Shown: positions 1 through 64,000 of the stretch, piece by piece
Position numbering within the stretch: position 1 is the first letter of the stretch
How the letters are laid out: every line of letters starts with the position of its first letter
Origin: Pseudanabaena cinerea FACHB-1277
GTDB lineage: Bacteria > Cyanobacteriota > Cyanobacteriia > Pseudanabaenales > Pseudanabaenaceae
Reading direction: 5' to 3'
Assembly (NCBI RefSeq): GCF_014696345.1
Contig: NZ_JACJPY010000006.1
Span: 1 to 64,000 of the forward strand
DNA: 64,000 nucleotides
Notes under the pieces: model-generated
What the model was told of the DNA's origin: nothing
The model's input: only the letters and a program-made list of their open reading frames with translations
The model's database searches: none
Position numbers and translations under genes: made by a program

Positions 1-2
1 TT

Positions 3-143
3 GTTCGTCCATTTCGCGGTATCCATAAAAAGTATCTGCATCTCTATGTAGCCATGTTTGAGTGGGCTTACAATTTACGTTGGATTGATTTTGACTTCCT
101 CCGCCGTCTTCTTGTCCCTCCTTTCACCTATTTACCCACATGA
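3..143 (+). mobile_element. 3' end of an IS1595/ISXO2-like transposase (cut by window start)
   Basis: Reading frame 3 is open from the first bases to a TGA at 141-143 and encodes 46 residues. They include FRGIHKKYLHLYVAMFEWAYN, except that only part should be quoted: the core is RGIHKKYLHLYVAMFEWAY, which resembles the C-terminal end of ISXO2-like (IS1595 family) DDE transposases, where an aromatic-rich K-K-Y-L-x-x-Y-x-x-x-F-E segment closes the domain. The catalytic part lies before the window, so activity cannot be judged. The right inverted repeat was not identified. The family call rests on this tail alone and is moderate. Confidence 0.55.
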
Positions 144-438
144 GCGAGAAATTTTTGGCTTTACTCCAGAACAAGCCCTCGCTTTAAACAATGCTTTAGA
201 TAGTGAAGGTGCATTACAAGTCAACTTGCACCCTACGCGAACCTTGATGGCTCTCCTTGCTCGACTCAAAGATCGGTATGATGCTAAGTATCCTAATGGT
301 GCTGAGAATTACACCATTTCCTCACGGGTGCAAAACCTTAACATCGAAGAGCAACGCATCACTTACACAATCACTATTGACCGATTCATTGATGCAACCA
401 TTCCCGTAATCCCCGCCCCTATCGTTCCCGCAGCGTAA
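58..438 (+). CDS. Hypothetical protein, 5' end uncertain
   Basis: Not recognised. The frame runs to a TAA at 436-438. The only early starts are TTG codons (58, 85, 91, 112), and that part overlaps the transposase tail in another frame, so the first 25-30 residues are probably not native. The credible part begins near residue 28 (HEREIFGFTPEQALALNNAL). It continues as a mixed helix/strand domain with NGAENYTISSRVQNL and ends in a Pro/Ala-rich tail. The IS may have removed the original start; alternatively translation begins at an internal TTG or ATG near 244-247. It is followed 10 bp later by three more unknown genes on the same strand. Confidence 0.45.
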   Translation: MSGLTIYVGLILTSSAVFLSLLSPIYPHEREIFGFTPEQALALNNALDSEGALQVNLHPTRTLMALLARLKDRYDAKYPNGAENYTISSRVQNLNIEEQRITYTITIDRFIDATIPVIPAPIVPAA

Positions 439-448
439 GTATTTACCA

Positions 449-649
449 ATGATTGAAGCGATCGCACTAACCGTCATCACGGGCGCTTTAGCCTATGTAG
501 TTCATCGCCTTGATGAACTGGACTGTAATATTGAAAAGCGCTTGGATAGGTTAGGCGATCGCCTAACTCGCTTGGAGATCCTGCTACCTAAGCGCAAAGC
601 CGACAGCCAAGATACCTACTACTCCCCAAATTCTGGAATAGACCTTTAA
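449..649 (+). CDS. Small membrane-anchored coiled-coil protein
   Basis: Not recognised. This is a 66-residue protein. Residues about 3-19 are hydrophobic and could form one membrane helix. Residues about 20-50 are highly charged with a heptad-like pattern of Leu and Ile (LDELDCNIEKRLDRLGDRL), which suggests an amphipathic or coiled-coil helix. The gene starts 10 bp after the previous stop, and its own stop overlaps the next start as TAATGA, so the set looks like one transcript. It contains HIP1 octamers in frame, so it is not a very recent arrival. Confidence 0.6.
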   Translation: MIEAIALTVITGALAYVVHRLDELDCNIEKRLDRLGDRLTRLEILLPKRKADSQDTYYSPNSGIDL

Positions 650-2190
650 TGAGTTGCCTTTGTGGTAGTCAAAAAAGAAGCGCAGCACCATCGACTATTA
701 ACCCTGTTAATATCGGTAGCCTGTGCTTTCTTTTTGGTGTAGAGGGTGCTTTGTGCCAATTTCTAGACTTAATTCCAGAAACGATCAAAGCTGTCCTTGA
801 TGCAAACAACAAGCCCGATGATGCTGATGAAATATTCTTTAAATGGGTAAGGAAATTTGCAAAGACGGGTTATAACATCGTTATTAATGAGGTCACGGGC
901 GACATAGCTCTAAACAGTTTTTGCAGCAACCCACCGCCGCCATTGCCAGATGACATCACATTTCAGGATGTCTTTGTGTTCATGGCTGAAGTGGTTCCAA
1001 TTCTGGACAGATTTTTTAAAACCAATGACATTTTGACGGGTGACAATACCCGCCTAATTGACAAGGTGACAGGCTTTTGGCTATTTAAGCAGTGGTATGA
1101 AAACTGCGAGTGCAAGAAATGCCCCGATCCGCCCGATCCGCCCGATGAAGATCCACCACCACCATCATTTGATCCACCACCACCTTTTGCACCCTGCCCC
1201 GATGGGTGCTACCGCGCTAATGGCGGCGGATCGCCTTGTAAAAATATGATGATGAGGCAAGTTAACGATCCTTTTGATCGTCAATTATTTAGCTGTCATG
1301 GGTATTACGTAGGATCAGACTCTTTTATGGCTAGGACTGGCTGGGACTACTTTAATACTGATGAAAGAAACCTATATAGAGGGGACATTTCCTATAAAAG
1401 CACTTTCTATGCTCCATTGGAATATCTGATAAATCCAGATATTCCAATCACTGCCTTAACGCTGACGGATAATAGAAAGCTTACTTTTACTCTATTGCGA
1501 AATATTCCAGACGCAGATTATATATCAGGGGCGATAAATCTCACATCCGAAGAAATGCAGGAGCAAGCAAATACACCTTACTCACTGGTGAATGATTTTG
1601 AGGTTTCCTATAATGGCGGACCTTGGCAATCATTTTATGGAAATTCAGATCAATATCCATACCCAGCGCCGCCCCCTTGCATATGTCCACCACCATCACC
1701 ACCGCCTCAAGAATTTTGCGATTTGTACCCAGATCATCCCGATTGTATTGATGACGATGATGATGATGAGTGTGAAACCGAAATGGTGCTAGTTGGGCGG
1801 TTTACCCAGTGTAGTGTTTTGAGATCGCCTAAACAAATGAAATTAGTTACAGATGGCGATCTAATTGATGTTGCGGTAGTCAAGAGACTTAGTTGTGCAT
1901 CGATCCGCATTCTAGAGGTTAAGCAGCTTTTAGAATGTGCAGCACCGCCGCCGCCCGATCCTTGCGACAATGTGGATTGTGTATCGGCTGACACCCAGAC
2001 CCCTGATCTTCTTAATAACGCCCGATCCTTCGGAGAACCCTCTAATACATTTCAAGAATGCTTAGATTTTTTGAGCCGCTTTGTTGACTCTCTAATTTTT
2101 GAATGCTGTAGCGATCGCATATCCAATGAAATTAACGAATGGTTAGCAGACAACCCACCAATAGACGATATTGAAGATGAACAACCATGA
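649..2190 (+). CDS. Large Cys-rich protein with poly-Pro linkers, unknown function
   Basis: Not recognised. This 513-residue protein has no signal peptide and no clear membrane helix. Three globular stretches are separated by proline-rich linkers. The first stretch is about residues 10-155. A CECKKCPDPPDPPDEDPPPP linker follows at about 157-180. The second stretch, about 185-340, is rich in aromatic residues and Asn. A PPPCICPPPSPPP linker at about 343-356 leads to a DDDDDDE run near 370, and a last domain contains several Cys pairs. Many Cys occur as CxC, CxxC or near linkers, so disulfides or metal sites are possible. It overlaps both neighbours by 1-4 bases (ATGA-type junctions), which implies translational coupling. 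A structural or surface role is only an inference. Confidence 0.65.
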   Translation: MSCLCGSQKRSAAPSTINPVNIGSLCFLFGVEGALCQFLDLIPETIKAVLDANNKPDDADEIFFKWVRKFAKTGYNIVINEVTGDIALNSFCSNPPPPLPDDITFQDVFVFMAEVVPILDRFFKTNDILTGDNTRLIDKVTGFWLFKQWYENCECKKCPDPPDPPDEDPPPPSFDPPPPFAPCPDGCYRANGGGSPCKNMMMRQVNDPFDRQLFSCHGYYVGSDSFMARTGWDYFNTDERNLYRGDISYKSTFYAPLEYLINPDIPITALTLTDNRKLTFTLLRNIPDADYISGAINLTSEEMQEQANTPYSLVNDFEVSYNGGPWQSFYGNSDQYPYPAPPPCICPPPSPPPQEFCDLYPDHPDCIDDDDDDECETEMVLVGRFTQCSVLRSPKQMKLVTDGDLIDVAVVKRLSCASIRILEVKQLLECAAPPPPDPCDNVDCVSADTQTPDLLNNARSFGEPSNTFQECLDFLSRFVDSLIFECCSDRISNEINEWLADNPPIDDIEDEQP

Positions 2191-3044
2191 GCCAAGCAAA
2201 AACACTCCAAGATATTTACTCTGAAATTGCAGACATCAAAGATGTTCTTTGTGCTGGTCTGGAAACCACATCAAGCGAGATAAGCACCCAGATTACCAAT
2301 CAATTAGTAATCAACCCTGAAACATGGCTACCCAATGAACTAATTCTGGAAAATACCGATGATGACCCTGCTATTACTGCTGCTCAAACTGAAATAAATG
2401 AGGTGCTTAATTTGGCGATCGCCACCATCGCCAAAGATGAAAGATTAGCCACCGATGCAACTTTAACTAAAAGCGATTTATCGATCGTCCCTGTTCCCTC
2501 TGGATCACCGATCATGCTTTTGCCCAAATTAATCAAAGCGATCGTAGAATTCCAAGCGCCCCTATCAGTAATTTTGCGAGTGCTTACCGATATCATCGGT
2601 GATGTGCTTTTGGAGCATATCAAGCGCAAATTAAATGAGAAAAACTGCGAAATCAGCGCTTTTAACAGCGTTGGGCAATCGAAAATATTTATAATTCCAC
2701 AAAATGCAACTCACATAATTACTAAGATCTCTGGGATGCCTGCATGGGTCGGGCGCGATTTTCAAGATACTGGTTTAAACATTTCGCTAATTATGCCAAC
2801 TGGTTTACAAAGCTTGGATATAGCTAAATACAGCACTTTGCACACACCAGAAATTAGGTTTGGATTTAGGCAAAAAAGCGAATCTTCAAAGATGTTTCCC
2901 TATTGGCGATCGCCGCAAAGCATTGAATTTATCGATCAATATTTTGAAATTCCAGAAATGGGATATCAAAATATTGATCGCTTGCTCTATATCAAAAGCC
3001 AAATAAACCACGGTCTTCGTGTCGCGTGGGTATTCCCTGAATAG
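2187..3044 (+). CDS. Hypothetical protein, last gene of the 1-3 kb set
   Basis: Not recognised. This 285-residue protein starts at an ATG overlapping the previous TGA (ATGA). The N-terminal half is helical and acidic, with a hydrophobic amphipathic stretch at about residues 108-150 (LPKLIKAIVEFQAPLSVILR). The C-terminal half is predicted mostly beta, with many aromatic residues and ends in RVAWVFPE. No signal peptide or Cys-rich part is present, unlike its partner upstream. Tight coupling suggests it acts with the 513-residue protein. It carries several in-frame HIP1 octamers. Confidence 0.6.
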   Translation: MSQAKTLQDIYSEIADIKDVLCAGLETTSSEISTQITNQLVINPETWLPNELILENTDDDPAITAAQTEINEVLNLAIATIAKDERLATDATLTKSDLSIVPVPSGSPIMLLPKLIKAIVEFQAPLSVILRVLTDIIGDVLLEHIKRKLNEKNCEISAFNSVGQSKIFIIPQNATHIITKISGMPAWVGRDFQDTGLNISLIMPTGLQSLDIAKYSTLHTPEIRFGFRQKSESSKMFPYWRSPQSIEFIDQYFEIPEMGYQNIDRLLYIKSQINHGLRVAWVFPE

Positions 3045-3308
3045 GCGATCAACGGCTTGGAGCTGTGGCGATCGCCGCCAAGTAAAGCCAGTTGATCAAA
3101 AATTTGTTGGAAAACCAAAAAATTATCGATCGCTACGTGATCAAAATTTTCCAGAAATCGCGCCCAAATCGATCTTTCGGGCGATCGCTTGATTGATGGT
3201 TTGCCAGTGGCGATCGCTCAAATCAAAGTTTGAGGTTATCTGTTTGGGGATTCTATAAAGTCCCAAAAGTCACGATCGCCACATCAAAATCCAGTTCGGC
3301 GATTCAAT

Positions 3309-5030
3309 TCAGTTGCCTGGAGTTGGTTTGAGGGTAAAGAGAAAATCAAGGCGGCTGGTTTTAGTATCGATATTTGTGGTGGTTACAGAGATGCCATTGA
3401 TCGCATCAAGAACATCGCGAATTTGTGTATAACTTGGGTTGGACTTGATCTCAGGAGGCAGTAACCGATCGCCGATCGCTAAGGCATTAGTCATATTGAA
3501 GTAGAAATAACCACCATTGGCTTTGGGCATCCCTGTGGTAAAGATCTGGAAGGGGCGGCTATCAGCTAAGGTTCGCGCAGGTTTCGGTACAAAACTATTG
3601 GCGAGATCGCCCATTGCCCAAAATACAAAATTTTGATCGAGATTGCCGCGAATAGCAATATTAGTATTGCCGACCGCCCAGTTGGTAACGGATTTATCGC
3701 CAATTTGTGAGGTCTTAATTTCCATTCCCTTTGGCAACAAACCACCTGCGCTGGTTTGCGCCACCCGCTCAATTTTTTCGAGGGCTGATTTTGCTGTATT
3801 TTGATCGCTCGCTTGGGCGATCGCCACAAAGCCAAACCCAGGATTAGCGAGAATGCCTTGATTATTGGGAATCGCAGCGATCGCAAATTCACCATTCATC
3901 CATTGCAAAATATCCCGATCAAGATCCAACTTCGTGCCATCTTTGACCGCCTTCCGCAACTGCTCGATCAATTGAGCCGAACTAGCATTACCCTTTGCTT
4001 GGGTAACTAAAGATTGCCAAGATTGATAGAGGTTGACCCCAGAAATCAATAAGAAAGTTTCCTGTGGTAATAGTCCCAATACCTTGGGATCAATATTGGC
4101 AGTGGGGCTAGAATTGTCATTCTTGAGATAGGTACTAATTTCAAAGCGCAAACCTTCCTTTTGTGTGCCACCTGTGAGGGTGATGGCATCTAGCTCCCGC
4201 CGCGATTGGGCGATCGCCGATTCATTGAGATTGAGATTGGTTTGTGAGCCAATAAACTCAAGGGCAACATCGCCATCAAGATAGACCTGCATCAATGGAT
4301 CAACGACCTGAGTATTAGGATTGCCATAGATTTTGGCAAAAACAGGCTTCTTGGCAAGGGAGGGGCTGTTGTTTTGGTAAGTATCGATCGCCTGTTGGAT
4401 CAAACTGCCACTAGTGGCGATCGCCACATACTGACCGCCAATATCCGCCGTCACCAAATTGTTATTGGGATCGCGGGATGGCGATTCATAGTAGGTAAAA
4501 TTTTTATATTGCTTAGCGGTAAATCTTGCCCCCTGTTGGGTCAGTGCTTCACGGTATTTATTTAAAAACAAATCAGACCTGACGCGATCGCGGGTTGGGG
4601 CAATTACTAGGGTGGCGGCGGGGGCTTGGGGCTGAGCAGGATTAGGCACTAAAGCCGTGATCACATAGCCATCTAACCAAGGTTGGACATCGCGGTTATA
4701 GTCGGTTTTGCTTTGGACTAACAAGGAGCTAAGGGGCGATTTGCTAATGCCTTCGCCAATCAACTTCTGGGAAGCAGGTGTCCCAAACTGCGCTAACTTA
4801 TTCCAAGGCTCAGGATTAGTATTAAATGCCATGACTACCTGTGCGCCCTGTGGTACGACCGCCGCCGCGCCTAAAATGCCTTTAATCGCCTGCGATCGCT
4901 GAGCAAAGTAAAAGTAAGCCCCACCCACGCCAATGCCGACCACTGCTGCCCCGACACCGAGATAGGTCAACAATGCTCGTTGTTGATTGGACTTTGATGA
5001 AAGTTTGTGATCTTTGGAGGGCTTCGCCAT
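3309..5030 (-). CDS. DUF3352 domain membrane-anchored protein
   Basis: This 573-residue protein is of the cyanobacterial DUF3352 type, whose function is not established. A short basic N-terminus (about 1-22) precedes a Gly-rich membrane helix at about 24-45 (YLGVGAAVVGIGVGGAYFYF). A long extracytoplasmic domain follows and starts with VPQGAQVVMAFNTNPEPW, typical of the family. The domain contains two related halves of alternating strands and helices, with the repeated theme of a protein value that decides whether something is kept (LLPQETFLLISGVN). The gene stands alone between convergent unknown genes and a divergent response regulator. The start ATG at 5028-5030 fits the basic-then-hydrophobic N-terminus. 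Confidence 0.75.
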   Translation of the reverse strand: MAKPSKDHKLSSKSNQQRALLTYLGVGAAVVGIGVGGAYFYFAQRSQAIKGILGAAAVVPQGAQVVMAFNTNPEPWNKLAQFGTPASQKLIGEGISKSPLSSLLVQSKTDYNRDVQPWLDGYVITALVPNPAQPQAPAATLVIAPTRDRVRSDLFLNKYREALTQQGARFTAKQYKNFTYYESPSRDPNNNLVTADIGGQYVAIATSGSLIQQAIDTYQNNSPSLAKKPVFAKIYGNPNTQVVDPLMQVYLDGDVALEFIGSQTNLNLNESAIAQSRRELDAITLTGGTQKEGLRFEISTYLKNDNSSPTANIDPKVLGLLPQETFLLISGVNLYQSWQSLVTQAKGNASSAQLIEQLRKAVKDGTKLDLDRDILQWMNGEFAIAAIPNNQGILANPGFGFVAIAQASDQNTAKSALEKIERVAQTSAGGLLPKGMEIKTSQIGDKSVTNWAVGNTNIAIRGNLDQNFVFWAMGDLANSFVPKPARTLADSRPFQIFTTGMPKANGGYFYFNMTNALAIGDRLLPPEIKSNPSYTQIRDVLDAINGISVTTTNIDTKTSRLDFLFTLKPTPGN

Positions 5031-5104
5031 GGGAATCCAATATACCTAAAGTTTACAAGATGTTAAGCACCAAGTTTCCACCAAGGTACTACAGAATTGC
5101 CCAT

Positions 5105-5148
5105 TGTAATACCAAAAGCAATACCAAGAGCAATACCAAAAGCAATAC
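5105..5148. repeat. Short tandem repeat AATACCAAAAGC
   Basis: About three and a half copies of a 12-base unit (AATACCAAAAGC, with AATACCAAGAGC as a variant) lie just upstream of the DUF3352 gene on the opposite side. They run directly into the hairpin at 5150-5180. The unit length and absence of spacers exclude a CRISPR array. Confidence 0.8.
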
Positions 5149-5149
5149 T

Positions 5150-5180
5150 AAAACTAAAATGACTATGCCATTTTAGTTTT
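5150..5180. repeat. Perfect 12-bp inverted repeat (hairpin)
   Basis: AAAACTAAAATG at 5150-5161 is the exact reverse complement of CATTTTAGTTTT at 5169-5180, with a 7-base loop (ACTATGC). No clear run of T follows on either strand, so it is not a textbook terminator. The loop resembles that of the hairpin at 13898-13928, which suggests a dispersed hairpin family. Confidence 0.75.
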
Positions 5181-5324
5181 AAAAAATATTTACTGAATTT
5201 TGCTTTTAAATTACAAGAATAGATGTATGAATTTATGATTCGGCATAGTTCCCCTGTTACAAAATCCGAAGAATACTAGGCGTACACTATATGATGGAGT
5301 CATCATTTTTTTGATTCATATCCT

Positions 5325-6590
5325 ATGGATACAGATAGCTTAGCCGTTTATAGCCTGCTAGAGCAATTGCGTGGTTATAGCCGTAAGCAGTTTACTGGCA
5401 AGCTAGAACTCTATGCTGTCAGAGACTACAAATGGAGTATTTATTACTGTCATGGGCGGCTGGTGTGGGCTGCGGGGGGAGAGCATCACTATCGCCGATG
5501 GTATCGTTTATTGCTCCAACATCGGGTGCAGGTAGATCTGGGCAAAATCTCGTTTCGGACTGCCGCCGAGCTTGCCCTCTGGGACTACTATGTGCTGGTG
5601 ATCATGATGCGGCGCATGGTGATCACCCGCGATCAAGTTTCGCCAGTCATTGAAAGTTTTATCCATGAGGTTTTGTTTGATGTGATTCAATGGGCAGCTA
5701 AGGACAAAATTAGCTATTACTGTGACTTTGAGGATGAAGTCACCCCAGTGATTGCGTTGATCCATGCGGACAATGCGATTAATCAGGCTCACAATGAATG
5801 GCTAGTTTGGCGCAAGGCCGGCATTGCCGATTTTTCGCCCAATCTTGCCCCTTGGGTCAAGCGTCCTGGACAGTTGCAAGAAGAGGCTTCTGAGCTGACC
5901 TATAAGACCCTGATTACAATTCTTGATGGGCGGCGATCGCTGCGAGAGTTGTCAGTCTGGCTCAAAAAAGACTTGCTAACCCTAATGCAGTCGCTCATGG
6001 CATATTACTATCGCGGCATGGTGGGGCTGGCGGAGGTTGCCGATATCGCTTCTCCCATTGCCAATCCCTTTGCGACTGAATCTGTGCGATCGCCTTTACC
6101 TGAGCTAGTCAAACCACAAATGGTTGCCGAAAATAACCATCGGACTGCCGCAAAACCTGCATCAGAAACTTCTTTCTCTAGACCACTAATTGCCTGTGTC
6201 GATGATAGCAATCAAGTCTGTGCCACCCTTGAGCAAATTGTGTCAGCGCTTGGCTATGGTTTCCTAGGCATCAAGGATTCTATCAAGGTTCTACCCCTGT
6301 TAGTAGAGCATCGTCCCGAAATGATCATTTTGGATTTAGTCATGCCGATTGTGGGCGGATATGAGTTATGTAGCCAAATTCGTCGTATTCCCGAATTTCA
6401 TGATACCCCTATCTTGATTTTGACCAGTAACGATACGATCATTGATCGCGTGAGGGCTAAGTTTGTCGGTGCGACTTCATTTATTTCCAAAACTGTCGGT
6501 AACGAAAAGATCGGCGAAAAAATTCAACGTTATCTGATTGCTCCCCAAATTATGAGCAACCATGTTCATCCCTTCCCACCCAAAGATTAG
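5325..6590 (+). CDS. PatA-type response regulator (DUF4388-like N-terminus plus receiver)
   Basis: This 421-residue protein has the order typical of cyanobacterial PatA/PixG-like regulators. The N-terminal domain (about 1-120) begins with YSLLEQLRGYSRKQFTGKLE, followed by a helical middle part. A C-terminal receiver occupies about residues 287-405. In the receiver the acidic pocket is CVDDSN, the phospho-acceptor Asp is in IILDLVMP, and the conserved Lys is in FISKTV. There is no DNA-binding domain, so output is probably through protein contacts. Such proteins usually sit in phototaxis or pili operons with CheY and CheW; here it stands alone, so its partner is unknown. Confidence 0.8.
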   Translation: MDTDSLAVYSLLEQLRGYSRKQFTGKLELYAVRDYKWSIYYCHGRLVWAAGGEHHYRRWYRLLLQHRVQVDLGKISFRTAAELALWDYYVLVIMMRRMVITRDQVSPVIESFIHEVLFDVIQWAAKDKISYYCDFEDEVTPVIALIHADNAINQAHNEWLVWRKAGIADFSPNLAPWVKRPGQLQEEASELTYKTLITILDGRRSLRELSVWLKKDLLTLMQSLMAYYYRGMVGLAEVADIASPIANPFATESVRSPLPELVKPQMVAENNHRTAAKPASETSFSRPLIACVDDSNQVCATLEQIVSALGYGFLGIKDSIKVLPLLVEHRPEMIILDLVMPIVGGYELCSQIRRIPEFHDTPILILTSNDTIIDRVRAKFVGATSFISKTVGNEKIGEKIQRYLIAPQIMSNHVHPFPPKD

Positions 6591-6649
6591 CAGTGTCGCA
6601 CTAATCTTCGGCATCCTTATTTAACTGAAATTAGTTCAAAACTTTAATC

Positions 6650-9553
6650 ATGGAATTTAGCACGATCGCCTTCATGTCTAGCATCCCTTGGCTATCCTTA
6701 ATCTCGATTCTGTTTACCCATGGCGCATATGCCCAATTTGTAAATCTGCCCAACCAACAGCTATCAAAGTCAACGGAGATAGCCTTTGCCAATAATATTA
6801 GAACCTTGCTAACGGAAGGCGATCGCTTGCTAGAAATGAAGGATTTCGCAGGGGCGATCGCTCATTATGAAAGAGCTTTAGCCATTGCCGAACATGGTCA
6901 AAATCGTGAGCATCAGGTCTTGATTTTGTCCGCATTAGGGCGTGTTTACGATCTCAATGGCAAATATTTAAAGGCAGAAAAGACTTTTAAAGAAGGGATG
7001 GTGCGGGTTACAGAGTCGAGAAACCCGTCAATGGAAATGCGTCAGTCACAGATCTATTTGCATACTGGCTTAGGGATGACCTATCACAATATTGGCAAAT
7101 ATGAGCAGGCGATCGCCCAACTGAAACAGGCGGTGAGCATATCAGAAAAACTACCGAAGGCTTTGTGGGGCAGCACCTCTATCCCTTGGGAATTTACGCA
7201 TTTTGAGCCGCGTTTTCACCTTGCCACCACCTATCGCTCTACCCGTCAATTTCCGCAAGCAATCTCTCTATTTCAAGAATGCCATGCGATCGCGGTGCGA
7301 GAAAGCGATCGCGAAAAGCAAGCAATTAGCCTCGTTGCCCTTGGACAAACCTACGTCATTATGGGCAATGTCCGCATGGCGCGGCAATATTTTCAACAAG
7401 TCAAGGCATTAGGTTCCTTCCCAAATAACCCTGATTTGGTGAGGGTGATCGATACCCTTGATGTGTTTTCGGGCGATCTTGCAGACATAGCTGAAACATT
7501 CACCATATTCCTCCCTGTGCTGGAGCGCGTCAGTCGAGGCTTGCGCCGCATCGAAGAAGTCACGGCTAATTTGCCGAGTTTTGCCTATGTGGGTCGCAGT
7601 GCCGCCAAGCTAGAGTCTGCCCATACTAAGTTTCTGCAACTGATTCCGCAACTGCGCCAGAAAAATGTTTTTGACTCTTATCAAATTATAGTTGCCACGA
7701 TCAGTGAGATGTCTTCGCTCCTGAAAGAACTAAAAAGTGATGGGGATGGAACTACAGTTGTTGGTTTAGATAATTCTTGCAATCTGGACGAGATTAGAGC
7801 AGTGATCAAGCAGGGTAACTATGAGCGAGGTAATCTTTCTCCTGAAGCAGTTACGGTCATAGTGGAGGTTGCTGACGATCTCTGTAAAATTACTAAATCC
7901 CTTGAAAACTATAATGACAGGCGGCGCAAACAGGGGCAGAAATCGAAGCAAAATTTTGATATGGAGACGATCATCCGTCAGCTTGAAGATGTCGATCGCC
8001 GTTCCGCATCAAGGCGTGGTCAAGTTAATCTAGAAATAGCCCAAAACCAAGTAGCGATCGCCAAGTCATCAGGCAATCCCCTTGATTATGGCAAGGCGCT
8101 AGATTTTCTAGGTAATGCTTACGCATCCCAAAAAGCCTATGCTCAAGCGGAGCAGTCTTTGAGCGAAGCGATCGCCATTTGGGAAAAGTTGCGGGTGGGA
8201 TTGGAAGATAAAGAGGAATATCGGGTGGCTCTATTTGAAACCCAGAATGATACTTACAAGTCTTTGCAGAAAGTACGGATGGCAATGGGCAAGTATTCTG
8301 AAGCCTTAGAATCGGCAGAACAGGGCAGAGCAAGGGCTTTTTTGGCATTATTATCTAGCAAATTTAGCAGCGATCGCCTTGAGCAATATAGCGAACCGCA
8401 GGTAAATATTTCCCAACTTCAACAAATTGCCAGAGATCAACAAATTACAATTGTCTCCTATTCCCTCATTAGCTCCAAATCAGTGGAATTTCTGAGAGAT
8501 GCCTCTGGTACTTCCCAATTATATGTTTGGGTCATCTCACCTCAAGGAGAGATTAGCTGGCGCAATCTTAATTTGCAGCAATGGGAAATGGTCAAGCACC
8601 AAAAATCATTGCGAGAGGTAATTCAAGATTTGCAAGAACGTTTAACTAGCTCTAGTGGAACTATTAGAACTATACCTGATTCGTCCCGTGTTTCACTGCC
8701 CCGCCGCCCCGTTGCTGTCACCAGCGATCGCGATGCCCTTAATGAACTCAAGCAATTACATGAACTTCTCATTGAACCGATCGCCGACCTATTACCCCAA
8801 AGCCCCGATGCGAAGGTTGTATTTGTGCCAGATCAAGCCTTGTTTCTAGTACCTTTTGCCGCCCTCCAAAATAAGTCTGGCAAATATTTAATCGAAGATC
8901 ACACAATTTCCTATAGCCCTTCGATTCAATCTTTAGACTATACAAAAAGGTTAGGGAAAAGATTAGAGAATTTGCCCAAAGCCACAGGAAATCTCATTGT
9001 GGGCAATCCATCGGAAGATCTAGCAGATGCGGCTCTAGAAGCCACAGCGATCGCTAAACTGCTCAATACTCAACCCCTAATTGGCAAGGTTGCCACTAAA
9101 AATAAGGTTTTGGCTCAGATCGAAGATTCGCAAATCATTCACCTTGCGATGCATGGTAACTTCGATGATCGCAATGGCTTAGACAGTGCTTTAAATTTTG
9201 GTTCTCAAGTATTCCTCACCGCCAAGGAGATTTTAAATCTCTCTTTAAGAGCGAATCTCGTAATTTTGAGCGCCTGTAATACTGGCAAGGGTGCAATCAG
9301 GGGCGATGGTGTGATCGGTCTATCACGAGCATTTATTTTGGCTGGCACTCCCCGCATCATTGTTTCTCTCTGGGCTGTCCCCGATGGCGAAACCAGTCAA
9401 TTAATGATGAACTTTTATAGGAATATGGTTGATAATAAATCTATTAATCAAGGTTATGCCCATGCCCTGCGGCAAAGTATGCTCTACACGCTAAAACATA
9501 ACCCCCATCCCCGCAATTGGGCAGCCTTTGGGCTAATTGGGGCAGTTAATTAA
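6650..9553 (+). CDS. Secreted TPR-CHAT (caspase-like) protein, copy 1
   Basis: This 967-residue protein has a signal peptide with a likely cut after AYA (near residue 28), so it should act outside the cytoplasm. TPR repeats cover about residues 50-250 (GDRLLEMKDFAGAIAHYERA and similar) and return at about 470-565. Between them is a family-specific helical insert at about 270-450. The C-terminal CHAT domain (about 690-967) has the His of HLAMHGNF at residue 835 and the Cys of LSACNTGKG at residue 876, the caspase/separase-type dyad, followed by IVSLWAVPD and the closing NWAAFGLIGA. CHAT proteins cleave or bind proteins; the target is unknown. A paralogue follows directly. Confidence 0.85.
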   Translation: MEFSTIAFMSSIPWLSLISILFTHGAYAQFVNLPNQQLSKSTEIAFANNIRTLLTEGDRLLEMKDFAGAIAHYERALAIAEHGQNREHQVLILSALGRVYDLNGKYLKAEKTFKEGMVRVTESRNPSMEMRQSQIYLHTGLGMTYHNIGKYEQAIAQLKQAVSISEKLPKALWGSTSIPWEFTHFEPRFHLATTYRSTRQFPQAISLFQECHAIAVRESDREKQAISLVALGQTYVIMGNVRMARQYFQQVKALGSFPNNPDLVRVIDTLDVFSGDLADIAETFTIFLPVLERVSRGLRRIEEVTANLPSFAYVGRSAAKLESAHTKFLQLIPQLRQKNVFDSYQIIVATISEMSSLLKELKSDGDGTTVVGLDNSCNLDEIRAVIKQGNYERGNLSPEAVTVIVEVADDLCKITKSLENYNDRRRKQGQKSKQNFDMETIIRQLEDVDRRSASRRGQVNLEIAQNQVAIAKSSGNPLDYGKALDFLGNAYASQKAYAQAEQSLSEAIAIWEKLRVGLEDKEEYRVALFETQNDTYKSLQKVRMAMGKYSEALESAEQGRARAFLALLSSKFSSDRLEQYSEPQVNISQLQQIARDQQITIVSYSLISSKSVEFLRDASGTSQLYVWVISPQGEISWRNLNLQQWEMVKHQKSLREVIQDLQERLTSSSGTIRTIPDSSRVSLPRRPVAVTSDRDALNELKQLHELLIEPIADLLPQSPDAKVVFVPDQALFLVPFAALQNKSGKYLIEDHTISYSPSIQSLDYTKRLGKRLENLPKATGNLIVGNPSEDLADAALEATAIAKLLNTQPLIGKVATKNKVLAQIEDSQIIHLAMHGNFDDRNGLDSALNFGSQVFLTAKEILNLSLRANLVILSACNTGKGAIRGDGVIGLSRAFILAGTPRIIVSLWAVPDGETSQLMMNFYRNMVDNKSINQGYAHALRQSMLYTLKHNPHPRNWAAFGLIGAVN

Positions 9554-9557
9554 TGTC

Positions 9558-12457
9558 ATGCCTGACTATAAAATCATGAAAGTCTATTTACCAGTTACAA
9601 TTATTTTTGCTTTGAATGTTGGATTTACGATCGCCATGCCTGAAACAGCGATCGCCCAATCTCATCAATTGATGGCTCAGTCTAGTGCAGCCAAAAATGA
9701 GTTAGAGCGCCTAATTCAAAGGGGCGATCGCGCACTCAGTCAAAATAACTTTAAAGAAGCAATTAGTATTTTTCAACAAGCATCACAGCTTGCTAGACAG
9801 AATCAAGATTTAGACTCTCAGGTATTAATTTTAGTAGGAATTGGCAGGAGCTATGACCTAAGTGGACAATATTTGAAGGCTGAGCAGTCTTTCAAAGAGA
9901 GTTTACAGATACTCTCCCAATTAGCTGGAGAATTTACTTCGATTGATAAAAGAGCTAGACAAAATCGATTAAAAATACTTGCCCATTCGGGGTTAGGTAT
10001 TGCCTATATAAATATTGGCGAATATACCAAAGCTTCTGAAAATCTGCAATTAGCCGTACTTCTATCAAATGGTGAGGCTAAAAATACCAGTTTGTTGATT
10101 CACTTTGAGCCGAGGTTTAAACTAGCGGAGCTATATCAAAAGCAGAAGAAATATCAGGAAGCGATCGCTGCCTTACAACAAGCGCGGATCGTTGCTCAAC
10201 AAATTGGCGATCGCCGTGCTGAAGCCATGACCCTGACTGCGATCGGCAACAATTTTATGAACTTGGGGCAGTTTAACCTAGCATCACAATTCCATGCTCA
10301 AGCAAAGGCTCTAGGTAACTTTCCACAAGAGCCAGAAATTGCTAACGCCCCTGCAAGATCTTCGGGAATAGTTGGCGACCTTGTTTCTGTGGCAGGTTTA
10401 CTCGAAAGACTTACTCCAATCCTGCAAAAGGTGAATCTAAGTATTAGAAAGATGGAAAGGATAACTGCTAATGATTCCAGATTTACAGTTGTCGGTAGAA
10501 CTGCTAACAATTTAGATGAATTGATGCAGAATATATTTAATCTGACCCCAAAACTCAGACAAGGCGATCTAATGTCAGCCTATCCATACCTGCAAAAAGT
10601 GAACCAAAGCATGACCAATCTTTCACGAAACATGAAAGATTTAAATCTATTAATGGAGGAGGTTAAACGCTATCCAGAGAGGTTTCCTGCGCTCAGGCAA
10701 ATGAATATCCAAGACATCAAAGTTTTGCAGGAAATAGAAGGAGAACTTCGCGACCTCAAAAACTCAATAGGGAAGCGTTCTAAAGAGCTAAAAAAAAATT
10801 AGATAGTGCTTTTGCTGGCTCATCTATTCCAATTAATCCAAGGTTAAAATCATCAACCTCCAAAATAAAGCAGCAGAGATCTATTATAGAAGATGTAGAT
10901 TTTATAATCAAAAATTCATCATTAAGATCTAATACGATCAATATTGAAAATGTCAAAAAACAGTTAGAAATTACAAAACGGTCAGGTGATCCTTTAGCCT
11001 ATGGCAAATCTTTACATAATTTAGGACTGCTTTATAAAGGCAGTATGCAATATGCCCTAGCGGAACAGGCTTTAATGGAGGCGATCGCCATTTGGGAAAA
11101 ATTGCGGGTGGGGTTAGAGGATCGAGAAGCTTACCGCGTCTCATTATTTGAAACCCAAAATATTACCTATGAGATATTGCAGCAGGTAAGAATTGCCCTC
11201 AAGAAATATCCTGAAGCCTTAGAAGTTGCCGAACAGGGACGCTCCAGAGCCTTTTTGGCATTACTCGCCAGCAAATTACCACGCAATGATCTCCCTCAAT
11301 ATGCAGAACCGCCCGTCAAGGTGCAACAACTCCAACAAATCGCCCGTGAGCAGAATCTTACAATCGTTTCCTACGGGCTAATCTCAGGATCGGCGATCGC
11401 TGATTATCAACCAATGCGTGGCAGTAGCACCCTTTACGTTTGGGTTATCTCTGCCAAGGGCGAGATTAGTTTCCAGAACCTTAATCTCGAATCATGGGAA
11501 ACTGAAAATGGCTTATTGCTAACGGAAACGATTCAAAAATTGCAAGAAAGGCTCTCTCGCAGTAGCGGCACAATTAGGGATTTCCCCGTATCTCTTCCCC
11601 GCAAACCCTTATCTGCTGCCGAAAGAGATCAAAGCCCCGATGAACTCAAACATCTCTACCAACTTCTCATTCAACCCATTGAAACCTTTCTCCCCAAAGA
11701 CCCCAATGCCCAAGTGGTATTTATCCCGCACAAAGCTCTAGCCCTCGTCCCCTTTGCCGCCCTCAGAGAGCAATCTGGCAAATATCTGATTGAGAAGCAC
11801 ACAATTTCCTACGCCCCCTCCATCCAATCCCTGCGCTTCACCCAAAAACTAGCCAAACTGCCTAAAGGTTCCACTAATTTGATCATTGGTAATCCTGAGG
11901 GAGATCTGCCAGCTTTGTTGAATGCAGAGCAGGAAGCGCAAAATATTGCGAGTTTACTCAAAACTAGGGCAATGATTGGACAGGCTGCCACAAAAATTAA
12001 TCTGCTACAACAAATTAGCCAAGCCAATATCATTCATCTGGCGATGCACGGAGTGTTTAATGATATTGACGGATTAGAGAGCGCTTTGGCTTTCAGTTCC
12101 CAATCAAAACTAACTGCCAAAGAGATTTTAAAGCTGAAACTGCAAGCAAATTTGGTTGTCCTCAGTGCTTGCAACACCGCACAGGGCAAAATTACAGGGG
12201 ATGGGGTGATTGGTTTAGCCCGTTCCTTTATCCTTGCAGGCGCACCGAGCGTGATCGTTTCTCTTTGGTATGTGCCTGATGCCGAAACCAGTCAATTGAT
12301 GGTGGACTTTTATAAAAATATGCTCAATAATAGGCTTAATCGTCAAGCCCAGCATCAAAGCTATGCCCATGCTCTGCGGCGCAGTATGCTCACCACGATG
12401 ATTAACTACCCTCATCCGCGCAATTGGGCAGCCTTCGGGCTAATCGGGGCGCTTTAA
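9558..12457 (+). pseudogene. TPR-CHAT protein copy 2, split by a frame change at an A9 run
   Basis: This is a paralogue of the gene just upstream. The first frame (ATG at 9558 or 9576) encodes a signal peptide ending in AIAQ, TPR repeats and the helical insert, and stops at TAG 10800-10802. The next frame is open from 10799, joins in sense at SAFAGSS and continues with TPR repeats and a CHAT domain with intact His (codon 12047-12049, AMHGVF) and Cys (codon 12170-12172, LSACNTAQG). The break lies in nine A at 10790-10798; one extra A would give one continuous protein of about 967 residues, the length of copy 1. It may be a true mutation, a sequencing error or transcript slippage. All catalytic residues are kept, which argues against long decay. 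The downstream part alone would begin at ATG 11045. Confidence 0.8.
10790..10798 (+). promoter_or_regulatory. A9 homopolymer, possible slippage site
   Basis: Nine consecutive A sit exactly where the reading frame of the second TPR-CHAT gene breaks. Runs of this length are known to make bacterial RNA polymerase add or drop an A. A one-base gain moves the reading from L-K-K-N-stop to L-K-K-K-L-D-S and onward into the CHAT half. No Shine-Dalgarno-like or pseudoknot element is obvious nearby, so a programmed ribosomal shift is less supported than transcript slippage or error. Confidence 0.5.
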
Positions 12458-12506
12458 CTCATCATAGAATTTGAAAGTAAGACGGAAATATTACTGTTTC
12501 TGGGGC

Positions 12507-13856
12507 TCATTGATAAATCAAATCATCAAGTTCCGCATAGTCGGGTAAAGTGGTATCGATCGCTGCGCCATTGCGAAATACTTGGCGATCGCTTTGGGGA
12601 CGCGAGAGCAACTCACTATAACTACGCGCCCGAAACAGCACAAAATCGGCAGGGGCATTTGCCTCAATCGTACTAGTTCCCAATCCCATCAGTTCCATCG
12701 GACGGGAAGTAACGGCAGCAATCCAATTGTCATAGGGCGTATCCAGATGCGCGATTTTCGTTCCCATACTGAAAACCTGTAGCAAATCATGGTCGCCAAA
12801 ACCATAGAAAGGGTCGCGGCAATTGTCGCTAGACAAAGCCACCGTCACACCTGCGGCAGCTAGTTCACGGACAAGGGTGACACCGCGCCAACGTGGAGTC
12901 CTTGTAGATGCGCGATCCTGCAAATAGAGATTGCACATCGGCAAACTGACGATGCCAATATTCGCCTCTTTGACGAGGGCAATGGTTTGATGGGCGATCG
13001 CTTCATCCTGCACCGCAAGGCTACAGCAATGACCACAGACAATTTGCTGCTCAAACCCATATTTGACCTGAGCCGCCGCGATATGATGCAATGACTGAGA
13101 CTGAGGATCATTATTCTCATCGGCATGGAAATCAAGACTAAGATGGCGATCGCTGGCAAGTTGAAAAATACGCTGCATATACCGATCTAAGTCAGGGCTG
13201 AAATGGGCAATGCCGCCGATTATCCCCTGCAAATCCGCGATCGCATCGGCAAAAGCCTCCCCTTCAGGCTCACTAAAATGGGCAATGGGAACTAGGGAAA
13301 CTGCTTGCAAAGTAATTCGGTCTTTCCAGCGATCGCGTAATTCGCGAAACACTGCAAACGTGGTGGCAATTTGATGAGGGGGGCAATCCAAATGGGTGCG
13401 AATCGCTCTCGTACCATGGGCATAACTGCACTTCAGACCAAATTCCACCCGCCGATAGAGATCCTCCGCATTCCAATTACGATCTTCAGTGCAATCTTTA
13501 TAGATTCCCTTAAGCGCTCCCTGATAACTGCCATCAACATTCGGACTACGTTCCCAAATATGCCCCTTATCTAGATGGGTATGCAGATCGGCAAAACAAG
13601 TTACGAGAATGCCCTGCTTGCCATCAATAATCACCACACTCTCAGTATCAACATCCGCAAGAGAATCTTCGGTATTAGCAATAACTTTGGTGATTTTGTC
13701 GCCATTAATCTCTAAATGACAAGACAACAGGCGATCGCGCTGTAAGGTGGGATTTTGGATGGATACATTTTTAGATAGCTCCTCAAAGGTAGATTTACTA
13801 ACCAAACAATCAGGAATTCTTATATTTATCAACCAATAATGAGACGGAGCATTCAT
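12507..13856 (-). CDS. Cytosine-deaminase-like amidohydrolase (CodA family)
   Basis: This 449-residue protein is of the amidohydrolase superfamily and resembles E. coli CodA. Metal ligands appear in HTHLDKG (about 92-98), RTHLD, FHADEN and CGHCCSL, and the catalytic Asp in SSDNCRDPF. The segment NLYLQDR followed by PRWRGVT also matches CodA order. The family removes the amino group from cytosine or related rings and releases ammonia. The exact substrate cannot be read from the sequence; isocytosine, creatinine or triazine-like rings are possible. It lies 92 bp downstream of a Rieske oxygenase on the same strand, which hints at a shared substrate. An N-terminal extension of about 40 residues is longer than in CodA. 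Confidence 0.75.
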   Translation of the reverse strand: MNAPSHYWLINIRIPDCLVSKSTFEELSKNVSIQNPTLQRDRLLSCHLEINGDKITKVIANTEDSLADVDTESVVIIDGKQGILVTCFADLHTHLDKGHIWERSPNVDGSYQGALKGIYKDCTEDRNWNAEDLYRRVEFGLKCSYAHGTRAIRTHLDCPPHQIATTFAVFRELRDRWKDRITLQAVSLVPIAHFSEPEGEAFADAIADLQGIIGGIAHFSPDLDRYMQRIFQLASDRHLSLDFHADENNDPQSQSLHHIAAAQVKYGFEQQIVCGHCCSLAVQDEAIAHQTIALVKEANIGIVSLPMCNLYLQDRASTRTPRWRGVTLVRELAAAGVTVALSSDNCRDPFYGFGDHDLLQVFSMGTKIAHLDTPYDNWIAAVTSRPMELMGLGTSTIEANAPADFVLFRARSYSELLSRPQSDRQVFRNGAAIDTTLPDYAELDDLIYQ

Positions 13857-13897
13857 GATATCTAATAGCCAACGCTTAGCTTCCTTACTTTATACCA

Positions 13898-13928
13898 AAT
13901 CAAGAAATAGCATAGCCATTTCTTGATT
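13898..13928. repeat. 11-bp inverted repeat between Rieske and deaminase genes
   Basis: AATCAAGAAAT at 13898-13908 pairs with ATTTCTTGATT at 13918-13928 around a 9-base loop (AGCATAGCC). It lies after the Rieske gene and before the deaminase on the minus strand and could weaken read-through. No long T run follows. Its flank (TATACCAA) and loop resemble the hairpin at 5150-5180. Confidence 0.65.
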
Positions 13929-13948
13929 AAAAGACTTACAGATTCAGG

Positions 13949-15004
13949 TTACGCCGTATAAGAACGCCCAAGCCCCAACGCCGCTAGACGCTTGCGGAAA
14001 GTAATCGAACTCTTGTCACCAGCGATATGTACTTCATCAGCAAGATTCATGGGCAGATCCTCTGGCCATTGCTCTTCGACAATATCTTTATCTTCCGCAA
14101 ATACCTGATGGTTAAAATCAAGGGTGTCTTGCAAAGGTGCATCCTTATCGAAGTTGCGACAAATTGGCACAAACACCCTAGTTTTGCGGGCGGAGATGGG
14201 AGAGGCAGCATTCATCACATGGAGTTTGCCATGGGGGAAGAAAACCGTCAATTTTGCAGTGAAGGGCAGATACAATTCAAATAATCTGCGCCATAAAAAA
14301 TCGGGAGGAGCTAAATGCTTCATACCGTGAGCATAGTTGCTTACTGTGCTGATATAGTCTGCCCGAAAACCATTGGCAGTTTGCTCGATTGCATAGTCTG
14401 GCACTTCAGGATTATCCTGTTCTCCAAAGGACTTGGCATGGATAAAGGCGAAATGACTAACATCCAGAAAGCCCTCCACCTGTCGCCCTGCCGCCGCATT
14501 CAGTTCTACCGCATTGGGTAATACTTGAAGGTAATCAGGATCATCCCACTCACTCATTTCTGGTAAATGTACTTCACCATTGTCGATCAATCTAGTCCAG
14601 ACTAGTCCATAGCGCTCTATTACTGGAAAGGTCTTAAGTTTCAATCTTGCTGGAATCGTTGCCTCAGGTTGGGCAGGAATACAGACGCATTTGCCTTGGC
14701 GATCGTACTGCACACCGTGATAGGGACAAACTAAGCGATCGCCCTCAACCCAGCCCAGGCTGAGAGGTGCGCCACGATGCAGACAGAGATCCTTTGCCAC
14801 CACAAGAGAGCCATCGGCAACTCGATAGATTACGAGACGTTCGTCAAGGAGTCTCGCGCCATAGGGCTTTGTGGCAGTGACTTCATGGGAAAAGGCAACG
14901 GGATACCAGAAAGGAGCCAATGCCTGCCAATCGGTGGGGCTGAAGGTGCAATCACGCGGCAATGATACTTCTTTGGTCGTTACCATAAACGTCATTCCTA
15001 TCAC
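13949..15004 (-). CDS. Rieske [2Fe-2S] oxygenase, VanA-like
   Basis: This 351-residue protein is the oxygenase component of a Rieske non-haem iron oxygenase. The Rieske cluster ligands are in CLHRG (about 73-77) and CPYHG (about 93-97). The mononuclear iron site is in DVSHFAFIH, with the expected D-x-x-H-x4-H pattern. The end (EDLPMNLADEVHIAGDKSSI) is typical of VanA-like C-terminal domains. Members demethylate or hydroxylate aromatic and N-heterocyclic rings. No reductase gene is adjacent. Methionines at residues 1, 4 and 7 are all possible starts. It is divergent from the ABC ATPase at 15193. Confidence 0.8.
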   Translation of the reverse strand: MIGMTFMVTTKEVSLPRDCTFSPTDWQALAPFWYPVAFSHEVTATKPYGARLLDERLVIYRVADGSLVVAKDLCLHRGAPLSLGWVEGDRLVCPYHGVQYDRQGKCVCIPAQPEATIPARLKLKTFPVIERYGLVWTRLIDNGEVHLPEMSEWDDPDYLQVLPNAVELNAAAGRQVEGFLDVSHFAFIHAKSFGEQDNPEVPDYAIEQTANGFRADYISTVSNYAHGMKHLAPPDFLWRRLFELYLPFTAKLTVFFPHGKLHVMNAASPISARKTRVFVPICRNFDKDAPLQDTLDFNHQVFAEDKDIVEEQWPEDLPMNLADEVHIAGDKSSITFRKRLAALGLGRSYTA

Positions 15005-15054
15005 AAATCAATCAAGTCAATGATTGCGACCATACAATAATCTCCATATTAGTT

Positions 15055-15084
15055 TTGTATCATCATGCACGAACATACTATAAT
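15055..15084 (+). promoter_or_regulatory. Candidate sigma-70 promoter for the CysA-like gene
   Basis: TTGTAT at 15055-15060 and a perfect TATAAT at 15079-15084 are 18 bp apart on the plus strand, about 110 bp upstream of the GTG start. The Rieske gene begins 51 bp to the left on the other strand, so the region is a divergent control region. Confidence 0.5.
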
Positions 15085-15103
15085 TAATTGCAAAATATAC
15101 GGT

Positions 15104-15138
15104 TATTCTATGGATTTACCGTGTATTCGATAGATTTA
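15104..15138 (+). promoter_or_regulatory. Two direct repeats 20 bp apart (possible operator)
   Basis: TATTCTATGGATTTA at 15104-15118 and TATTCGATAGATTTA at 15124-15138 match at 13 of 15 positions and repeat with a period of exactly 20 bp, about two helix turns. They lie between the candidate promoter and the start codon, where a repressor or activator could bind on one DNA face. Confidence 0.45.
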
Positions 15139-15192
15139 TAGAATTCAACTCCGAAGATACCTCTGAGGAAAACTTTTTGAGGAAATAGTTGC

Positions 15193-16215
15193 GTGGGCAT
15201 TGTTGTAGAAAATGTGAATAAAAGGTTTGGGGATTTTGTCGCCCTAGACAACATTAATCTGGAGGTCAAAACTGGCTCGTTAGTGGCGCTGCTCGGACCT
15301 TCGGGATCTGGTAAATCAACCTTACTGCGGCTCATTGCTGGGTTAGAGTCTCCTGACGGCGGCAAGGTATTTTTGACGGGCAAGGATGCCACCGATCAAG
15401 ATGTACGCGATCGCAATATTGGTTTTGTCTTTCAGCACTACGCCCTCTTTAAACATATGACGGTGCGCCAAAATATTGGTTTTGGTCTAGAAATTCGCAA
15501 ACAGCCCAAAGCGAAAATCGCTGATCGCGTTGAAGAACTCTTAGAATTAATCCAACTTAAGGGGCTAGGCAACCGCTACCCCTCTCAGCTATCGGGCGGT
15601 CAGCGCCAGAGGGTTGCCCTTGCCCGCGCCCTCGCCGTTGAGCCGACGGTTTTGTTACTAGATGAACCCTTCGGCGCACTCGATGCCAAGGTGCGTAAAG
15701 AATTACGGGCTTGGTTACGGCGGCTCCATGATGAAGTCCATGTCACTAGCGTCTTTGTCACCCACGATCAAGAAGAAGCAATGGAAGTAGCCGATGAGAT
15801 CGTGGTGATGAATAAAGGGCGCATCGAGCAGATCGGTACGCCTGCTCAGGTCTATGACAACCCTGCCACCCCTTTTGTAATGAGCTTTATCGGCCCTGTG
15901 AATGTGCTACCTGCTAGTCATGATCAGATTGGCAGGTTTCAAAGCAGCGATCGCCCCTCCAGTGAGGATGTGTATATTCGCCCTAGGGACATCATGGTGG
16001 CAACAGAGGCAACCAGCACCTCGATCGCCGCAAGGGTTAGCCGCGTGATTAATCTTGGTTGGGAAGTACAGGCTGAGTTGATCTTAGGTGATGGACAGGT
16101 GCTAAATGCTCATTTGTCCCGCGAGCGTTTTGAAGAGTTAAAGCTGCAACCCCAGCAATATGTGCATATTGAGCCTAAAGATGCCAAATCTTTTCCTTTA
16201 GACTATTCGATTTAG
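15193..16215 (+). CDS. cysA: CysA-type ABC transporter ATP-binding protein
   Basis: This 340-residue ATPase resembles the sulfate/thiosulfate importer ATPase. Walker A is GPSGSGKST (about 35-43), the Q-loop region is [14 protein letters not shown], the signature is LSGGQRQR, Walker B is [12 protein letters not shown], and the switch His is in [14 protein letters not shown]-like regulatory domain fills about 240-340 (YIRPRDIMV). The start is GTG at 15193 with GAGGA nine bases upstream. No permease or binding-protein gene is adjacent, so the other parts are elsewhere or it serves a different importer. It is divergent from the Rieske gene. Confidence 0.85.
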
Positions 16216-16326
16216 CGCGGAAAGCACGCAAATGCTAAAACACATGGTTTTTTTGTGAAAACGAAAACCAAATAACTTGTGCCATCAAAACCAACAAGTT
16301 AGAAACTATGCAAAAGAATTTACCGT

Positions 16327-16350
16327 AAGGGCAACTCATGAATTGCCCTT
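16327..16350. terminator. 8-bp hairpin after the CysA-like gene
   Basis: AAGGGCAA at 16327-16334 pairs with TTGCCCTT at 16343-16350. It lies 110 bp after the ATPase stop and before the TPM gene and could end the transcript, but no T run follows. The core GGGCAA..TTGCCC resembles the dispersed hairpins at 41213 and 48781. Otherwise the 298-base gap 16216-16513 shows only an AT-rich stretch with TATACT-like sequence near 16426. Confidence 0.4.
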
Positions 16351-16513
16351 AAAGTGCTGCGCGAGTTTAAAAACATCTTTGCCTCAATCCCAGAAATTTG
16401 AGATCTCAATCAGCCTCAATCAATGATATATACTATTAGGATATTAAGAAATATTAAGATTCATTTTTACTAAGATTCTCATTCCACCTCTACCCAAAGC
16501 TATTTCTACAACC

Positions 16514-17347
16514 ATGATCAAGCTTGACAGCCCCAACTATCAGAAATTTATGCAGAGACTTGGCGCGATCGCGATCGCTATATTTCTGCCCCTAGCGATC
16601 GCCCTTAGCGACGTACCTGCCGCCTATGCCTTTGACTCGCCAGAGCTTCTCCCCGAAGTCTATTCCAATGTCATTGATTTAGGTAGATTTCTGAATGAGT
16701 CAGAAGAGACGGTCTTGGATCAAAAGCTCAGTCAATTTGAACAACAAACAGGCTGGAAGTTGCGGGTATTAACCCAAGTCGATCGCACCCCTGGACGTGC
16801 TGTCAAAGACTTTTGGGGACTAAATGATCGCAGCGTTATGTTAGTTGCCGATGCTAGAGGTCGCAATTTATTAAACTTTAGTGTTGGTGATGCTGTTTAT
16901 CCATTGCTATCGCGCACCTTTTGGATTGAATTGCAATCTCGTTATGGCAATCAATTTTATGTACGTGAGCAGGGCTATGACCAATCAATTCTGTCAGCGA
17001 TCGATGCCATTACCATTTGTCTCGCCAAAGATGGCTGCGCCGTTGTGCCTGGCATTCCCCAAGAGCAATGGATTTTGACCTTGATTACCTCAATTGTGGG
17101 CGGTGTCGTATTCGGTTTTGCAGGGCATCCCCGCAAGGATGGTGAAATCTTTGCATGGAAATGGGCGCTAATTTTTACGCCCCTATGGGGAATGTTGTTT
17201 ATCTCCTTTGGTTTAGGACCCGTATTGACGCGCACCAGTGAATGGATGCCAATCGTGCGAAATGTGGCGGGTTTTGTTGGCGGCGCAGTGATCGCCTACT
17301 TAATCCCTTCCCCAAAAAGGGCAGTACCTTCTCCCGAAATCCCCTAA
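16514..17347 (+). CDS. TPM domain protein, Psb32-like
   Basis: This 277-residue protein has a hydrophobic signal or anchor at about 16-40. A TPM domain at about 50-165 begins YSNVIDLGRFLNESEETVLD and includes LNDRSVMLVADARGRN. Two or three membrane helices fill about 185-270. The order matches Psb32/TLP18.3-like proteins, which in cyanobacteria and plastids help protect or repair photosystem II. The domain would face the lumen or periplasm. The gene stands alone between a hairpin and a convergent gene. The family call is good; the link to photosystem repair is by family only. Confidence 0.75.
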   Translation: MIKLDSPNYQKFMQRLGAIAIAIFLPLAIALSDVPAAYAFDSPELLPEVYSNVIDLGRFLNESEETVLDQKLSQFEQQTGWKLRVLTQVDRTPGRAVKDFWGLNDRSVMLVADARGRNLLNFSVGDAVYPLLSRTFWIELQSRYGNQFYVREQGYDQSILSAIDAITICLAKDGCAVVPGIPQEQWILTLITSIVGGVVFGFAGHPRKDGEIFAWKWALIFTPLWGMLFISFGLGPVLTRTSEWMPIVRNVAGFVGGAVIAYLIPSPKRAVPSPEIP

Positions 17348-17395
17348 ATCATCATTGGTGCAGTGCGCGGCATTGCACCACCTCATGATCTTGAC

Positions 17396-18217
17396 CTAAG
17401 GATTTTGTAAGTCATGCATTACTGACTGTACATCAATCGCGATTTGCAAGGTAGTATCAAAAACACGCACATATTCCTTGGCGCGATCGCCCATTTGTAG
17501 AGATTCAAAGGCAGTAATGTCCACCTCAAAGCGATCGGGATGGAAGTGTAGGTTTTCGCGAAGAATGCGCTCAGTTTTTAAAGCCCTAACTAGATCATTA
17601 CGGGTCATTCTCAAGGCAGAGATCGCTGATTCCCTAGACTCTAACTTAATCGGATTACCAGCATCCTGCAATTGATCAACCACATCTATATCCAGAATGG
17701 CACGGTTGTACTTATCCACTTCTGCAAATAGCCGCAAAATCACCTCTGGAATTTGCCTTTTAACAGGACTCGTAACAGGAGCAGTCTTGTTGTGATGGCG
17801 ATCGCTCATGATCCAGCCTGATAGAAATAGGGCAGCAATCCCAACAGCGATCGCGAGGGCAAGGCATAACAAAATCATGCCGATGGTGGCAGTCGTAAGA
17901 ATATAGATCGAATAAAGCAGGGCGGCTAAAGACAGGATCAAGAACAAAAATGCTACTTCCGCAAACTCGATCGCTATGCCCAAGGCTCCAAGACTCAAAC
18001 TCACAACAAGGATAATTCCCGAAAATCGCAACGGGGGCAAGACAATACTCGCAAAGGTGATAAAAGCGATCGTACTACTCCCACAAGCGATCAACCATTG
18101 CAGCTTGACCTGTTTTAATCGGGCTGCGGCAGAATGCTGAAATTGATGGCGATCAAATCCTGTTATTTGCTGCAACTCCGCCTCAGCGATTAATAATCTT
18201 TCTAAGTCCGATCTCAT
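17396..18217 (-). CDS. Conserved-looking membrane protein, unknown function
   Basis: Not recognised. This 273-residue protein has a soluble N-terminus (about 1-38), three or four closely spaced membrane helices at about 40-138, and a C-terminal soluble domain of about 130 residues rich in charged helices (ILRLFAEVDKYNRAILDIDV). It starts 10 bp after the rhodanese stop on the same strand, so the two are likely cotranscribed. Nothing in it suggests catalysis. Confidence 0.65.
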   Translation of the reverse strand: MRSDLERLLIAEAELQQITGFDRHQFQHSAAARLKQVKLQWLIACGSSTIAFITFASIVLPPLRFSGIILVVSLSLGALGIAIEFAEVAFLFLILSLAALLYSIYILTTATIGMILLCLALAIAVGIAALFLSGWIMSDRHHNKTAPVTSPVKRQIPEVILRLFAEVDKYNRAILDIDVVDQLQDAGNPIKLESRESAISALRMTRNDLVRALKTERILRENLHFHPDRFEVDITAFESLQMGDRAKEYVRVFDTTLQIAIDVQSVMHDLQNP

Positions 18218-18226
18218 AAATTTACC

Positions 18227-19057
18227 CTAAAGCCAAGAACACCAATCGCTCCAACTGCCTGCATAGAGCTTTGCTTCAATGCCCACTAACTTAAGTGCCA
18301 GCAAATTTACGCAAGCAGTCACGCCCGAGCCGCAGTACACAATAATTTCTTCAGCATTGGCGATAGATTGCCAGCGATCACCTTGATCCTTGACCACAAA
18401 GCCTTGAGCATCCGTGAGTTCCATCCAAGGATAATTAACCGCCCCCTCAATATGACCCGCGATTGGATCAATCGGCTCCCGCTCACCACGATAGCGATCG
18501 CCCTCCCGCGCATCCACCAAGACCACCTCTGGCAGATCTTTACGGGCTTTGACCATTTCTATATCCACTACCGACTCTGTTTGCAGTTGCGGTGTAAATT
18601 TGCCTATCCGCATTGGTGGCGTAATGTTTGTTGTGGGGTAGTCATGCGATCGCCAAGCCGCAAAACCACCATCTAAGACAGCCACATTCCCATGACCCAT
18701 GTAATGCAGCAACCACCATAGCCGCGAGGCAAAGGCAAAGCGAGAATCATCGTAAGCTACCACCATCGTTTCCCCTGAGACAATGCCAATATCAGATAGC
18801 TTAGTTGCCAACTCATCAATATCGGGTAAAGGATGGCGACCACCGTGAGATTGCACAGGGCTAGAAAGATCCTGATTGAGATCTAGGTAATAAGCGCCCT
18901 CAATGTGGCGATCAGCATATTGCTGTTTACCCAAATCGCGATCGGCTAGAGAAAATCGACAATCGACAATTACAAGCTGGGGATCGCGTAAATGGCTATG
19001 TAGCCAATCGGCGGTAACGATATCGTGCTGATCTGAATTTATAATGTTTTGGGTCAT
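18227..19057 (-). CDS. sseA: Two-domain sulfurtransferase (rhodanese/MST type)
   Basis: This 276-residue protein has two rhodanese domains (about 10-135 and 155-276). The N-terminal domain has the usual inactive form (AYDDSRFAFASRLWWLLHYM). The C-terminal domain has the active Cys in the loop YCGSGVTAC. The CGSGVT loop is characteristic of 3-mercaptopyruvate/thiosulfate sulfurtransferases of the SseA type, which move sulfur to acceptors such as cyanide or thiols. It is followed by a membrane protein gene after 10 bp. Confidence 0.85.
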   Translation of the reverse strand: MTQNIINSDQHDIVTADWLHSHLRDPQLVIVDCRFSLADRDLGKQQYADRHIEGAYYLDLNQDLSSPVQSHGGRHPLPDIDELATKLSDIGIVSGETMVVAYDDSRFAFASRLWWLLHYMGHGNVAVLDGGFAAWRSHDYPTTNITPPMRIGKFTPQLQTESVVDIEMVKARKDLPEVVLVDAREGDRYRGEREPIDPIAGHIEGAVNYPWMELTDAQGFVVKDQGDRWQSIANAEEIIVYCGSGVTACVNLLALKLVGIEAKLYAGSWSDWCSWL

Positions 19058-19083
19058 GAACTATACCAAAAAGTTTAGGCTAA

Positions 19084-19242
19084 TCAATAGCCGCTATCGG
19101 CAACACAGATGCCTTGGCATTTGATGCCATTGGTGTCAGTACGCAAACAATGGTTACATAGGATCTTTTCCTGTTTCTCTTTATTTACAGTTTGCGAGTC
19201 GGGTTTAGATTGCGCTTCTAGGATAGGGATTAGCTCACTCAT
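19084..19242 (-). CDS. Small Cys-rich protein (52 residues)
   Basis: This short gene is easily missed. ATG at 19240-19242 opens a 52-residue frame ending TGA at 19084-19086. The N-terminal half is polar; the C-terminal half carries four Cys as CNHCLRT and KCQGICVADSGY, a likely zinc-binding pair of knuckles. The conserved look of NGIKCQGICVADS suggests a real cyanobacterial small protein, though I cannot name a family. It lies 26 bp upstream of the sulfurtransferase start on the same strand, so it may be the first gene of that transcript. Confidence 0.65.
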   Translation of the reverse strand: MSELIPILEAQSKPDSQTVNKEKQEKILCNHCLRTDTNGIKCQGICVADSGY

Positions 19243-19296
19243 ACGTTAAAATTATGAAGGTTGATTTTGTACTAACAGTTTAGCCTTTACTAAGTT

Positions 19297-19818
19297 ATGC
19301 CAGTCACCTCTTCGCTGCGATCGCAAAGGTTATCGTCTCTGGATCATGATACTGCACATCAGTATGTGGCTTTTCGACTGCGTTTAGCATGGTTTATGCT
19401 GCCCATTAAGAGTATTTATCGAGTACTGCCCTTAGACAAGCATATTCCGCAATTGACCCTATCGGGTAGTAATGTGCCAATCTTAGATTTAGGCAAGATT
19501 CTATTTGGCAAAGTCCAAAGTGCAAATTTTCCTCGGTTAACGGTCAATGGTGCGGTTGTCGCTTCTAAACCTTCGCTGCTAGTTGTGCGTGGTCAATCTC
19601 ATTTAACTGATACTGAGGGTTTGGTGGGTATATTGAGCAATTCACAACCAGCTTTACAAAAAATCACCGACAATCAAATGGTGCCATTGCCACCAACCTA
19701 CAGTCAGCAGTGGAAAGTAGATTTTATTAACTTGATGACCTTGCCATCACAGGATCGTCCCTCTCTGTTTATGATCGACAGCGATCGCCTAATCAGTAGC
19801 ATTCCTCAATGTAAATAG
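19297..19818 (+). CDS. CheW-like domain protein
   Basis: This 173-residue protein has a CheW-like fold: QYVAFRLRLAWFMLPIKSIYRV followed by IPQLTLSGSNVPILDLGKIL (quoted in part) and LLVVRGQSHLTDTEGLVGIL. CheW proteins couple receptors to a CheA-type kinase. No kinase or receptor gene is adjacent. The sequence is divergent in the middle, so binding to a classic CheA is not certain. It is 33 bp ahead of the VOC gene. Confidence 0.65.
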   Translation: MPVTSSLRSQRLSSLDHDTAHQYVAFRLRLAWFMLPIKSIYRVLPLDKHIPQLTLSGSNVPILDLGKILFGKVQSANFPRLTVNGAVVASKPSLLVVRGQSHLTDTEGLVGILSNSQPALQKITDNQMVPLPPTYSQQWKVDFINLMTLPSQDRPSLFMIDSDRLISSIPQCK

Positions 19819-19851
19819 AGAGCAAAGATAGGGCAAAGCGCTGTAATAATT

Positions 19852-20259
19852 ATGGAAATAGACTATATCGCTTTATTTGTGTCGGATCTGGCGCGATCGC
19901 TGATATTTTATCGGGATGTGTTGGGTTTTCAATTTGACAAGCCTGCTAAACCTGATGGCGTGGAAGGCTATAGCGGTAAGCTCAAAATCGGGCTGTACGA
20001 TCGCGCATGGTTGCCAAAATTATTTGGCGATCGCGGACAAGCGATTATTAGTGGTCATCCTTTTTTACTCTCTATGACAGTTGACGATTTGGAGCTTGTG
20101 TATCAACATTTAAGTGTTACCGACCATCAACAGACTACGCAGGATATTTCTAAGTCAACTATTGATATCATTGCACCGCCGCAGATCATGCCTTGGGGAC
20201 AAAAAATTCTGTTTCTTGCTGATCCTGACGGTAACTTAATTGAGATCGTGCAACGCTAG
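19852..20259 (+). CDS. VOC (glyoxalase/bleomycin-resistance fold) protein
   Basis: This 135-residue protein covers one VOC unit. It opens with IDYIALFVSDLARSLIFYRD and ends with FLADPDGNLIEIVQR, the two ends of the fold. The final Glu in the NLIEI stretch is the usual metal ligand, but the usual first His is replaced (IDYIALFV). Such proteins include lyases, dioxygenases and resistance proteins; the substrate cannot be read here. Confidence 0.75.
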   Translation: MEIDYIALFVSDLARSLIFYRDVLGFQFDKPAKPDGVEGYSGKLKIGLYDRAWLPKLFGDRGQAIISGHPFLLSMTVDDLELVYQHLSVTDHQQTTQDISKSTIDIIAPPQIMPWGQKILFLADPDGNLIEIVQR

Positions 20260-20308
20260 ATATAGCGCTATATTTATCCTTGGAAAAACTTCTAACATTT
20301 GTATACTC

Positions 20309-21235
20309 ATGTCCATACAAAATGATATTCCCGTTGCCCAAAGACTTGATGAGTCCAAACCCGCATCCCCCAAGCAAGCTAGTAAATCCATTGGGCGATC
20401 GCTGCGGTCTGTTCCTTGGTGGGCATATGGTTTAGCATTTTTAGCCTTTGTTTCGCCATTGATTAGCACTCGCCTCTGGATTGCCCTCAACACCAATAAT
20501 CCATCGGTTGAAAGTCAGGCGCAAACCCTCCCTGCTGCTGCGGTGGCTTCCCCGTCGCAGGCAACTGAAGTGATACCTTTCGTAAATACATCATCGGACA
20601 CAGCTTCTAAAGATGCCTTAGTTAGCTCTGGCAATAGTGCTAATCCTCCCGCCCCAACCAAAGCTGAACCGAATAAAGAACTGAATGCACCTGCTGACCT
20701 GTTTGGACATTATCCTTATACCGAAGCGCCTGCTAAGGAATTAATGCCAATCAGCCGCGCTAGTGATGGCTATGAGATCCGTTTAAGGGCGGCGGCGGCG
20801 AAAAGTTATTTGCAAATGGCGGCGGCAGCTAAGGCGGATGGTATTGAGTTTACTGTGATTTCGGGATTTCGCTCCATATCGGATCAGCAGGAGCTTTTCT
20901 TTGAGATTAGTAAGCAGCGCAACCAAACCCCAGCCCAACGTGCTAAGGTAAGCGCACCTCCTGGCTATAGCGAACATCACACGGGCTACGCTGTTGACCT
21001 TGGTGATGCCGATGTGCCTAGCGCCAATTTATCGCAAAACTTTGAAAAGACCCCTGCTTTTCAATGGTTACAAAATAATGCGGCTAAGTATGGTTTTGAA
21101 ATATCATTCCCGCCTAATAACCCACAGGGCGTAATGTATGAGCCTTGGCATTGGCGTTTTGTTGGCGATGAGCAGAGTTTAGCAACTTTTTATAAAAAAA
21201 CAAATCGCAGCAGTTCTTTCATTCAAAAACCCTAA
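20309..21235 (+). CDS. VanY-like D-alanyl-D-alanine carboxypeptidase (M15B)
   Basis: This 308-residue protein has a membrane anchor at about 31-52 after a basic segment, a long Ala/Pro/Ser linker, and a peptidase domain from about residue 120. The motifs are SGFRSISDQQ, SEHHTGYAVDLGD (His and Asp zinc ligands) and EPWHWRF (catalytic and zinc His), typical of M15B peptidases that trim peptidoglycan stem peptides. The start ATG at 20309 avoids overlap with the VOC gene. It should act in the periplasm. Confidence 0.85.
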   Translation: MSIQNDIPVAQRLDESKPASPKQASKSIGRSLRSVPWWAYGLAFLAFVSPLISTRLWIALNTNNPSVESQAQTLPAAAVASPSQATEVIPFVNTSSDTASKDALVSSGNSANPPAPTKAEPNKELNAPADLFGHYPYTEAPAKELMPISRASDGYEIRLRAAAAKSYLQMAAAAKADGIEFTVISGFRSISDQQELFFEISKQRNQTPAQRAKVSAPPGYSEHHTGYAVDLGDADVPSANLSQNFEKTPAFQWLQNNAAKYGFEISFPPNNPQGVMYEPWHWRFVGDEQSLATFYKKTNRSSSFIQKP

Positions 21236-21253
21236 AGTTGACTAGATGCTTCC

Positions 21254-21979
21254 ATGAATTTAACTGCGACTGACTTGCTGGCGATCGCCATATTTACGAT
21301 CACGATGATGTCTTTAGTTGGCACGATGATTGGCTTACCGCCCACTGTGCCTGCGGCGATCGCTATTAGTTTACTGACCCTATGGGGGATCGATCTAGGC
21401 ATATGGCAGGGCAAGCTCGGCGCTTATTTTCAGGTATGGCTAAGGGCGCGATCGCCCAAATATCGAGAGCGGGTGACTTACCATGAGGCAGGACATTTCT
21501 TGGCGGCGCATTTATTGGGCTTTCAGGTAACTAGCTATGCGATCGCGGGGGTGGTGGTTAAATCCTTGGGTGAAGTGCTTGCCGATGATAATTTTCAGGG
21601 TATGGAGGGCGGCGTGGAGATGGTAATCCCCTCCGAGAATCAAGAGCAATCAATTTCTTCACTAATCAAGCAGTCTGTCCATTGGTTAGATCGATTCTGC
21701 ACAGTGGCGATGGCAGGAATTGCGGCGGAACAGGTTATGTGCGAAGGGGAAACCGAAGGGGGCATGGATGATTTGCAGAAATTACGCAAAGCGATCGCTC
21801 ATTTGCCAAACCCCATGACTCAGGAGCGCTGGGCGTTGCTCAATGCCAAAAATTTACTCAGCGATCGCCGTGCTATTTTGGTTGAATTGGCAGCCAAGAT
21901 GCAAACAGGGGCAAGTGTCAGCGATTGTTGTCAAGCGATCGATCAAGCCATTGAGCAAGCAACGGAGTTAAAGGCATAA
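21254..21979 (+). CDS. Membrane HEXXH peptidase, FtsH-like protease domain without AAA
   Basis: This 241-residue protein has two membrane helices at about 5-50. A metallopeptidase domain follows with HEAGHFLAAHLLGF (the HEXXH zinc motif, about residue 76). A possible third ligand lies in EGETEGGMDDLQ. This resembles the M41 protease part of FtsH, but the AAA ATPase is absent. Such standalone proteins are common in cyanobacteria and their substrates are unknown. It starts 18 bp after the VanY-like gene. Confidence 0.7.
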   Translation: MNLTATDLLAIAIFTITMMSLVGTMIGLPPTVPAAIAISLLTLWGIDLGIWQGKLGAYFQVWLRARSPKYRERVTYHEAGHFLAAHLLGFQVTSYAIAGVVVKSLGEVLADDNFQGMEGGVEMVIPSENQEQSISSLIKQSVHWLDRFCTVAMAGIAAEQVMCEGETEGGMDDLQKLRKAIAHLPNPMTQERWALLNAKNLLSDRRAILVELAAKMQTGASVSDCCQAIDQAIEQATELKA

Positions 21980-22007
21980 TGCGATTACAGTACTTTATGA
22001 TTACAAT

Positions 22008-22056
22008 CCAGAAATTTTTAAAAGCGTTGCTTTGCAACGCTTTTAAAAATTTCTGG
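22008..22056. terminator. Perfect 23-bp hairpin between peptidase and NurA
   Basis: The 23 bases at 22008-22030 (beginning CCAGAAATTTTTAAAAGCGT) are the exact reverse complement of 22034-22056, with a loop of TTT. It starts 28 bp after the peptidase stop and ends 18 bp before the NurA start. It is far longer than needed for termination and has only GTTTTGC after it. It may end transcription, control NurA, or be a mobile palindrome. Confidence 0.6.
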
Positions 22057-22074
22057 GTTTTGCGGAGATAGCCA

Positions 22075-23256
22075 ATGCTCGATCTGCAAAAACTAATGGG
22101 ACAAATGCAGGGAATGTCGGAGCAGTTGCAGCGTGAGGCGCAACAACTAACTGCCAAACTTGATCGCGCCCAGTTGCTATGGCAGCAGGCAAGTTTACAA
22201 CAGGATCTACTTTGTCAAGCTAGTTATCAATGGCGCGATCGCTTCAGTTTTAACGCTGCCGTCCCTGTGGAAAGGATGGAGCAAGTACAAGCGATCGCCC
22301 CCATTTCCCATTCCCATTTGGTTTTAGCCACCGACGGTTCCCAAATTGCGCCTAGCCGCCATGAGATTGCCTATTGCTATCTCATTAATATTGGCAGGGT
22401 TGCCATTACCTATAATGCGGGTATCTATCCATTACTGGACAATCGCCCTGAAGTCTTTTATAAAACGGAAGATCTTTACAAATCGCGGCAATGGGGCATT
22501 CAAACGGAACAATGGATGACCCTCAAACGCACAGTTGCGGAAACCGTAGCCCTTGCTGACCTCGCGCTGGAGATGCGATCGCCACATTTACCCACCCTTG
22601 CCTTTAGTGATGGTGCTTTAATCCATTGGGAATTTGATGAAATTCCTGCGGAAGCCCGTTCTTTATTACTGACCGATATCCTGAGTGCTTGGGATCGACT
22701 GCGATCGCAAGATATTCCCCTCGCAGGTTACATCAGCGCCCCCCGCGCCGCCGAAATTACGAACTTCTTGCGCCTAGCCATCTGTCCCTTTGAGCAACCC
22801 GACTGCCAAAGCCATTGCAACCAGAAACCCCTCGATCATGCCCCCTGTAGTCAAATTCAACCCCTTCGTGATGGTACATTATGGAACCGTCTGCTCAAGG
22901 TTGGAGAATGCAGCCCCCTATGGCGCAGTCAGGCGCGGATTTTGCAGGAATATGGCGAACATCAAATCTATTTCTGTTATCTCCATGTCGGCACAGAAAT
23001 CGCCAGAGTGGAAATGCCTGCATGGACTGCCCTCAATCCGAACCTGCGATCGCAAGCTTTGCAAATCATTCTTGCCCAAGTGCAGAAGGGCTATGGCTAT
23101 CCTGTGGCTCTAGCGGAAGCTCATAATCAAGCCGTTGTCACAGGCAGCGATCGCCGCCGTTTTTTTGCAATCCTTGAGCAGCAAATGGTGAAGTCGGGCT
23201 TACGCAATATCACCACCTCTTACAAAGAATCACGCAAACGCAGCAGCATTGCTTAA
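22075..23256 (+). CDS. NurA-domain nuclease
   Basis: This 393-residue protein has an N-terminal coiled coil (about 1-45). A NurA domain starts with LVLATDGSQIAPSRHEIAY, where the Asp (about 89) is a metal ligand. The middle contains LAFSDGALIHWEF and the end VALAEAHNQAVVTGSDRRRF, both fitting NurA. NurA nucleases work with HerA ATPases to resect double-strand ends. A HerA-like gene is in this window at 53948-55696, not adjacent. Confidence 0.8.
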   Translation: MLDLQKLMGQMQGMSEQLQREAQQLTAKLDRAQLLWQQASLQQDLLCQASYQWRDRFSFNAAVPVERMEQVQAIAPISHSHLVLATDGSQIAPSRHEIAYCYLINIGRVAITYNAGIYPLLDNRPEVFYKTEDLYKSRQWGIQTEQWMTLKRTVAETVALADLALEMRSPHLPTLAFSDGALIHWEFDEIPAEARSLLLTDILSAWDRLRSQDIPLAGYISAPRAAEITNFLRLAICPFEQPDCQSHCNQKPLDHAPCSQIQPLRDGTLWNRLLKVGECSPLWRSQARILQEYGEHQIYFCYLHVGTEIARVEMPAWTALNPNLRSQALQIILAQVQKGYGYPVALAEAHNQAVVTGSDRRRFFAILEQQMVKSGLRNITTSYKESRKRSSIA

Positions 23257-23584
23257 AGTAAGCAGATTGGCTACGTTCATATACGATGACATAATTGCCA
23301 AACAATATCACTGTGAGTCTTGATTTGTAGAGCGATCACCCATCTAAAAAATTCTGTAAAGTATAGTTAGTTCGTTATTACCTGCAACAGTTTATCCTTC
23401 CCCCACAACCAATGATCGCCTATCCAGCCCTACAAACAGCGATCGCCCCTCAAAAAAAACAACCAAACAGCGATCGCACCTTACCATCATCACAAATTAG
23501 CAAGGCGATCGCCCAAACTATTTTGGCGGAGCTAGTTTGTTAGATTTAGTTTAGAATGTATACACAAGCAGCAAATATAAAGCT
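23257..23584. other. Intergenic stretch with three HIP1 octamers
   Basis: This 328-base gap contains three GCGATCGC octamers within about 75 bases (near 23440, 23470 and 23506). Its right end, from 23515, is the first copy of a 126-bp repeat that includes the antitoxin promoter region. A 43-codon frame at 23412-23543 exists but is built largely from HIP1 and is not convincing. Confidence 0.6.
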
Positions 23585-23640
23585 ATGCAAGCAATTCGGT
23601 TACAACAAACTATAGAAAAAGACAGTGAAATTCATCTAAG
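23515..23640 (+). repeat. 126-bp direct repeat, copy 1 (promoter plus antitoxin start)
   Basis: Matches 24304-24429 at about 90 percent (13 differences by eye), with no gaps, offset 789 bp. It spans an AT-rich control region with AGTTTAGAATGTATAC and the first 19 codons of the antitoxin gene (MQAIRLQQT). Confidence 0.85.
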
Positions 23641-23845
23641 TGATTTGCCTGTTTTTCAAGGTCAAGAGGTTGAAGTAATAGTTTTAATTTCTCCTTTGCC
23701 TGAGACTAAAAAAACTTTTACTGCGCGTCAATTACTGAATTCTGGGTTAATTGGTGTATGGGAAAATCGTATTGATATTAAGGATGGTTTGACCTACGCT
23801 CGGCAGTCACGCGATCACTCTCAAGCTAAATGTAAAAATGGTTGA
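23585..23845 (+). CDS. VapB-type antitoxin-like protein without its PIN partner
   Basis: This 86-residue protein resembles cyanobacterial antitoxins that precede PIN-domain toxins. It opens MQAIRLQQTIEKDSEIHLSD, a short strand-turn DNA-binding start. It closes with FTARQLLNSGLIGVWENRID and a Arg-rich tail, usually the toxin-binding part. Instead of a PIN gene, the next frame (start at 23838, overlapping by 8 bases) is a different small protein. The gene was perhaps kept as a promoter-carrying module. Confidence 0.65.
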   Translation: MQAIRLQQTIEKDSEIHLSDLPVFQGQEVEVIVLISPLPETKKTFTARQLLNSGLIGVWENRIDIKDGLTYARQSRDHSQAKCKNG

Positions 23846-24080
23846 ATATAAATTCACTGATTATTTTGAGAATGAAGTGTTGCAAAAACGACCGTACTTG
23901 CAAAAGGAGTGGTGTATTCGCGTAATTGAGAACCCGATTCGAGTTGAGGAACAAGAAAACAATAGATTTCGATTTTTTGGAGCTATTGAAGAGATAGATA
24001 ATCGGGTTTTGCGTGTAATTACGCTAGAAGATAAAGTAACGATTCACAATGCTTTTCCAGATCGAGGATTTAAACTATGA
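23838..24080 (+). CDS. Small protein, DUF4258-like
   Basis: This 80-residue protein starts inside the end of the antitoxin gene and ends overlapping the next start (ATGA). The first part is EYKFTDYFENEVLQKRPYL, followed by a beta-rich RFRFFGAIEEIDNRVLRVI. This is the shape of small DUF4258-like proteins often found with DUF2283. A toxin-like role is inferred only from context. Confidence 0.55.
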   Translation: MVEYKFTDYFENEVLQKRPYLQKEWCIRVIENPIRVEEQENNRFRFFGAIEEIDNRVLRVITLEDKVTIHNAFPDRGFKL

Positions 24081-24295
24081 AGATAAGCTATTACCCTGAA
24101 ACTGATTCCTTATATATACACTTATCAGATAAACCTAGTGCAGAAAGTTCTGAGATTTCTGAGGGCGTAGTTGCAGATTATGACTCTAGCGGAAATTTGG
24201 TGGGGTTTGATATTGATAATGCCAGTCGTAAGGTCGATCTTAAGGATCTCATTCTCGTTAAGCCATCTACAAATATTCTCAAAGTTGCTGCATAG
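24077..24295 (+). CDS. DUF2283 family protein
   Basis: This 72-residue protein matches DUF2283: MKISYYPETDSLYIHLSD at the start, then a Glu-Ser turn, VADYDSSGNLVGFDIDNAS and a short C-terminal helix. Its start overlaps the stop of the previous gene, so the two are coupled. DUF2283 proteins often accompany small toxins; a chaperone or antitoxin role is an inference. Confidence 0.75.
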   Translation: MKISYYPETDSLYIHLSDKPSAESSEISEGVVADYDSSGNLVGFDIDNASRKVDLKDLILVKPSTNILKVAA

Positions 24296-24303
24296 TCTCA
24301 CCT

Positions 24304-24429
24304 AAATTACTTTGGCGGAGCTAGGTTGTTAGATTTAGTTTAGAATATATACATAAGCAGCAAGTATAAAGCTATGCAAGCAATTCGGTTACAGCAAACT
24401 GTAGAAAGAGATGGTGAAATTTGTCTAAG
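24304..24429 (+). repeat. 126-bp direct repeat, copy 2
   Basis: Second copy of the repeat at 23515-23640. Here the conserved control region and first 19 codons are joined to a different antitoxin body, so the two antitoxins share their start but not the rest. Confidence 0.85.
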
Positions 24430-24619
24430 CAATCTTAATGTAATTGCTAAGTCTATAGATGCTCTCAATCTAACTGAGCAGTTATGGCTTTTGGAACATA
24501 TAGCGCATCAAATTCGGGTTAGAAATGAACTCGTGGCAATGGCACAAGATCCGCAAATTCAAGCTGAGCTTTCTCAGATTCAGCAAGAGTTTACCATTAC
24601 AGATTTTGATGGTCTTTGA
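24374..24619 (+). CDS. Antitoxin for the MazF-type toxin, chimeric start
   Basis: This 81-residue protein begins with the same 9 residues as the antitoxin at 23585 (MQAIRLQQT). From about residue 20 it is different: IDALNLTEQLWLLEHIAHQI and a tail EFTITDFDGL, the type seen before MazF toxins in cyanobacteria. It ends 3 bp before the toxin ATG. The joined structure suggests recombination inside the 5' end. Confidence 0.65.
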   Translation: MQAIRLQQTVERDGEICLSNLNVIAKSIDALNLTEQLWLLEHIAHQIRVRNELVAMAQDPQIQAELSQIQQEFTITDFDGL

Positions 24620-24622
24620 AAT

Positions 24623-24970
24623 ATGGCTATATTGCGATCGCAAATTTACTTTGTAAACCTCAATCCAACTGCTGGCAGAAAGCAAAGTGGCACAAGACCT
24701 GTTTTAGTTCTTTCTATTGATGATATTAATCGTCTTCCTCTTGTCGTGACTGTAGTTGTAGGAACGAAAGGGGCAAATATTGCGAGAGACTATCCTACCA
24801 ATGTTAGAGTTTCTTCATCAGAAAGCGGTTTGCCAATGGAAACTGTGTTTTTGTGCTTTCAACTGCGATCGCTTGATGCTTCAAGGTTTCTAGATCAGCC
24901 AGTAGGAATGCTATCTCCAGAAAAAATGGAGGAGATCGAGACAACGGTTAAATATTGTCTGGGATTATGA
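24623..24970 (+). CDS. MazF/PemK family toxin (RNA endonuclease)
   Basis: This 115-residue protein has the PemK/MazF fold: QIYFVNLNPTAGRKQSGTRP with the catalytic-loop Arg-Pro, VLVLSIDDINRL, and the second conserved patch ETVFLCFQLRSLDASR. These enzymes cut RNA when unbound by the antitoxin. It forms a pair with the gene just upstream. All core segments are present, so it is probably active. Confidence 0.85.
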   Translation: MAILRSQIYFVNLNPTAGRKQSGTRPVLVLSIDDINRLPLVVTVVVGTKGANIARDYPTNVRVSSSESGLPMETVFLCFQLRSLDASRFLDQPVGMLSPEKMEEIETTVKYCLGL

Positions 24971-25062
24971 GGGTTTAGGCATAATTTCGAGGAAAATCAC
25001 CTCACATGAGGGAATAAGCACATGGTAAGATCGAAAAACAAACTTTTTGCTGGTGAAACTTA

Positions 25063-25959
25063 ATGGCAACTATAGTCAGTTTTATTAACTACAAAGGTGG
25101 AGTTGGGAAAACTACTTTGGCGGTGGAAATATCTGCAAGTTTAGCTTACCATCAGAAAAAGAGAGTTTTATTAGTAGATCTAGATCCCCAAACAAATGCA
25201 ACTTTCTATCTAGTAGATTTTTCAACATGGAAAGAGTGGGCTACGGCAGGAGAAACATTAAAGAGTGTTTTTACAGCAGCAATGGCTGAACCTCAAAAAG
25301 AATTAGATATTTGTAAGGTAATCCATCAAGATATTTTACGGCATCCGAGAACTGAGGAAAAAATTTCTTTAGATCTTCTTCCATCGCACATAGAACTCAT
25401 GAGTACTGATATGGATTTGGCTATGAAGTTTGGAGCTAAGGAATTTCTAAAAGCACGAGGGATTTTGAGAAGTGCTTTTAAAAATATTAAGGATGATTAT
25501 GACTATATCATTTGTGATTGTCCACCAAATTTAAATCTCATTACACAAAATGCCATACTTGCAAGTGATGGTATTACTGTTGTTGCAATGCCAGAGTTTT
25601 TATCAACATTAGGTATTGGAGAGATTGAAACTGCTATCAAAAAACTTGTCAAGGAGGTTAATCAAAGCTTACAAGGATTTGGGGCTGTTGAAGAACCTAA
25701 AATCAAAGGAATCATATTTAATCGGGTTAGCACACAATCTGGAGGAACAGAGCCTGAACAAGAAATCATGAAAAGAGTAAAAGACAAATGGGGAGATATT
25801 GTATTTCAAGAATTTGTCTCGCAAAGTATAAAAGTTGCTGGCAGTGCAGAACCTTCAAAGTCTCCTATATCAATCTCTGGTTATGCTGCTGATAAAGTAT
25901 ATGAAGAACAATTGAAAAAGTGTGCGATCAAATTTAGCGAAAAAAACAAGAGACAGTAA
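25063..25959 (+). CDS. ParA/MinD-like ATPase
   Basis: This 298-residue ATPase has the deviant Walker A KGGVGKTT (about 11-18), DLDPQTNAT, and YIICDCPPNL (Walker B region). It ends with a helix-rich C-terminus. ParA proteins move DNA or protein complexes over the nucleoid. There is no ParB homologue next to it; instead a 123-residue protein follows 9 bp later. Base use is AT-rich and the gene has no HIP1 octamer, unlike its surroundings. The context is a toxin-antitoxin mosaic, which suggests a mobile origin, perhaps an integrated plasmid piece or a defence module. Confidence 0.8.
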   Translation: MATIVSFINYKGGVGKTTLAVEISASLAYHQKKRVLLVDLDPQTNATFYLVDFSTWKEWATAGETLKSVFTAAMAEPQKELDICKVIHQDILRHPRTEEKISLDLLPSHIELMSTDMDLAMKFGAKEFLKARGILRSAFKNIKDDYDYIICDCPPNLNLITQNAILASDGITVVAMPEFLSTLGIGEIETAIKKLVKEVNQSLQGFGAVEEPKIKGIIFNRVSTQSGGTEPEQEIMKRVKDKWGDIVFQEFVSQSIKVAGSAEPSKSPISISGYAADKVYEEQLKKCAIKFSEKNKRQ

Positions 25960-25968
25960 TACTCAATT

Positions 25969-26340
25969 ATGGCTTCAAGAAAAACCACTCATGAGTTAGC
26001 AGATTTACTAGAAGAAGTAGCTGCTTTGCTTCGAGACTTTCCAGACCTTTCTTTAACTAAGCTTAAAGACCTTTATCAAGGTTTAGGTCAAAATGAAACA
26101 ATTCGGTCAGATGTGGGTTTAGATGACTCAGTAGAGAGCATATCAAGCTTGAGCAGGTCTGAAGCTGAGTCTAAACTAAACAAATTAACTAATAAGAAAC
26201 TTTTAGAGTTTTGCAAAAAAAGTAAAATAAAGGTTGGGTCTAAACAAACTAAATCCAGCTTAGTGAAGCAAATTCTTTGGAGTTGCTTTGATGCAAAAGT
26301 TGATTTAGATCATATAGCATCTTATTCGCAAGAATCTTAA
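25969..26340 (+). CDS. Small SAP-like partner of the ParA-like ATPase
   Basis: Not a known ParB. This 123-residue protein starts 9 bp after the ATPase gene. The N-terminus (about 8-40) is a Leu-rich helix (ELADLLEEVAALLRDF). The C-terminal half has LTNKKLLEFCKKSKIKVGSK followed by TKSSLVKQIL, a helix-turn-helix shape like SAP or HeH DNA-binding motifs. A role as DNA-binding adaptor for the ATPase is inferred from the spacing and this motif. Confidence 0.6.
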   Translation: MASRKTTHELADLLEEVAALLRDFPDLSLTKLKDLYQGLGQNETIRSDVGLDDSVESISSLSRSEAESKLNKLTNKKLLEFCKKSKIKVGSKQTKSSLVKQILWSCFDAKVDLDHIASYSQES

Positions 26341-26457
26341 GTTGTGATAGATTGAAGGCGTAAGCAAAGTATAGACAGAAATTTTGCAGACCAGCCAGTC
26401 TACCTTACTTTAAAAGGTGTGATATTTCGATTTGTTGGCTGATTAAGCCTTACTACT

Positions 26458-26559
26458 ATGCAAACAAACCAAGTAACCGTAAATTTATCTCTACCTTTTG
26501 AATCGATTATCGACATGATGCGATGCGACTACCCTGAGGTCACTATAATAATCACCTAA
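26458..26559 (+). pseudogene. Truncated antitoxin start (copy A)
   Basis: A 33-codon frame starting MQTNQVTVNLSLPFES, then losing the family after about 22 residues. The same start recurs at 27665-27745. It looks like the first third of a cyanobacterial antitoxin that begins with a Thr-Gln-Val strand and LPFE. No toxin follows. Confidence 0.5.
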
Positions 26560-26578
26560 ATTCAAAATTAGAAAACCA

Positions 26579-26860
26579 ATGTACACAAGAAAATTTGTAG
26601 GATTGTTGGGCTGGATAGTTATATTATCAGTTTTAGCTGCAACTTGTATTGCGTATTTTGTTGTTGTAGTCAATCCTGTTACCAAAGAGATATTTGATGG
26701 ATTTGGTCGTCCTCTTACTGAAACGCCTTGGCTTTTGCGCGTTACTATATTTAGCTCAAAGCGTTTTTGGGCAGGATGGGGTTGGGTTATTGGAGATATG
26801 ATCATTTTCTGGGTCGGTATGATAACTGGCTGGCTACTTGTGAGTTATAGTTTAGAGTAA
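26579..26860 (+). CDS. Small two-helix membrane protein
   Basis: Not recognised. This 93-residue protein has a membrane helix at about 7-30 (LLGWIVILSVLAATCIAYFV) and another at about 66-90 (WVIGDMIIFWVGMITGWLLV), with a polar loop in between (NPVTKEIFDGFGRPLTE). It lies in the toxin-antitoxin mosaic with AT-rich composition and no HIP1. A toxin role cannot be claimed. Confidence 0.5.
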   Translation: MYTRKFVGLLGWIVILSVLAATCIAYFVVVVNPVTKEIFDGFGRPLTETPWLLRVTIFSSKRFWAGWGWVIGDMIIFWVGMITGWLLVSYSLE

Positions 26861-26876
26861 TTTGAACTTCCTTTGC

Positions 26877-26958
26877 AATGGGCAAGTACAGCTTATAGAA
26901 AGCCTAAACAATCTACTCGAAGGAACGCTCGTAATTGTTCCCTACCTAAAAACTAAAG
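26877..26958 (+). pseudogene. Remnant of an antitoxin like that at 27773
   Basis: The bases encode NGQVQLIESLNNLLEGTLVI, almost the same as NGQVELIESPNNLLEGTRVI in the intact gene at 27773. The start is missing and the frame then runs into unrelated sequence. This is a decayed duplicate. Confidence 0.65.
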
Positions 26959-27004
26959 TAAGTGACTCATTCTTCTTTAGAACCAATAACTGGAGAATAC
27001 AAAA

Positions 27005-27244
27005 ATGCCAAGCCTAACACTAAGTAACGAGCAAGTTGTAGAACTTGTGAAACAATTGCCACAAGAGCAAAAAGTAGAAATTTTTAGGTTCCTACTGCTT
27101 TCTCAATGGCAGCAATGGCAAGATTTGTCTAGCTATGGTGCAGATAAAGTTAAACTTGCCGCAAAAGAGCGTGGCTATGACTGGGAAAAGATGACAGAAG
27201 AAGAAAGAGAAGAATTTATTGATTTAGTAGTCCACGAAAAATAG
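27005..27244 (+). CDS. Antitoxin of the PIN-domain toxin
   Basis: This 79-residue protein is acidic and helical: SNEQVVELVKQLPQEQKVEI near the start and AKERGYDWEKMTEEEREEFI near the end. Its stop (TAG) overlaps the GTG start of the PIN gene by one base. GGAG lies 11 bases upstream. The pair structure gives the role; the family has no name that I can supply. Confidence 0.65.
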   Translation: MPSLTLSNEQVVELVKQLPQEQKVEIFRFLLLSQWQQWQDLSSYGADKVKLAAKERGYDWEKMTEEEREEFIDLVVHEK

Positions 27245-27249
27245 TGAAA
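27216..27249 (+). repeat. 34-bp exact direct repeat, copy 1
   Basis: Bases 27216-27249 (beginning TTATTGATTTAGTAGTCCAC) are repeated exactly at 28135-28168. Copy 1 covers the last codons of the antitoxin and the start of the PIN gene. Confidence 0.9.
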
Positions 27250-27651
27250 TACATAGTTGTTTTTGACACAAACATTTTGATTTCTGCATTGTTTTCACAA
27301 ACTGGCAGACCATTTCGAGCTTTAGCCCTAGCTAAAATTGGACAAATAGAATCCGTTACCTGCCAAGAAATCATAGACGAATTTGCAGAAAAGCTACTGC
27401 TAAAATTTAAGTTCTCTGAAGACAAAACCCAATCTGCTGTAAACGAAATTTTGAGCTTTTCCCGCATTGTCGAAATTTCTGGAACGCTCAAAGCAGTTCT
27501 CAACGATGCAGATGATGACATGGTTATCGAATGCGCCGTAATGGGTAAAGCAAACCATATAGTCACAGGAGACAAACATCTTTTATCACTTGTTAAATAT
27601 CAAAACATTGCGATCGCCAAAGCTACGGATTTTATTAATTTATTCTCTTAG
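27244..27651 (+). CDS. PIN-domain toxin (putative toxin-antitoxin RNase)
   Basis: This 135-residue protein has the PIN acidic residues in VVFDTNILISALF (first Asp), EIIDEFAEK (Glu region), LNDADDDMVIECAV and HIVTGDKHLL (last Asp). The length and order fit the COG1569-type putative toxins. It starts with GTG at 27244, overlapping the antitoxin stop. All acidic positions are present, so RNase activity is plausible. Confidence 0.8.
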   Translation: MKYIVVFDTNILISALFSQTGRPFRALALAKIGQIESVTCQEIIDEFAEKLLLKFKFSEDKTQSAVNEILSFSRIVEISGTLKAVLNDADDDMVIECAVMGKANHIVTGDKHLLSLVKYQNIAIAKATDFINLFS

Positions 27652-27664
27652 GTAGCGATCGGCT

Positions 27665-27745
27665 ATGCAGACAAACCAAGTAATCGAAAATTTATCTCTA
27701 CCTTTTGAATCGCTCACCGATATGATGCGATCGCTAGAATGTTAA
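27665..27745 (+). pseudogene. Truncated antitoxin start (copy B)
   Basis: A 26-codon frame beginning MQTNQVIENLSLPFES, nearly the same as copy A at 26458. It stops after MMRSLEC. It is probably the cut 5' end of a longer antitoxin, here left just after the PIN gene. Confidence 0.5.
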
Positions 27746-27772
27746 AAAATTAAATTTATAAAGAGGTGAAAA

Positions 27773-28024
27773 ATGTTAACTACTGTTGAAGGAATCTATC
27801 GCAATGGACAAGTAGAACTTATTGAAAGCCCAAACAATCTACTTGAAGGAACACGAGTAATTGTTACTTTCTTAGAAACGAAAACAATTGACCTAGCCTC
27901 TCAGGGCATCGACAAAGCCCAAGCAGAAATTTTGCGAACAAGTCTAGCCACCTTTGCCGAAGATTGGAATAGCCCTGAAATGAGCATTTATGATGACTAT
28001 GACGCAGCCAAAGCCAAACTTTAA
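27773..28024 (+). CDS. Antitoxin (DUF104-like start)
   Basis: This 83-residue protein starts MLTTVEGIYRNGQVELIESP and NNLLEGTRVIVTFLE, a beta-rich beginning common to DUF104-type antitoxins. The tail is acidic (DWNSPEMSIYDDYDAAKAKL). Its end overlaps the start of a truncated MazF-type toxin at 27993. It is probably left without a working partner. Confidence 0.7.
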   Translation: MLTTVEGIYRNGQVELIESPNNLLEGTRVIVTFLETKTIDLASQGIDKAQAEILRTSLATFAEDWNSPEMSIYDDYDAAKAKL

Positions 28025-28163
28025 ACGAGGCGATATAGTTTTGGTACTATTCCCCAACTCTGACTTGACAACCGCCAAAACTCGCCCCGCGATCATTGTG
28101 CAATCAGACAATCTGCAAACAGGACTACCTTTACTTATTGATTTAGTAGTCCACGAAAAATAG
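27993..28163 (+). pseudogene. Truncated MazF/PemK-type toxin joined to a foreign tail
   Basis: A 56-residue frame begins at ATG 27993 (or 27999) inside the antitoxin end. It reads FKRGDIVLVLFPNSDLTTAK and TRPAIIVQSDN, the first half of a MazF/PemK fold, then ends LLIDLVVHEK. That last part is the C-terminus of the antitoxin at 27005, brought in by the 34-bp repeat. The second half of the toxin is missing, so it should be inactive. Confidence 0.75.
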
Positions 28164-28168
28164 TGAAA
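28135..28168 (+). repeat. 34-bp exact direct repeat, copy 2
   Basis: Exact copy of 27216-27249. It marks the point where the MazF-type toxin was replaced by unrelated sequence. Confidence 0.9.
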
Positions 28169-28306
28169 GAGATTGCCAAAGCTACTGATGAAGAAGCTGC
28201 CAAACATGGACAAGAAGTAATTGATAGCTATCTGGAGATTTATCGCGAACAAGGAAAATTTTTGCCCCAGCCGAAAAACTCTATGCAACTCTTACAAACA
28301 GCGTAG
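28163..28306 (+). pseudogene. C-terminal fragment of an unknown protein
   Basis: Starting at the GTG that overlaps the previous TAG, 47 codons read VKEIAKATDEEAAKHGQEVI and end MQLLQTA. The helical, charged sequence does not look random, yet the start comes from the copied PIN start. It is likely the tail of another gene left by the same recombination. Confidence 0.4.
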
Positions 28307-28346
28307 ATTCAGCGTAAAACATTGAAAAAACAATAAGGCGGTGTTT

Positions 28347-29471
28347 TCACTGCAATATATTGAGCGATCGCTGATTTTGATAATAGTTTTGCCATGTCCA
28401 ATTGCCCTGAGCATCTAAACTGCTACTCAAAACCTTGACATCAATGGAATTTAAACCGATTTCTTTGATCATGATTTCGGGATAGCGATCGCCATTGAGA
28501 TCTTCGATACCAAATATGGCATAGCTGCTCACACTGTCATTGATATATGCCAATGCCCTTGTGTGGGTAAAAATTGGCACAGCACTCCAGTCTGCCTCAT
28601 TTTTATTGTTACTTGGGGAATTATTCTGAGCATCACTCTTCCTTTCTAAGAGAACTAAAACACTAAATTCCTGCCGTTTGGTAACTGGCAAAGATAGGAA
28701 AGATTGCCAAGCTTGGGTGTCAAATCCCACGGGTCTAATGGCATTGTCTAGCCGCAACCCCGCAATGATTTCTGGTTGATTATCATTATTCATATCCACA
28801 CAGACCAATGACGCGATCGCCACCCTTGGCAGATCGGTTGAGGCTGCTCCTAGTTGTGTAAAAACCTGTTGAGATTTAGACAGCACTAAGGGTTGGATGC
28901 GTTGAGGACAGTTAAAGAAATAACGGCGATCGCTTTTACCTTTATTTTCGCCTTTATTTTCACCTTTAGCATCACTATTAGCTTCGCCTGTTGACGGAAC
29001 CTTATGTGCTACCATGGTTAGCCCTGATTGGCGCAAAATCGCAGGGTCAAAGTTAGGTTTGCCATCAGCGATCGCCACTTTAAAACTAGCGATCGCACCA
29101 AAGGCATCGGAGCCACGCACTTCACTAATTTTTAAAGTTACCAAAGCCTTACCAAACTGCGACAAACTCAATTGGCTTCCCGCAGGAATAGACTGAATTA
29201 CTTGATTAATACCGCCCAAGCGTTCTAGCAAATCTGAGGGGATCACCCCATCGAGGGTTTGACCATCGGGGGAAGCTTGCAAGAACAAAAATACAGGTAC
29301 TGACGGGGGTGTTTTTTCTGAGGTTTTAGAATTGTCACTGGAGCAGCTTACTAAAACGCCTGCGAAAACATTGACACCTACGATAATTACCAGAATTACC
29401 ATCGGCAATTTCAGCGATCGCACGATCCTGCTTGTGATCTTGTTTAAAAATTTCCTAACCAGTTGCATCAA
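28347..29471 (-). CDS. Putative lipoprotein with FG-GAP-like segments
   Basis: This 374-residue protein has a basic start and a hydrophobic segment at about 22-42, ending in the lipobox LVSC, so it is probably a lipoprotein. Two Asp-rich segments, CVDMNNDNQPEIIAG and EDLNGDRYPEIMI, resemble the calcium-binding turns of FG-GAP/VCBS repeats. No enzyme motif was seen. It may bind something at the cell surface. It lies 58 bp downstream of fabG on the same strand. Confidence 0.65.
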   Translation of the reverse strand: MMQLVRKFLNKITSRIVRSLKLPMVILVIIVGVNVFAGVLVSCSSDNSKTSEKTPPSVPVFLFLQASPDGQTLDGVIPSDLLERLGGINQVIQSIPAGSQLSLSQFGKALVTLKISEVRGSDAFGAIASFKVAIADGKPNFDPAILRQSGLTMVAHKVPSTGEANSDAKGENKGENKGKSDRRYFFNCPQRIQPLVLSKSQQVFTQLGAASTDLPRVAIASLVCVDMNNDNQPEIIAGLRLDNAIRPVGFDTQAWQSFLSLPVTKRQEFSVLVLLERKSDAQNNSPSNNKNEADWSAVPIFTHTRALAYINDSVSSYAIFGIEDLNGDRYPEIMIKEIGLNSIDVKVLSSSLDAQGNWTWQNYYQNQRSLNILQ

Positions 29472-29529
29472 CTAATCTCGGCGCTATTAATTTGGGGAAA
29501 TTGACGCAGCCAATTTCCCTAAGTTCATT

Positions 29530-30285
<756 letters not shown>

Positions 30286-30431
30286 TCAAACTCTAAATTT
30301 GTAACTCTTGACTATATCGCGTTTAGGGTTGATTTAGAGCAGCGATCTTGTAATAACTATGAAATTTAGAAAGCGAAAAATTTGTTAGCACTAGAATAAA
30401 GGGGCAAACCTCACCAGCGATCGCTGGCTAT

Positions 30432-30436
30432 GGAGG
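30432..30436 (+). promoter_or_regulatory. Strong ribosome binding site deciding the tal start
   Basis: GGAGG lies six bases before ATG 30442. An earlier ATG at 30430 would place the Shine-Dalgarno sequence inside the gene, so 30442 is the preferred start. Confidence 0.75.
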
Positions 30437-30441
30437 ATCTT

Positions 30442-31434
30442 ATGCCTACCCCCAAGAGTTTTTTAGATCAACTGCGGGAGATGACCGTAGTGGTTGCCGA
30501 TACAGGTGACATCCATGCGATCGAATTAGTCAAACCCCAAGACGCAACCACCAACCCTTCTCTGATTACCGCCGCCGCCCAAATGCCAGACTATCAGGAA
30601 ATTGTCGATGGCACTTTGCTAGAGGCACGCCAAGATCTCGGTACAGATGAGCCAGCCAGTCAAGTGGTTTCCCTAGCCTTCGATCGCTTGGCAGTGGCTT
30701 TTGGTATGAAAATTCTGGAAATTATCCCTGGGCGCGTATCGACAGAGGTTGATGCCCGATTATCCTTTGATACCGCCGCCACGATTGCCAAAGCCCATTA
30801 TTTAATCTCGCAATACGAAGCCCATGGCATTTCCCGCGATCGCGTATTGATCAAAATTGCCGCCACATGGGAAGGGATCAAGGCGGCTGAAGCCTTGGAA
30901 AAAGAGGGCATTCATTGCAATCTCACCCTATTATTTGGCTTGCACCAAGCGATCGCCTGTGCTGAAGCAGGGGTAAAGTTAATCTCTCCCTTTGTGGGGC
31001 GCATTCTCGACTGGTACAAAAAAGATACAGGACGCGATAGTTACCCCGCCGCCGAAGACCCAGGCGTATTGTCTGTAGCCAAGATTTATAACTACTACAA
31101 AAAGTTTGGCTACAAAACCGAAATCATGGGCGCAAGTTTTCGGAGTATGGGCGAGATTGTGGAGTTGGCAGGATGCGATCTTTTGACGATTTCGCCAGCG
31201 CTGCTCGATGAGTTGCAACATACGCAGGGCGAACTCGTCCGCAAACTCGATCCCGCGATCGCTGCCCAATCGGATATTGAGGCGATCGCGATGGACAAAG
31301 CCACCTTTGAGCAAATGCACGCCAGCGATCGCATGGCATCAGAAAAGCTGGATGAAGGCATTAAAGGCTTCTCGAAAGCCCTAGTAACTTTAGAAGAGCT
31401 GCTAACCGCGAGACTAGCAAAGCTGGAAGGATAG
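30442..31434 (+). CDS. tal: Transaldolase
   Basis: This 330-residue enzyme moves a three-carbon unit between sugars in the pentose phosphate pathway. The family start DATTNPSLI, the Schiff-base Lys in [11 protein letters not shown], and [20 protein letters not shown] are all present. The length fits the TalB type. GGAGG six bases before ATG 30442 supports this start. Confidence 0.92.
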
Positions 31435-31553
31435 TCTAGTTTGGTGGCAATGGTTCCGTTATTTAGATAAGAGATAATTACAATCCTTGGGTAGTGGAAA
31501 TTGCTGCTCCCCATTTAGCGAAACCATTGCCTCAATGGGCGGTAAACCGCAAA

Positions 31554-32147
31554 TTACATCTTATTTACGATAAACTTGACCACCTTATCTAGCCCATCGT
31601 GATTTTTGAGATTGGTAAATACAAAGGGGCGATCGCCGCGCATTTTCAGGGCATCGCGTTCCATGATTCCTAGGTCGGCTCCCACATAGGGCGCAAGGTC
31701 AATTTTATTGATGACTAACAAATCCGATTTCGTGATTCCAGGTCCACCCTTGCGCGGGATCTTGTCACCTGCGGCAACATCAATCACATAGAGGGTAAGG
31801 TCGACTAGTTCAGGGCTGAAGGTGGAGGCAAGATTGTCGCCGCCGCTTTCCACAAAGATTAAATTGAGATCGCCAAACTTTAGTTCTAACTGCTCGATCG
31901 CCGCCAAATTCATTGAGGCATCTTCACGAATGGCGGTATGGGGGCAGCCCCCCGTCTCCACACCAACAATGCGATCGCGATCCAAGGCTTCGCTACGCAC
32001 CAAAAACTGAGCATCCTCTTGGGTATAAATATCATTGGTGACAACGGCAATTTGCAAATGCGATCGCATAGATTTACAAAGAGCATCAACGAGCGCAGTT
32101 TTGCCAGAACCGACAGGACCCGCAACCCCAACACGAAATGGTGACAT
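31554..32147 (-). CDS. ureG: Urease accessory GTPase UreG
   Basis: This 197-residue GTPase delivers nickel to urease. It has the P-loop GPVGSGKT, the metal-binding [10 protein letters not shown] (CPH motif), ESGGDN, and [12 protein letters not shown]. The start at 32147 ([11 protein letters not shown]) fits the family; an upstream extension of 36 codons is unlikely. It is divergent from ureE. The structural genes ureABC and ureD are not in the window. Confidence 0.92.
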
Positions 32148-32306
32148 AATTAAGTACAGCTTATTGATATTTTGTAAAAGGAAGATTTTTGAAAAGCGCT
32201 GAGCGCTACTCAAAAATATTTCTTGGTTTGATGTCAGCGTCGAGCGCTGTAACAATTAAATAATACTCAAGTAAATTTATCTTAGGCGCATCTTTAGCAC
32301 AAACCT

Positions 32307-32780
32307 ATGCAAATTATTACCCATCGACTTGCATCGGCTACCTCCCCAATCACGGACACAAGCATTTTGCTAACCCTATCACTGGTAGCAGAAGATCGCA
32401 CCCGTAGTCGTCACCGCTTTGTCACCGATCAAGGTGAAGAGATCAGTTTGCAACTACCAAGGGGAACGGTGCTACGGGATGGGGATATTCTTGGTGATGA
32501 TCAACATCAACCGTTAGTAAAGGTATTAGCAAAACCTGAGCCAGTGGTTACGGTCACTGCTCACCATGCCCTAGACCTGTTGCGAGCTGCCTATCACCTT
32601 GGTAATCGCCATATTGCCCTAGAAGTGACAGAAGGTTATTTGCGATTTTCCCCTGACTCAGTTTTAGAAGATATGGTTAAACAAATGGGCTTGACACTTA
32701 CACAAGAAGTGCAGCCATTTCAGCCAGAAACTGGTGCTTATCAACATCACTCTGCCCATGCCCATCACCACCATGACTAG
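32307..32780 (+). CDS. ureE: Urease accessory protein UreE
   Basis: This 157-residue nickel chaperone has the usual two domains (about 1-70 and 75-140). The first contains RTRSRHRFVTDQGEEISLQL. The second contains HALDLLRAAYHLGNRHIALE. A His-rich tail (HHSAHAHHHHD) gives high nickel capacity. Its stop overlaps the ureF start (ATGACTAG). Confidence 0.9.
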   Translation: MQIITHRLASATSPITDTSILLTLSLVAEDRTRSRHRFVTDQGEEISLQLPRGTVLRDGDILGDDQHQPLVKVLAKPEPVVTVTAHHALDLLRAAYHLGNRHIALEVTEGYLRFSPDSVLEDMVKQMGLTLTQEVQPFQPETGAYQHHSAHAHHHHD

Positions 32781-33540
32781 CGTTATTTCTGCCCCTTTTT
32801 CCCTAGCTTTATCTCGGCTCTTGCAGCTAACTAGCCCCGCTTTACCCGTGGGCGCTTATAGCTATTCTGACGGCATTGAATATCTATGTCATCGCGGCAC
32901 GATCGCCAATGCCCAAAATTTAATCCATTGGCTGCGGGGAGAACTGCAAACGGGATTTATCAAAACGGAAACGGCGATCACGCTAGTTGCCGCTCAAGCA
33001 TGGTCAGATAATGATTTATCGAATATTATCTATTGGAATAATTGGCTATCAGCAACAAGAGAAACCGAAGAAATACGCCTTGCTAGTTGGCAAATGGGGC
33101 AGTCACTCATCAAGCTGTGGGAGCAGTTGGAAAGTGCGGATGCAGGTCGGCAAGCTCAAATCATGCAGCTTTTGCCAATGGCTAAGGATAATGCTCAAGG
33201 ACAGGGTTGCAACTATGCGATCGCCTTTGGGTTAGTTGCCGCAAGTTTTGCGATCGCGCCCGAACAAATTGCCATTGGTTATATTCATAGCTGGGTTGCC
33301 AATCTAATTAGTGCGGCGGTGCGATCGGTTGCCCTTGGGCAAACCGTGGGACAGCAGGTAAATTTTAGCCTAGGCAATGATGTAATGCGATCAGCAGAAG
33401 CGGCGCTTCTACTTTCAGCAAATTTAACTAAAAAACAGGATTATCCACACCATCAGCCACAGCTAGAGTGGTGTGGATGGGGTGTAAGCATTGCCTCAGC
33501 CAACCACGAAGTGCAGTATTCCCGACTGTTTAGAAGCTAA
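32773..33540 (+). CDS. ureF: Urease accessory protein UreF
   Basis: This 255-residue protein is the UreF partner that works with UreG and UreD on apo-urease. It starts at ATG 32773, giving LLQLTSPALPVGAYSYSDGI, the signature of the family. It contains GQGCNYAIAFGLV and ends near the usual length. It is translationally coupled to ureE by an 8-base overlap. Confidence 0.9.
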   Translation: MTSVISAPFSLALSRLLQLTSPALPVGAYSYSDGIEYLCHRGTIANAQNLIHWLRGELQTGFIKTETAITLVAAQAWSDNDLSNIIYWNNWLSATRETEEIRLASWQMGQSLIKLWEQLESADAGRQAQIMQLLPMAKDNAQGQGCNYAIAFGLVAASFAIAPEQIAIGYIHSWVANLISAAVRSVALGQTVGQQVNFSLGNDVMRSAEAALLLSANLTKKQDYPHHQPQLEWCGWGVSIASANHEVQYSRLFRS

Positions 33541-33715
33541 GCCACAAACAAGCCAAATAACACCATGACAATTGCCATCAAACCTTGAAATTAATAGCAA
33601 AACTATGGCGATTTGGGTTAAAGTAAGACGCATTATTTTAGATTCAAGTTACCACCTAAAATTTACAGTGCGTTTGCACCAAAACTAAGAATATACAAGG
33701 CTTGAGCATCACAAT

Positions 33716-34870
33716 ATGGCACAGTCAACCACCACAAAGCCCTACGCCGCGTCAACAGGACTAGTACCTGATGTCGAGCTTCAGCGAGTTTTTAAAATGT
33801 TTGGCTCAAGTACGGTCGTGCAGGGCGTGGATCTGCAAGTGCAAAGAGGCGAACTATTTAGTATTCTTGGTCCTTCGGGTTGTGGCAAAACCACGTTATT
33901 AAGACTAGTGGCAGGTTTTGAAGAACCATCGGCAGGTGAAGTGCTGATCCAAGGCAAACTAATGACCTATGTGCCACCCTACCAACGCCCCGTTAATACT
34001 GTATTTCAAAGCTATGCTCTATTTGGACATATGAGCATTTTTGATAATGTTGCCTTTGGGCTGTCGGTGAAAGGTGTCGCCAAGCCCGAAATTCAGCAAC
34101 GGGTTAAGGATGCCCTCAAGCAGGTCAGACTAGATCACCTCAGCGATCGCTATCCCAGTCAGATTTCGGGTGGTCAGCAACAGAGGGTCGCCCTCGCCCG
34201 CGCCCTAGTCAATCGCCCCAAAGTAATTTTGTTGGATGAACCCCTTGCCGCCCTAGACTTTAAGCTGCGAAAGGAGATGCAGGTTGAATTATCCAATTTG
34301 CAATATGACCTCAATATTTCATTTATCATGGTCACGCACGACCAAGAAGAGGCGCTGGCGATTTCCTCTAGAATTGCGGTGATGAATCAAGGACGCATTG
34401 AGCAGATTGGCACACCTGCGGAGGTTTACGATCGCCCCGCTTCGGCGTTTGTGGCTGATTTTGTGGGCGAGACTAATTTATTTGAATGTCGTGTCATTGA
34501 GCAGGATGGCGCATTTGTGGAATTGCGTTCATCCACAGGCTTAGCGATCGTGGCGGCAAAACCCAAGCATTGGCAACCGATCCCCGAAGCTGTGGTGAGT
34601 GTGCGTCCCGAAAAAATTCGCCTCTCCACCGAATACCCCAACCAGCCCTACAATACCTATCGCGGCATTCTGAATAATATCTTGTACTTGGGTGATCACT
34701 CGCAGTTTGTCGTTGATCTCCATGCCAGCGAAAATGTCCCCCCTGTGCGCGTAATCTTAGTGCGCTCCAATCACCAAGGCGATAGAAATCCACCATTCAA
34801 CAGTCAAGTCTATGTGTCTTGGATGCCCGAAGACTGTATTGCCCTTCCTAAAACCGCGATCGCATCATGA
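33716..34870 (+). CDS. potA: Spermidine/putrescine ABC transporter ATPase
   Basis: This 384-residue ATPase has Walker A GPSGCGKTT, Q-loop FQSYALFGHM, signature SGGQQQR, Walker B VILLDEPLAALD and the switch [10 protein letters not shown]. The C-terminal part carries TOBE-like segments (VSVRPEKIRLS). It overlaps potD by four bases. The permease genes potB and potC are not next to it. Confidence 0.85.
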   Translation: MAQSTTTKPYAASTGLVPDVELQRVFKMFGSSTVVQGVDLQVQRGELFSILGPSGCGKTTLLRLVAGFEEPSAGEVLIQGKLMTYVPPYQRPVNTVFQSYALFGHMSIFDNVAFGLSVKGVAKPEIQQRVKDALKQVRLDHLSDRYPSQISGGQQQRVALARALVNRPKVILLDEPLAALDFKLRKEMQVELSNLQYDLNISFIMVTHDQEEALAISSRIAVMNQGRIEQIGTPAEVYDRPASAFVADFVGETNLFECRVIEQDGAFVELRSSTGLAIVAAKPKHWQPIPEAVVSVRPEKIRLSTEYPNQPYNTYRGILNNILYLGDHSQFVVDLHASENVPPVRVILVRSNHQGDRNPPFNSQVYVSWMPEDCIALPKTAIAS

Positions 34871-36027
34871 GTACTTCTAGGGATATTTCTCGCCGCAAAT
34901 TTTTAAAACAGGCAGTTGGTGCGACCTCGGCGATCGCTGGTGCGTATAGTCTTTCGGGCTGCGGCATTTTTGACAAAGGCGAAAATCCTGAAGCCACAGA
35001 TGAGAATAATGTTGAGCGTCCTATCACTGCCGATAAGAAAACCTTGTATATTTACGGCTGGGCAACCTATGTCGATAATCAAGAGGTATTTGAAGGCTTT
35101 ACCAAAGAGACGGGGATCAAGGTGGCTGGAGATTCCTACGACTCCAATGAGGTGATGTTAGCAAAACTAGAGGCAAGCGGTGGGCGATCAGGTTATAGCA
35201 TCATCTACCCCAGCGACTACATGGTGACGCAGATGCGCGAATTGAAATTATTAGCGCCCCTCGACAAAAAACTCCTGCCCAACCTTAGTAATATCGCCCC
35301 TAACTATCTTGATCTGCCCCACGATCGCGGCGCAGTTTTTAGCGTACCTATCAGCCTTGGCACTACAGGACTTGCCTATAATGTTAAAGCGATCAACTCT
35401 ATTGTTGGCACTGAACCAACGGATTGGAGTTATCTCTGGGAGCATAAGGATAAGCTGAGAATCACGCTGGTGAATGATCCCCGTGAAGTAATTGGCATGG
35501 CGCTACACATTCTCGGCAATTCCTACAACACCACTGAGACGGGCAAAATTGAGGCAGCCTTCCAAAAATTAAGGGAACTAATGCCCGCGATCGCCAACTT
35601 CACCACCGATGCTTGGCGCGACCCCCTCGCTTCAGGGGATCTGATGATGTGTATGACTTTTTCGGGGGATGCCATTAGTTTAGCGCGGCAAGATCCGAAT
35701 ATTCGCTATATCTTGCCCAATAGCGGCACATCGATTTGGACTGACACCGTTGCTATTCCTAGAGGTGCGGCAAATATAGAAGGTGCTCACGCTTGGATTA
35801 ACTATGTAATGCGCCCTGATATTGCTGCCAAAATTAGCGATGCCAATAGCTTCGGCACAACCAACAAGTTAGCCAAGACCATGATTCCCGATGATTTAAA
35901 AGCAATCAGCGCCCTAGAGCCATCAGAAAACATCATCGCCAAAAGCGGACGCATCAGCAAATTAGACCCTGAGGTATTACAAATATATGAAGGCTATTGG
36001 ACAAGACTAATCACAGGACTAGGCTAA
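34867..36027 (+). CDS. potD: Polyamine-binding lipoprotein (PotD-like)
   Basis: This 386-residue protein starts with a Tat-type SRRKFLK and a lipobox SLSGC, so it is exported and lipid-anchored. The body resembles PotD/PotF binding proteins: YIYGWATYVDNQEVFEGFTK at the start and SDYMVTQM later. The start ATG overlaps the potA stop. It would catch spermidine or putrescine for the PotA-linked permease. Confidence 0.85.
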   Translation: MSTSRDISRRKFLKQAVGATSAIAGAYSLSGCGIFDKGENPEATDENNVERPITADKKTLYIYGWATYVDNQEVFEGFTKETGIKVAGDSYDSNEVMLAKLEASGGRSGYSIIYPSDYMVTQMRELKLLAPLDKKLLPNLSNIAPNYLDLPHDRGAVFSVPISLGTTGLAYNVKAINSIVGTEPTDWSYLWEHKDKLRITLVNDPREVIGMALHILGNSYNTTETGKIEAAFQKLRELMPAIANFTTDAWRDPLASGDLMMCMTFSGDAISLARQDPNIRYILPNSGTSIWTDTVAIPRGAANIEGAHAWINYVMRPDIAAKISDANSFGTTNKLAKTMIPDDLKAISALEPSENIIAKSGRISKLDPEVLQIYEGYWTRLITGLG

Positions 36028-36034
36028 AAAATCA

Positions 36035-36068
36035 CCCCAATCCCCAATCCCCAATCCCCAATCCCCAA
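36035..36068 (+). repeat. Heptanucleotide repeat CCCCAAT
   Basis: Four full copies of CCCCAAT (36035-36062) and a partial fifth lie between potD and the next gene. Such short tandem repeats are known from cyanobacterial intergenic DNA and vary in copy number. Confidence 0.9.
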
Positions 36069-36094
36069 ACTATAAATTTTCCCTTTGGTGCTAT

Positions 36095-37801
36095 ATGAAC
36101 TCTCAAACATCGGATCAATTGATGGATGGCGCGAATTCTTCCCATGCTGAAAATTATAGTGTCAACCCATTTTTATGGGGTAACATCGCACTTCTAACGA
36201 GTTTGCCTTGGTTATTGGCGATGACGATGGCGGGTTTGGCAGTGGGCGATCCTGTATTTGCATCTTGGTTTGAGATTAGTTTGCTGAGTTTACCAGCGAT
36301 CGCGGTGGTGGCATGGTGGCAGTGGCAGCAGCCTTTTTCTCCTTTCAGTCTCTGGCTAGTTAAGCAGTCATTTAATAGCCTAAGCGATCGCGATCGCCAA
36401 GTACTAGCTCTGCTCAAACAGCACCGCAATGGTTGGTACAGCACAGGCTGGACAGCGATCGCGGTGGCTATAGTCATGTCATTTATTTTTTGTAAGCTTT
36501 ATGTTGCGGCTCCTTTAGCTGAGGTAATTGCACCTTTTCCTGCGGGACTAAGGTTTTTTGGCATTATTTGGGCAGAAATATTTTTTTTAGTTAGCAATGC
36601 GATCGCACAGGCGGGGATATCGGCGCTAAGGATTAAGCTAGCAGCGAGTTCAGATTTAGCGTCATTGCCACCGATCGCGATCGATAAAGTCAAGAATAGT
36701 TTTACAAATCTCGGTAAGCCTGTTAATAACCCTATCTCCCAACCTAAGTTAGATTTGCCTATAAAGCCTACTCTAGTTTTAGAACCCAAGTCTGATGATT
36801 TAACTAAACCTGAGCCTGAAGTTGAAGAGATTACAGTACCAGAAGCGATCGCTGAGTTAGAGCCTAAAGTTGAGGAGATTGTAGAAATTATTCAACCAGA
36901 GGCGATCGCTGATGATTTGGGTGATGTAACTGAGCTAGAGCCTGAAGTTGAGGAGATTGCAGAAATTATTCAACCAGAGGCGATCGCAGAAATTACAACT
37001 GAGTTAGAACCTGAGCTTGAGGAGACTGTAGAAGTTGCAGAACCAGAGGTGATCGCTGAAGACTTGGGTGATTTAACTGAGCTAGAGCCTGAAGTTGAGG
37101 AGATTGCAGAAATTATTCAACCAGAGGCGATCGCTGAAGACTTAGGAGATCTAACTGAGCTAGAGCCTAAAATTGAAGAGATAGCAGAAGTTGCAGAACC
37201 AGAGGCGATCGCTGAAGACTTAGGAGATCTAACTGAGCTAGAGCCTAAAGTTGAGGAGATTGTAGAAATTATTCAACCAGAGGCGATCGCTGATGATTTA
37301 GTTGTTGCAACTGAGTTAGAGCCTGAGACAAACTACTTAACAGAAACAGTAATAAACTTTGAATCAGACTTTGATATTGATGCTGAAATCGCGAAAATGA
37401 TTGCCGAAGAAGAAGCGGCAAAACTAGCAAATATGACAGACTGGCAGCCTGAAATTAATGCCGAAAATGAAAGTGCATTGATAGCAACAGAAATTGATGC
37501 AGAAATTGATGAAGAACTGGAAGAGCTAGTTGCATTTAATGCTTATACCGAACAAATTTTACACAACTACCTCACTGATGAGCCTATTGATGAAGAGGCT
37601 ATTAGTGAAAACCCAGACAACAAAACATACATAGCCACAACAGACCAGAACGAAGCTAAAGCTAAACCTTATCAAATACTAATTGAAGAATTTCTTGTGG
37701 ACAAATATTTAGCCAAGCTAGAGGAATTGGGCAGAACTGAGAAATTAAACCCAGAAAATTTAAACCCAGAAAACCTGCAACCAGAAAATAATAACGAATA
37801 A
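36095..37801 (+). CDS. Membrane protein with six 26-residue acidic repeats
   Basis: Not recognised. This 568-residue protein has four likely membrane helices in residues about 25-175. Residues about 250-405 hold six near-identical 26-residue units of the form LEPEVEEIAEIIQPEAIAED. The rest is acidic (pI very low) and has no enzyme motif. Each repeat includes a HIP1 octamer coding Ala-Ile-Ala. The repeats suggest a flexible acidic arm on the membrane, perhaps a binding platform. It is 67 bp downstream of potD but may have its own promoter. Confidence 0.65.
   Translation: MNSQTSDQLMDGANSSHAENYSVNPFLWGNIALLTSLPWLLAMTMAGLAVGDPVFASWFEISLLSLPAIAVVAWWQWQQPFSPFSLWLVKQSFNSLSDRDRQVLALLKQHRNGWYSTGWTAIAVAIVMSFIFCKLYVAAPLAEVIAPFPAGLRFFGIIWAEIFFLVSNAIAQAGISALRIKLAASSDLASLPPIAIDKVKNSFTNLGKPVNNPISQPKLDLPIKPTLVLEPKSDDLTKPEPEVEEITVPEAIAELEPKVEEIVEIIQPEAIADDLGDVTELEPEVEEIAEIIQPEAIAEITTELEPELEETVEVAEPEVIAEDLGDLTELEPEVEEIAEIIQPEAIAEDLGDLTELEPKIEEIAEVAEPEAIAEDLGDLTELEPKVEEIVEIIQPEAIADDLVVATELEPETNYLTETVINFESDFDIDAEIAKMIAEEEAAKLANMTDWQPEINAENESALIATEIDAEIDEELEELVAFNAYTEQILHNYLTDEPIDEEAISENPDNKTYIATTDQNEAKAKPYQILIEEFLVDKYLAKLEELGRTEKLNPENLNPENLQPENNNE
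36857..37330 (+). repeat. Six tandem 78-bp units inside a gene
   Basis: The units begin at each LEPEVEE-type codon set and are about 78 bp long; copies 4 and 5 are almost identical (AACTGAGCTAGAGCCTAAA occurs several times). Variation in copy number is expected in related strains. Confidence 0.75.
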
Positions 37802-37816
37802 CCTCACCTTACCAAT

Positions 37817-39019
37817 TTATTCATCTGTATAGCTTTGAATGGTGGTGTAATCGGAATCATCGCCAAAGTCCCGCAGGTTAGACACAGAGTAATTAGGGAT
37901 TGCAATAGTGTTTTTGATAGCCTGCAAGACCTCCTGTGCCTCTGGAGAGCTAACCTGTGCCAAAGCCCTTAACACAGCACTGCGAACTGAGCGATCGCGA
38001 TCCTTAACTGCCTGAGACAGATAAAACACCGCATCGTGAGAACCAATCTCCCCCAAAGCAAGCGCGGCATCACAACGCACATAAGCATATTCATCATCCT
38101 TGAGTAACCTTGCCAACAATGGCACTACCTCCTCCATGCCAATCTGTCCAAGAGTACGGGCTGCAACACTGCGAGTATGGCTAGATGGATTTTCTAGCAT
38201 TTTTGCCACGGGTGATATTGATGGCACACCGATATTTTTGAGAGATTGCACCGCTTGAGACTGTACACTGATGTCATTATCGGTCAGCAAATTTGCTAAA
38301 GGCTGCGCTGAAAGTGGTGACTTAATCTGCCCCAAAGCCCATGCAGCTTCAACCCGAACTGACTTACTGCCATTATTGAGTGCTTCGATGAGTGTCGTTA
38401 CAGCTAGCGGTGAGCTTATTTGACCAAGGGAATGGGCAGCATGGATTTTGACAAGATTGTCACTATGCTTGAGTGCCTCAACTAGGGGCGATACCGCAGG
38501 TAGACTTGCACGCCCTAGCGCTTTTGCCGCCGCGCATTGGACTTGGATGGAGGGGTGACGTAATAACTTGACTAGGGCATGAATGGCTTCGGCACTGCCA
38601 ATCCAACTCAAGGCTGATGCCGCTTGCCAATAAATTTGACGTTGTGGGTTACAGGTTGCTTCGATTAAGGGGTTGATTGCTAATGGCGATCGCAAATAGC
38701 CGAGGGCGATCGCCGCTTTTTTAGAAATTGCCACCTCCTCGCTAGCAAGGCGTTCTAGTAAAGCTGGTAATACATTTTCGCGACATCGAATTAACTTTTG
38801 CAAGGCGATCGAAAACTGATCCGATCTTGCCGCCGCATCAAACTCTGCTAAGATTGCTGACCCGCCACCAAGTTCAGGAGCCGACTTTATATGCCGATCT
38901 TCTGACAATGCATATCCAGGAGCCGTGGGAATGCGATAGTCTTCTGGTCGAGGTGGCGTGATCTTAGAAATGTTAGGCAATTTCTGGCTAGGGGGAAATT
39001 GCGACTCTTCGAGATTCAT
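37817..39019 (-). CDS. HEAT-repeat protein (PBS-lyase-like)
   Basis: This 400-residue protein contains about nine HEAT units of about 31 residues (for example VKIHAAHSLGQISSPLAVTT and VRVEAAWALGQIKSPLSAQP). The type is called PBS lyase HEAT-like, as in phycobilin lyases and NblB, but also occurs in other scaffold proteins. The N-terminal 60 residues are disordered and rich in Pro. No Cys for bilin transfer is obvious. The gene converges on the repeat protein at 36095. Confidence 0.8.
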   Translation of the reverse strand: MNLEESQFPPSQKLPNISKITPPRPEDYRIPTAPGYALSEDRHIKSAPELGGGSAILAEFDAAARSDQFSIALQKLIRCRENVLPALLERLASEEVAISKKAAIALGYLRSPLAINPLIEATCNPQRQIYWQAASALSWIGSAEAIHALVKLLRHPSIQVQCAAAKALGRASLPAVSPLVEALKHSDNLVKIHAAHSLGQISSPLAVTTLIEALNNGSKSVRVEAAWALGQIKSPLSAQPLANLLTDNDISVQSQAVQSLKNIGVPSISPVAKMLENPSSHTRSVAARTLGQIGMEEVVPLLARLLKDDEYAYVRCDAALALGEIGSHDAVFYLSQAVKDRDRSVRSAVLRALAQVSSPEAQEVLQAIKNTIAIPNYSVSNLRDFGDDSDYTTIQSYTDE

Positions 39020-39180
39020 GGCGACTGTCCTGAGCGATCATTGGTGATGTTAGCGAGTCTCGATACCCATTGCAACAAGTCAGATTTTAGATGTATTGTT
39101 ACCATTCTAGGGGCATAATTCCCAAAGTTTTTTGTTAATCATGTGTTTGTATTAAGTCTGCTACATAAATTTGTTAGTCC

Positions 39181-40164
39181 ATGAATCAGCTAAATAGTGC
39201 TTTTACCTTATTTCTAAGTTTACTCGTTGAAGCAATTCCCTTTTTGCTAATGGGAGTGCTGCTCTCTGGCGCTTTGTTGATTTTTGTGGATGAACGCAAA
39301 TTAATTGCGATTTTACCAAAAAACCCACTTTTAGGGGCGTTAGCAGGCAGCTTATTGGGGTTTATGTTCCCTGTTTGTGAATGTGGCAATGTCCCTGTGG
39401 CTAGAAGACTAATTTCGCAAGGTGCGCCTATTTCCGTGGCTGTTAGCTTCTTATTGGCGGCTCCAACGATTAATCCTGTGGTAATTTGGGCAACTTGGAC
39501 AGCTTTTCGGGATCAACCTGAAATTGTGATTTTAAGGGTGCTGTTATCTTTGGGAATCGCCATAATTGTGTCGATGGTTTTTAGTACCCAAAAAGATTTG
39601 CGAGTAATTTTACAACCGAATATTGCACTCGCTTTGCCATTGCCGAAGGTGAATGTGGGAGGAGTGCCAGTCGGGACTTTCTTTTTGGGTGAAGATCGCA
39701 GCCAGCCCCTAGATTTAGGAGCCTATAGCTATGCTATGTCAAAGCCGAAGTCCTTAGCCGATCGCCTCAATCTACTGTTGGACAATACCCTTGCGGAAAT
39801 GCGGGAATTGGGGGCGATTTTGGTGATGGGCAGTGCGATCGCGGCGATCATTCAAGTATGGGTTCCTCGTGACATTATTTTAGGGCTGGGGCAAGGCTCG
39901 GTTAGTTCGATTATTGCGATGATGCTATTAGCGGCGATCGTCTCTATCTGCTCGACAGTGGATGCTTTTTTTGCCCTATCCTTTGCTGCCACCTTTACGG
40001 GCGGCTCATTACTAGCGTTTTTAGTATTTGGTCCAACTATTGATCTCAAAGCGATCGGGTTAATTTTGACGATTTTCCAAAGACGTACTGTAGTTTATTT
40101 ATTTTTGTTAGTTGCCCAACTAACTTTTCTAAGTTGCTTATTTATCAATTTCCAAATTCGTTAG
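39181..40164 (+). CDS. Permease of the UPF0718 (DUF318) family
   Basis: This 327-residue membrane protein has about eight helices. The family marker is FMFPVCECGNVPVARRL with GAPISVAVSFLLAAPTINPV. The CEC motif may bind a metal; some relatives export or handle metals or arsenic-like ions. A cytosolic loop of about 80 residues (about 140-200) is between the two helix groups. It converges on the EcfT gene. Confidence 0.75.
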   Translation: MNQLNSAFTLFLSLLVEAIPFLLMGVLLSGALLIFVDERKLIAILPKNPLLGALAGSLLGFMFPVCECGNVPVARRLISQGAPISVAVSFLLAAPTINPVVIWATWTAFRDQPEIVILRVLLSLGIAIIVSMVFSTQKDLRVILQPNIALALPLPKVNVGGVPVGTFFLGEDRSQPLDLGAYSYAMSKPKSLADRLNLLLDNTLAEMRELGAILVMGSAIAAIIQVWVPRDIILGLGQGSVSSIIAMMLLAAIVSICSTVDAFFALSFAATFTGGSLLAFLVFGPTIDLKAIGLILTIFQRRTVVYLFLLVAQLTFLSCLFINFQIR

Positions 40165-40279
40165 AAACTACAGCGTCTTTCGCTGACTTAAACCCACAGA
40201 AAACTTTGAAAGCTTAGCAAAGCGCCGTTTTTGAAATTCTCTTTGTACCAACTTAAAGCTGCAAGCAGTTGCCCTACAA

Positions 40280-41122
40280 CTATAACAGCCAAGCAAATTT
40301 GCCCACGCCTGAAATGCTATACAGAGCGATCGCGCCGATCAAAAGTAAAGCTGAAGCAATCATCAAACTATAATCGGCATTAGTAAGCTGTGATTCATGG
40401 AGATAGGTTCGTTGCGAACTACCCGAAAAAGCCTTAGATTGCAGCACGATTTCTAGTTTTTGCGATTTAGAAAGGGAATTGAGAATTAAGGGAATAGCAA
40501 CCCTTGCATAAACCTGCGATCGCTTGATCCATGACATCTTTTCCAAATTTAGTCCTCGTAGGCGTTGCGACTCAATAATTGAGCTTACTTCTTCTAGCAG
40601 CAGTGGCACAAAGCGCAAAGTTGAAGAGAAAATAAACACAATTCGATAGGGAATCTTAGCGCGTACCATGCCCACCGTCATCGCATTGACATCGGTTGTA
40701 AAAATGGCTAATGGAATAACTAAAATCATGGTCAGGGTCTTGAATACAATATTTAAACCATAGAGCATTCCTTCTAAACTCAGACTTGCGCCGCCAATCA
40801 ACCACCACGATCGCGGTAATGTCAGTAATGTCGTAAGTTCACCACGATTAAGCAAAATCTTGACCTGTTCCACATTAAAGAATCCCATGCTCAAAATTAG
40901 AAACAAATAAAAGGGAATCATGATTTTTAAAATCTTGCCCAAATAATTGAGTCTAACCCCAGCGCCAATACAGGTAATGATTACGCCCAACATCAGTGTC
41001 CCCCCTGCGATCGGGCTTTCCCATAAAAAAGCGATCGCTGTAATCGCCAAAACCATCACCAGTTTAGAACGGAAGTCTAAATTAGTAAAAATAGAATTAC
41101 GGTTAACGGTTTGCAATTTCAT
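40280..41122 (-). CDS. CbiQ/EcfT-type transmembrane protein
   Basis: This 280-residue protein is the T component of an energy-coupling-factor transporter. It has about five helices and the coupling motifs in IESQRLRGL and VLQSKAFSGS, which normally contact the ATPases (the second usually reads ARGF-like). No ECF ATPase or substrate-binding component is adjacent. The substrate, perhaps cobalt, nickel or a vitamin, cannot be deduced. Confidence 0.8.
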   Translation of the reverse strand: MKLQTVNRNSIFTNLDFRSKLVMVLAITAIAFLWESPIAGGTLMLGVIITCIGAGVRLNYLGKILKIMIPFYLFLILSMGFFNVEQVKILLNRGELTTLLTLPRSWWLIGGASLSLEGMLYGLNIVFKTLTMILVIPLAIFTTDVNAMTVGMVRAKIPYRIVFIFSSTLRFVPLLLEEVSSIIESQRLRGLNLEKMSWIKRSQVYARVAIPLILNSLSKSQKLEIVLQSKAFSGSSQRTYLHESQLTNADYSLMIASALLLIGAIALYSISGVGKFAWLL

Positions 41123-41212
41123 GGCTCAGGCACAGGAATTAAGATGGCTAAAGATATTCTATCTCTTTACTTGAGTGATTTATTTCCCAAAAATGATTTG
41201 AAATCTGCATAG

Positions 41213-41246
41213 CAAAATAGGGGCAATTCACGAACTGCCCCTATTT
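41213..41246. terminator. 12-bp hairpin downstream of pgk
   Basis: AAAATAGGGGCA at 41213-41224 pairs with TGCCCCTATTTT at 41235-41246. On the minus strand it is 57 bases after the pgk stop and ends in TTTT, so it could terminate pgk. Its core is shared with dispersed repeats at 48781 and 53890. Confidence 0.55.
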
Positions 41247-41303
41247 TGGTCGTTTTGCGTAAGTCCTACAGACTTTACCATAGGCAAAATCTAAAAGCTT
41301 ACA

Positions 41304-42506
41304 TTACGCTTCATTCAAAGCCGCAATACCAGGCAATACCTTACCTTCGAGTAGTTCCAAACTTGCGCCGCCACCTGTCGAAATGTGGCTCATCTTTTCA
41401 GCAACGCCCACCTTCTCAACCGCAGCCACTGAGTCGCCACCGCCGATAATCGTAATTGTGCCAGTTTCGGTCAAACCTGCGAGCGTATGGGCGATCGCCT
41501 CAGTACCCACCGCAAACTTATCAAACTCAAACACACCCATCGGGCCATTCCAAATTACGGACTTGCAATCTGCTAGAGCATCTTGGAATAACTTTACGGA
41601 GTCAGGACCAATATCTAAGCCCATCCAACCATCGGGAATATTCTCAATGCTGACGGTTTGAGACTCAGCATCAGGCTTAAAGTTGTCGGCAACCACCACA
41701 TCAGTGGGCAACAATAGCTTTACGCCGCGCTCTTTGGCTTTGGCTTCCAAAGCTTTTGCCAAGTCCAGCTTATCCTCTTCCACAAGGGACTTACCAACGC
41801 TCAAACCACGCGCCTTGTAGAAGGTGAAGATCATGCCGCCGCCAATAAGCAGTACATCCACCTTATCCAATAGAGTCTCGATCACACCAATTTTGCTGGA
41901 AACCTTAGAACCACCAATGATCGCCGCTAGAGGACGCTGCGGATTGTCGATCGCACCGCTTAGATATTGCAATTCCTTATCAAGCAAGAAACCAGCAACG
42001 GCGGTATCAATATACTTGGTAACACCTTCAGTGGAAGCATGGGCGCGGTGGGCAGTGCCAAACGCATCATTTACATAGATATCTGCCAAGGATGCCAACT
42101 TTTTGGCAAATTCAGGATCATTCTTTTCTTCTTCAGCATAGAAGCGCACATTTTCTAGCAAAGCCACATCGCCATTGCTCAAAGCATCCACCTGTGCCGC
42201 CACCACATCACCAATACAATCATCGGTTTTGACCACAGGCTTACCTAGCAACTCAGACAAACGGGCAGCTACGGCAGTGAGGCGCAAACCTTCGGTCACA
42301 CCCTTAGGACGACCGAAGTGACTGGTGAGGATGACACGAGCGCCTGCTTCGGCTAGATACTGAATGGTTGGTAGAGCCGCACGAATACGAGTGTCGTCTG
42401 TGATCTTGCCATTTTCATCTTGGGGAACGTTGAAATCAACCCTTACTAAAACTTTTTTGCCCGCTAAGTCCGCAGAGGTCAAGCTGGTGAGATTCTTTTT
42501 TGCCAT
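41304..42506 (-). CDS. pgk: Phosphoglycerate kinase
   Basis: This 400-residue enzyme turns 1,3-bisphosphoglycerate and ADP into 3-phosphoglycerate and ATP (reverse in carbon fixation). It has [42 protein letters not shown] and [11 protein letters not shown] in the expected order. The length equals the family norm. It has its own upstream region shared with the divergent aminotransferase. Confidence 0.95.
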
Positions 42507-42768
42507 GATTAAATTTTCCTGTTAGTAATTCTTAAATAAATTTAGAAATAAATTTAATAGTTGCCGAGTGACACTTGCAATTAAGGATTGCAGTATACAA
42601 AAATGCATTTTTAGATTGTCTTAACAATCTTACCGAATTAGGGACATTGATGAGCAACAAAATTAATTCTTTTTAAGTATAAATACTTATGCTTTGTTTA
42701 TGCGTTTGAAGGCGAATAATTGGTAGAGTGGGGTTTTACTCTCCAGTACCAACTATCTAACGCTCGCT

Positions 42769-43968
42769 ATGCAGTTTGCCGATCGCCTTCAGGGTTTGCA
42801 GTCTAATGTTTTTGCCGATATGGATCGGGCAAAGGAACAGGTCAAGTCAACAGGAATGTCTGTGATCGATCTCTCCCTTGGCTCATCGGATTTGCCCACT
42901 GCCCCATTTATTTTGGAGGCGATCGCCCAATCCTTAGCAGATACCAGCACCCATGGCTATTGCCTCTTTAGCAATACCCGTGACTTTCGGGAGACGGTTG
43001 CCGCTTGGATGCACAAGCGCTTTGGAGTCACCCTTGACCCTGAGTCGGAAATATTACCCTTGATCGGCTCACAGGAAGGCACTGCCCATATGCCTTTAGC
43101 CCTGCTCAACTCCGATGATGTCGCCCTATTGCAAGATCCTGGCTATCCCTCTCACTATGGCGGCATCGCCCTTGCAGGTGGTCAGGCTTACGGAATGCCA
43201 CTATTAGCAGAAAATGATTTTTTACCAGTTTTTGCAGATATTCCTCCCGCAACTTTGGCAAGGGCAAAAATGATGGTGCTGAGCTATCCCCATAATCCCA
43301 CCACCGCGATCGCCTCCCTAGATTTTTTTAAATCCGCCTTACAGTTTTGTCAGCAGCATAATCTGGCGCTAGTCCATGATTTCCCCTACGTGGATTTGGT
43401 ATTTAATGGCAAGCCCCAGCCCTCAGTTTTGCAAGCCGATCGCGATCGCCAACTATCTATCGAATTTTTCACCCTATCCAAGTCCTACAACATGGGCGGC
43501 TTTCGGGTGGGCTTTGCTGTGGGCAACCGCCAATTAATTCAGGCATTGCGCCAGATTAAAGCCGTAGTTGATTTTAATCAGTATCAAGGGATCATGCGCG
43601 GCGCGATTACTGCCCTTAATTGCGATTTGAATGATGATTTTCAAGGCGATCGCCACCCCATTGCTCAAGTCTTGCAAACCTTCGAGAGCCGCCGTGATGC
43701 CATGCTGACCGCCCTCGCCGCGATCGGCTGGCAAATCCCCACACCCACCGCCACCATGTATCTTTGGGCAAAGCTACCCGATCGCTACGCCCATGATTCT
43801 GTTAAATTTTGTCTTGACCTCCTAAAATCCACAGGCATAGCCCTCGCTCCTGGCTCAGGTTTCGGCAAATATGGTGAAGGCTATGTTCGTTTTGCCCTAG
43901 TATATCCACCTGACATATTGCAGGCAGCCGCCACCCAAATTGGGGCTTTTTTCGCACAGGTTGATTAA
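42769..43968 (+). CDS. Class I/II aminotransferase
   Basis: This 399-residue PLP enzyme resembles aspartate- and LL-diaminopimelate-type aminotransferases. The PLP-binding Lys is in TLSKSYNMGGFRVGF and the substrate/cofactor site includes SYPHNPTTAIA. The first residues (MQFADRLQGLQSNVFADMD) fit this group. The exact amino acid substrate is not determined by the sequence. Confidence 0.8.
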   Translation: MQFADRLQGLQSNVFADMDRAKEQVKSTGMSVIDLSLGSSDLPTAPFILEAIAQSLADTSTHGYCLFSNTRDFRETVAAWMHKRFGVTLDPESEILPLIGSQEGTAHMPLALLNSDDVALLQDPGYPSHYGGIALAGGQAYGMPLLAENDFLPVFADIPPATLARAKMMVLSYPHNPTTAIASLDFFKSALQFCQQHNLALVHDFPYVDLVFNGKPQPSVLQADRDRQLSIEFFTLSKSYNMGGFRVGFAVGNRQLIQALRQIKAVVDFNQYQGIMRGAITALNCDLNDDFQGDRHPIAQVLQTFESRRDAMLTALAAIGWQIPTPTATMYLWAKLPDRYAHDSVKFCLDLLKSTGIALAPGSGFGKYGEGYVRFALVYPPDILQAAATQIGAFFAQVD

Positions 43969-44243
43969 TGGCAACCCACTTATTGGGATTGTTTTTTAAG
44001 TCGTAGCCTCAAAACACTAAGGCTCAAAATGTCATTGTGGTTCGTTTAATATGCATTACCGCTTGTTTTTGAGTTTTTGTGTCTCAACTCGCTTGGCTAT
44101 GGCTATAATTGATCGATATTGATATCCACTCAAGGTGATTGCTAAGCTATAGACTCAAACATTATTGAGCAATTAGCAAGTAGTGGCTTCATAGCAGTAA
44201 TAGCTAGTACTGCAAATCCAGAAATAATGGTGAGGATTGATTG

Positions 44244-47200
44244 ATGGCATCCAACATGAACAACAAAGGCATTGACGCAAACGATCTAGACAAGGATCTC
44301 GTGGGTCGTAAGGATAATGCAGATGATTCTGATGCTATGAATGTTGACTGGATGATTATGTCTGATTTTAGTACCAAAATTGGTGCGCCCACACAACTAT
44401 CCTCAAATCAATCTCCCCCTAAAGCGACAGCCGCCGCGACAACAGCAAAACCCATAGTGCCACCACGCGCCACTGATGACTTAGAAGAGGATTTGGAAGA
44501 CATCGAATGGTTGCAGTCACTTGGGCTAGATGAGCCAGTTGAGAGCTACAACAAACCTAGTAAATCAGTTACTGGTAATAATCTCTCTGCTGCGTCAACA
44601 CAATTTAGTCAGTTTAATCAGTCAAATGCCAACGCTGAAGCGAATAACATTGAAAATATTGATTGGCTCATTGTTTCTGATCTCACAAATCGCATCGAAG
44701 ACTCTGTACCCAAAACTGAATTTAACCGTTCGGATTCAATTTCACAATCTTTAGATACTTTCACAAATTCTGCCGCAGACGACTTTAGCTTTTTAGACGA
44801 GCCAGAGTTAACAGATTTCGATAGTCTTGGCTTTGATATAGCGAAGGATGATAATGAGAAAACCTCTGGTGACTTTGCCAATGAATTTCCTAGTGATGAA
44901 TTTAGCCAAAGTGCCGACTTAAGTGACATGGAGTTTTTGGGGGATCTGCTACAAGAAAGTAGTGGTGCGACTGATGATCTATCAAACGATATACTCAATG
45001 ATCTTAGAGATATCGAAGAACTAGACACAATTGGGCGTAGTTTTACCTACGAAAATGAAGGAACCTCAGACAACAGCGAAATTAGTGACGACTTGCTTGA
45101 GATCGATAATTCTGTCGATAGTTTAACCGATAATCTGGTCGATGAGCAGTTAGACCTACAACCTAATAGTTTTATTGATAGTTCTATTGACGGAAGTTTC
45201 GCTCAATCTGAACAGGCTCTTGCTAGCCCTGATTTAATCGATGATTGGCAAGTTGATCCTATGGTGTCTGAAAATGACTTTGCTGTTCCATTAGAAGTAA
45301 ATCCAGATGTAGATGATGCCATTTGGTCAGATAGCAACAGTCTGTTAGCTGAAGTTGGTTCGTCTACTGACTACGCAGATGTATTTGCTGATGACTGGCA
45401 ACCTCTTAGTGACAATGTTCCCCTTGATGATGGGGTTTGGCATAGTTCTGAAAGCGCCAGTGATGCGGCTCTATCAGATACAGTGATTAATAATGCCTTT
45501 GATAATCCCTTTAATAGTTCCTTTGATGAGTCGCTTGATAATCCCTTTGAGATGGAAAGTGGATCTGATGATGAGGCGATCGCGTTTGCTAATTTTGATT
45601 TTCAAGACAGTTTGGCTAATAGCCCAAACGATAGCTCTACTGAAAATTTATCTACTGACAATTTGAATGATGCTGATTTTGCAGTAGAAACTTCAAGCAC
45701 TGTCAATGATCTTGTTGAAACTAGCGAAGCGGCGGAGTTTAGCGATCGCCCAGACTTTGAGAATGCGAATTTTGAGATAGATCTTGAACAAGAGATTATT
45801 CAACCGATGCTTGAGGCGGATAGTTTTGAATATTACGATGAAAAGTTAGAGCCAGCAACTGATTTAGGTCTCAATCTAGACTGGCAAGATAATTTGGAAG
45901 CTGATGCTAATTTAGGTGCAGATGCAGATTGGGGGAACAATTGGCAAGATAATTTGGAAGCTGATGCTAACTTAGGTGCAGATGCAGATTGGCAAGACAA
46001 TTTGGGCAGTTCAGAGCCTCTAGAAGATCAAGACTATTGGCAAGAGAATCTTGAGGTGGAAAGTATTGATTGGCAAAATATTACAGAGTTAGAACAAGAT
46101 CTGGAGCAAAATCTAGGACAGGAGTTAGCACAAGATTGGCAACCTCAAGATGAGTTCAAAGACGAGTTCAAACAGGAACTGAATGACTGGTCATATCCGC
46201 CAATACCAGAAGATATGCCACTTGAGGCGATCGCCCCAAATGTAAGCACTCTTAGCGATGCTGCTGAACCAGAACTGCAAGAACCAGTTGACGACTATCA
46301 ACATGATTATTTGCCCTCACAGGATTTGAACTTAGAAGCCAATTTTGAGCAAGAAATTGATCGTAATTTAGAAATAGGCTTAGAAGGCAATTTTGAAAGC
46401 AATTTTGAAAATATTCTTGATGAAGATTTTGATTTAGCAACCTTTGATGAAGATAGTTTGACCAAAGCACCTAGTGCTTATACGTCAAGTGTTGCGACTA
46501 CTTTAACACCTATTCACAAGGAACTTAATACCCCGCTTCCTGCGGATGATGTTGAACTTATTGCCAATGAGCTTGATCGCGATATCCAAACAAAAATTGA
46601 ACCCATCGAGGATGTTGAATTTAGCCGTAATGTCAATCTAGATGCCAAGACCCTAGATCCAATCGATATAATTGATATATCTGTTCCTGAGCCGTCACCA
46701 GCTTTTGTCCCTCCTCCACCTATTCCACCCGTGATAGATAGCTTTGATCCTATTGAAGAAGAAATCGCTAACAATCTCCTACGCGATCGCCAAAACTCAG
46801 AGGCGAGTTTTATTCAAGATGCTTTGAATAAAGATTTATTAGGTGATGATTTATTAGGTGATGATCTATTGGCAGGTGGTATGAATCACGAATATCTTGA
46901 TAACTTTGAACTAGATAATCTCGATACCCAACTATCCGCAGACTATGGCTTCACCCCGCCTGCCATTTCTACGGGCTTAAATGCTCCCACCCCGCCCCCA
47001 TTGATGCCTCCTGCCGCTACCGCGTCAATGCCCACCCCGCCCCCCATTGCCGCCAATCCACCCAACTTTTACGAAGAGCCATCGTTATCCCATACTTCAG
47101 CAACGCCCCTAACACCGCCATCACTCCCACCTCTGCCCCCTAGACGCAATACTGCAAGCAATCCATCAAGGATGTCATTGCCTACCCAGTCACACCAGCC

Positions 47201-48692
47201 TAAGGCAAGAAATGCACCCGCACCTGATAGTTTTGATAGTTTTCATGAGTCATCAGGGCGATCGGCTAACCCTAGAAGTGCCAAAGACATTGACTCTGTG
47301 GAGCAAGGCTGGTCAGAATTATTAGATGCAGATACGGTACTATCGGGCGTGTTGCGATCGCCGATCTGTGGCGACACCACTGGCGGTCAGTCTTCGCGCT
47401 CAACCCCCAGACCAAATCCAGATACAGGTGCTGCTCGTTCGCCTTCCCCACGCCAGCCCCAACGTCAGCCGCAAGAGCGAGGACGAAGTCAAGGCAAGAA
47501 ACCTTCAACAGGATTACCTAACTTTGATGAGATGGGTTTAGAAATACATGATGACAATACAGACTGGTCTGGACTATTAGACAGTGGTGAGCTATCTGAT
47601 AACATCACCACGATTAGCAATGCAAATACGCCCAAATCATCACGACCAATGCCCCCACGGTCAGACATGACCATTGGTGGAGAAACAAGGGAAATTCCCC
47701 GCGATCGCCGTCCATCGACACCTAAATTTAATGATTCGACACAGGCAAGAATGGGCATCCCCGCCGATCCTATGGATTTTAACCGTTTTACTGAAGATAA
47801 CTATGATGCTTACCAACCTGTAACGGCTCCTCCCGCAGCACCCCAAAAGCCCAAAATGGCGATGCCTAGCATCAGCCTAGAGTCTCTGTGGAATGACTAT
47901 CTCAAATATCCTGTAATTGGGCTAGGGGCGATCGGCGGTGCATTTTTGTTGTATGGCTTGGTCAACCGACCCATATTTGATTTTGGATTACGATTGGGCG
48001 TTTTTAAAGATGCAAAAGGTATGGATTTTACCAAGGCAGACTTTACAGGTGCAAAACTAGAAAATGTTGACTTTAGCGAAGCCAACCTGACTAACGCCAA
48101 GTTTCACGATGCAAACCTTGCGGGAGCCAATTTGCAAAATGCAAAACTGGATGGTACGGACTTCAAAAATGCCAACATGAATGGCGCAAGGTTAATTAAT
48201 GCTAGTGTGGTTTGGGCAAATTTTTCCAATGCTCAAATGAATTTAGTTGACTTTTCAGGAGCCGATATTACGCGCTCTAACTTTACTGGCACAAAAATGA
48301 ATGGAGCCAGTCTCAAAGGCACAAAGATTGGCGCACAGGGAACAGATAAAGCAACGAGGTTAAGTCCCACGGTTTTATTGGCTTGGCAAATTGTCAATGA
48401 GCCAAGGGAAGGGCGTAATCTCAATGGACAGGACTTGTCGGCACTTAATCTCAGTCACAGTATGCTCAAGAGGGCAAACTTAACGAATGCTAAGTTAAAC
48501 TTTACCGATATGACTGAAACAGATCTCAGTGGTGCGAATCTTAGTGGCGCTCAGGTCAACGGTGCAAATTGGAATGGGGCGAAGCTAAATGGGATCAATC
48601 TTACCGATGTGAAGTTTGATAAGACCAAACTTCCTCGAACCGATGAACAAACAATTTGCCCTAATAATCGTCCAGGTCCTTGTAAGTTTTGA
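44244..48692 (+). CDS. Giant acidic protein with C-terminal pentapeptide repeats
   Basis: This 1482-residue protein is not a known family as a whole. Residues about 1-850 are very acidic and low in complexity, with recurring short motifs such as DWMIMSDF, DWLIVSDL and IEWLQSLGL and two 20-residue repeats (WQDNLEADANLGADAD). About 850-1180 is Pro-rich with PPPP runs and two WSxLLD motifs. One membrane helix lies near 1225-1250 (YPVIGLGAIGGAFLLYGLVN). The end (about 1255-1470) is pentapeptide repeats (ADFTGAKLENVDFSEANLTN), forming a right-handed beta-helix. Start ATG 44244 follows a GAGG. A membrane-linked scaffold is an inference. Confidence 0.75.
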   Translation: MASNMNNKGIDANDLDKDLVGRKDNADDSDAMNVDWMIMSDFSTKIGAPTQLSSNQSPPKATAAATTAKPIVPPRATDDLEEDLEDIEWLQSLGLDEPVESYNKPSKSVTGNNLSAASTQFSQFNQSNANAEANNIENIDWLIVSDLTNRIEDSVPKTEFNRSDSISQSLDTFTNSAADDFSFLDEPELTDFDSLGFDIAKDDNEKTSGDFANEFPSDEFSQSADLSDMEFLGDLLQESSGATDDLSNDILNDLRDIEELDTIGRSFTYENEGTSDNSEISDDLLEIDNSVDSLTDNLVDEQLDLQPNSFIDSSIDGSFAQSEQALASPDLIDDWQVDPMVSENDFAVPLEVNPDVDDAIWSDSNSLLAEVGSSTDYADVFADDWQPLSDNVPLDDGVWHSSESASDAALSDTVINNAFDNPFNSSFDESLDNPFEMESGSDDEAIAFANFDFQDSLANSPNDSSTENLSTDNLNDADFAVETSSTVNDLVETSEAAEFSDRPDFENANFEIDLEQEIIQPMLEADSFEYYDEKLEPATDLGLNLDWQDNLEADANLGADADWGNNWQDNLEADANLGADADWQDNLGSSEPLEDQDYWQENLEVESIDWQNITELEQDLEQNLGQELAQDWQPQDEFKDEFKQELNDWSYPPIPEDMPLEAIAPNVSTLSDAAEPELQEPVDDYQHDYLPSQDLNLEANFEQEIDRNLEIGLEGNFESNFENILDEDFDLATFDEDSLTKAPSAYTSSVATTLTPIHKELNTPLPADDVELIANELDRDIQTKIEPIEDVEFSRNVNLDAKTLDPIDIIDISVPEPSPAFVPPPPIPPVIDSFDPIEEEIANNLLRDRQNSEASFIQDALNKDLLGDDLLGDDLLAGGMNHEYLDNFELDNLDTQLSADYGFTPPAISTGLNAPTPPPLMPPAATASMPTPPPIAANPPNFYEEPSLSHTSATPLTPPSLPPLPPRRNTASNPSRMSLPTQSHQPKARNAPAPDSFDSFHESSGRSANPRSAKDIDSVEQGWSELLDADTVLSGVLRSPICGDTTGGQSSRSTPRPNPDTGAARSPSPRQPQRQPQERGRSQGKKPSTGLPNFDEMGLEIHDDNTDWSGLLDSGELSDNITTISNANTPKSSRPMPPRSDMTIGGETREIPRDRRPSTPKFNDSTQARMGIPADPMDFNRFTEDNYDAYQPVTAPPAAPQKPKMAMPSISLESLWNDYLKYPVIGLGAIGGAFLLYGLVNRPIFDFGLRLGVFKDAKGMDFTKADFTGAKLENVDFSEANLTNAKFHDANLAGANLQNAKLDGTDFKNANMNGARLINASVVWANFSNAQMNLVDFSGADITRSNFTGTKMNGASLKGTKIGAQGTDKATRLSPTVLLAWQIVNEPREGRNLNGQDLSALNLSHSMLKRANLTNAKLNFTDMTETDLSGANLSGAQVNGANWNGAKLNGINLTDVKFDKTKLPRTDEQTICPNNRPGPCKF
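45882..46001 (+). repeat. Two tandem 60-bp units inside the giant gene
   Basis: Bases 45882-45941 and 45942-46001 both start TGGCAAGATAATTTGGAAGC and are nearly identical for about 50 bases. Recent duplication within the acidic region. Confidence 0.85.
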
Positions 48693-48754
48693 GGGAGCAA
48701 TTTTATGGTGGCGCTATGGCGACTTGCGCTCAAGACCAAGCCCTGAGAGATGTT

Positions 48755-48846
48755 TAGGACTTACGCAAATCAGCCAGAAGTAGGGGCAGTTCATGAGTTG
48801 CCCCTATGCGGCAATAACGGTTGCAAATATTTTTGCGTAAGTCATA
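48755..48846. mobile_element. 92-bp MITE-like element
   Basis: Terminal inverted repeats TAGGACTTACGCAAA (48755-48769) and its complement-like TTTGCGTAAGTCATA (48832-48846) enclose an inner hairpin (TAGGGGCA..TGCCCCTA, 48781-48806). The same inner hairpin and right end recur at 41213-41267 and partly at 53890-53940. It has no coding capacity. No target duplication could be fixed by eye. Confidence 0.6.
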
Positions 48847-48903
48847 ATGCTAAATTTGTCTTTGGTTTTTACCTCGTCCGTACCAAGATGAAAACCGCGA
48901 TAG

Positions 48904-49263
48904 CTAAACAACGGAACGCACGGCGCGTAAGATATCTTCGCGGGTAAAGGGTTTGGTAACATAGACATTTATACCCTGTTTCATACCCCAAAGCTTATCT
49001 AATTCTTGATTTTTAGAAGTACAAGCAATTATAGGTATATCCTTAGTCTCAATGGTTTTCTTTAGACTACGACATAACTCTAAACCACTCATACCAGGCA
49101 TCACTAAATCTGTTACAACAACATCGGCTTTTTTGCCTGCGATTTTTTTGAGGGCTTCTTGACCGTTATTAGCAATAATTACGTTGTATCCACTCTCAAC
49201 TAGATAGCTAACAATTAAGTCCTGCTCTGAAGGTGTATCTTCAACCACAAGTATTGTCGTCAT
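48904..49263 (-). CDS. Single-domain response regulator (CheY/PilH-like)
   Basis: This 119-residue receiver has the acidic pair in VVEDTPSEQ, the phospho-acceptor Asp in VVVTDLVMPGMSGLEL, the Thr/Ser in IACTSKNQE, and the Lys in VTKPFTRED. It has no output domain. The sequence is close to PilH-like regulators of type IV pili, but neither pili nor kinase genes are adjacent. It faces the DUF3095 gene on the same strand. Confidence 0.85.
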   Translation of the reverse strand: MTTILVVEDTPSEQDLIVSYLVESGYNVIIANNGQEALKKIAGKKADVVVTDLVMPGMSGLELCRSLKKTIETKDIPIIACTSKNQELDKLWGMKQGINVYVTKPFTREDILRAVRSVV

Positions 49264-49334
49264 AATTTCCTCATTTCTATTTCTATCAAATCATATCAAA
49301 TGACGCATCATCATTTTTAATAAATCAGAATAAA

Positions 49335-49408
49335 TCAGACTGTATAAAAGGCTATAAAAGGCTTGGTAAGGTAGTCGGTTGCTCCTGCGCGATTGCTATG
49401 TTCAACTC
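49335..49408 (-). pseudogene. Remnant of a receiver domain after the DUF3095 gene
   Basis: On the minus strand a short frame reads RAGATDYLTKPFIAFYTV and then stops at 49335-49337. RAGATDYLTKPF is the classic end of a receiver domain (GAxDYLTKPF with the conserved Lys). It lies just after the DUF3095 stop in another frame. It is a leftover of a lost response regulator. Confidence 0.6.
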
Positions 49409-50619
49409 TTCATTCGTTCTTTCATTGACAACGCAGCTAGAGCATAGCCACCATCGGCTCCATCAATGAAATGCACCTGTCTACCATCGCGCTCAAATAC
49501 GAGGCAAGTCATGAGGGCGCGATCGGAAATATGAATACCGTAAACTAAACGTCCTTTCAAAAACTGCTTATCTAAATAGCTAATTAACCTTTGTCTCTGT
49601 TTGATCTTGCCTGAAATAACCATACGGAGGCAATCATCAAATTTTTTAAAATCCGTAGTCTCATTGACAATTTGTTTGTAATTGCCCCAATTGAATCCTG
49701 CAATTTTAATCTTTAAATTCATGAAAATTAATCCTAGAAAATTAATAACACGTAATTTCCAGATGTAAAGTACCTTTTGCCAAGGCTTTTGATAAGCAGT
49801 AAATACCCTTGCTTCTAAAGCTAAATTTTTCTTTAAAAATGAAAGCTGCAAATTATCAACTACTACAGGATTACAATCAATATCTTTGCCGTAAATATGT
49901 TCGATTTGCTGAATTACTTCACAATAAATAGCATCTATTTGACTCTGGCTAGGGGCTGTTACATAAACGATCAAACTCATGATCTCCTCATGTCTTGTCG
50001 GGATATCTTGCCATCGACATTCTAGACCTGTGTAATCGGCGATCGCCTGATCAATATTGATTTGAGGACTATATAAATGACTGGTGGCACGTTCTTTAAT
50101 CAAGCGCGTTGCGTAGGTAATGCCGCCCCCCCTGAGAATAGCTTGGCTATAATTTGGGGAGACTCGTAGCTTTGCCACTTTGAGGCTATGGTTATCGGTA
50201 ATGTGTTCTAGGGGTATGATTCCCGCCCTGAGTTCCAATTTAAACTCTTCCTTTGCCATGTTTTGTAACGCAACCAGAGCTATTTCCACTTCCTGAATAA
50301 ATCTTGGTGGAATCAATAATGAAGCCCCATCTCCGCCGAAAACAAAAGGAATTTCCAGTTCACCCACAATATTGAGAATGGCAACAATTGAGCAAGCACC
50401 TAATAAATTAACGTCTTTATATCTTCCTGCCGCGATCGCGGCGGTTGATTGAGCAACATCAGTAATAACTACCACCCATTCTTTAGGAAAGTCCTGAAAG
50501 TTAGAGATATCAGTAATATCAGCAAAGTCTGAAATAGTCTCTAGGTCAGCATAAAAGGTTTCAGATGCAAAATTTTTATCCAGAAAATCCTGAGTTATCA
50601 TGGTGCTGCTCAATGGCAA
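49402..50619 (-). CDS. DUF3095 protein (adenylate-cyclase-like)
   Basis: This 405-residue protein is of the DUF3095 family, which has a cyclase-like fold. The start shows the usual FYADLETISDFADITDISNF, then VVITDVAQSTAAIAAGRYKDVN and the core PFVFGGDGASLLIPP. The C-terminal part (about 230-400) includes FDDCLRMVISGKIKQRQRLI and HISDRALMTCLVFE. Cyclase activity is not proven for the family. The neighbours are a response regulator and a sigma factor, so a signalling role is plausible. Confidence 0.8.
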   Translation of the reverse strand: MPLSSTMITQDFLDKNFASETFYADLETISDFADITDISNFQDFPKEWVVVITDVAQSTAAIAAGRYKDVNLLGACSIVAILNIVGELEIPFVFGGDGASLLIPPRFIQEVEIALVALQNMAKEEFKLELRAGIIPLEHITDNHSLKVAKLRVSPNYSQAILRGGGITYATRLIKERATSHLYSPQINIDQAIADYTGLECRWQDIPTRHEEIMSLIVYVTAPSQSQIDAIYCEVIQQIEHIYGKDIDCNPVVVDNLQLSFLKKNLALEARVFTAYQKPWQKVLYIWKLRVINFLGLIFMNLKIKIAGFNWGNYKQIVNETTDFKKFDDCLRMVISGKIKQRQRLISYLDKQFLKGRLVYGIHISDRALMTCLVFERDGRQVHFIDGADGGYALAALSMKERMKS

Positions 50620-50777
50620 TAGATTAAACAGCGCGAAGCACTGCTCCTAAAATCCTAGCAATAATTGCTTAATCGTACATCCGCCAAACATACAGCACTT
50701 TACGCTAGCTAAAGACCTAGATAATTTTTTGAAGGCATTGCGGAGCAATGTTTTAAGTCTCAATAGACTGTGTTTGG

Positions 50778-51980
50778 TTAGTCAATTGGCGTTGCTAAAA
50801 TCTTTTTAAGGGCGATTAATCCTTTTTTGAGTTGCCTCGAAACTGTCACTGCACTGATACCCAAGGTTTCGGCAACTTCGCGGTGGGTAAATTCTTTTAA
50901 AAACACAAACTCTACAACTTCACGGGTGCGATCTTCCAATAGATCTAATGCTTGTTGCAGCCGAATACTATCTTCTTGGGCAAGTTGAAAGCTTTGATAT
51001 TTATGATCGGTGACGAGATCGCCGAGGGATGTGGAGTTCTCTTCGCTTTGATCGATGGGTGTATCAAGACTAATGGGCGATCGGTTTTGACAGGCAAGTT
51101 TGATGTCATACCATTCATTAACAGTGATCCCCAATTCATTGGCAATATCTTGGCTAGAAGGCTCGCGTCCTGTTTCAGCGCATCTAGCGCGGATGATCTT
51201 ACAGCCTTGGTTATAGATTGTTAGCCAAGCGCGAGGCATCTTGACAGTAGGGCTTTTGTCGCGGAGATAATGTTGGATTTCGCCTTTGATGTAGGGAACG
51301 GCAAAGGAGCTAAAGGCATTGCCCTTGCTCACATCAAAACGCTCGATCGCATTGATCAACCCAATCGAGCCAACCTGCATGAGATCCTCAAAGCTTTCTT
51401 GACATTGGTTTTTCCAATGGTATGCCTCACGTCTTACCAGTCCAATATTAAGATTGACTAACTGATTTCGTAGCTTGATTGATGGATTGGCGCGATAGGC
51501 TTGCAAAATTTCGAGGGTTTCCCGCTTACGCGAAACAGTCATTTGTGGATCAATATCTTCGGGTTCGCTAGGTTCGTTGCGACTATCGAGAATTTGCCTA
51601 TGTAAAAAGCTCTCCAATTGTTGGTAAATTAGCGATCGCGCTGATTTATCAAAATCTTCGCAGCAATCATAATCTGTTGTAGGTGCAAACTGGGTCAATG
51701 CTTTTTTGAAAGCTTGTTTACCAATCTGAAGCAATTCCCGATCTATCGCTCTCCTTTCGCCAGCATGACGGTTGGTAGTGCGGCGCTCTTCTGTGACAGG
51801 GCGTTGAAGGGCGCTAATTTGGTTAATTAGGGCAAGGGGCAGCGAGGCGATCGTTTCCCTAATTAATCCCATATATATTTCGACAAGACGATCTTCTAAG
51901 ATTACGGATGGCGAAACCTGATATGCTCTTAAAAGAGTAAGATTATTTTTATCTTGGGGACTGCTTGAATCCGATGGCAT
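50778..51980 (-). CDS. sigF: SigF-type (group 3) sigma factor with duplicated sigma-2 region
   Basis: This protein is about 400 residues with start ATG 51980 (423 with the upstream ATG 52049). Residues about 175-400 hold the normal domains: sigma-2 with SFEDLMQVGSIGLINAIERF, sigma-3 with TGREPSSQDIANELGI, and sigma-4 with FTHREVAETLGISAVTVSRQ. Residues about 10-155 look like a degenerate first sigma-2 (LLRAYQVSPSVILEDRLVEI, ELLQIGKQAFKKALTQF) that aligns with the second copy. Cyanobacterial SigF controls pili and motility genes and is normally about 260 residues. The extra domain could bind an anti-sigma factor. Confidence 0.8.
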   Translation of the reverse strand: MPSDSSSPQDKNNLTLLRAYQVSPSVILEDRLVEIYMGLIRETIASLPLALINQISALQRPVTEERRTTNRHAGERRAIDRELLQIGKQAFKKALTQFAPTTDYDCCEDFDKSARSLIYQQLESFLHRQILDSRNEPSEPEDIDPQMTVSRKRETLEILQAYRANPSIKLRNQLVNLNIGLVRREAYHWKNQCQESFEDLMQVGSIGLINAIERFDVSKGNAFSSFAVPYIKGEIQHYLRDKSPTVKMPRAWLTIYNQGCKIIRARCAETGREPSSQDIANELGITVNEWYDIKLACQNRSPISLDTPIDQSEENSTSLGDLVTDHKYQSFQLAQEDSIRLQQALDLLEDRTREVVEFVFLKEFTHREVAETLGISAVTVSRQLKKGLIALKKILATPID

Positions 51981-52455
51981 ACTCCAGACATCCTCAACGA
52001 TGCAAGCCGTTAATAAGTATGCCCAACACATGAAATGAGATTTTTGCATACATGAGCTTGATACAGATAGTTGTCAACTGCACATAGATACTTAAGATCG
52101 TCTCTTACAATCTATTGTGGTCAAATCTAAACTAAAAAATATGAAATCGTGGCTTTAGGACAATTTTAATTTTTATGTTGTAGTTTGCTTGATCGGCAAT
52201 TGCTGTAAGTTGGATTAATCTATTTGTTCCGAAGCCCAGGGAACCCTATGGTGCATTACCAACAGCTAGTAAGCTGAGGAATCGCATATATGATGCCCTT
52301 ACGAAAGCAATTATAAGGGCAAATACATCGTCAAGCACAAGCGCCATTATACAGTGTTCTGCGTATTTGCTATTTACAGCACTTTGTCCTTTAACCTAAA
52401 TCAGAAAAAGTTGGGAGTCTTTGCTTGCTTTTTGCTGTAGGCAAAATCTGAACTG
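51981..52455. other. Gap between SigF and ProA genes
   Basis: No gene or RNA is convincing in these 475 bases. The first 69 bases may be coding if SigF starts at 52049. A hairpin TGCCCTTA..TAAGGGCA lies at 52294-52321. The sequence TTTTTGCTGTAGGCAAAATC near 52430 resembles sequence near 41285. Confidence 0.5.
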
Positions 52456-53820
52456 CTATAGGTCTTGATGGGTAAAGGCTTTGGCATTTGCACCTGTGTA
52501 GTCAGCGACAATGTGACCATTGCCCACAAGGCGATATTTATAAGTGACTAGACCTTCTAGCCCAACGGGACCTCTTGGGGGCATTTTGTTGGTGCTGATG
52601 CCCACCTCTGCACCAAAACCGTAGCGGAAGCCGTCGGCAAAGCGGGTTGAGCAATTGTGATATACCCCTGCGGCATCAATATCGCTCATAAATAGATCGG
52701 CGATCGCTTGATTTTGGGTGACGATCGCCTCAGTATGCTTGGAGCCGTAGGTGGTGATATGGGCGATCGCTGAGGCGGCGGAGTCCACAATTTTGATGGC
52801 TAAAATTAGATCGCAATATTCTGTTGACCAGTCGGACTCGGTGGCGGCCGCAATATCAATAGTTTTGTTAAGGATTTTACAGGTGAGATCGCAGCCACGC
52901 AATGCCACTGCCTTTGACTGTAAGGCTTGGGCAACTAGGGGCAGAAATTCGGGGGCGATCGCCTGATGCACTAATAAGGTCTCAATGGTATTGCATGCGG
53001 CGGGATATTGGGTTTTGCTATCGACAGCGATCGCTACTGCTTGCTCCAAGTCAGCAGCTTGATCGACATAGAGATGACATACGCCATCGGCATGACCCAA
53101 CACAGGAATATTGGTATTGGCTTGGATATAGCGGACAAACTGGTTAGAACCCCTAGGAATAATGAGGTCGATCAATTTGTCCATTTGTAAAATGGCGATC
53201 GTTTCGGCACGGGTGGTCAATAACTGCACAACATCGGGCGAAACCTGTGCGCCCCGATCTACATCTAGATCTGCATCCAAATTGGGGCAACTGGCGAGAG
53301 CTTCGCGCATCACAGCCGCGATCGCCTCACAGGAATGTACAGCTTCACTGCCACCCTTGAGAACTACACCATTGCCCGACTTGATGCCGAGGGCAGCAAT
53401 TTGGGTCACAGCATCAGGACGCGCCTCAAAAATCACGCCGATCACTCCTAAAGGGCAGGATAGACGCTCTAACACTAAACCATGATCAAGTTCACGATGG
53501 ATTTGCCGATCGCCAATGGGATCATCCAAGCGCATCACATCCCGCACCCCTGCGATCATTCCTTTTAGTTTATTCGCATCTAATTTGAGCCTTGCGATTA
53601 GGGAATTTGGCAATTGATTGGCGATCGCTGCCGCAACATCCTCTTGGTTTGCCGCCAAGATTTTGGCAGATTGCTGCTCTAGGGCAGAGGCGATCGCCTC
53701 TAGGGCATTATTTTTGACAGCCGATGGCAATTTTGCAAGGCTGATCGCGGCGGCGCGAGTGCGCTGAATTAATGTTGTTAGTTCAGTCAAGTTTCTTTCT
53801 TGGTTGGGGTTTAAACGCAA
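52456..53820 (-). CDS. proA: Gamma-glutamyl phosphate reductase
   Basis: This 454-residue enzyme makes glutamate semialdehyde in proline synthesis. It has the catalytic Cys in [13 protein letters not shown], the conserved [27 protein letters not shown], and ends with the family [20 protein letters not shown]. It is slightly longer than the bacterial norm of about 415 because of a start extension and a small insert. It stands alone. Confidence 0.92.
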
Positions 53821-53889
53821 AGCATTGTAATTTTCTATCCTTATCTATTTTAGATCACAAGCGAAAGTCATGCTAGGTGATTTTCGTGT

Positions 53890-53940
53890 GGGGCAATTCA
53901 GGAACTATCCCTACTTTTGTCTGTTGGGCGGAAGTCCTAA
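53890..53940. repeat. Degenerate copy of the GGGGCAATTC element
   Basis: GGGGCAATTCAGGAACTATCCC and the end GAAGTCCTAA resemble, with errors, the inner hairpin and right end of the element at 48755-48846. It lies just after the HerA gene stop. Confidence 0.5.
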
Positions 53941-53947
53941 ATTTTTT

Positions 53948-55696
53948 CTACAAGCGTTTCATTTTCTTTTTGAGATCTTGGACATCCGCATCGCTGACCT
54001 TGACCTCGCGCAGCCTTGTGGCATAGGCGGGAAATGGGAAACCCACTAGCAAAGGTGACGGTACTTCGGGCTGATGGATAAACATACTGCCTGATTTGAG
54101 TAACAGCGATCGCTTGCGGCAAGCCCCTGTCAAGAAGTTATATTCAGGACGCTCCACCTCGGCGGAGTCCAACCGCCCGACCACCCGCACCGCCGCCTGA
54201 CCGACCACCCGCCGTTCCACTTCTGAAGCGGTTTGCTGTGCGCCAATGAGAATAATTCCTAGCGATCGCCCCCGTTCGGCAATTTCTACCAATAGATCCT
54301 TGATGGGGCTGCGACCTTCTTTTGGTGCATATTTATTCAACTCATCTAGGACAATAAAAACAACAGGATATTGACCGCGTTTTTCCTTTTCCATAAATAA
54401 CTTATGGAGCAGTACCCCCACCACAAATTTTTGGGCTTTACTGCCGAGTTTATTGATATCCGCGATCGTTAATTGATATTCTGCCGCAAGGGGATCGAGA
54501 TGATGCTTCTGTAATTCTTCTATGGGCAAATCACCGCGAATCAGGTGGGACATTTCATCGGCAATCCCCCAAAGCCTGCGGGTCAGCGCTTCCGCCGTAG
54601 CAGGAGCATTGCGACCTAGCCATTTTTGATCGGTATTCTCCACCAACTTATATTCGAGAAATTCGATCAAATCGCGAAAGGTTTCCACTTTGTCCTTACC
54701 ATCTTCGCCATAGATATCATCAAGATCTAGACTCGCTCTAGGGGCAAATCCTAACTTGCGATCGTGTTTATCATTGTCGATCGCCAATTTTGCCAATCTC
54801 TCTTCGACAATACTTGCCAAAAAGCCAATATTGCCCCGTTCAAGATCCTCCCCTGCAAAGAGAAATCGAAACAGGCGATCGCGACAAAATTCGCGCATTC
54901 CCCACACATAGGCAGAAATATTATCGGAACGTTGATCGAGGTGAGGTTCTATCTCTTGGGTGTTTTTCTTAGGAGCCGCACAAAAGCGCACATCACGGAA
55001 AGGCTGCACGGGTAAATCGAGAATTTGATAACTAGCGCGATCGTCTGGACGGATTTTACTATTCTCTTTATCTAGAAAAAATAAATCTTCCCCCTTCACA
55101 TTAAAAATCAAAGCCTTAGTATTAGCTCGCTTAGTTTCCAATGCTTGGGAATTAAAAATAGAATGCAATAAAAATAATGCAAAGGAAGTCTTAGTTGCCA
55201 CCCCAGAAATGCCAGAAATATTGACATGAGCGCCCTTTGTGCCATCAATAAATTCATAGTTTAAATAGGCGGTGCTGCCATTTCGCATAATTCCTGCGGC
55301 AATGCGCTGTTCCATGCCATCAAAATTCAGGGCAAACCGCAGATTCTCATCTTCCGCTAGATAGACAGCATCCCCTGGTTGGGGCGGCAAATATTCTTCA
55401 GGCTCAATGCGCGTAACTTGAATATGCGCTGCATAGGATACATTCACGGGCATACTGCCACTTGTCACCAAAAAGGTATCCGTATCAAATTGGGTTCCCT
55501 CATGGATCGTGCGGACATGATCCACCACGCCATAAAAGTCCACGATGCCTTTGTTGTCGGGGCGCGTGGTTTTGACCTGCACCACATCATCAAGGCGCAA
55601 AACTTGGCGATCGCACACTGCCACCCAAAACTCAAGGGGGGTAGCATCCTTAGTGCCTAAAATATAGCCAATTGGTTCATTCATTGTCTTAGACAT
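53948..55696 (-). CDS. HerA-like DNA translocase/ATPase
   Basis: This 582-residue protein has an N-terminal HAS-barrel-like domain (about 1-115) and a HerA-type ATPase (about 120-560). The Walker A-like loop is GISGVATKTS (162-171), where the usual final Gly before Lys is Thr. Walker B is in VVFIVLDELNKYAP. An arginine finger region is in GRSLGIILIGAQQTASEVER. HerA with NurA resects DNA ends. A NurA gene is at 22075-23256. The substitution in Walker A is known in cyanobacterial relatives only by my impression. Confidence 0.8.
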   Translation of the reverse strand: MSKTMNEPIGYILGTKDATPLEFWVAVCDRQVLRLDDVVQVKTTRPDNKGIVDFYGVVDHVRTIHEGTQFDTDTFLVTSGSMPVNVSYAAHIQVTRIEPEEYLPPQPGDAVYLAEDENLRFALNFDGMEQRIAAGIMRNGSTAYLNYEFIDGTKGAHVNISGISGVATKTSFALFLLHSIFNSQALETKRANTKALIFNVKGEDLFFLDKENSKIRPDDRASYQILDLPVQPFRDVRFCAAPKKNTQEIEPHLDQRSDNISAYVWGMREFCRDRLFRFLFAGEDLERGNIGFLASIVEERLAKLAIDNDKHDRKLGFAPRASLDLDDIYGEDGKDKVETFRDLIEFLEYKLVENTDQKWLGRNAPATAEALTRRLWGIADEMSHLIRGDLPIEELQKHHLDPLAAEYQLTIADINKLGSKAQKFVVGVLLHKLFMEKEKRGQYPVVFIVLDELNKYAPKEGRSPIKDLLVEIAERGRSLGIILIGAQQTASEVERRVVGQAAVRVVGRLDSAEVERPEYNFLTGACRKRSLLLKSGSMFIHQPEVPSPLLVGFPFPAYATRLREVKVSDADVQDLKKKMKRL

Positions 55697-55922
55697 AGAC
55701 TTTATAGACGCTTGATGTTCTAAATGCTTTTTTAAATACTTTTAAATACTGTTTTAAATCTTAGATGCAACCTTTACATTCATGGAGGAAATCAGGGGAA
55801 ACGTGATTTTACTTAAAAGATGTTTTTATTTTACTGTGGGATTTATCGACATTGAGAAAATCTCAAGAAAATCGCACTCTAGATATGCTTTAATTGCGAA
55901 TACTTTGGATTTATTTCAGTCT

Positions 55923-56288
55923 CTATTTGCAGAGCAGTTCTTTTATTGTATCTAGTAGATCGGCAGGATGAAAAGGCTTTGCAACATAGGCATTAGCACC
56001 TTGTCTGAATCCCCAATAGCGATCGACCTTAGTGGATTTGGCAGAACACATCACAATATTAATATGCCAAGTTTCAGGATTTTCTCTTAATCTGCGGCAT
56101 AGCTCATAGCCATGCATTTGGGGCATAATGATATCCGTAATTATTAAATCTGGTCGAAAGGATTGCGCTTGAGCGATCGCTTCTAACCCATTACTCGCTG
56201 TGGAAATTTCAAATTGATTGTTTTTGAGTAAATTGGCAATCATTTCTCTCTGGGTAGAGCTATCTTCAACAACTAAAATCTTAGACAT
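55923..56288 (-). CDS. Single-domain response regulator
   Basis: This 121-residue receiver starts MSKILVVEDSSTQREMIANL with start 56288 (an earlier ATG at 56309 adds 7 residues). The phospho-acceptor Asp is in LIITDIIMPQMHGYEL, the Ser in VMCSAKST, and the Lys in VAKPFHPAD. It is a CheY/PilG-like regulator without output domain. It is divergent from the NarL-type regulator at 56491. Confidence 0.85.
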   Translation of the reverse strand: MSKILVVEDSSTQREMIANLLKNNQFEISTASNGLEAIAQAQSFRPDLIITDIIMPQMHGYELCRRLRENPETWHINIVMCSAKSTKVDRYWGFRQGANAYVAKPFHPADLLDTIKELLCK

Positions 56289-56374
56289 CACTTTAATTCT
56301 CAATTCCATGCCTCAATCCTAGTCTGGAGAATTTGATTACACATGAAGATTAAGTACTGAATTGCAATAGTACT

Positions 56375-56400
56375 TTAGTCCTATGCTTAATTAGGACTAA
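56375..56400. promoter_or_regulatory. Dyad TTAGTCCTA-N8-TAGGACTAA
   Basis: A perfect 9-base inverted repeat with an 8-base centre lies between two divergent response-regulator genes, 91 bases before the NarL-type start. Such a site fits a dimeric LuxR-type regulator, perhaps self-regulation. Confidence 0.5.
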
Positions 56401-56490
56401 GGCTACTTGTTAGATTAATTTGCAATGGTGTAGCTTTGATTTTGCCCCAAGCACAATGAGAGCCTCTATGAAACTAAGATGGAAAATTCT

Positions 56491-57123
56491 ATGAAAATTC
56501 GTGTTTTACTAGTAGATGATCATTCCTTTATTCGTCGCGCCCTCAAAATTTCTCTCGGAGATGAGGCTTCTCTAGAAATAGTTGGCGAGGCGGAAAATGG
56601 GGAAGTAGCGATCGCGCAGGTGGATCATCTCAAGCCTGATGTCGTTTTGATGGATATTCAAATGCCAATTATGGACGGAGTAGAGACAACCCGTCACATT
56701 TGCGATCGCGCTCCAGAAACGAAAGTTCTCATTTTGACAGTAGATGATACTGACGAAAATATTTCGCAAGCTTTGAAATATGGTGCTTCGGGATATATCT
56801 TAAAAAATACGCTTCCTGAAGAACTTGCCTTTGCAATTCAAGCCGTATACCGAGGCTATATGCATTTAGACTTAAACTTAGGAAGAAGAGTAATTGCGCG
56901 GATACCAGAAACAACAGAGGTCTTAAGTGCTGATTGGGGCAAACTTACTCCAAGAGAACAGGAAATAGTGCAATTGATTGCTACTGGAGCAAATAACGAA
57001 GAAATTGCAAATCGATTATATATTTCACAAAGAACAGTAAAAAATCATATTACAAGTATTCTCAGTCAGCTAAATCTGCGAAATAGGACTCAGATTGCTA
57101 TTTTAGTCGCTCAAATCAAGTAG
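56491..57123 (+). CDS. NarL/FixJ-type response regulator
   Basis: This 210-residue protein has a receiver (about 1-118) with acidic DDHSFIRRAL, Asp in VVLMDIQMPIMDGVE, and Lys in YILKNTLPEE. A LuxR-type helix-turn-helix (about 145-205) reads LTPREQEIVQLIATGANNEE and SQRTVKNHITSILSQL. It should bind DNA as a dimer when phosphorylated. Start ATG 56491 is preceded by GGAAA; ATG 56479 is possible. No kinase is adjacent. Confidence 0.88.
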   Translation: MKIRVLLVDDHSFIRRALKISLGDEASLEIVGEAENGEVAIAQVDHLKPDVVLMDIQMPIMDGVETTRHICDRAPETKVLILTVDDTDENISQALKYGASGYILKNTLPEELAFAIQAVYRGYMHLDLNLGRRVIARIPETTEVLSADWGKLTPREQEIVQLIATGANNEEIANRLYISQRTVKNHITSILSQLNLRNRTQIAILVAQIK

Positions 57124-57165
57124 CGAACAGGATATTGCGGATGCTGTAGCTTGGGCGCGTAACTC

Positions 57166-57422
57166 ATGAGCGATCGCTTGAGAGTGGTAATTGATACTAA
57201 TTTGGTGTTGTCAGCTTTGGTGTTTGGTGGTAGTACAGCAAGATTACATTTAGCATGGCAGAGCGATCGCTTTGTTCCATTGGCTTCTAAGTCAACGATT
57301 ATGGAACTAATCAGGGGGCTTGCTTATCCAAAGTTCAAATTAACAATCGCGATTTGCTCTGTCTTGTTGATAATTTTGCCTATCCAATAGTAACTGTTGA
57401 GCAGTTTTTTACGGTTATTTGA
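57166..57422 (+). pseudogene. Broken PIN-domain toxin
   Basis: It starts MSDRLRVVIDTNLVLSALVF, with the first PIN Asp, and continues to ELIRGLAYPKFKLT near 57346. Then one missing base shifts the frame, and the next frame reads NNRDLLCLVDNFAYPIVTVE until TGA at 57420-57422. The last acidic part of the PIN fold is missing, so it should be inactive. No antitoxin is adjacent. Confidence 0.75.
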
Positions 57423-57526
57423 TCCTTTAAATCGTCTGAATTATTGATCGCACTCTTATTTGATCCGATGGTGATCGGTAACTAAATATGGTTTAATTAT
57501 AAATACTTTAGGTTGATTTCATTGCT

Positions 57527-58186
57527 ATGACTCTTGATGCGATCGAGTTTGCGGAAAATCCAGAGCCGCGTTGCCCTTGTGTGTTGCTTTTAGACACTTC
57601 TGGATCGATGGGTGGGGAAAAGATTGCGGCTCTGAATGCAGGGTTACAGACTTTTCGAGATGATCTGTTGCAGGATAATTTGGCTAGTAAGCGGGTGGAA
57701 GTGGCGATCATTGCTTTTGATACGACGGTGCGCGTGGAGCATGAGTTTGCTACGGCTGAACATTTTCAAGCACCAACTTTGACAGCGCAGGGTTTGACTT
57801 ATACGGCTGCGGGTATTAATAAAGCCCTTGATTTGTTGCAAGCGCGTAAGCGTGAGTATAAGGATAATGGCATTACTTACTATCGCCCTTGGGTGTTTTT
57901 GATTACTGATGGTGCGCCCTATGGCGAGGATGCCTATCTGTTGACTCAGGCAGCGCAACGGGTGAAGGAGGAGGAGACTAATAAACGGGTTGCCTTTTTT
58001 GCGGTGGGTGTGGAAGGTGCGGATATGAATCAGTTGCAAACGATGTCTGTGCGATCGCCTATCAAATTAAAAGGATTAAGTTTCCGCGAGATGTTTGTGT
58101 GGCTGTCGGCAAGTATGCAGCGAGTTTCCCATTCTAAACCCGATGAGCAGGTTCCATTAGCGCCGCCAGGTTGGGGGACAGTCTAA
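57527..58186 (+). CDS. TerY-like von Willebrand A domain protein
   Basis: This 219-residue vWA protein has the MIDAS motif DTSGSMGGEK (DxSxS) with Thr/Asp partners in LTYTAAGINKAL and LITDGAPYGED. TerY proteins form a set with a PP2C phosphatase and a kinase in Ter-type stress systems. Here the phosphatase follows with overlapping stop/start (TAATG), but no kinase is present. It is probably a metal-dependent binding platform. Confidence 0.8.
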   Translation: MTLDAIEFAENPEPRCPCVLLLDTSGSMGGEKIAALNAGLQTFRDDLLQDNLASKRVEVAIIAFDTTVRVEHEFATAEHFQAPTLTAQGLTYTAAGINKALDLLQARKREYKDNGITYYRPWVFLITDGAPYGEDAYLLTQAAQRVKEEETNKRVAFFAVGVEGADMNQLQTMSVRSPIKLKGLSFREMFVWLSASMQRVSHSKPDEQVPLAPPGWGTV

Positions 58187-58968
58187 TGAGTATCGATCAT
58201 AGTCTAGATTCTTCTCAATGGTCAGTGGTAGCGGTTTCTCTGGAAGGAACTAGTCATCAAAAGCGAGATTTGCCCTGTCAGGATGCTCATTTTTGGCAAG
58301 TCGTAGGCGATCGCATCTTAGTTGCGGCTGTTGCGGATGGGGCGGGATCTGTCTCGCTTTCGGAAGTGGGATCTTTGCTGGCGGTGCAAACGGCGGTGAA
58401 GGGAATTGCTTCTAAAATTGCGGATTCATCAGTTCCTGATCGTGATGAAGGATGGAAAGTGCTGCTTAACGGTGGTTTAGAAGATGCTTTAGTGGCTATT
58501 CAAGAAGAGGCAGAATCGCGTCAAGTGAATGTGCGGGAGCTATCAACGACTTTGTTACTTGCGGTAGCGACTCCTGATCTTGTGGCGGCGATTCAGGTGG
58601 GCGATGGAGCGATTGTGGTTGCTAATCAGAAAGGAACGGCGATCGCCTTGACAAGTCCTCCGATTGAAGAATCCCTAGATTTAGCTACCTTTTTAACTTC
58701 ACCTAATGGCATTGATTCTGCTCAAATTTGTCTATGGGAAGGGAAACCTGCTCAGTTAGCGATGTTTTCCGATGGGTTGCAAATGCTGGCTCTGCAAATG
58801 CCTCAAGGTGTAGCTCATGCGCCATTTTTTGCACCGCTATTTAAGTTCATTGCTGAGGCGAAGGATTTAGATGCGGCGCATCAGGAGTTAACTGGATTTT
58901 TGCGATCGCCTAGGGTTTGCGATCGCACTGATGACGATTTGACTTTGCTGCTGGCTGCATTGGCTTAG
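58186..58968 (+). CDS. PP2C-type protein phosphatase (TerY partner)
   Basis: This 260-residue protein has PP2C motifs: the metal-binding Asp-Gly in VAAVADGAGSVSLSEVGS, GDGAIVVANQKG, the second site FSDGLQML and the last Asp pair in TDDDLTLLLAAL. The start ATG 58186 overlaps the vWA stop. It is soluble. It probably removes phosphates set by a kinase encoded elsewhere. Confidence 0.8.
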   Translation: MSIDHSLDSSQWSVVAVSLEGTSHQKRDLPCQDAHFWQVVGDRILVAAVADGAGSVSLSEVGSLLAVQTAVKGIASKIADSSVPDRDEGWKVLLNGGLEDALVAIQEEAESRQVNVRELSTTLLLAVATPDLVAAIQVGDGAIVVANQKGTAIALTSPPIEESLDLATFLTSPNGIDSAQICLWEGKPAQLAMFSDGLQMLALQMPQGVAHAPFFAPLFKFIAEAKDLDAAHQELTGFLRSPRVCDRTDDDLTLLLAALA

Positions 58969-59028
58969 AGTGATTCTACCTAAGCACTTGTACTAAAATA
59001 TTCATAATGAATGATCGAGGTTACTCTC

Positions 59029-59247
59029 ATGCTGTTGCAAGAACTCAAAGAACAGTCTTATAAACTATCGACAAGCGATCGCCTTGAATTAATTAGTGCG
59101 ATCGCTCAGTCTTTGCAAAAATCACGCGATTTGTCTATTGATGTTGAACCTCAACCAATTCAAAACAAACGTCCTGCGTTTGGTGTTATGAAAGGAAGTG
59201 GCGAAATTTTGGGAGATATAGTTGACTCTGGGATTGTTCTCTCATAG
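59029..59247 (+). CDS. Orphan antitoxin-like protein, cut at its end
   Basis: This 72-residue protein begins MLLQELKEQSYKLSTSDRLE and continues to FGVMKGSGEILGDIVDSGIV. The family usually continues with a longer acidic tail and is followed by a PIN toxin. Here it ends early and overlaps the end of the convergent MNT gene. ATG 59029 is preferred over 59011. Confidence 0.6.
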   Translation: MLLQELKEQSYKLSTSDRLELISAIAQSLQKSRDLSIDVEPQPIQNKRPAFGVMKGSGEILGDIVDSGIVLS

Positions 59248-59540
59248 AAAGTAATTCCTACTCTATTAATATGTTCGATTAGGTGTAAATTATCGATGGA
59301 GCTAAAGATTGATAGATCTATGGAATAGGGTAAAAGTAGGTCATCGATTTGGTTTTGGATTTGGAGTAGTTGCCGATGGTTGAGGCGATCGCTAATCAAG
59401 GTTAAATCAATGTCAGATCCATTTTTATAATTACCCTTGGCGCGAGAACCATAGAGAATTACTTTGCTAATTTCGGGATATTCAGCAAAAATCTGATTGA
59501 TCTGGATAATTACTTCGGGTTTTAGTCCAAACTGATTCAT
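59160..59540 (-). CDS. MNT-type nucleotidyltransferase (antitoxin of HEPN)
   Basis: This 126-residue protein has the minimal nucleotidyltransferase motif GSRAKGNYKNGSDIDLTLIS (GSxxxG and DxD). It pairs with the HEPN gene upstream, whose stop it overlaps. MNT proteins AMPylate the HEPN RNase to silence it. The last 25 residues (after ITFYER) are read from sequence antisense to the convergent antitoxin, so the natural end is probably lost and an odd tail added. Confidence 0.8.
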   Translation of the reverse strand: MNQFGLKPEVIIQINQIFAEYPEISKVILYGSRAKGNYKNGSDIDLTLISDRLNHRQLLQIQNQIDDLLLPYSIDLSIFSSIDNLHLIEHINRVGITFYERTIPESTISPKISPLPFITPNAGRLF

Positions 59541-59932
59541 AGGGTTTCCATTTTTTCTTTTAGTTCGATAAATAGCTGAAAGTAGATATCATGAATGTCT
59601 TGATTGATTTGTTGGGCTACTTCGAGATTATAGGTATGTACTGAGGCAATTCTACTTTTGATCATCTTCATCCAGTTGTCGCCATCGGTAATTAAGCCAC
59701 GTTGAAAGGCTAACCGTAAGGCATCTCGACTGCCTTGGATGCTAACTTCTCCTTGTTCTTCGTAGTAGTCTTTAATCACATTCCATGCAAGTTCGTAGGT
59801 GTACTCGAAGGCTTTAATTATTCCTTGTTCTTCTAGTTCGTTTAGTTCACCTTTTTCGATAAATTTGGTAAGCTGAACGATTGCTTTTTGATAGTTATAA
59901 AAGCGTTGCTTCCAACGAATGTCATTTTGCAT
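59537..59932 (-). CDS. HEPN-domain protein (HI0074-type toxin)
   Basis: This 131-residue HEPN protein is of the nucleotidyltransferase substrate-binding type. The Rx4H active motif is in SRIASVHTYN. The start is MQNDIRWKQRFYNYQKAIVQ and the middle AFEYTYELAWNVIKDYYEEQ matches the family. It should be an RNase held in check by the MNT gene, which starts four bases before its end. Confidence 0.85.
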   Translation of the reverse strand: MQNDIRWKQRFYNYQKAIVQLTKFIEKGELNELEEQGIIKAFEYTYELAWNVIKDYYEEQGEVSIQGSRDALRLAFQRGLITDGDNWMKMIKSRIASVHTYNLEVAQQINQDIHDIYFQLFIELKEKMETL

Positions 59933-59974
59933 ATAAAGTCTTTGATGAGTTCTTTAATATTTAATTCTGTTTGA

Positions 59975-62383
59975 TCAATTAAATTTAATTTCACTTTGTC
60001 TCGCAGTAACGTTGATGAAGCATCCACATCTGTTACACGTAGTAGACTTTGTAGAACTATCAATAGCATTGATATGATTACATCTTGGGCAAGAAATGCT
60101 ACTTGTCATAGTTTTGAGCAATTTGTTCTTATTCTCCAGTGTTGTTTTCTCTACATGAGCTTTTCGTGACAGAACTTGAAGATTGTTTAGCACTGTTTTA
60201 CCACCTTGAGACATCGGTTTAATGTGGTCAATCTGAAAGTCATTACGGATTTTGCTTTTGAATTTACTTACAGCACATGAAATGAATCCATTTTTTGTAG
60301 CTTTGGCAAATACAGCATCTTTGATTTTTCTGTACTCGAAAGGATCTCTTTCTTTAATTTCATTTAAAGTAAGATCTTCGAGTGGTACATCATCGGGAAC
60401 TAATACTGGAAGTACTGAGATTTGGTTGCCATAATATCCTTTAAATTTATATCTTTCAATATCTAACTGCTTTACAAAGTTTAGCTTGGAACCAAAAAGA
60501 ACTTGCCAAAATAATTTCTCATCATTCCAAAGTGAATCAATATAAGCATCTGTAGCTCTATCTCCCAAATCGTTGTCATAAATATGTTTAGCAACGATCG
60601 CTAAATTACATTTTCTTCTTTCACTAAAAGCTAAAAATTCTGGTCTAATTTGCTTTTGAGCATAAAATCGGAGAATATTAATTACATCGTCATCCCTGTA
60701 TGCAAGAAGTGATTGAGCATTTGGGAGATATTTATCTTTAATAATATTTAATAAATATTCAAGTTCACCCTCTGATAATACTTCCCGATCATCTGCATCA
60801 ATCAGTTTGAATATAGCCTCTAAATCGTTGATAAAATTATCGTAAGCTTCTTCTGTTTCATCGTATAGAAGCACGTCATAATTTCGAGGGACAGATTCTC
60901 CTGATTCACAAGGTTCAAGAATTGAAAATCTATAAATACCAATAGGAATACGCTTGAGAAAATCTAATTTTTCTAGGTCAGTTGTATCTATTGAACTATC
61001 CATGATTTTGGCAAATTCTTCGATTTTGTCAATCGATATCAATCGAGCTATTTTCTTAGCTGTCTCTTTGTCTCGATCAATAAATTCGGCATCTTCTTCA
61101 ATATGCAGTTTTTCAGGATTTACCCAATTGATTTTATTTTCCCAATCATCGATAAATGTTACAACATAAGCTTTGTCAGTACCTCCCGCCTTAGTCCCAC
61201 GCAAAGCCCTGCCGATCATTTGAGTCATTAAAATCGTGGAAGTAGTGGGGCGAGTCAAGAAGACTGTTTGGACATTTGGTAAATCTGTCCCCTCCGTCAA
61301 CATTTCAACATTAATCAATACTTCAAGTTTACCATCCTTAAATTGCTGTATTTTTTTGCCATTTTCTTGAGGAGAAATAGTAGCACCAGTTCCTGCACTT
61401 TGAATACTAGAGACTACAAAATCAGATTTAATCCCTCTACTTCTAAAAACTCCGTCTAGCGTAACTGCGTGAACTACATCAATTGCAAAAACTAGCAGAG
61501 GTTTGTATTTATCTCTATTGTTGATGTAATGATCGACAATTTGTCTATTACGAACATTTGACATCGCAATTTTTTCAGCAACATCCCTTGGGATTTTATC
61601 GAATCCCTCAATTGATTTGATATCGTTATCAGATAACTCATGATAAAAATTCAATTGTGTTTCTAAGCTTTCAAAGATTGGCTCAGCAAGAATACCTCTA
61701 TTGATTAGCGTTCTTAAATGTTCAGCAAATATGATGTCATCTGGAAACACCTTTTTTAAAAGCCCCGCCTCGCCTTCTTCAGTTCGGAAAGGAGTAGCGG
61801 TTAAACCCAACATCTTAAAATTCTTACTTTTTTTCCGATCTGTAAAGTTTTTTTCAATACTCTCAATTAATTTGCGATAGGTCTTCGCAGATGCGTGGTG
61901 AGCTTCATCGATCACTAATAGAATTGACTCAGCATGATTAACCCAATTTTCTAACAGATAAATTAAGCCACTGTTCAGACTATCTTTACTCGCAATAATG
62001 ATGTCATCAGTAGATTTAATATTGGCTGGAATATCGTGTTTAGGATGTCCAGAGATAATACGATACCTAAACTGTTTGACATTCTGAACTGTTGAGGAGT
62101 AGGCACTGTTTTTTACAGTATCAAGAGCTTGATTGAGTAATTCGTGACGATGAGCAATCCACAGAACTTTTTGTCCCTTATCGATAAAATTTTTAAGCAT
62201 CCAGTGAACTGCGGTCAAAGTCTTACCGCCACCCGTAGGCAAAACCAACAACCCCTTGAATGGCGCTGAATTTTTTTTGTCAAGCGCTTGAATAGCTTGG
62301 TTTTGATGCTCGTATAAGTCTCGTGGATTCTCACCTCTACTGACTCTTATCGTTCCCGATTTTTCAACTTGTGAAGTTTGCAT
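59975..62383 (-). CDS. SF2 helicase with C-terminal HNH nuclease and zinc ribbon
   Basis: This 802-residue protein has helicase motif I TGGGKT (50-55), motif II DEAH (159-162), motif III TATPFR (about 195-200), and motif VI QMIGRALRG (near 390). A middle part (about 460-690) has no name I can give. The end has an HNH-type segment FQIDHIKPMSQGGKTVLNNL and a zinc ribbon CPRCN..CNRCGC. A helicase and a nuclease in one chain next to a DUF1016 nuclease and HEPN-MNT suggest a defence role. The gene lacks HIP1 octamers. Family: related to restriction-type helicases. Confidence 0.8.
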   Translation of the reverse strand: MQTSQVEKSGTIRVSRGENPRDLYEHQNQAIQALDKKNSAPFKGLLVLPTGGGKTLTAVHWMLKNFIDKGQKVLWIAHRHELLNQALDTVKNSAYSSTVQNVKQFRYRIISGHPKHDIPANIKSTDDIIIASKDSLNSGLIYLLENWVNHAESILLVIDEAHHASAKTYRKLIESIEKNFTDRKKSKNFKMLGLTATPFRTEEGEAGLLKKVFPDDIIFAEHLRTLINRGILAEPIFESLETQLNFYHELSDNDIKSIEGFDKIPRDVAEKIAMSNVRNRQIVDHYINNRDKYKPLLVFAIDVVHAVTLDGVFRSRGIKSDFVVSSIQSAGTGATISPQENGKKIQQFKDGKLEVLINVEMLTEGTDLPNVQTVFLTRPTTSTILMTQMIGRALRGTKAGGTDKAYVVTFIDDWENKINWVNPEKLHIEEDAEFIDRDKETAKKIARLISIDKIEEFAKIMDSSIDTTDLEKLDFLKRIPIGIYRFSILEPCESGESVPRNYDVLLYDETEEAYDNFINDLEAIFKLIDADDREVLSEGELEYLLNIIKDKYLPNAQSLLAYRDDDVINILRFYAQKQIRPEFLAFSERRKCNLAIVAKHIYDNDLGDRATDAYIDSLWNDEKLFWQVLFGSKLNFVKQLDIERYKFKGYYGNQISVLPVLVPDDVPLEDLTLNEIKERDPFEYRKIKDAVFAKATKNGFISCAVSKFKSKIRNDFQIDHIKPMSQGGKTVLNNLQVLSRKAHVEKTTLENKNKLLKTMTSSISCPRCNHINAIDSSTKSTTCNRCGCFINVTARQSEIKFN

Positions 62384-62549
62384 CTTTTAGTTAAACTTAG
62401 TTATTTTTTAACTTGCCTTGGATTCTTGCAATAGTATCACACTACTATCCTTAGTGTCATACATTCATCAGCAATAGGAGATAAAATATTTAAAATCTCG
62501 GCAGCGCTAATGTCATCGCATACCCAATATTCTCATCAAAATAAAACTC

Positions 62550-63566
62550 CTACATTCCCCCCAACAACCTAGCCACCTGCTCTGGAGCAGGCAACTGTCC
62601 CTGCAACTCCAACGGCAAAGACGACACAATTTGATAAGTGGCAATCCCGATCGCCTGATTCGACTGCCGTAGCGCATACTCCACAATCGTCCGATCCTTT
62701 GACTTACAAAGAATAATTCCAATCGCCGCATTCTCACCCTCCAACCTCACGCGATCGTCCAGAGCCGCCAAATAGAACTGCATCTTCCCCACATATTCAG
62801 GCAAAAACTTCCCAATCTTTAACTCAACCGCCACCAAACACTTCAGCCCACGGTGATACAACAACAAATCAATAAAATACTCCTCATCACTAATCTCCAG
62901 ACGATATTGACTACCCACAAAAGTAAACATCCCACCCATCTCTCGCAAAAATGGTTCCACCCTTGTCAAAATCGCTTTCTCAAGTTCGCGTTCGCTATGT
63001 TCATCCGCTAATTCCAGAAAATCAAATGTATATGCATCCTTAATCGCAAGCTTAGCGCGATCGCGCATCTCCTCTGACAAAGTGCGATCAAAATTTGTTT
63101 GATTTAGCAAAGTCTTTTCGTAAATTTTGTTCTCGATTTGGTGAATTAACACATTTTTTGTCCAGCCAAATTTTTGAGTCATGCGAATGTAAAACTCTCT
63201 CTGCAAATCGTCTTTACACTTCTCCAAGATCACCAGATTATGAGTCCAGCCAATTTCTGCAACCAATGGTTGCAGTTTTTCATTCGTGCGGTAAGTGACA
63301 TAAAAATTTCGCATATTCCAAATATTCCGCGCCGAAAACCCAGCCATACCATGAAACTCAACCTGCAAATCCTGAGCTAATTGTTCCACTACTGCCTTAC
63401 CCCAACCAGCGATCTCTTGACGAGTAACGATTAACTCACCAATATCCCAATAAAACGCCATTAACTCTCGATTAACCGCCTTTAAAGCCTCATACTGAGC
63501 AGCACGAATCCGATGCTTCACCGCCACTAACAAACTTCGATAATCTTCTGTAACTTCAATTGCCAT
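62550..63566 (-). CDS. DUF1016 (YhcG-type) PD-(D/E)XK nuclease
   Basis: This 338-residue protein has the DUF1016 N-terminal domain (about 10-150; ELMAFYWDIGELIVTRQEIA, FSARNIWNMRNFY) and a nuclease-type C-terminal part (about 210-310) with FIDLLLYHRGLKCLVAVELK, the PD-ExK-like core. Members are common near restriction and toxin genes. It starts 31 bp after the antitoxin gene stop on the same strand. The pair may have been joined by replacement of a toxin. Confidence 0.85.
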   Translation of the reverse strand: MAIEVTEDYRSLLVAVKHRIRAAQYEALKAVNRELMAFYWDIGELIVTRQEIAGWGKAVVEQLAQDLQVEFHGMAGFSARNIWNMRNFYVTYRTNEKLQPLVAEIGWTHNLVILEKCKDDLQREFYIRMTQKFGWTKNVLIHQIENKIYEKTLLNQTNFDRTLSEEMRDRAKLAIKDAYTFDFLELADEHSERELEKAILTRVEPFLREMGGMFTFVGSQYRLEISDEEYFIDLLLYHRGLKCLVAVELKIGKFLPEYVGKMQFYLAALDDRVRLEGENAAIGIILCKSKDRTIVEYALRQSNQAIGIATYQIVSSLPLELQGQLPAPEQVARLLGGM

Positions 63567-63597
63567 ATCTTTAGATTGTTACAACACTAAAGGATTA

Positions 63598-63852
63598 TCA
63601 CTCAGCATCGATTCCGTCCCACATTTCAGAAATTGGTCTAGTTTGACCTGCCTTAGCTTGCTGAAAAGCCCGTTTCAAACTCGCCTTCACCTCTTCAATA
63701 GGCGTATCATCAGGATCATCTTCCAACTCCTGAACTGGTTCAGAAAACAACACAATCACACGGACACGCCCAGATATATCCACGTCAAAAGGATGATCCA
63801 ACAATAAATGCCCTTGGCGATCAATTGTCCCTGTAGCTTCCACTGCTCTCAT
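63598..63852 (-). CDS. Antitoxin-like protein
   Basis: This 84-residue protein starts MRAVEATGTIDRQGHLLLDH and ends RPISEMWDGIDAE, a common cyanobacterial antitoxin type with a DNA-binding strand region and an acidic tail. The usual small toxin is absent; a DUF1016 gene comes next. Confidence 0.7.
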   Translation of the reverse strand: MRAVEATGTIDRQGHLLLDHPFDVDISGRVRVIVLFSEPVQELEDDPDDTPIEEVKASLKRAFQQAKAGQTRPISEMWDGIDAE

Positions 63853-63931
63853 TTAGATAACCTCACTAATAATGAGAAATAAAAATATACTGTAAATCTA
63901 ATATAGCCTAGTCAGTTAGATACAGACCTTT

Positions 63932-64000
63932 TCACCAAGACTTACCTTTCATTTCATCAGGAAATAACAAGCGATCGGATAACCTATCTTGATCCAAAGC
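63932..64000 (-). CDS. C-terminal end of an unknown gene (cut by window end)
   Basis: On the minus strand the last 22 codons read LDQDRLSDRLLFPDEMKGKS before W and TGA at 63932-63934. The reading frame continues beyond the window. The short piece gives no family call. Confidence 0.4.
   Translation of the reverse strand, partial: ALDQDRLSDRLLFPDEMKGKSW

Follow-up and report, generated by a model that had tools for sequence, protein, structure and literature searches.

We analyzed a 64,000-nucleotide stretch of Pseudanabaena cinerea FACHB-1277 DNA (here called the window), in which two TPR-CHAT genes lie in tandem on the plus strand. Copy 1 (6650 to 9553), recognized by sequence, Pfam and tree, encodes a TPR-CHAT protein of 967 aa in a single frame and carries no run of nine A (A9). 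Copy 2 (9576 to 12457) is divided between two frames at an A9 run, which direct reading of the plus strand placed at 10790 to 10798. Its frame-0 ORF (9576 to 10802, in a frame open from 9537) encodes 408 aa, with a signal-peptide-like N-terminus, TPR repeats and long helices according to Pfam, AlphaFold and Foldseek. Frame 0 reads GAG CTA AAA AAA AAT TAG across the site, which contains the heptamer A_AAA_AAA, and ends directly after the run with the TAG at 10800 to 10802, the predicted end of a TPR-only product. The -1 frame opens at 10784, after a TAA, and its stop ends at 12457; by sequence, Pfam and Foldseek this plus-strand ORF holds a linker, a TPR-like stretch and a CHAT caspase-like domain. 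The frames share 19 nt, in which A9 is the sole long homopolymer. The first ATG, GTG or TTG of the -1 frame is the ATG at 11045, and the second half of the plus-strand stretch ahead of it (10799 to 11044) is conserved as protein; this stretch should thus be reached by a change of frame. The split at A9 noted in the initial annotation was confirmed as a real observation, and its statement that the frame stops just after nine A agrees with the TAG read here. The next frame had been described as open from 10799; it is open there, but it starts earlier, at 10784.

The second half matched the CHAT family (PF12770) with 231.5 bits, against a Pfam cut-off of 24, and TPR families were found in the first half. 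The CHAT half contains a His codon at 12047 to 12049 and a Cys codon at 12170 to 12172, and the corresponding columns (H420 and C461) were invariant in an alignment of four orthologues, which bears out the earlier claim that both catalytic residues are kept. We take this His and Cys to be the catalytic pair of the family. By its CHAT score and its His/Cys pair the gene qualifies as a TPR-CHAT gene, with predicted protease activity. The AlphaFold model of the TPR half had a pLDDT of 80 and resembled solved TPR proteins in Foldseek, and the first 50 residues or so past A9 were predicted mostly with a pLDDT below 50, which together place the break at a domain edge. The best Foldseek matches of the CHAT half were the Craspase TPR-CHAT protein Csx29, the transmembrane anti-sigma factor DdvA and separase, although the model's pLDDT of 58 calls for caution here; a sequence search of solved structures gave no match. 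By eye, the N-terminus resembles a Sec signal sequence, so that both products may be exported.

Orthologues were searched in 26 genomes of the genus and then in 38 genomes of the order. Among the genus genomes, three others contained close relatives (61 to 62% identity) whose open frame begins at much the same point: Pseudanabaena sp. UBA1465 (G010), Pseudanabaena biceps PCC 7429 (G001) and Oscillatoriales cyanobacterium CG2_30_44_21 (G008). The TPR half matched the same three genomes, with 57, 53 and 38% identity. The subfamily was present in 4 of the 38 genomes of the order, and no further member was found among these 38. A CHAT profile at 1e-60 matched 16 of the 38, and the further CHAT matches were mostly fused proteins of about 800 to 1,100 aa with 40 to 46% identity. 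Matches were also seen in 24 plasmid records, all below 60% identity; phages gave no match and viral contigs no relative. In the genome of the window, one contig (C118, loci L008 to L010) carries three ORFs with a CHAT domain, spaced about 7 kb from each other.

All four members had exactly nine A at the junction, and all need an identical shift to join the halves, either -1 or a single added base. The initial annotation had proposed comparing relatives for the same A9, and this comparison yielded A9 in four of four orthologues, not ten A. In each of them the TPR and CHAT halves, 38 to 61% identical, were intact and the His/Cys pair was present, so that the clearly decayed CHAT halves which had been named as speaking against a functional gene were absent; the halves were instead under purifying selection. 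The frame-0 stop lay 1 nt past the run in the window and in P. biceps, 22 nt past it in UBA1465 and 31 nt past it in CG2_30_44_21, and the A_AAA_AAA heptamer was in register for a -1 slip in all four. The set supporting a conserved break is limited to these four orthologues.

Substitution rates were consistent with constraint on both halves, dN being well below dS in each. Between the four genes, pS of the CHAT half was 0.68 to 0.72, near saturation, so that the nine unchanged bases are no relic of recent descent. Among the four, dN was 0.19 to 0.34 in the CHAT half (up to 0.41 when copy 1 was included) and 0.27 to 0.62 in the TPR half. Over the 63 to 76 codons that separate the site from the window gene's first ATG, pN was below pS in 10 of 10 pairs. 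The first 37 codons or so past the site were noisy: pN exceeded pS in 3 of 10 pairs, among them the window gene and UBA1465 (pN 0.56 versus pS 0.44 over 18 codons). Weak constraint directly past A9 fits a loose linker, as does the predicted pLDDT below 50 in this region.

We then asked how common A9 runs are in these genomes. They proved rare: counted on both strands, there were 36 in the genome of the window (G000, 4.77 Mb), 22 in P. biceps, 26 in CG2_30_44_21 and 57 in UBA1465, and the chance of finding A9 within 50 nt on either side of the site in all three relatives, calculated by hand from these counts, was about 5e-11. As controls, 28 of the 36 runs of the window genome were listed and 25 stretches read (two at contig starts were omitted and one A10 had been counted twice), together with the 21 runs of P. 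biceps other than that of the CHAT gene. One further split gene was found among them, larC of the window genome. By the limits of our script, A9 lay inside a frame open on both sides in 2 runs of the window genome and 9 of P. biceps; A9 alone is therefore no mark of a programme. Five contigs of the window genome (C9, C12, C13, C38 and C66) have an A9 11 bases from their end, which probably marks the border of a repeat at which assembly stopped.

Three of the 11 in-frame control genes, picked for looking conserved and named by eye as ComF, SNF2-like and DUF1400-like, were compared with their orthologues. The run was kept in none of 62 (0/24, 0/13 and 0/25, respectively). In the SNF2-like and DUF1400-like controls the lysines were largely kept and the A run was mostly broken by AAG, which indicates that nine-A runs vanish fast when nothing holds them. 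The same loci (L102, L093 and L126) and their relatives, with in-frame A9 absent from 62 of 62 and lysines often kept, suggest that long A runs either turn over quickly or are selected against. Slippage genes are recognized by a homopolymer of about nine A or T that different species keep at the frame junction; the run was kept in 4/4 TPR-CHAT genes versus 0/62 controls.

The other A9-split gene, larC, belongs to the Ni_insertion family (PF01969). Its halves cover profile positions 1 to 238 and 239 to 374 and match LarC1 and LarC2, which are separate NCBIfam models; in the window genome the run lies at 37223 to 37231 of contig C13 (L109). Relatives occurred in 37 of the 38 genomes of the order, with none in P. 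biceps. We read 30 loci (the others being L132 to L160), of which 29 were split, 25 at A9 and 4 at A10, and one was fused. Every split locus had a -1 shift with a stop 2 to 18 nt past the run and an A_AAA_AAA heptamer in register for a -1 slip (29/29). Eight other matches fell outside these 30 loci; in three, a long open frame (329 to 407 aa) suggests fusion. The run starts at codon position 3 in the CHAT genes (XXA AAA AAA AAN) and at position 1 in larC (AAA AAA AAA). The two A's that do not belong to the heptamer therefore follow it in the CHAT genes and precede it in larC, and they are kept in both. Nine A kept in two codon registers indicate that the run length is held, not the heptamer alone, an argument held to moderate strength by the small number of CHAT genes (four) and by the lysine kept in larC. 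Judged by these sequences, larC is a lineage-wide recoded gene. The pair larC1/larC2 is known to be joined by frameshifting in Lactobacillus; our literature search for larC frameshifting found no paper.

The surroundings of the split gene differed between the window and the relatives. In the window, copy 2 sits behind the fused tandem copy and a response regulator (identified by Pfam), with amidohydrolase-like and Rieske-like ORFs recognized by eye nearby, and is without the cluster found in the relatives. In all three relatives, the recoded TPR-CHAT gene follows, in this order, an HTH/NTPase gene (NB-ARC/NACHT-like), a Ser/Thr kinase-CHASE2 gene and a DUF928 gene (L044:1735-9987, L045:2657-9988 and L046:337-8589), and in two of the three a Uma2-like gene lies between HTH/NTPase and kinase-CHASE2. 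Domains were assigned by Pfam for four genes of UBA1465 and two of P. biceps, and by eye for the others. PADLOC matches of the cluster kinase fall in its kinase domain and are little informative. In a tree of the CHAT half, copy 1 was sister to copy 2 of the window (support 99/98); in an unrooted TPR tree of five rows it was not. Both recombination between the tandem copies and an older duplication would fit, and the trees are compatible with copy 1 having lost A9 or never having had it.

Several explanations of the split gene were weighed. One base would join the frames and homopolymers are error-prone, as expected of an assembly error or a pseudogene whose true run is ten A. However, the same A9 was found in four separate assemblies, in-frame A9 runs elsewhere in these assemblies read correctly, and the halves are intact with dN well below dS. 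Since A9 and both halves are conserved, we rejected error and decay, which we regard as extremely improbable. Phase variation, in which replication slippage in A9 would switch the gene on or off between cells, draws on the ready mutability of long homopolymers, which PMC1088944 also states. The run is, however, exactly nine in four of four species, all in the same off frame, and larC retains the -1 offset in 29 of 29 loci, whether its run has 9 or 10 A, so that the frame relation is held rather than the run length; with no run-length variation across the four species, this candidate was also dropped as very unlikely. Two separate proteins, with the CHAT half made from its own start, would have start codons at their disposal, such as the ATG at 11045 in the window or an ATG at +72 nt in UBA1465. 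Counted from the first A, however, the first ATG, GTG or TTG past the site lies at 255 nt in the window, 72 nt in UBA1465, and 210 and 84 nt in the other two, and none is at a place common to the four orthologues. Moreover, conserved -1-frame protein precedes the ATG at 11045, a separate CHAT protein would lose the signal-like N-terminus, and the wider homologues are fused among the matches listed. An independent CHAT start was rejected for want of a common start codon, and we hold it to be most improbable.

Programmed -1 ribosomal frameshifting, a tandem slip of lysine tRNA at A_AAA_AAA on an mRNA that keeps its nine A, deserves more weight, the heptamer being in register in all four orthologues and in all 29 split larC loci. 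Purine-rich stretches were seen by eye 10 to 20 nt upstream of the site in some orthologues; they are variable, and no clear Shine-Dalgarno-like element is shared by all four. Stem-loops in the 60 nt past the site were not of note (z between +1.5 and -1.7 for energies against mononucleotide shuffles); P. biceps has none at all in this interval, and a comparison of the four orthologues found no downstream stem-loop in common. As far as stem-loops in this interval go, RNA structure is an improbable stimulator, and slippage by RNA polymerase fits better than -1 frameshifting. The two A's outside the heptamer, kept on the 3' side in CHAT and on the 5' side in larC, point in the same direction. We therefore consider ribosomal frameshifting rather unlikely.

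Recoding of some kind at A9 is, on this comparative evidence, very likely, and we infer that RNA polymerase slippage is probably its main route. The region from 9576 to 12457 is probably one TPR-CHAT gene under programmed recoding, a deliberate switch between a sensor-only and a full-length protein. RNA polymerase would slip on A9 and add one A to some transcripts; these would be translated into the complete TPR-CHAT protein (about 960 aa), and unslipped transcripts would give the 408-aa TPR protein, with its stop adjoining the run. That slippage at A9 yields a TPR-only and a full TPR-CHAT form had been proposed in the initial annotation; it is now the best-supported candidate mechanism, backed by larC. 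A functional TPR-CHAT gene that makes two products in this way is likely, whatever the short form does. Against recoding, copy 1 shows that the fused form is tolerated and that a TPR-CHAT protein can do without a split. Devoid of the protease, the short form would be a TPR scaffold; as a partner, a decoy or a scaffold of this kind it might set the dose of the caspase-like enzyme, the ratio of the products being set, presumably, by slippage. More tentatively, the conserved site may fix the ratio of a protease-free TPR sensor to a caspase-like full-length protein, both with a signal-like N-terminus, as a dose control that in three of the four species stands beside the CHASE2-kinase/DUF928/STAND-like cluster. 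A role in signalling or defence would be a guess.

If this reading holds, recoding controls a bacterial enzyme of the caspase-like kind, and with larC recoded in the same lineage, A9 recoding would be a working device in these cyanobacteria. Genes split in this manner are usually annotated as broken, and recoding can be told from decay simply, by a homopolymer that persists at the frame junction where in-frame runs vanish. Slippage at A9 is already known; its use on a TPR-CHAT gene did not turn up in the literature searched, which most subscription papers lie outside. Term searches of the main text of PMC3711429 and of the available part of PMC5009743 did not find it either. For CHAT domains and frameshifts in cyanobacteria, a genome analysis of Mastigocladus was the one match listed. 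Searches for a CHAT domain with CHASE2 found no literature, and no Pseudanabaena paper on frameshifting or slippage was among the matches listed.

A run of nine A or T supports efficient slippage in vivo in bacteria, as in Thermus thermophilus dnaX, which slips at nine A, in Shigella spa13 and in IS elements, including those of Nostoc (PMC5009743 and PMC1088944). Like dnaX, the TPR-CHAT gene has nine A in the sense strand and would make a long and a short product; the long product of dnaX, however, is encoded in a single frame and slippage gives the short one, whereas here the short product is the one read from the genomic frame. It resembles spa13 in that slippage would lengthen a short frame-0 product at its C-terminus (25 to 30% of the product in spa13; PMC5009743), but spa13 is an unrelated protein without a protease. 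With Craspase TPR-CHAT (Csx29) it shares the TPR and CHAT domains and the best predicted fold matches. It scored 50.9 bits against the NCBIfam Csx29 model, however, whose cut-off is 300, and unlike Craspase it has a signal-like N-terminus in the window gene; no Cas7-11 was seen among the neighbouring ORFs read by eye. LarC1/LarC2 of the same genus shows the same arrangement of A9 (or A10), a -1 shift, a stop close behind and intact halves, but its run starts at codon position 1 instead of 3, and it is a metal-cofactor enzyme found across almost the whole order.

Follow-up and report, generated by a model that had tools for sequence, protein, structure and literature searches.

A SigF/SigJ-type sigma factor of the order Pseudanabaenales that carries a second, degenerate sigma-2 domain in tandem

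The window, by which we mean the whole stretch of 64,000 nucleotides that was analysed, contains on its minus strand an open reading frame that runs from an ATG at position 51,980 to a stop at position 50,778 and translates into a protein of 400 residues (Table 1). Residues ~150 to 400 comprise a complete SigF/SigJ-type sigma factor: the score against the SigF model NF005644 is 398.9 bits, relative to a cut-off of 261, and the C half matches the Pfam models for regions 2, 3 and 4 above cut-off and in order, with the SigF-invariant residues retained. The cyanobacterial group 3 sigma factors of this type (NF005644/PRK07408) include Synechocystis SigF (Slr1564) and Nostoc SigJ (Alr0277). The tandem protein resembles them in its C-terminal 250 residues, which hold sigma-2, sigma-3 and sigma-4, and differs from them in the extra degenerate sigma-2 domain that lies in front. 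Its 400 residues and second sigma-2-like domain contrast with the ~258 residues and single sigma-2 usual for NF005644 members, a length that describes the profile and its single-copy members as a usual trait, which the curated model does not itself require. On its sequence, the tandem protein is a variant inside the SigF/SigJ-type family NF005644, and the family trait of directing core polymerase to SigF-type promoters is predicted here for the C half.

Table 1. Coordinates of the tandem sigma factor gene and its parts within the window.
Feature	Position	Strand	Basis
SigF/SigJ-type group 3 sigma factor with tandem sigma-2	50778..51980	-	ORF, translation, NF005644 score, start codon test
N-terminal degenerate sigma-2, residues 10-130	51591..51953	-	sequence, profile and fold comparisons
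N-copy insert between regions 2.1 and 2.2, residues 47-80	51741..51842	-	alignments, pLDDT
Linker joining the two sigma-2 copies, residues 131-152	51525..51590	-	
Canonical sigma-2, residues 153-243	51252..51524	-	Pfam Sigma70_r2, 1e-15 at residues 174-243; order-wide conservation
Sigma-3, residues 268-330	50991..51179	-	Pfam Sigma70_r3, 7.8e-10
Sigma-4, residues 344-393	50802..50951	-	Pfam Sigma70_r4, 2e-12

The start codon at position 51,980 is backed by a comparison of 14 genomes, in which the 23 open in-frame codons upstream of it lack third-position bias and are therefore not coding. A longer N terminus with a hydrophobic leader, which would begin at an ATG found 23 codons upstream and in frame in many genomes, was dropped on the same absence of a coding signal. 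The DNA immediately 5' of the start codon (51,981-52,100, the leader on the minus strand) is well conserved in most of the genus, reads TTGACA followed by GGTATCAAGCACATGTATGCAAAG...GAGGATG, is open in frame in 14 genomes without coding signal, and is probably a promoter and leader. Directly downstream of the sigma gene lies a gene for a DUF3095 protein (49,402-50,619), which is not adjacent to the sigma gene in the relatives examined.

A first-pass annotation of this DNA had proposed that the protein is SigF with a tandem, degenerate sigma-2 domain. The segments of the N half follow the order of regions 1.2/2.1, 2.2 and 2.3 of sigma-2, and both pairs of aligned segments quoted in that annotation (residues 16-35 with 158-175, and residues 82-98 with 199-215) are present, as is a third pair that it had not listed, EDFDKSARSLIYQQLESFLHR (108-128) with NAFSSFAVPYIKGEIQHYLRD (221-241). 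Comparison of the two halves of the window protein by Smith-Waterman alignment gave a score of 69, relative to 31.6 +/- 5.2 for shuffled sequences, with 0 of 2000 shuffles reaching 69, and the same comparison in relatives resulted in z values of 5.6 to 23.4. In profile-profile comparison, an order-wide profile of the N half matched seven single-copy SigF-type proteins of other families with an E value of 4e-17 (probability 98.8). Isolated N halves of relatives matched NF005644 in register over positions 4-99 (5.4e-16 for L068, 2e-15 for L029, 2.8e-15 for L030 and 1.9e-12 for L069), and the N half of the window protein itself matched at 9e-4 over positions 9-43. The Pfam model Sigma70_r2 does not report the N half of the window protein, and the N half of a relative (G027) exceeds the cut-off of that model with a score of 28.4 versus 24. 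When the N profile was compared with the PDB, the best 60 sequences listed were sigma factors or sigma-derived scaffolds, each matched over region 2. A search for homology to region 1.1 yielded no Pfam region 1.1 match at E values up to 10, and the matches of the N domain fall on region 2. The shuffles, together with the N halves of relatives that match in register, rule out chance similarity of the halves. Taken together, these results confirm that the N-terminal stretch is a second, divergent sigma-2 domain in front of a complete sigma factor.

We also examined the fold of the N domain, a check that the first-pass annotation had suggested. A model of residues 1-140, built from an alignment free of canonical sigma sequences, was of moderate confidence (pLDDT 75.6, pTM 0.63) and in structure comparison best matched SigB of S. 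aureus (Z 10.6, rmsd 2.5 over 91 residues); all 50 rows listed were sigma factors that hold region 2 or scaffolds built on region 2. Matches between helical structures at Z below about 13 can reflect a common arrangement, and the fold result therefore counts only jointly with the sequence results. Foldseek alone returned no match to the N-domain model with an E value under 0.1 (best 0.4), and most of its top rows were sigma factors. Confidence was low for the insert between regions 2.1 and 2.2, which is found in the window's genus and is Arg-rich in its second half. The part of the insert at 51,735-51,788 (residues 65-82) often reads ERRVSNRRVGERRSSDRE at the same place in L051-L067, which comprises two RRxS motifs that resemble basophilic kinase sites and are not retained in the window's own species.

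The tandem form was found in 25 of the 26 genomes of the window's genus, Pseudanabaena, with full-length matches of 75-84% identity, which rules out an artefact of a single genome or assembly; the exception, G015, is a genome that is 76% complete. Seven of the eight genera in the order Pseudanabaenales encode the tandem form, namely the window's genus and those designated g2, g3, g4, g5, g7 and g8. The gene of the remaining genus, g6, has only an extension of 60-100 residues that lacks sigma-2, and a search of g6 genomes, which are 77-83% complete, with the N profile found no moved N copy. Outside the order, no tandem form occurs among the matches listed from 388 genomes of the class: the listed matches of other orders cover the C half only, in open frames of at most 341 residues, and identities of the best single-copy relatives from other families mostly lie at 55-63%. 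The earlier statement that cyanobacterial SigF proteins normally have one copy thus holds for the matches listed outside the order. Searching 13 whole genomes with the N profile revealed no stand-alone gene for the N domain; the hits were N halves and the sigma-2 stretches of SigF-type proteins, in frames of 259 to 526 residues.

Genomes of the order also encode another SigF-type protein, which lacks the extra domain and whose gene is near kin of the tandem gene (L035-L040, L049, L050), and the copy in the window genome lies at G000:C114:61601-62362. One copy of this paralogue (G005:C76:6447-7064), in a single incomplete MAG, contains an internal TAA. The F-type paralogue of other families (L045) is not among the matches of the order. 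In the MAG SM2_2_1 (L074 at about 3660-3704, and L079), the frame of the C half breaks directly after region 2.3, which may be an assembly error and leaves the architecture unchanged.

In genera g4, g5 and g7, the linker between the two copies holds a relic of the junction between sigma-3.2 and sigma-4.1, and in g7 this second junction copy is seen as QYQSFRLAEEDTKILQQLLRSLDER beside KYRSFQLSEEDSLRLQEALDLLEER. When linkers were compared with sigma-3/4, 0 of 5000 shuffles equalled the result for L034, L074 and L029 (g7 and g5), and 25 of 5000 did so for L028 (g4); the same comparison detected no such relic in linkers of the window's genus. Because the relic lies between the copies, the upstream unit was once a longer sigma factor, and probably a whole one. 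Two points go beyond the first-pass annotation: the N copy is what remains of a longer sigma gene, and selection has maintained this copy. The N halves form one clade (support 98/95), as do the C halves (96/94), which group with the single-copy paralogue of the order and apart from other families (99/97), and this sigma type has therefore expanded inside the order. Placement of the N copy, which relied on 86 columns and a long branch, rejected neither an origin within the group formed by the order's C copies and paralogue (p-AU 0.40) nor a position beside the C copies (0.13). These results show that, in an ancestor of the Pseudanabaenales, two SigF/SigJ-type sigma units came to lie head to tail and then fused; the downstream unit remained a complete sigma factor, and the upstream unit dropped sigma-3 and sigma-4, so that only sigma-2 is left of it, together with a scrap of the junction in three genera. 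The retention of the relic of sigma-3.2/4.1 between the units in those genera means that the form originated by tandem gene duplication, fusion and decay, and we are highly confident in both the architecture and its origin.

Decay of the upstream unit could have left a remnant with little or no function that stays in frame because it is harmless. Consistent with such a remnant, the N half has diverged at several times the rate of the C half and has gained inserts, sigma-3 and sigma-4 are gone from the N unit, and the N copy is absent in g6; given the fast evolution and the absence in g6, the N copy is not strictly needed. However, dN/dS for close pairs within the genus is about 0.13 for the N half (0.12 to 0.14), which is far below 1, and the ratio falls to 0.09 in regions 2.2-2.3 of the N copy, the most constrained part of that half. 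The corresponding values were 0.02 for the true sigma-2 domain and 0.04 for the remainder of the C half; all of these ratios are based on six close pairs from 19 sequences of the genus, with a wider set giving similar ratios at high synonymous divergence. The N copy is thus maintained by purifying selection, its helix packing is retained, and its frame stays open throughout 25 genomes of the genus as well as in six further genera. A functionless remnant is the poorest fit to the selection data, and we consider it very unlikely.

The pattern of residue loss within the N copies is uneven. Equivalents of the SigF-invariant residues P229, G233, E234, H237, R240, D241 and W252 are retained in 0 to 24% of N copies, the HWxNQC segment of region 2.1 is gone, and across regions 2.1 to 2.4 most of the remaining surface residues that are invariant in SigF are altered. 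The packing residues Y20, A94, F110, F113, A114 and I118 are retained in 88 to 100% of N copies (F113 is S in the window), and G87 is also among the SigF-invariant positions that N copies keep. Based on the sigma-2 fold, the retained positions are expected to be buried and to pack helices. The suggestion in the first-pass annotation that the extra domain would act without promoter binding is, at the level of residues, well supported by these losses, and the N copy is probably a promoter-dead regulatory domain.

The same annotation had proposed an anti-sigma factor or core polymerase as the partner of a decoy sigma-2. As a core-polymerase decoy, the N sigma-2 would still use its region 2.2 to bind the beta' coiled coil and would be a competitor, in cis, of the true sigma-2 or of other sigma factors. 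At the D199 equivalent, 12 of 17 N copies have E; at the Q202 equivalent, 11 of 17 have E and 3 have Q. These positions correspond to D403 and Q406 of sigma70, which we take to be among the core-binding residues. The strong constraint on regions 2.2-2.3, the largely retained packing of G, L, A and F in region 2.2, and the residue at the D403 position, which is mostly the acidic E, are consistent with core binding, as contact with the beta' coiled coil is made mainly by region 2.2 (PMC4598750). However, the replacement at the Q406 position and the loss of HWxNQC and other invariant surface residues argue against it, and PhyR, which has a similar pattern, is not active in initiation (PMC8103513). 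These changes weaken core polymerase as a partner, and we regard the core decoy as unlikely.

The N domain might instead pack on its own sigma-2 or sigma-4, so that the free sigma factor would stay compact until core polymerase or a signal opens it, in the manner of region 1.1 or of free sigma factors in their compact state. This intramolecular autoinhibition is a possibility that we hold tentatively. The N domain directly precedes sigma-2 with a short linker in the genus, its sigma-2 stretch is the more acidic of the two copies, and N-terminal region 1.1 acts in this way in sigma factors of group 1 (PMC2758279), all of which are consistent with folding back. On the other hand, linker length differs among genera, with a range of about 25 to over 160 residues, and the full-length model showed no confident packing between domains (pTM 0.34).

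Because the fold is kept under selection and the DNA-reading surface is lost, the N domain is most simply protein-binding. In the mechanism that we propose, the upstream sigma-2 would be a sigma mimic attached in cis that does not read promoters and would hold a protein partner, which may be an anti-sigma factor, another regulator that binds sigma-2, or the attached sigma factor's own domains, thereby setting when the sigma half is free for RNA polymerase. We favour this combination of a tandem origin and a partner-holding cis mimic as the best overall explanation, by a modest measure, with the functional part inferred. Docking of an anti-sigma or similar partner is one tentative form of this mechanism; we consider such docking and folding back on the sigma half to be nearly equal in likelihood, and a core-polymerase decoy lower than either. 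An anti-sigma partner is a possibility that the gene neighbourhood does not support: no anti-sigma gene lies beside the tandem gene, and its neighbours are not conserved among relatives. The genome encodes RsbW-like ATPases, none of them beside the tandem gene, which could be anti-sigma factors. Somewhat more doubtful is the specific version in which the promoter-dead tandem sigma-2 serves as the protein's own anti-anti-sigma and engages, in cis, the anti-sigma factor (or core), with sigma factor and decoy sharing a single polypeptide; if true, it would represent an order-wide regulatory design that arose from tandem gene duplication.

The best-known parallel for such a pattern is the sigma-like domain of PhyR in the alphaproteobacterial general stress response, a domain that titrates NepR and that folds correctly as a sigma factor although its promoter and core regions are degenerate (PMC8103513). 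Like that domain, the N domain of the tandem protein has a sigma fold with degenerate promoter-binding residues. PhyR, however, combines an ECF-type sigma-2 and sigma-4 with a receiver domain and acts in trans, whereas the tandem protein joins a lone SigF-type sigma-2 to a complete sigma factor. No receiver domain was matched by Pfam in the tandem protein and its only sigma-4-like part is the junction scrap in three genera; the N domain is therefore not a PhyR, however it works. In a split sigma system, a sigma-2-like unit likewise stands apart from the main promoter-reading unit, but there two proteins share one domain set, whereas the tandem protein has its own full set and a spare sigma-2 in one chain (PMC8103513). 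Domain duplication has also been described, in the available portion of a Pfam-architecture study of 361 cyanobacterial genomes, for the pattern r1_2*r3*r2*r3*r4 (family A.5) in a SigB-classified protein, which repeats region 3 whereas the tandem protein repeats region 2; that portion names the region 3 duplication and does not name one of region 2 (PMC11119718). We found no description of a tandem or duplicated sigma-2 in the open-access literature. In most of the members examined, Pfam fails to report the N copy, which would explain why the tandem sigma-2 went unnoticed.

The tandem genes represent a natural series, seven genera deep, in which a sigma-2 domain retains its fold and loses DNA recognition under selection. 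The working sigma-2 in the same chain provides a control, and the series can be used to test which function each sigma-2 surface is needed for. It may also be an instance of sigma mimicry in cis. In cyanobacteria, pili, motility and hormogonia are under the control of SigF/SigJ-type factors (PMC6495340, PMC2758279), and a regulator built into such a factor is therefore of practical interest.

Elsewhere in the window, positions 44,241-48,692 hold an open reading frame of 1483 residues, in which a long acidic low-complexity region is followed by pentapeptide-like repeats.
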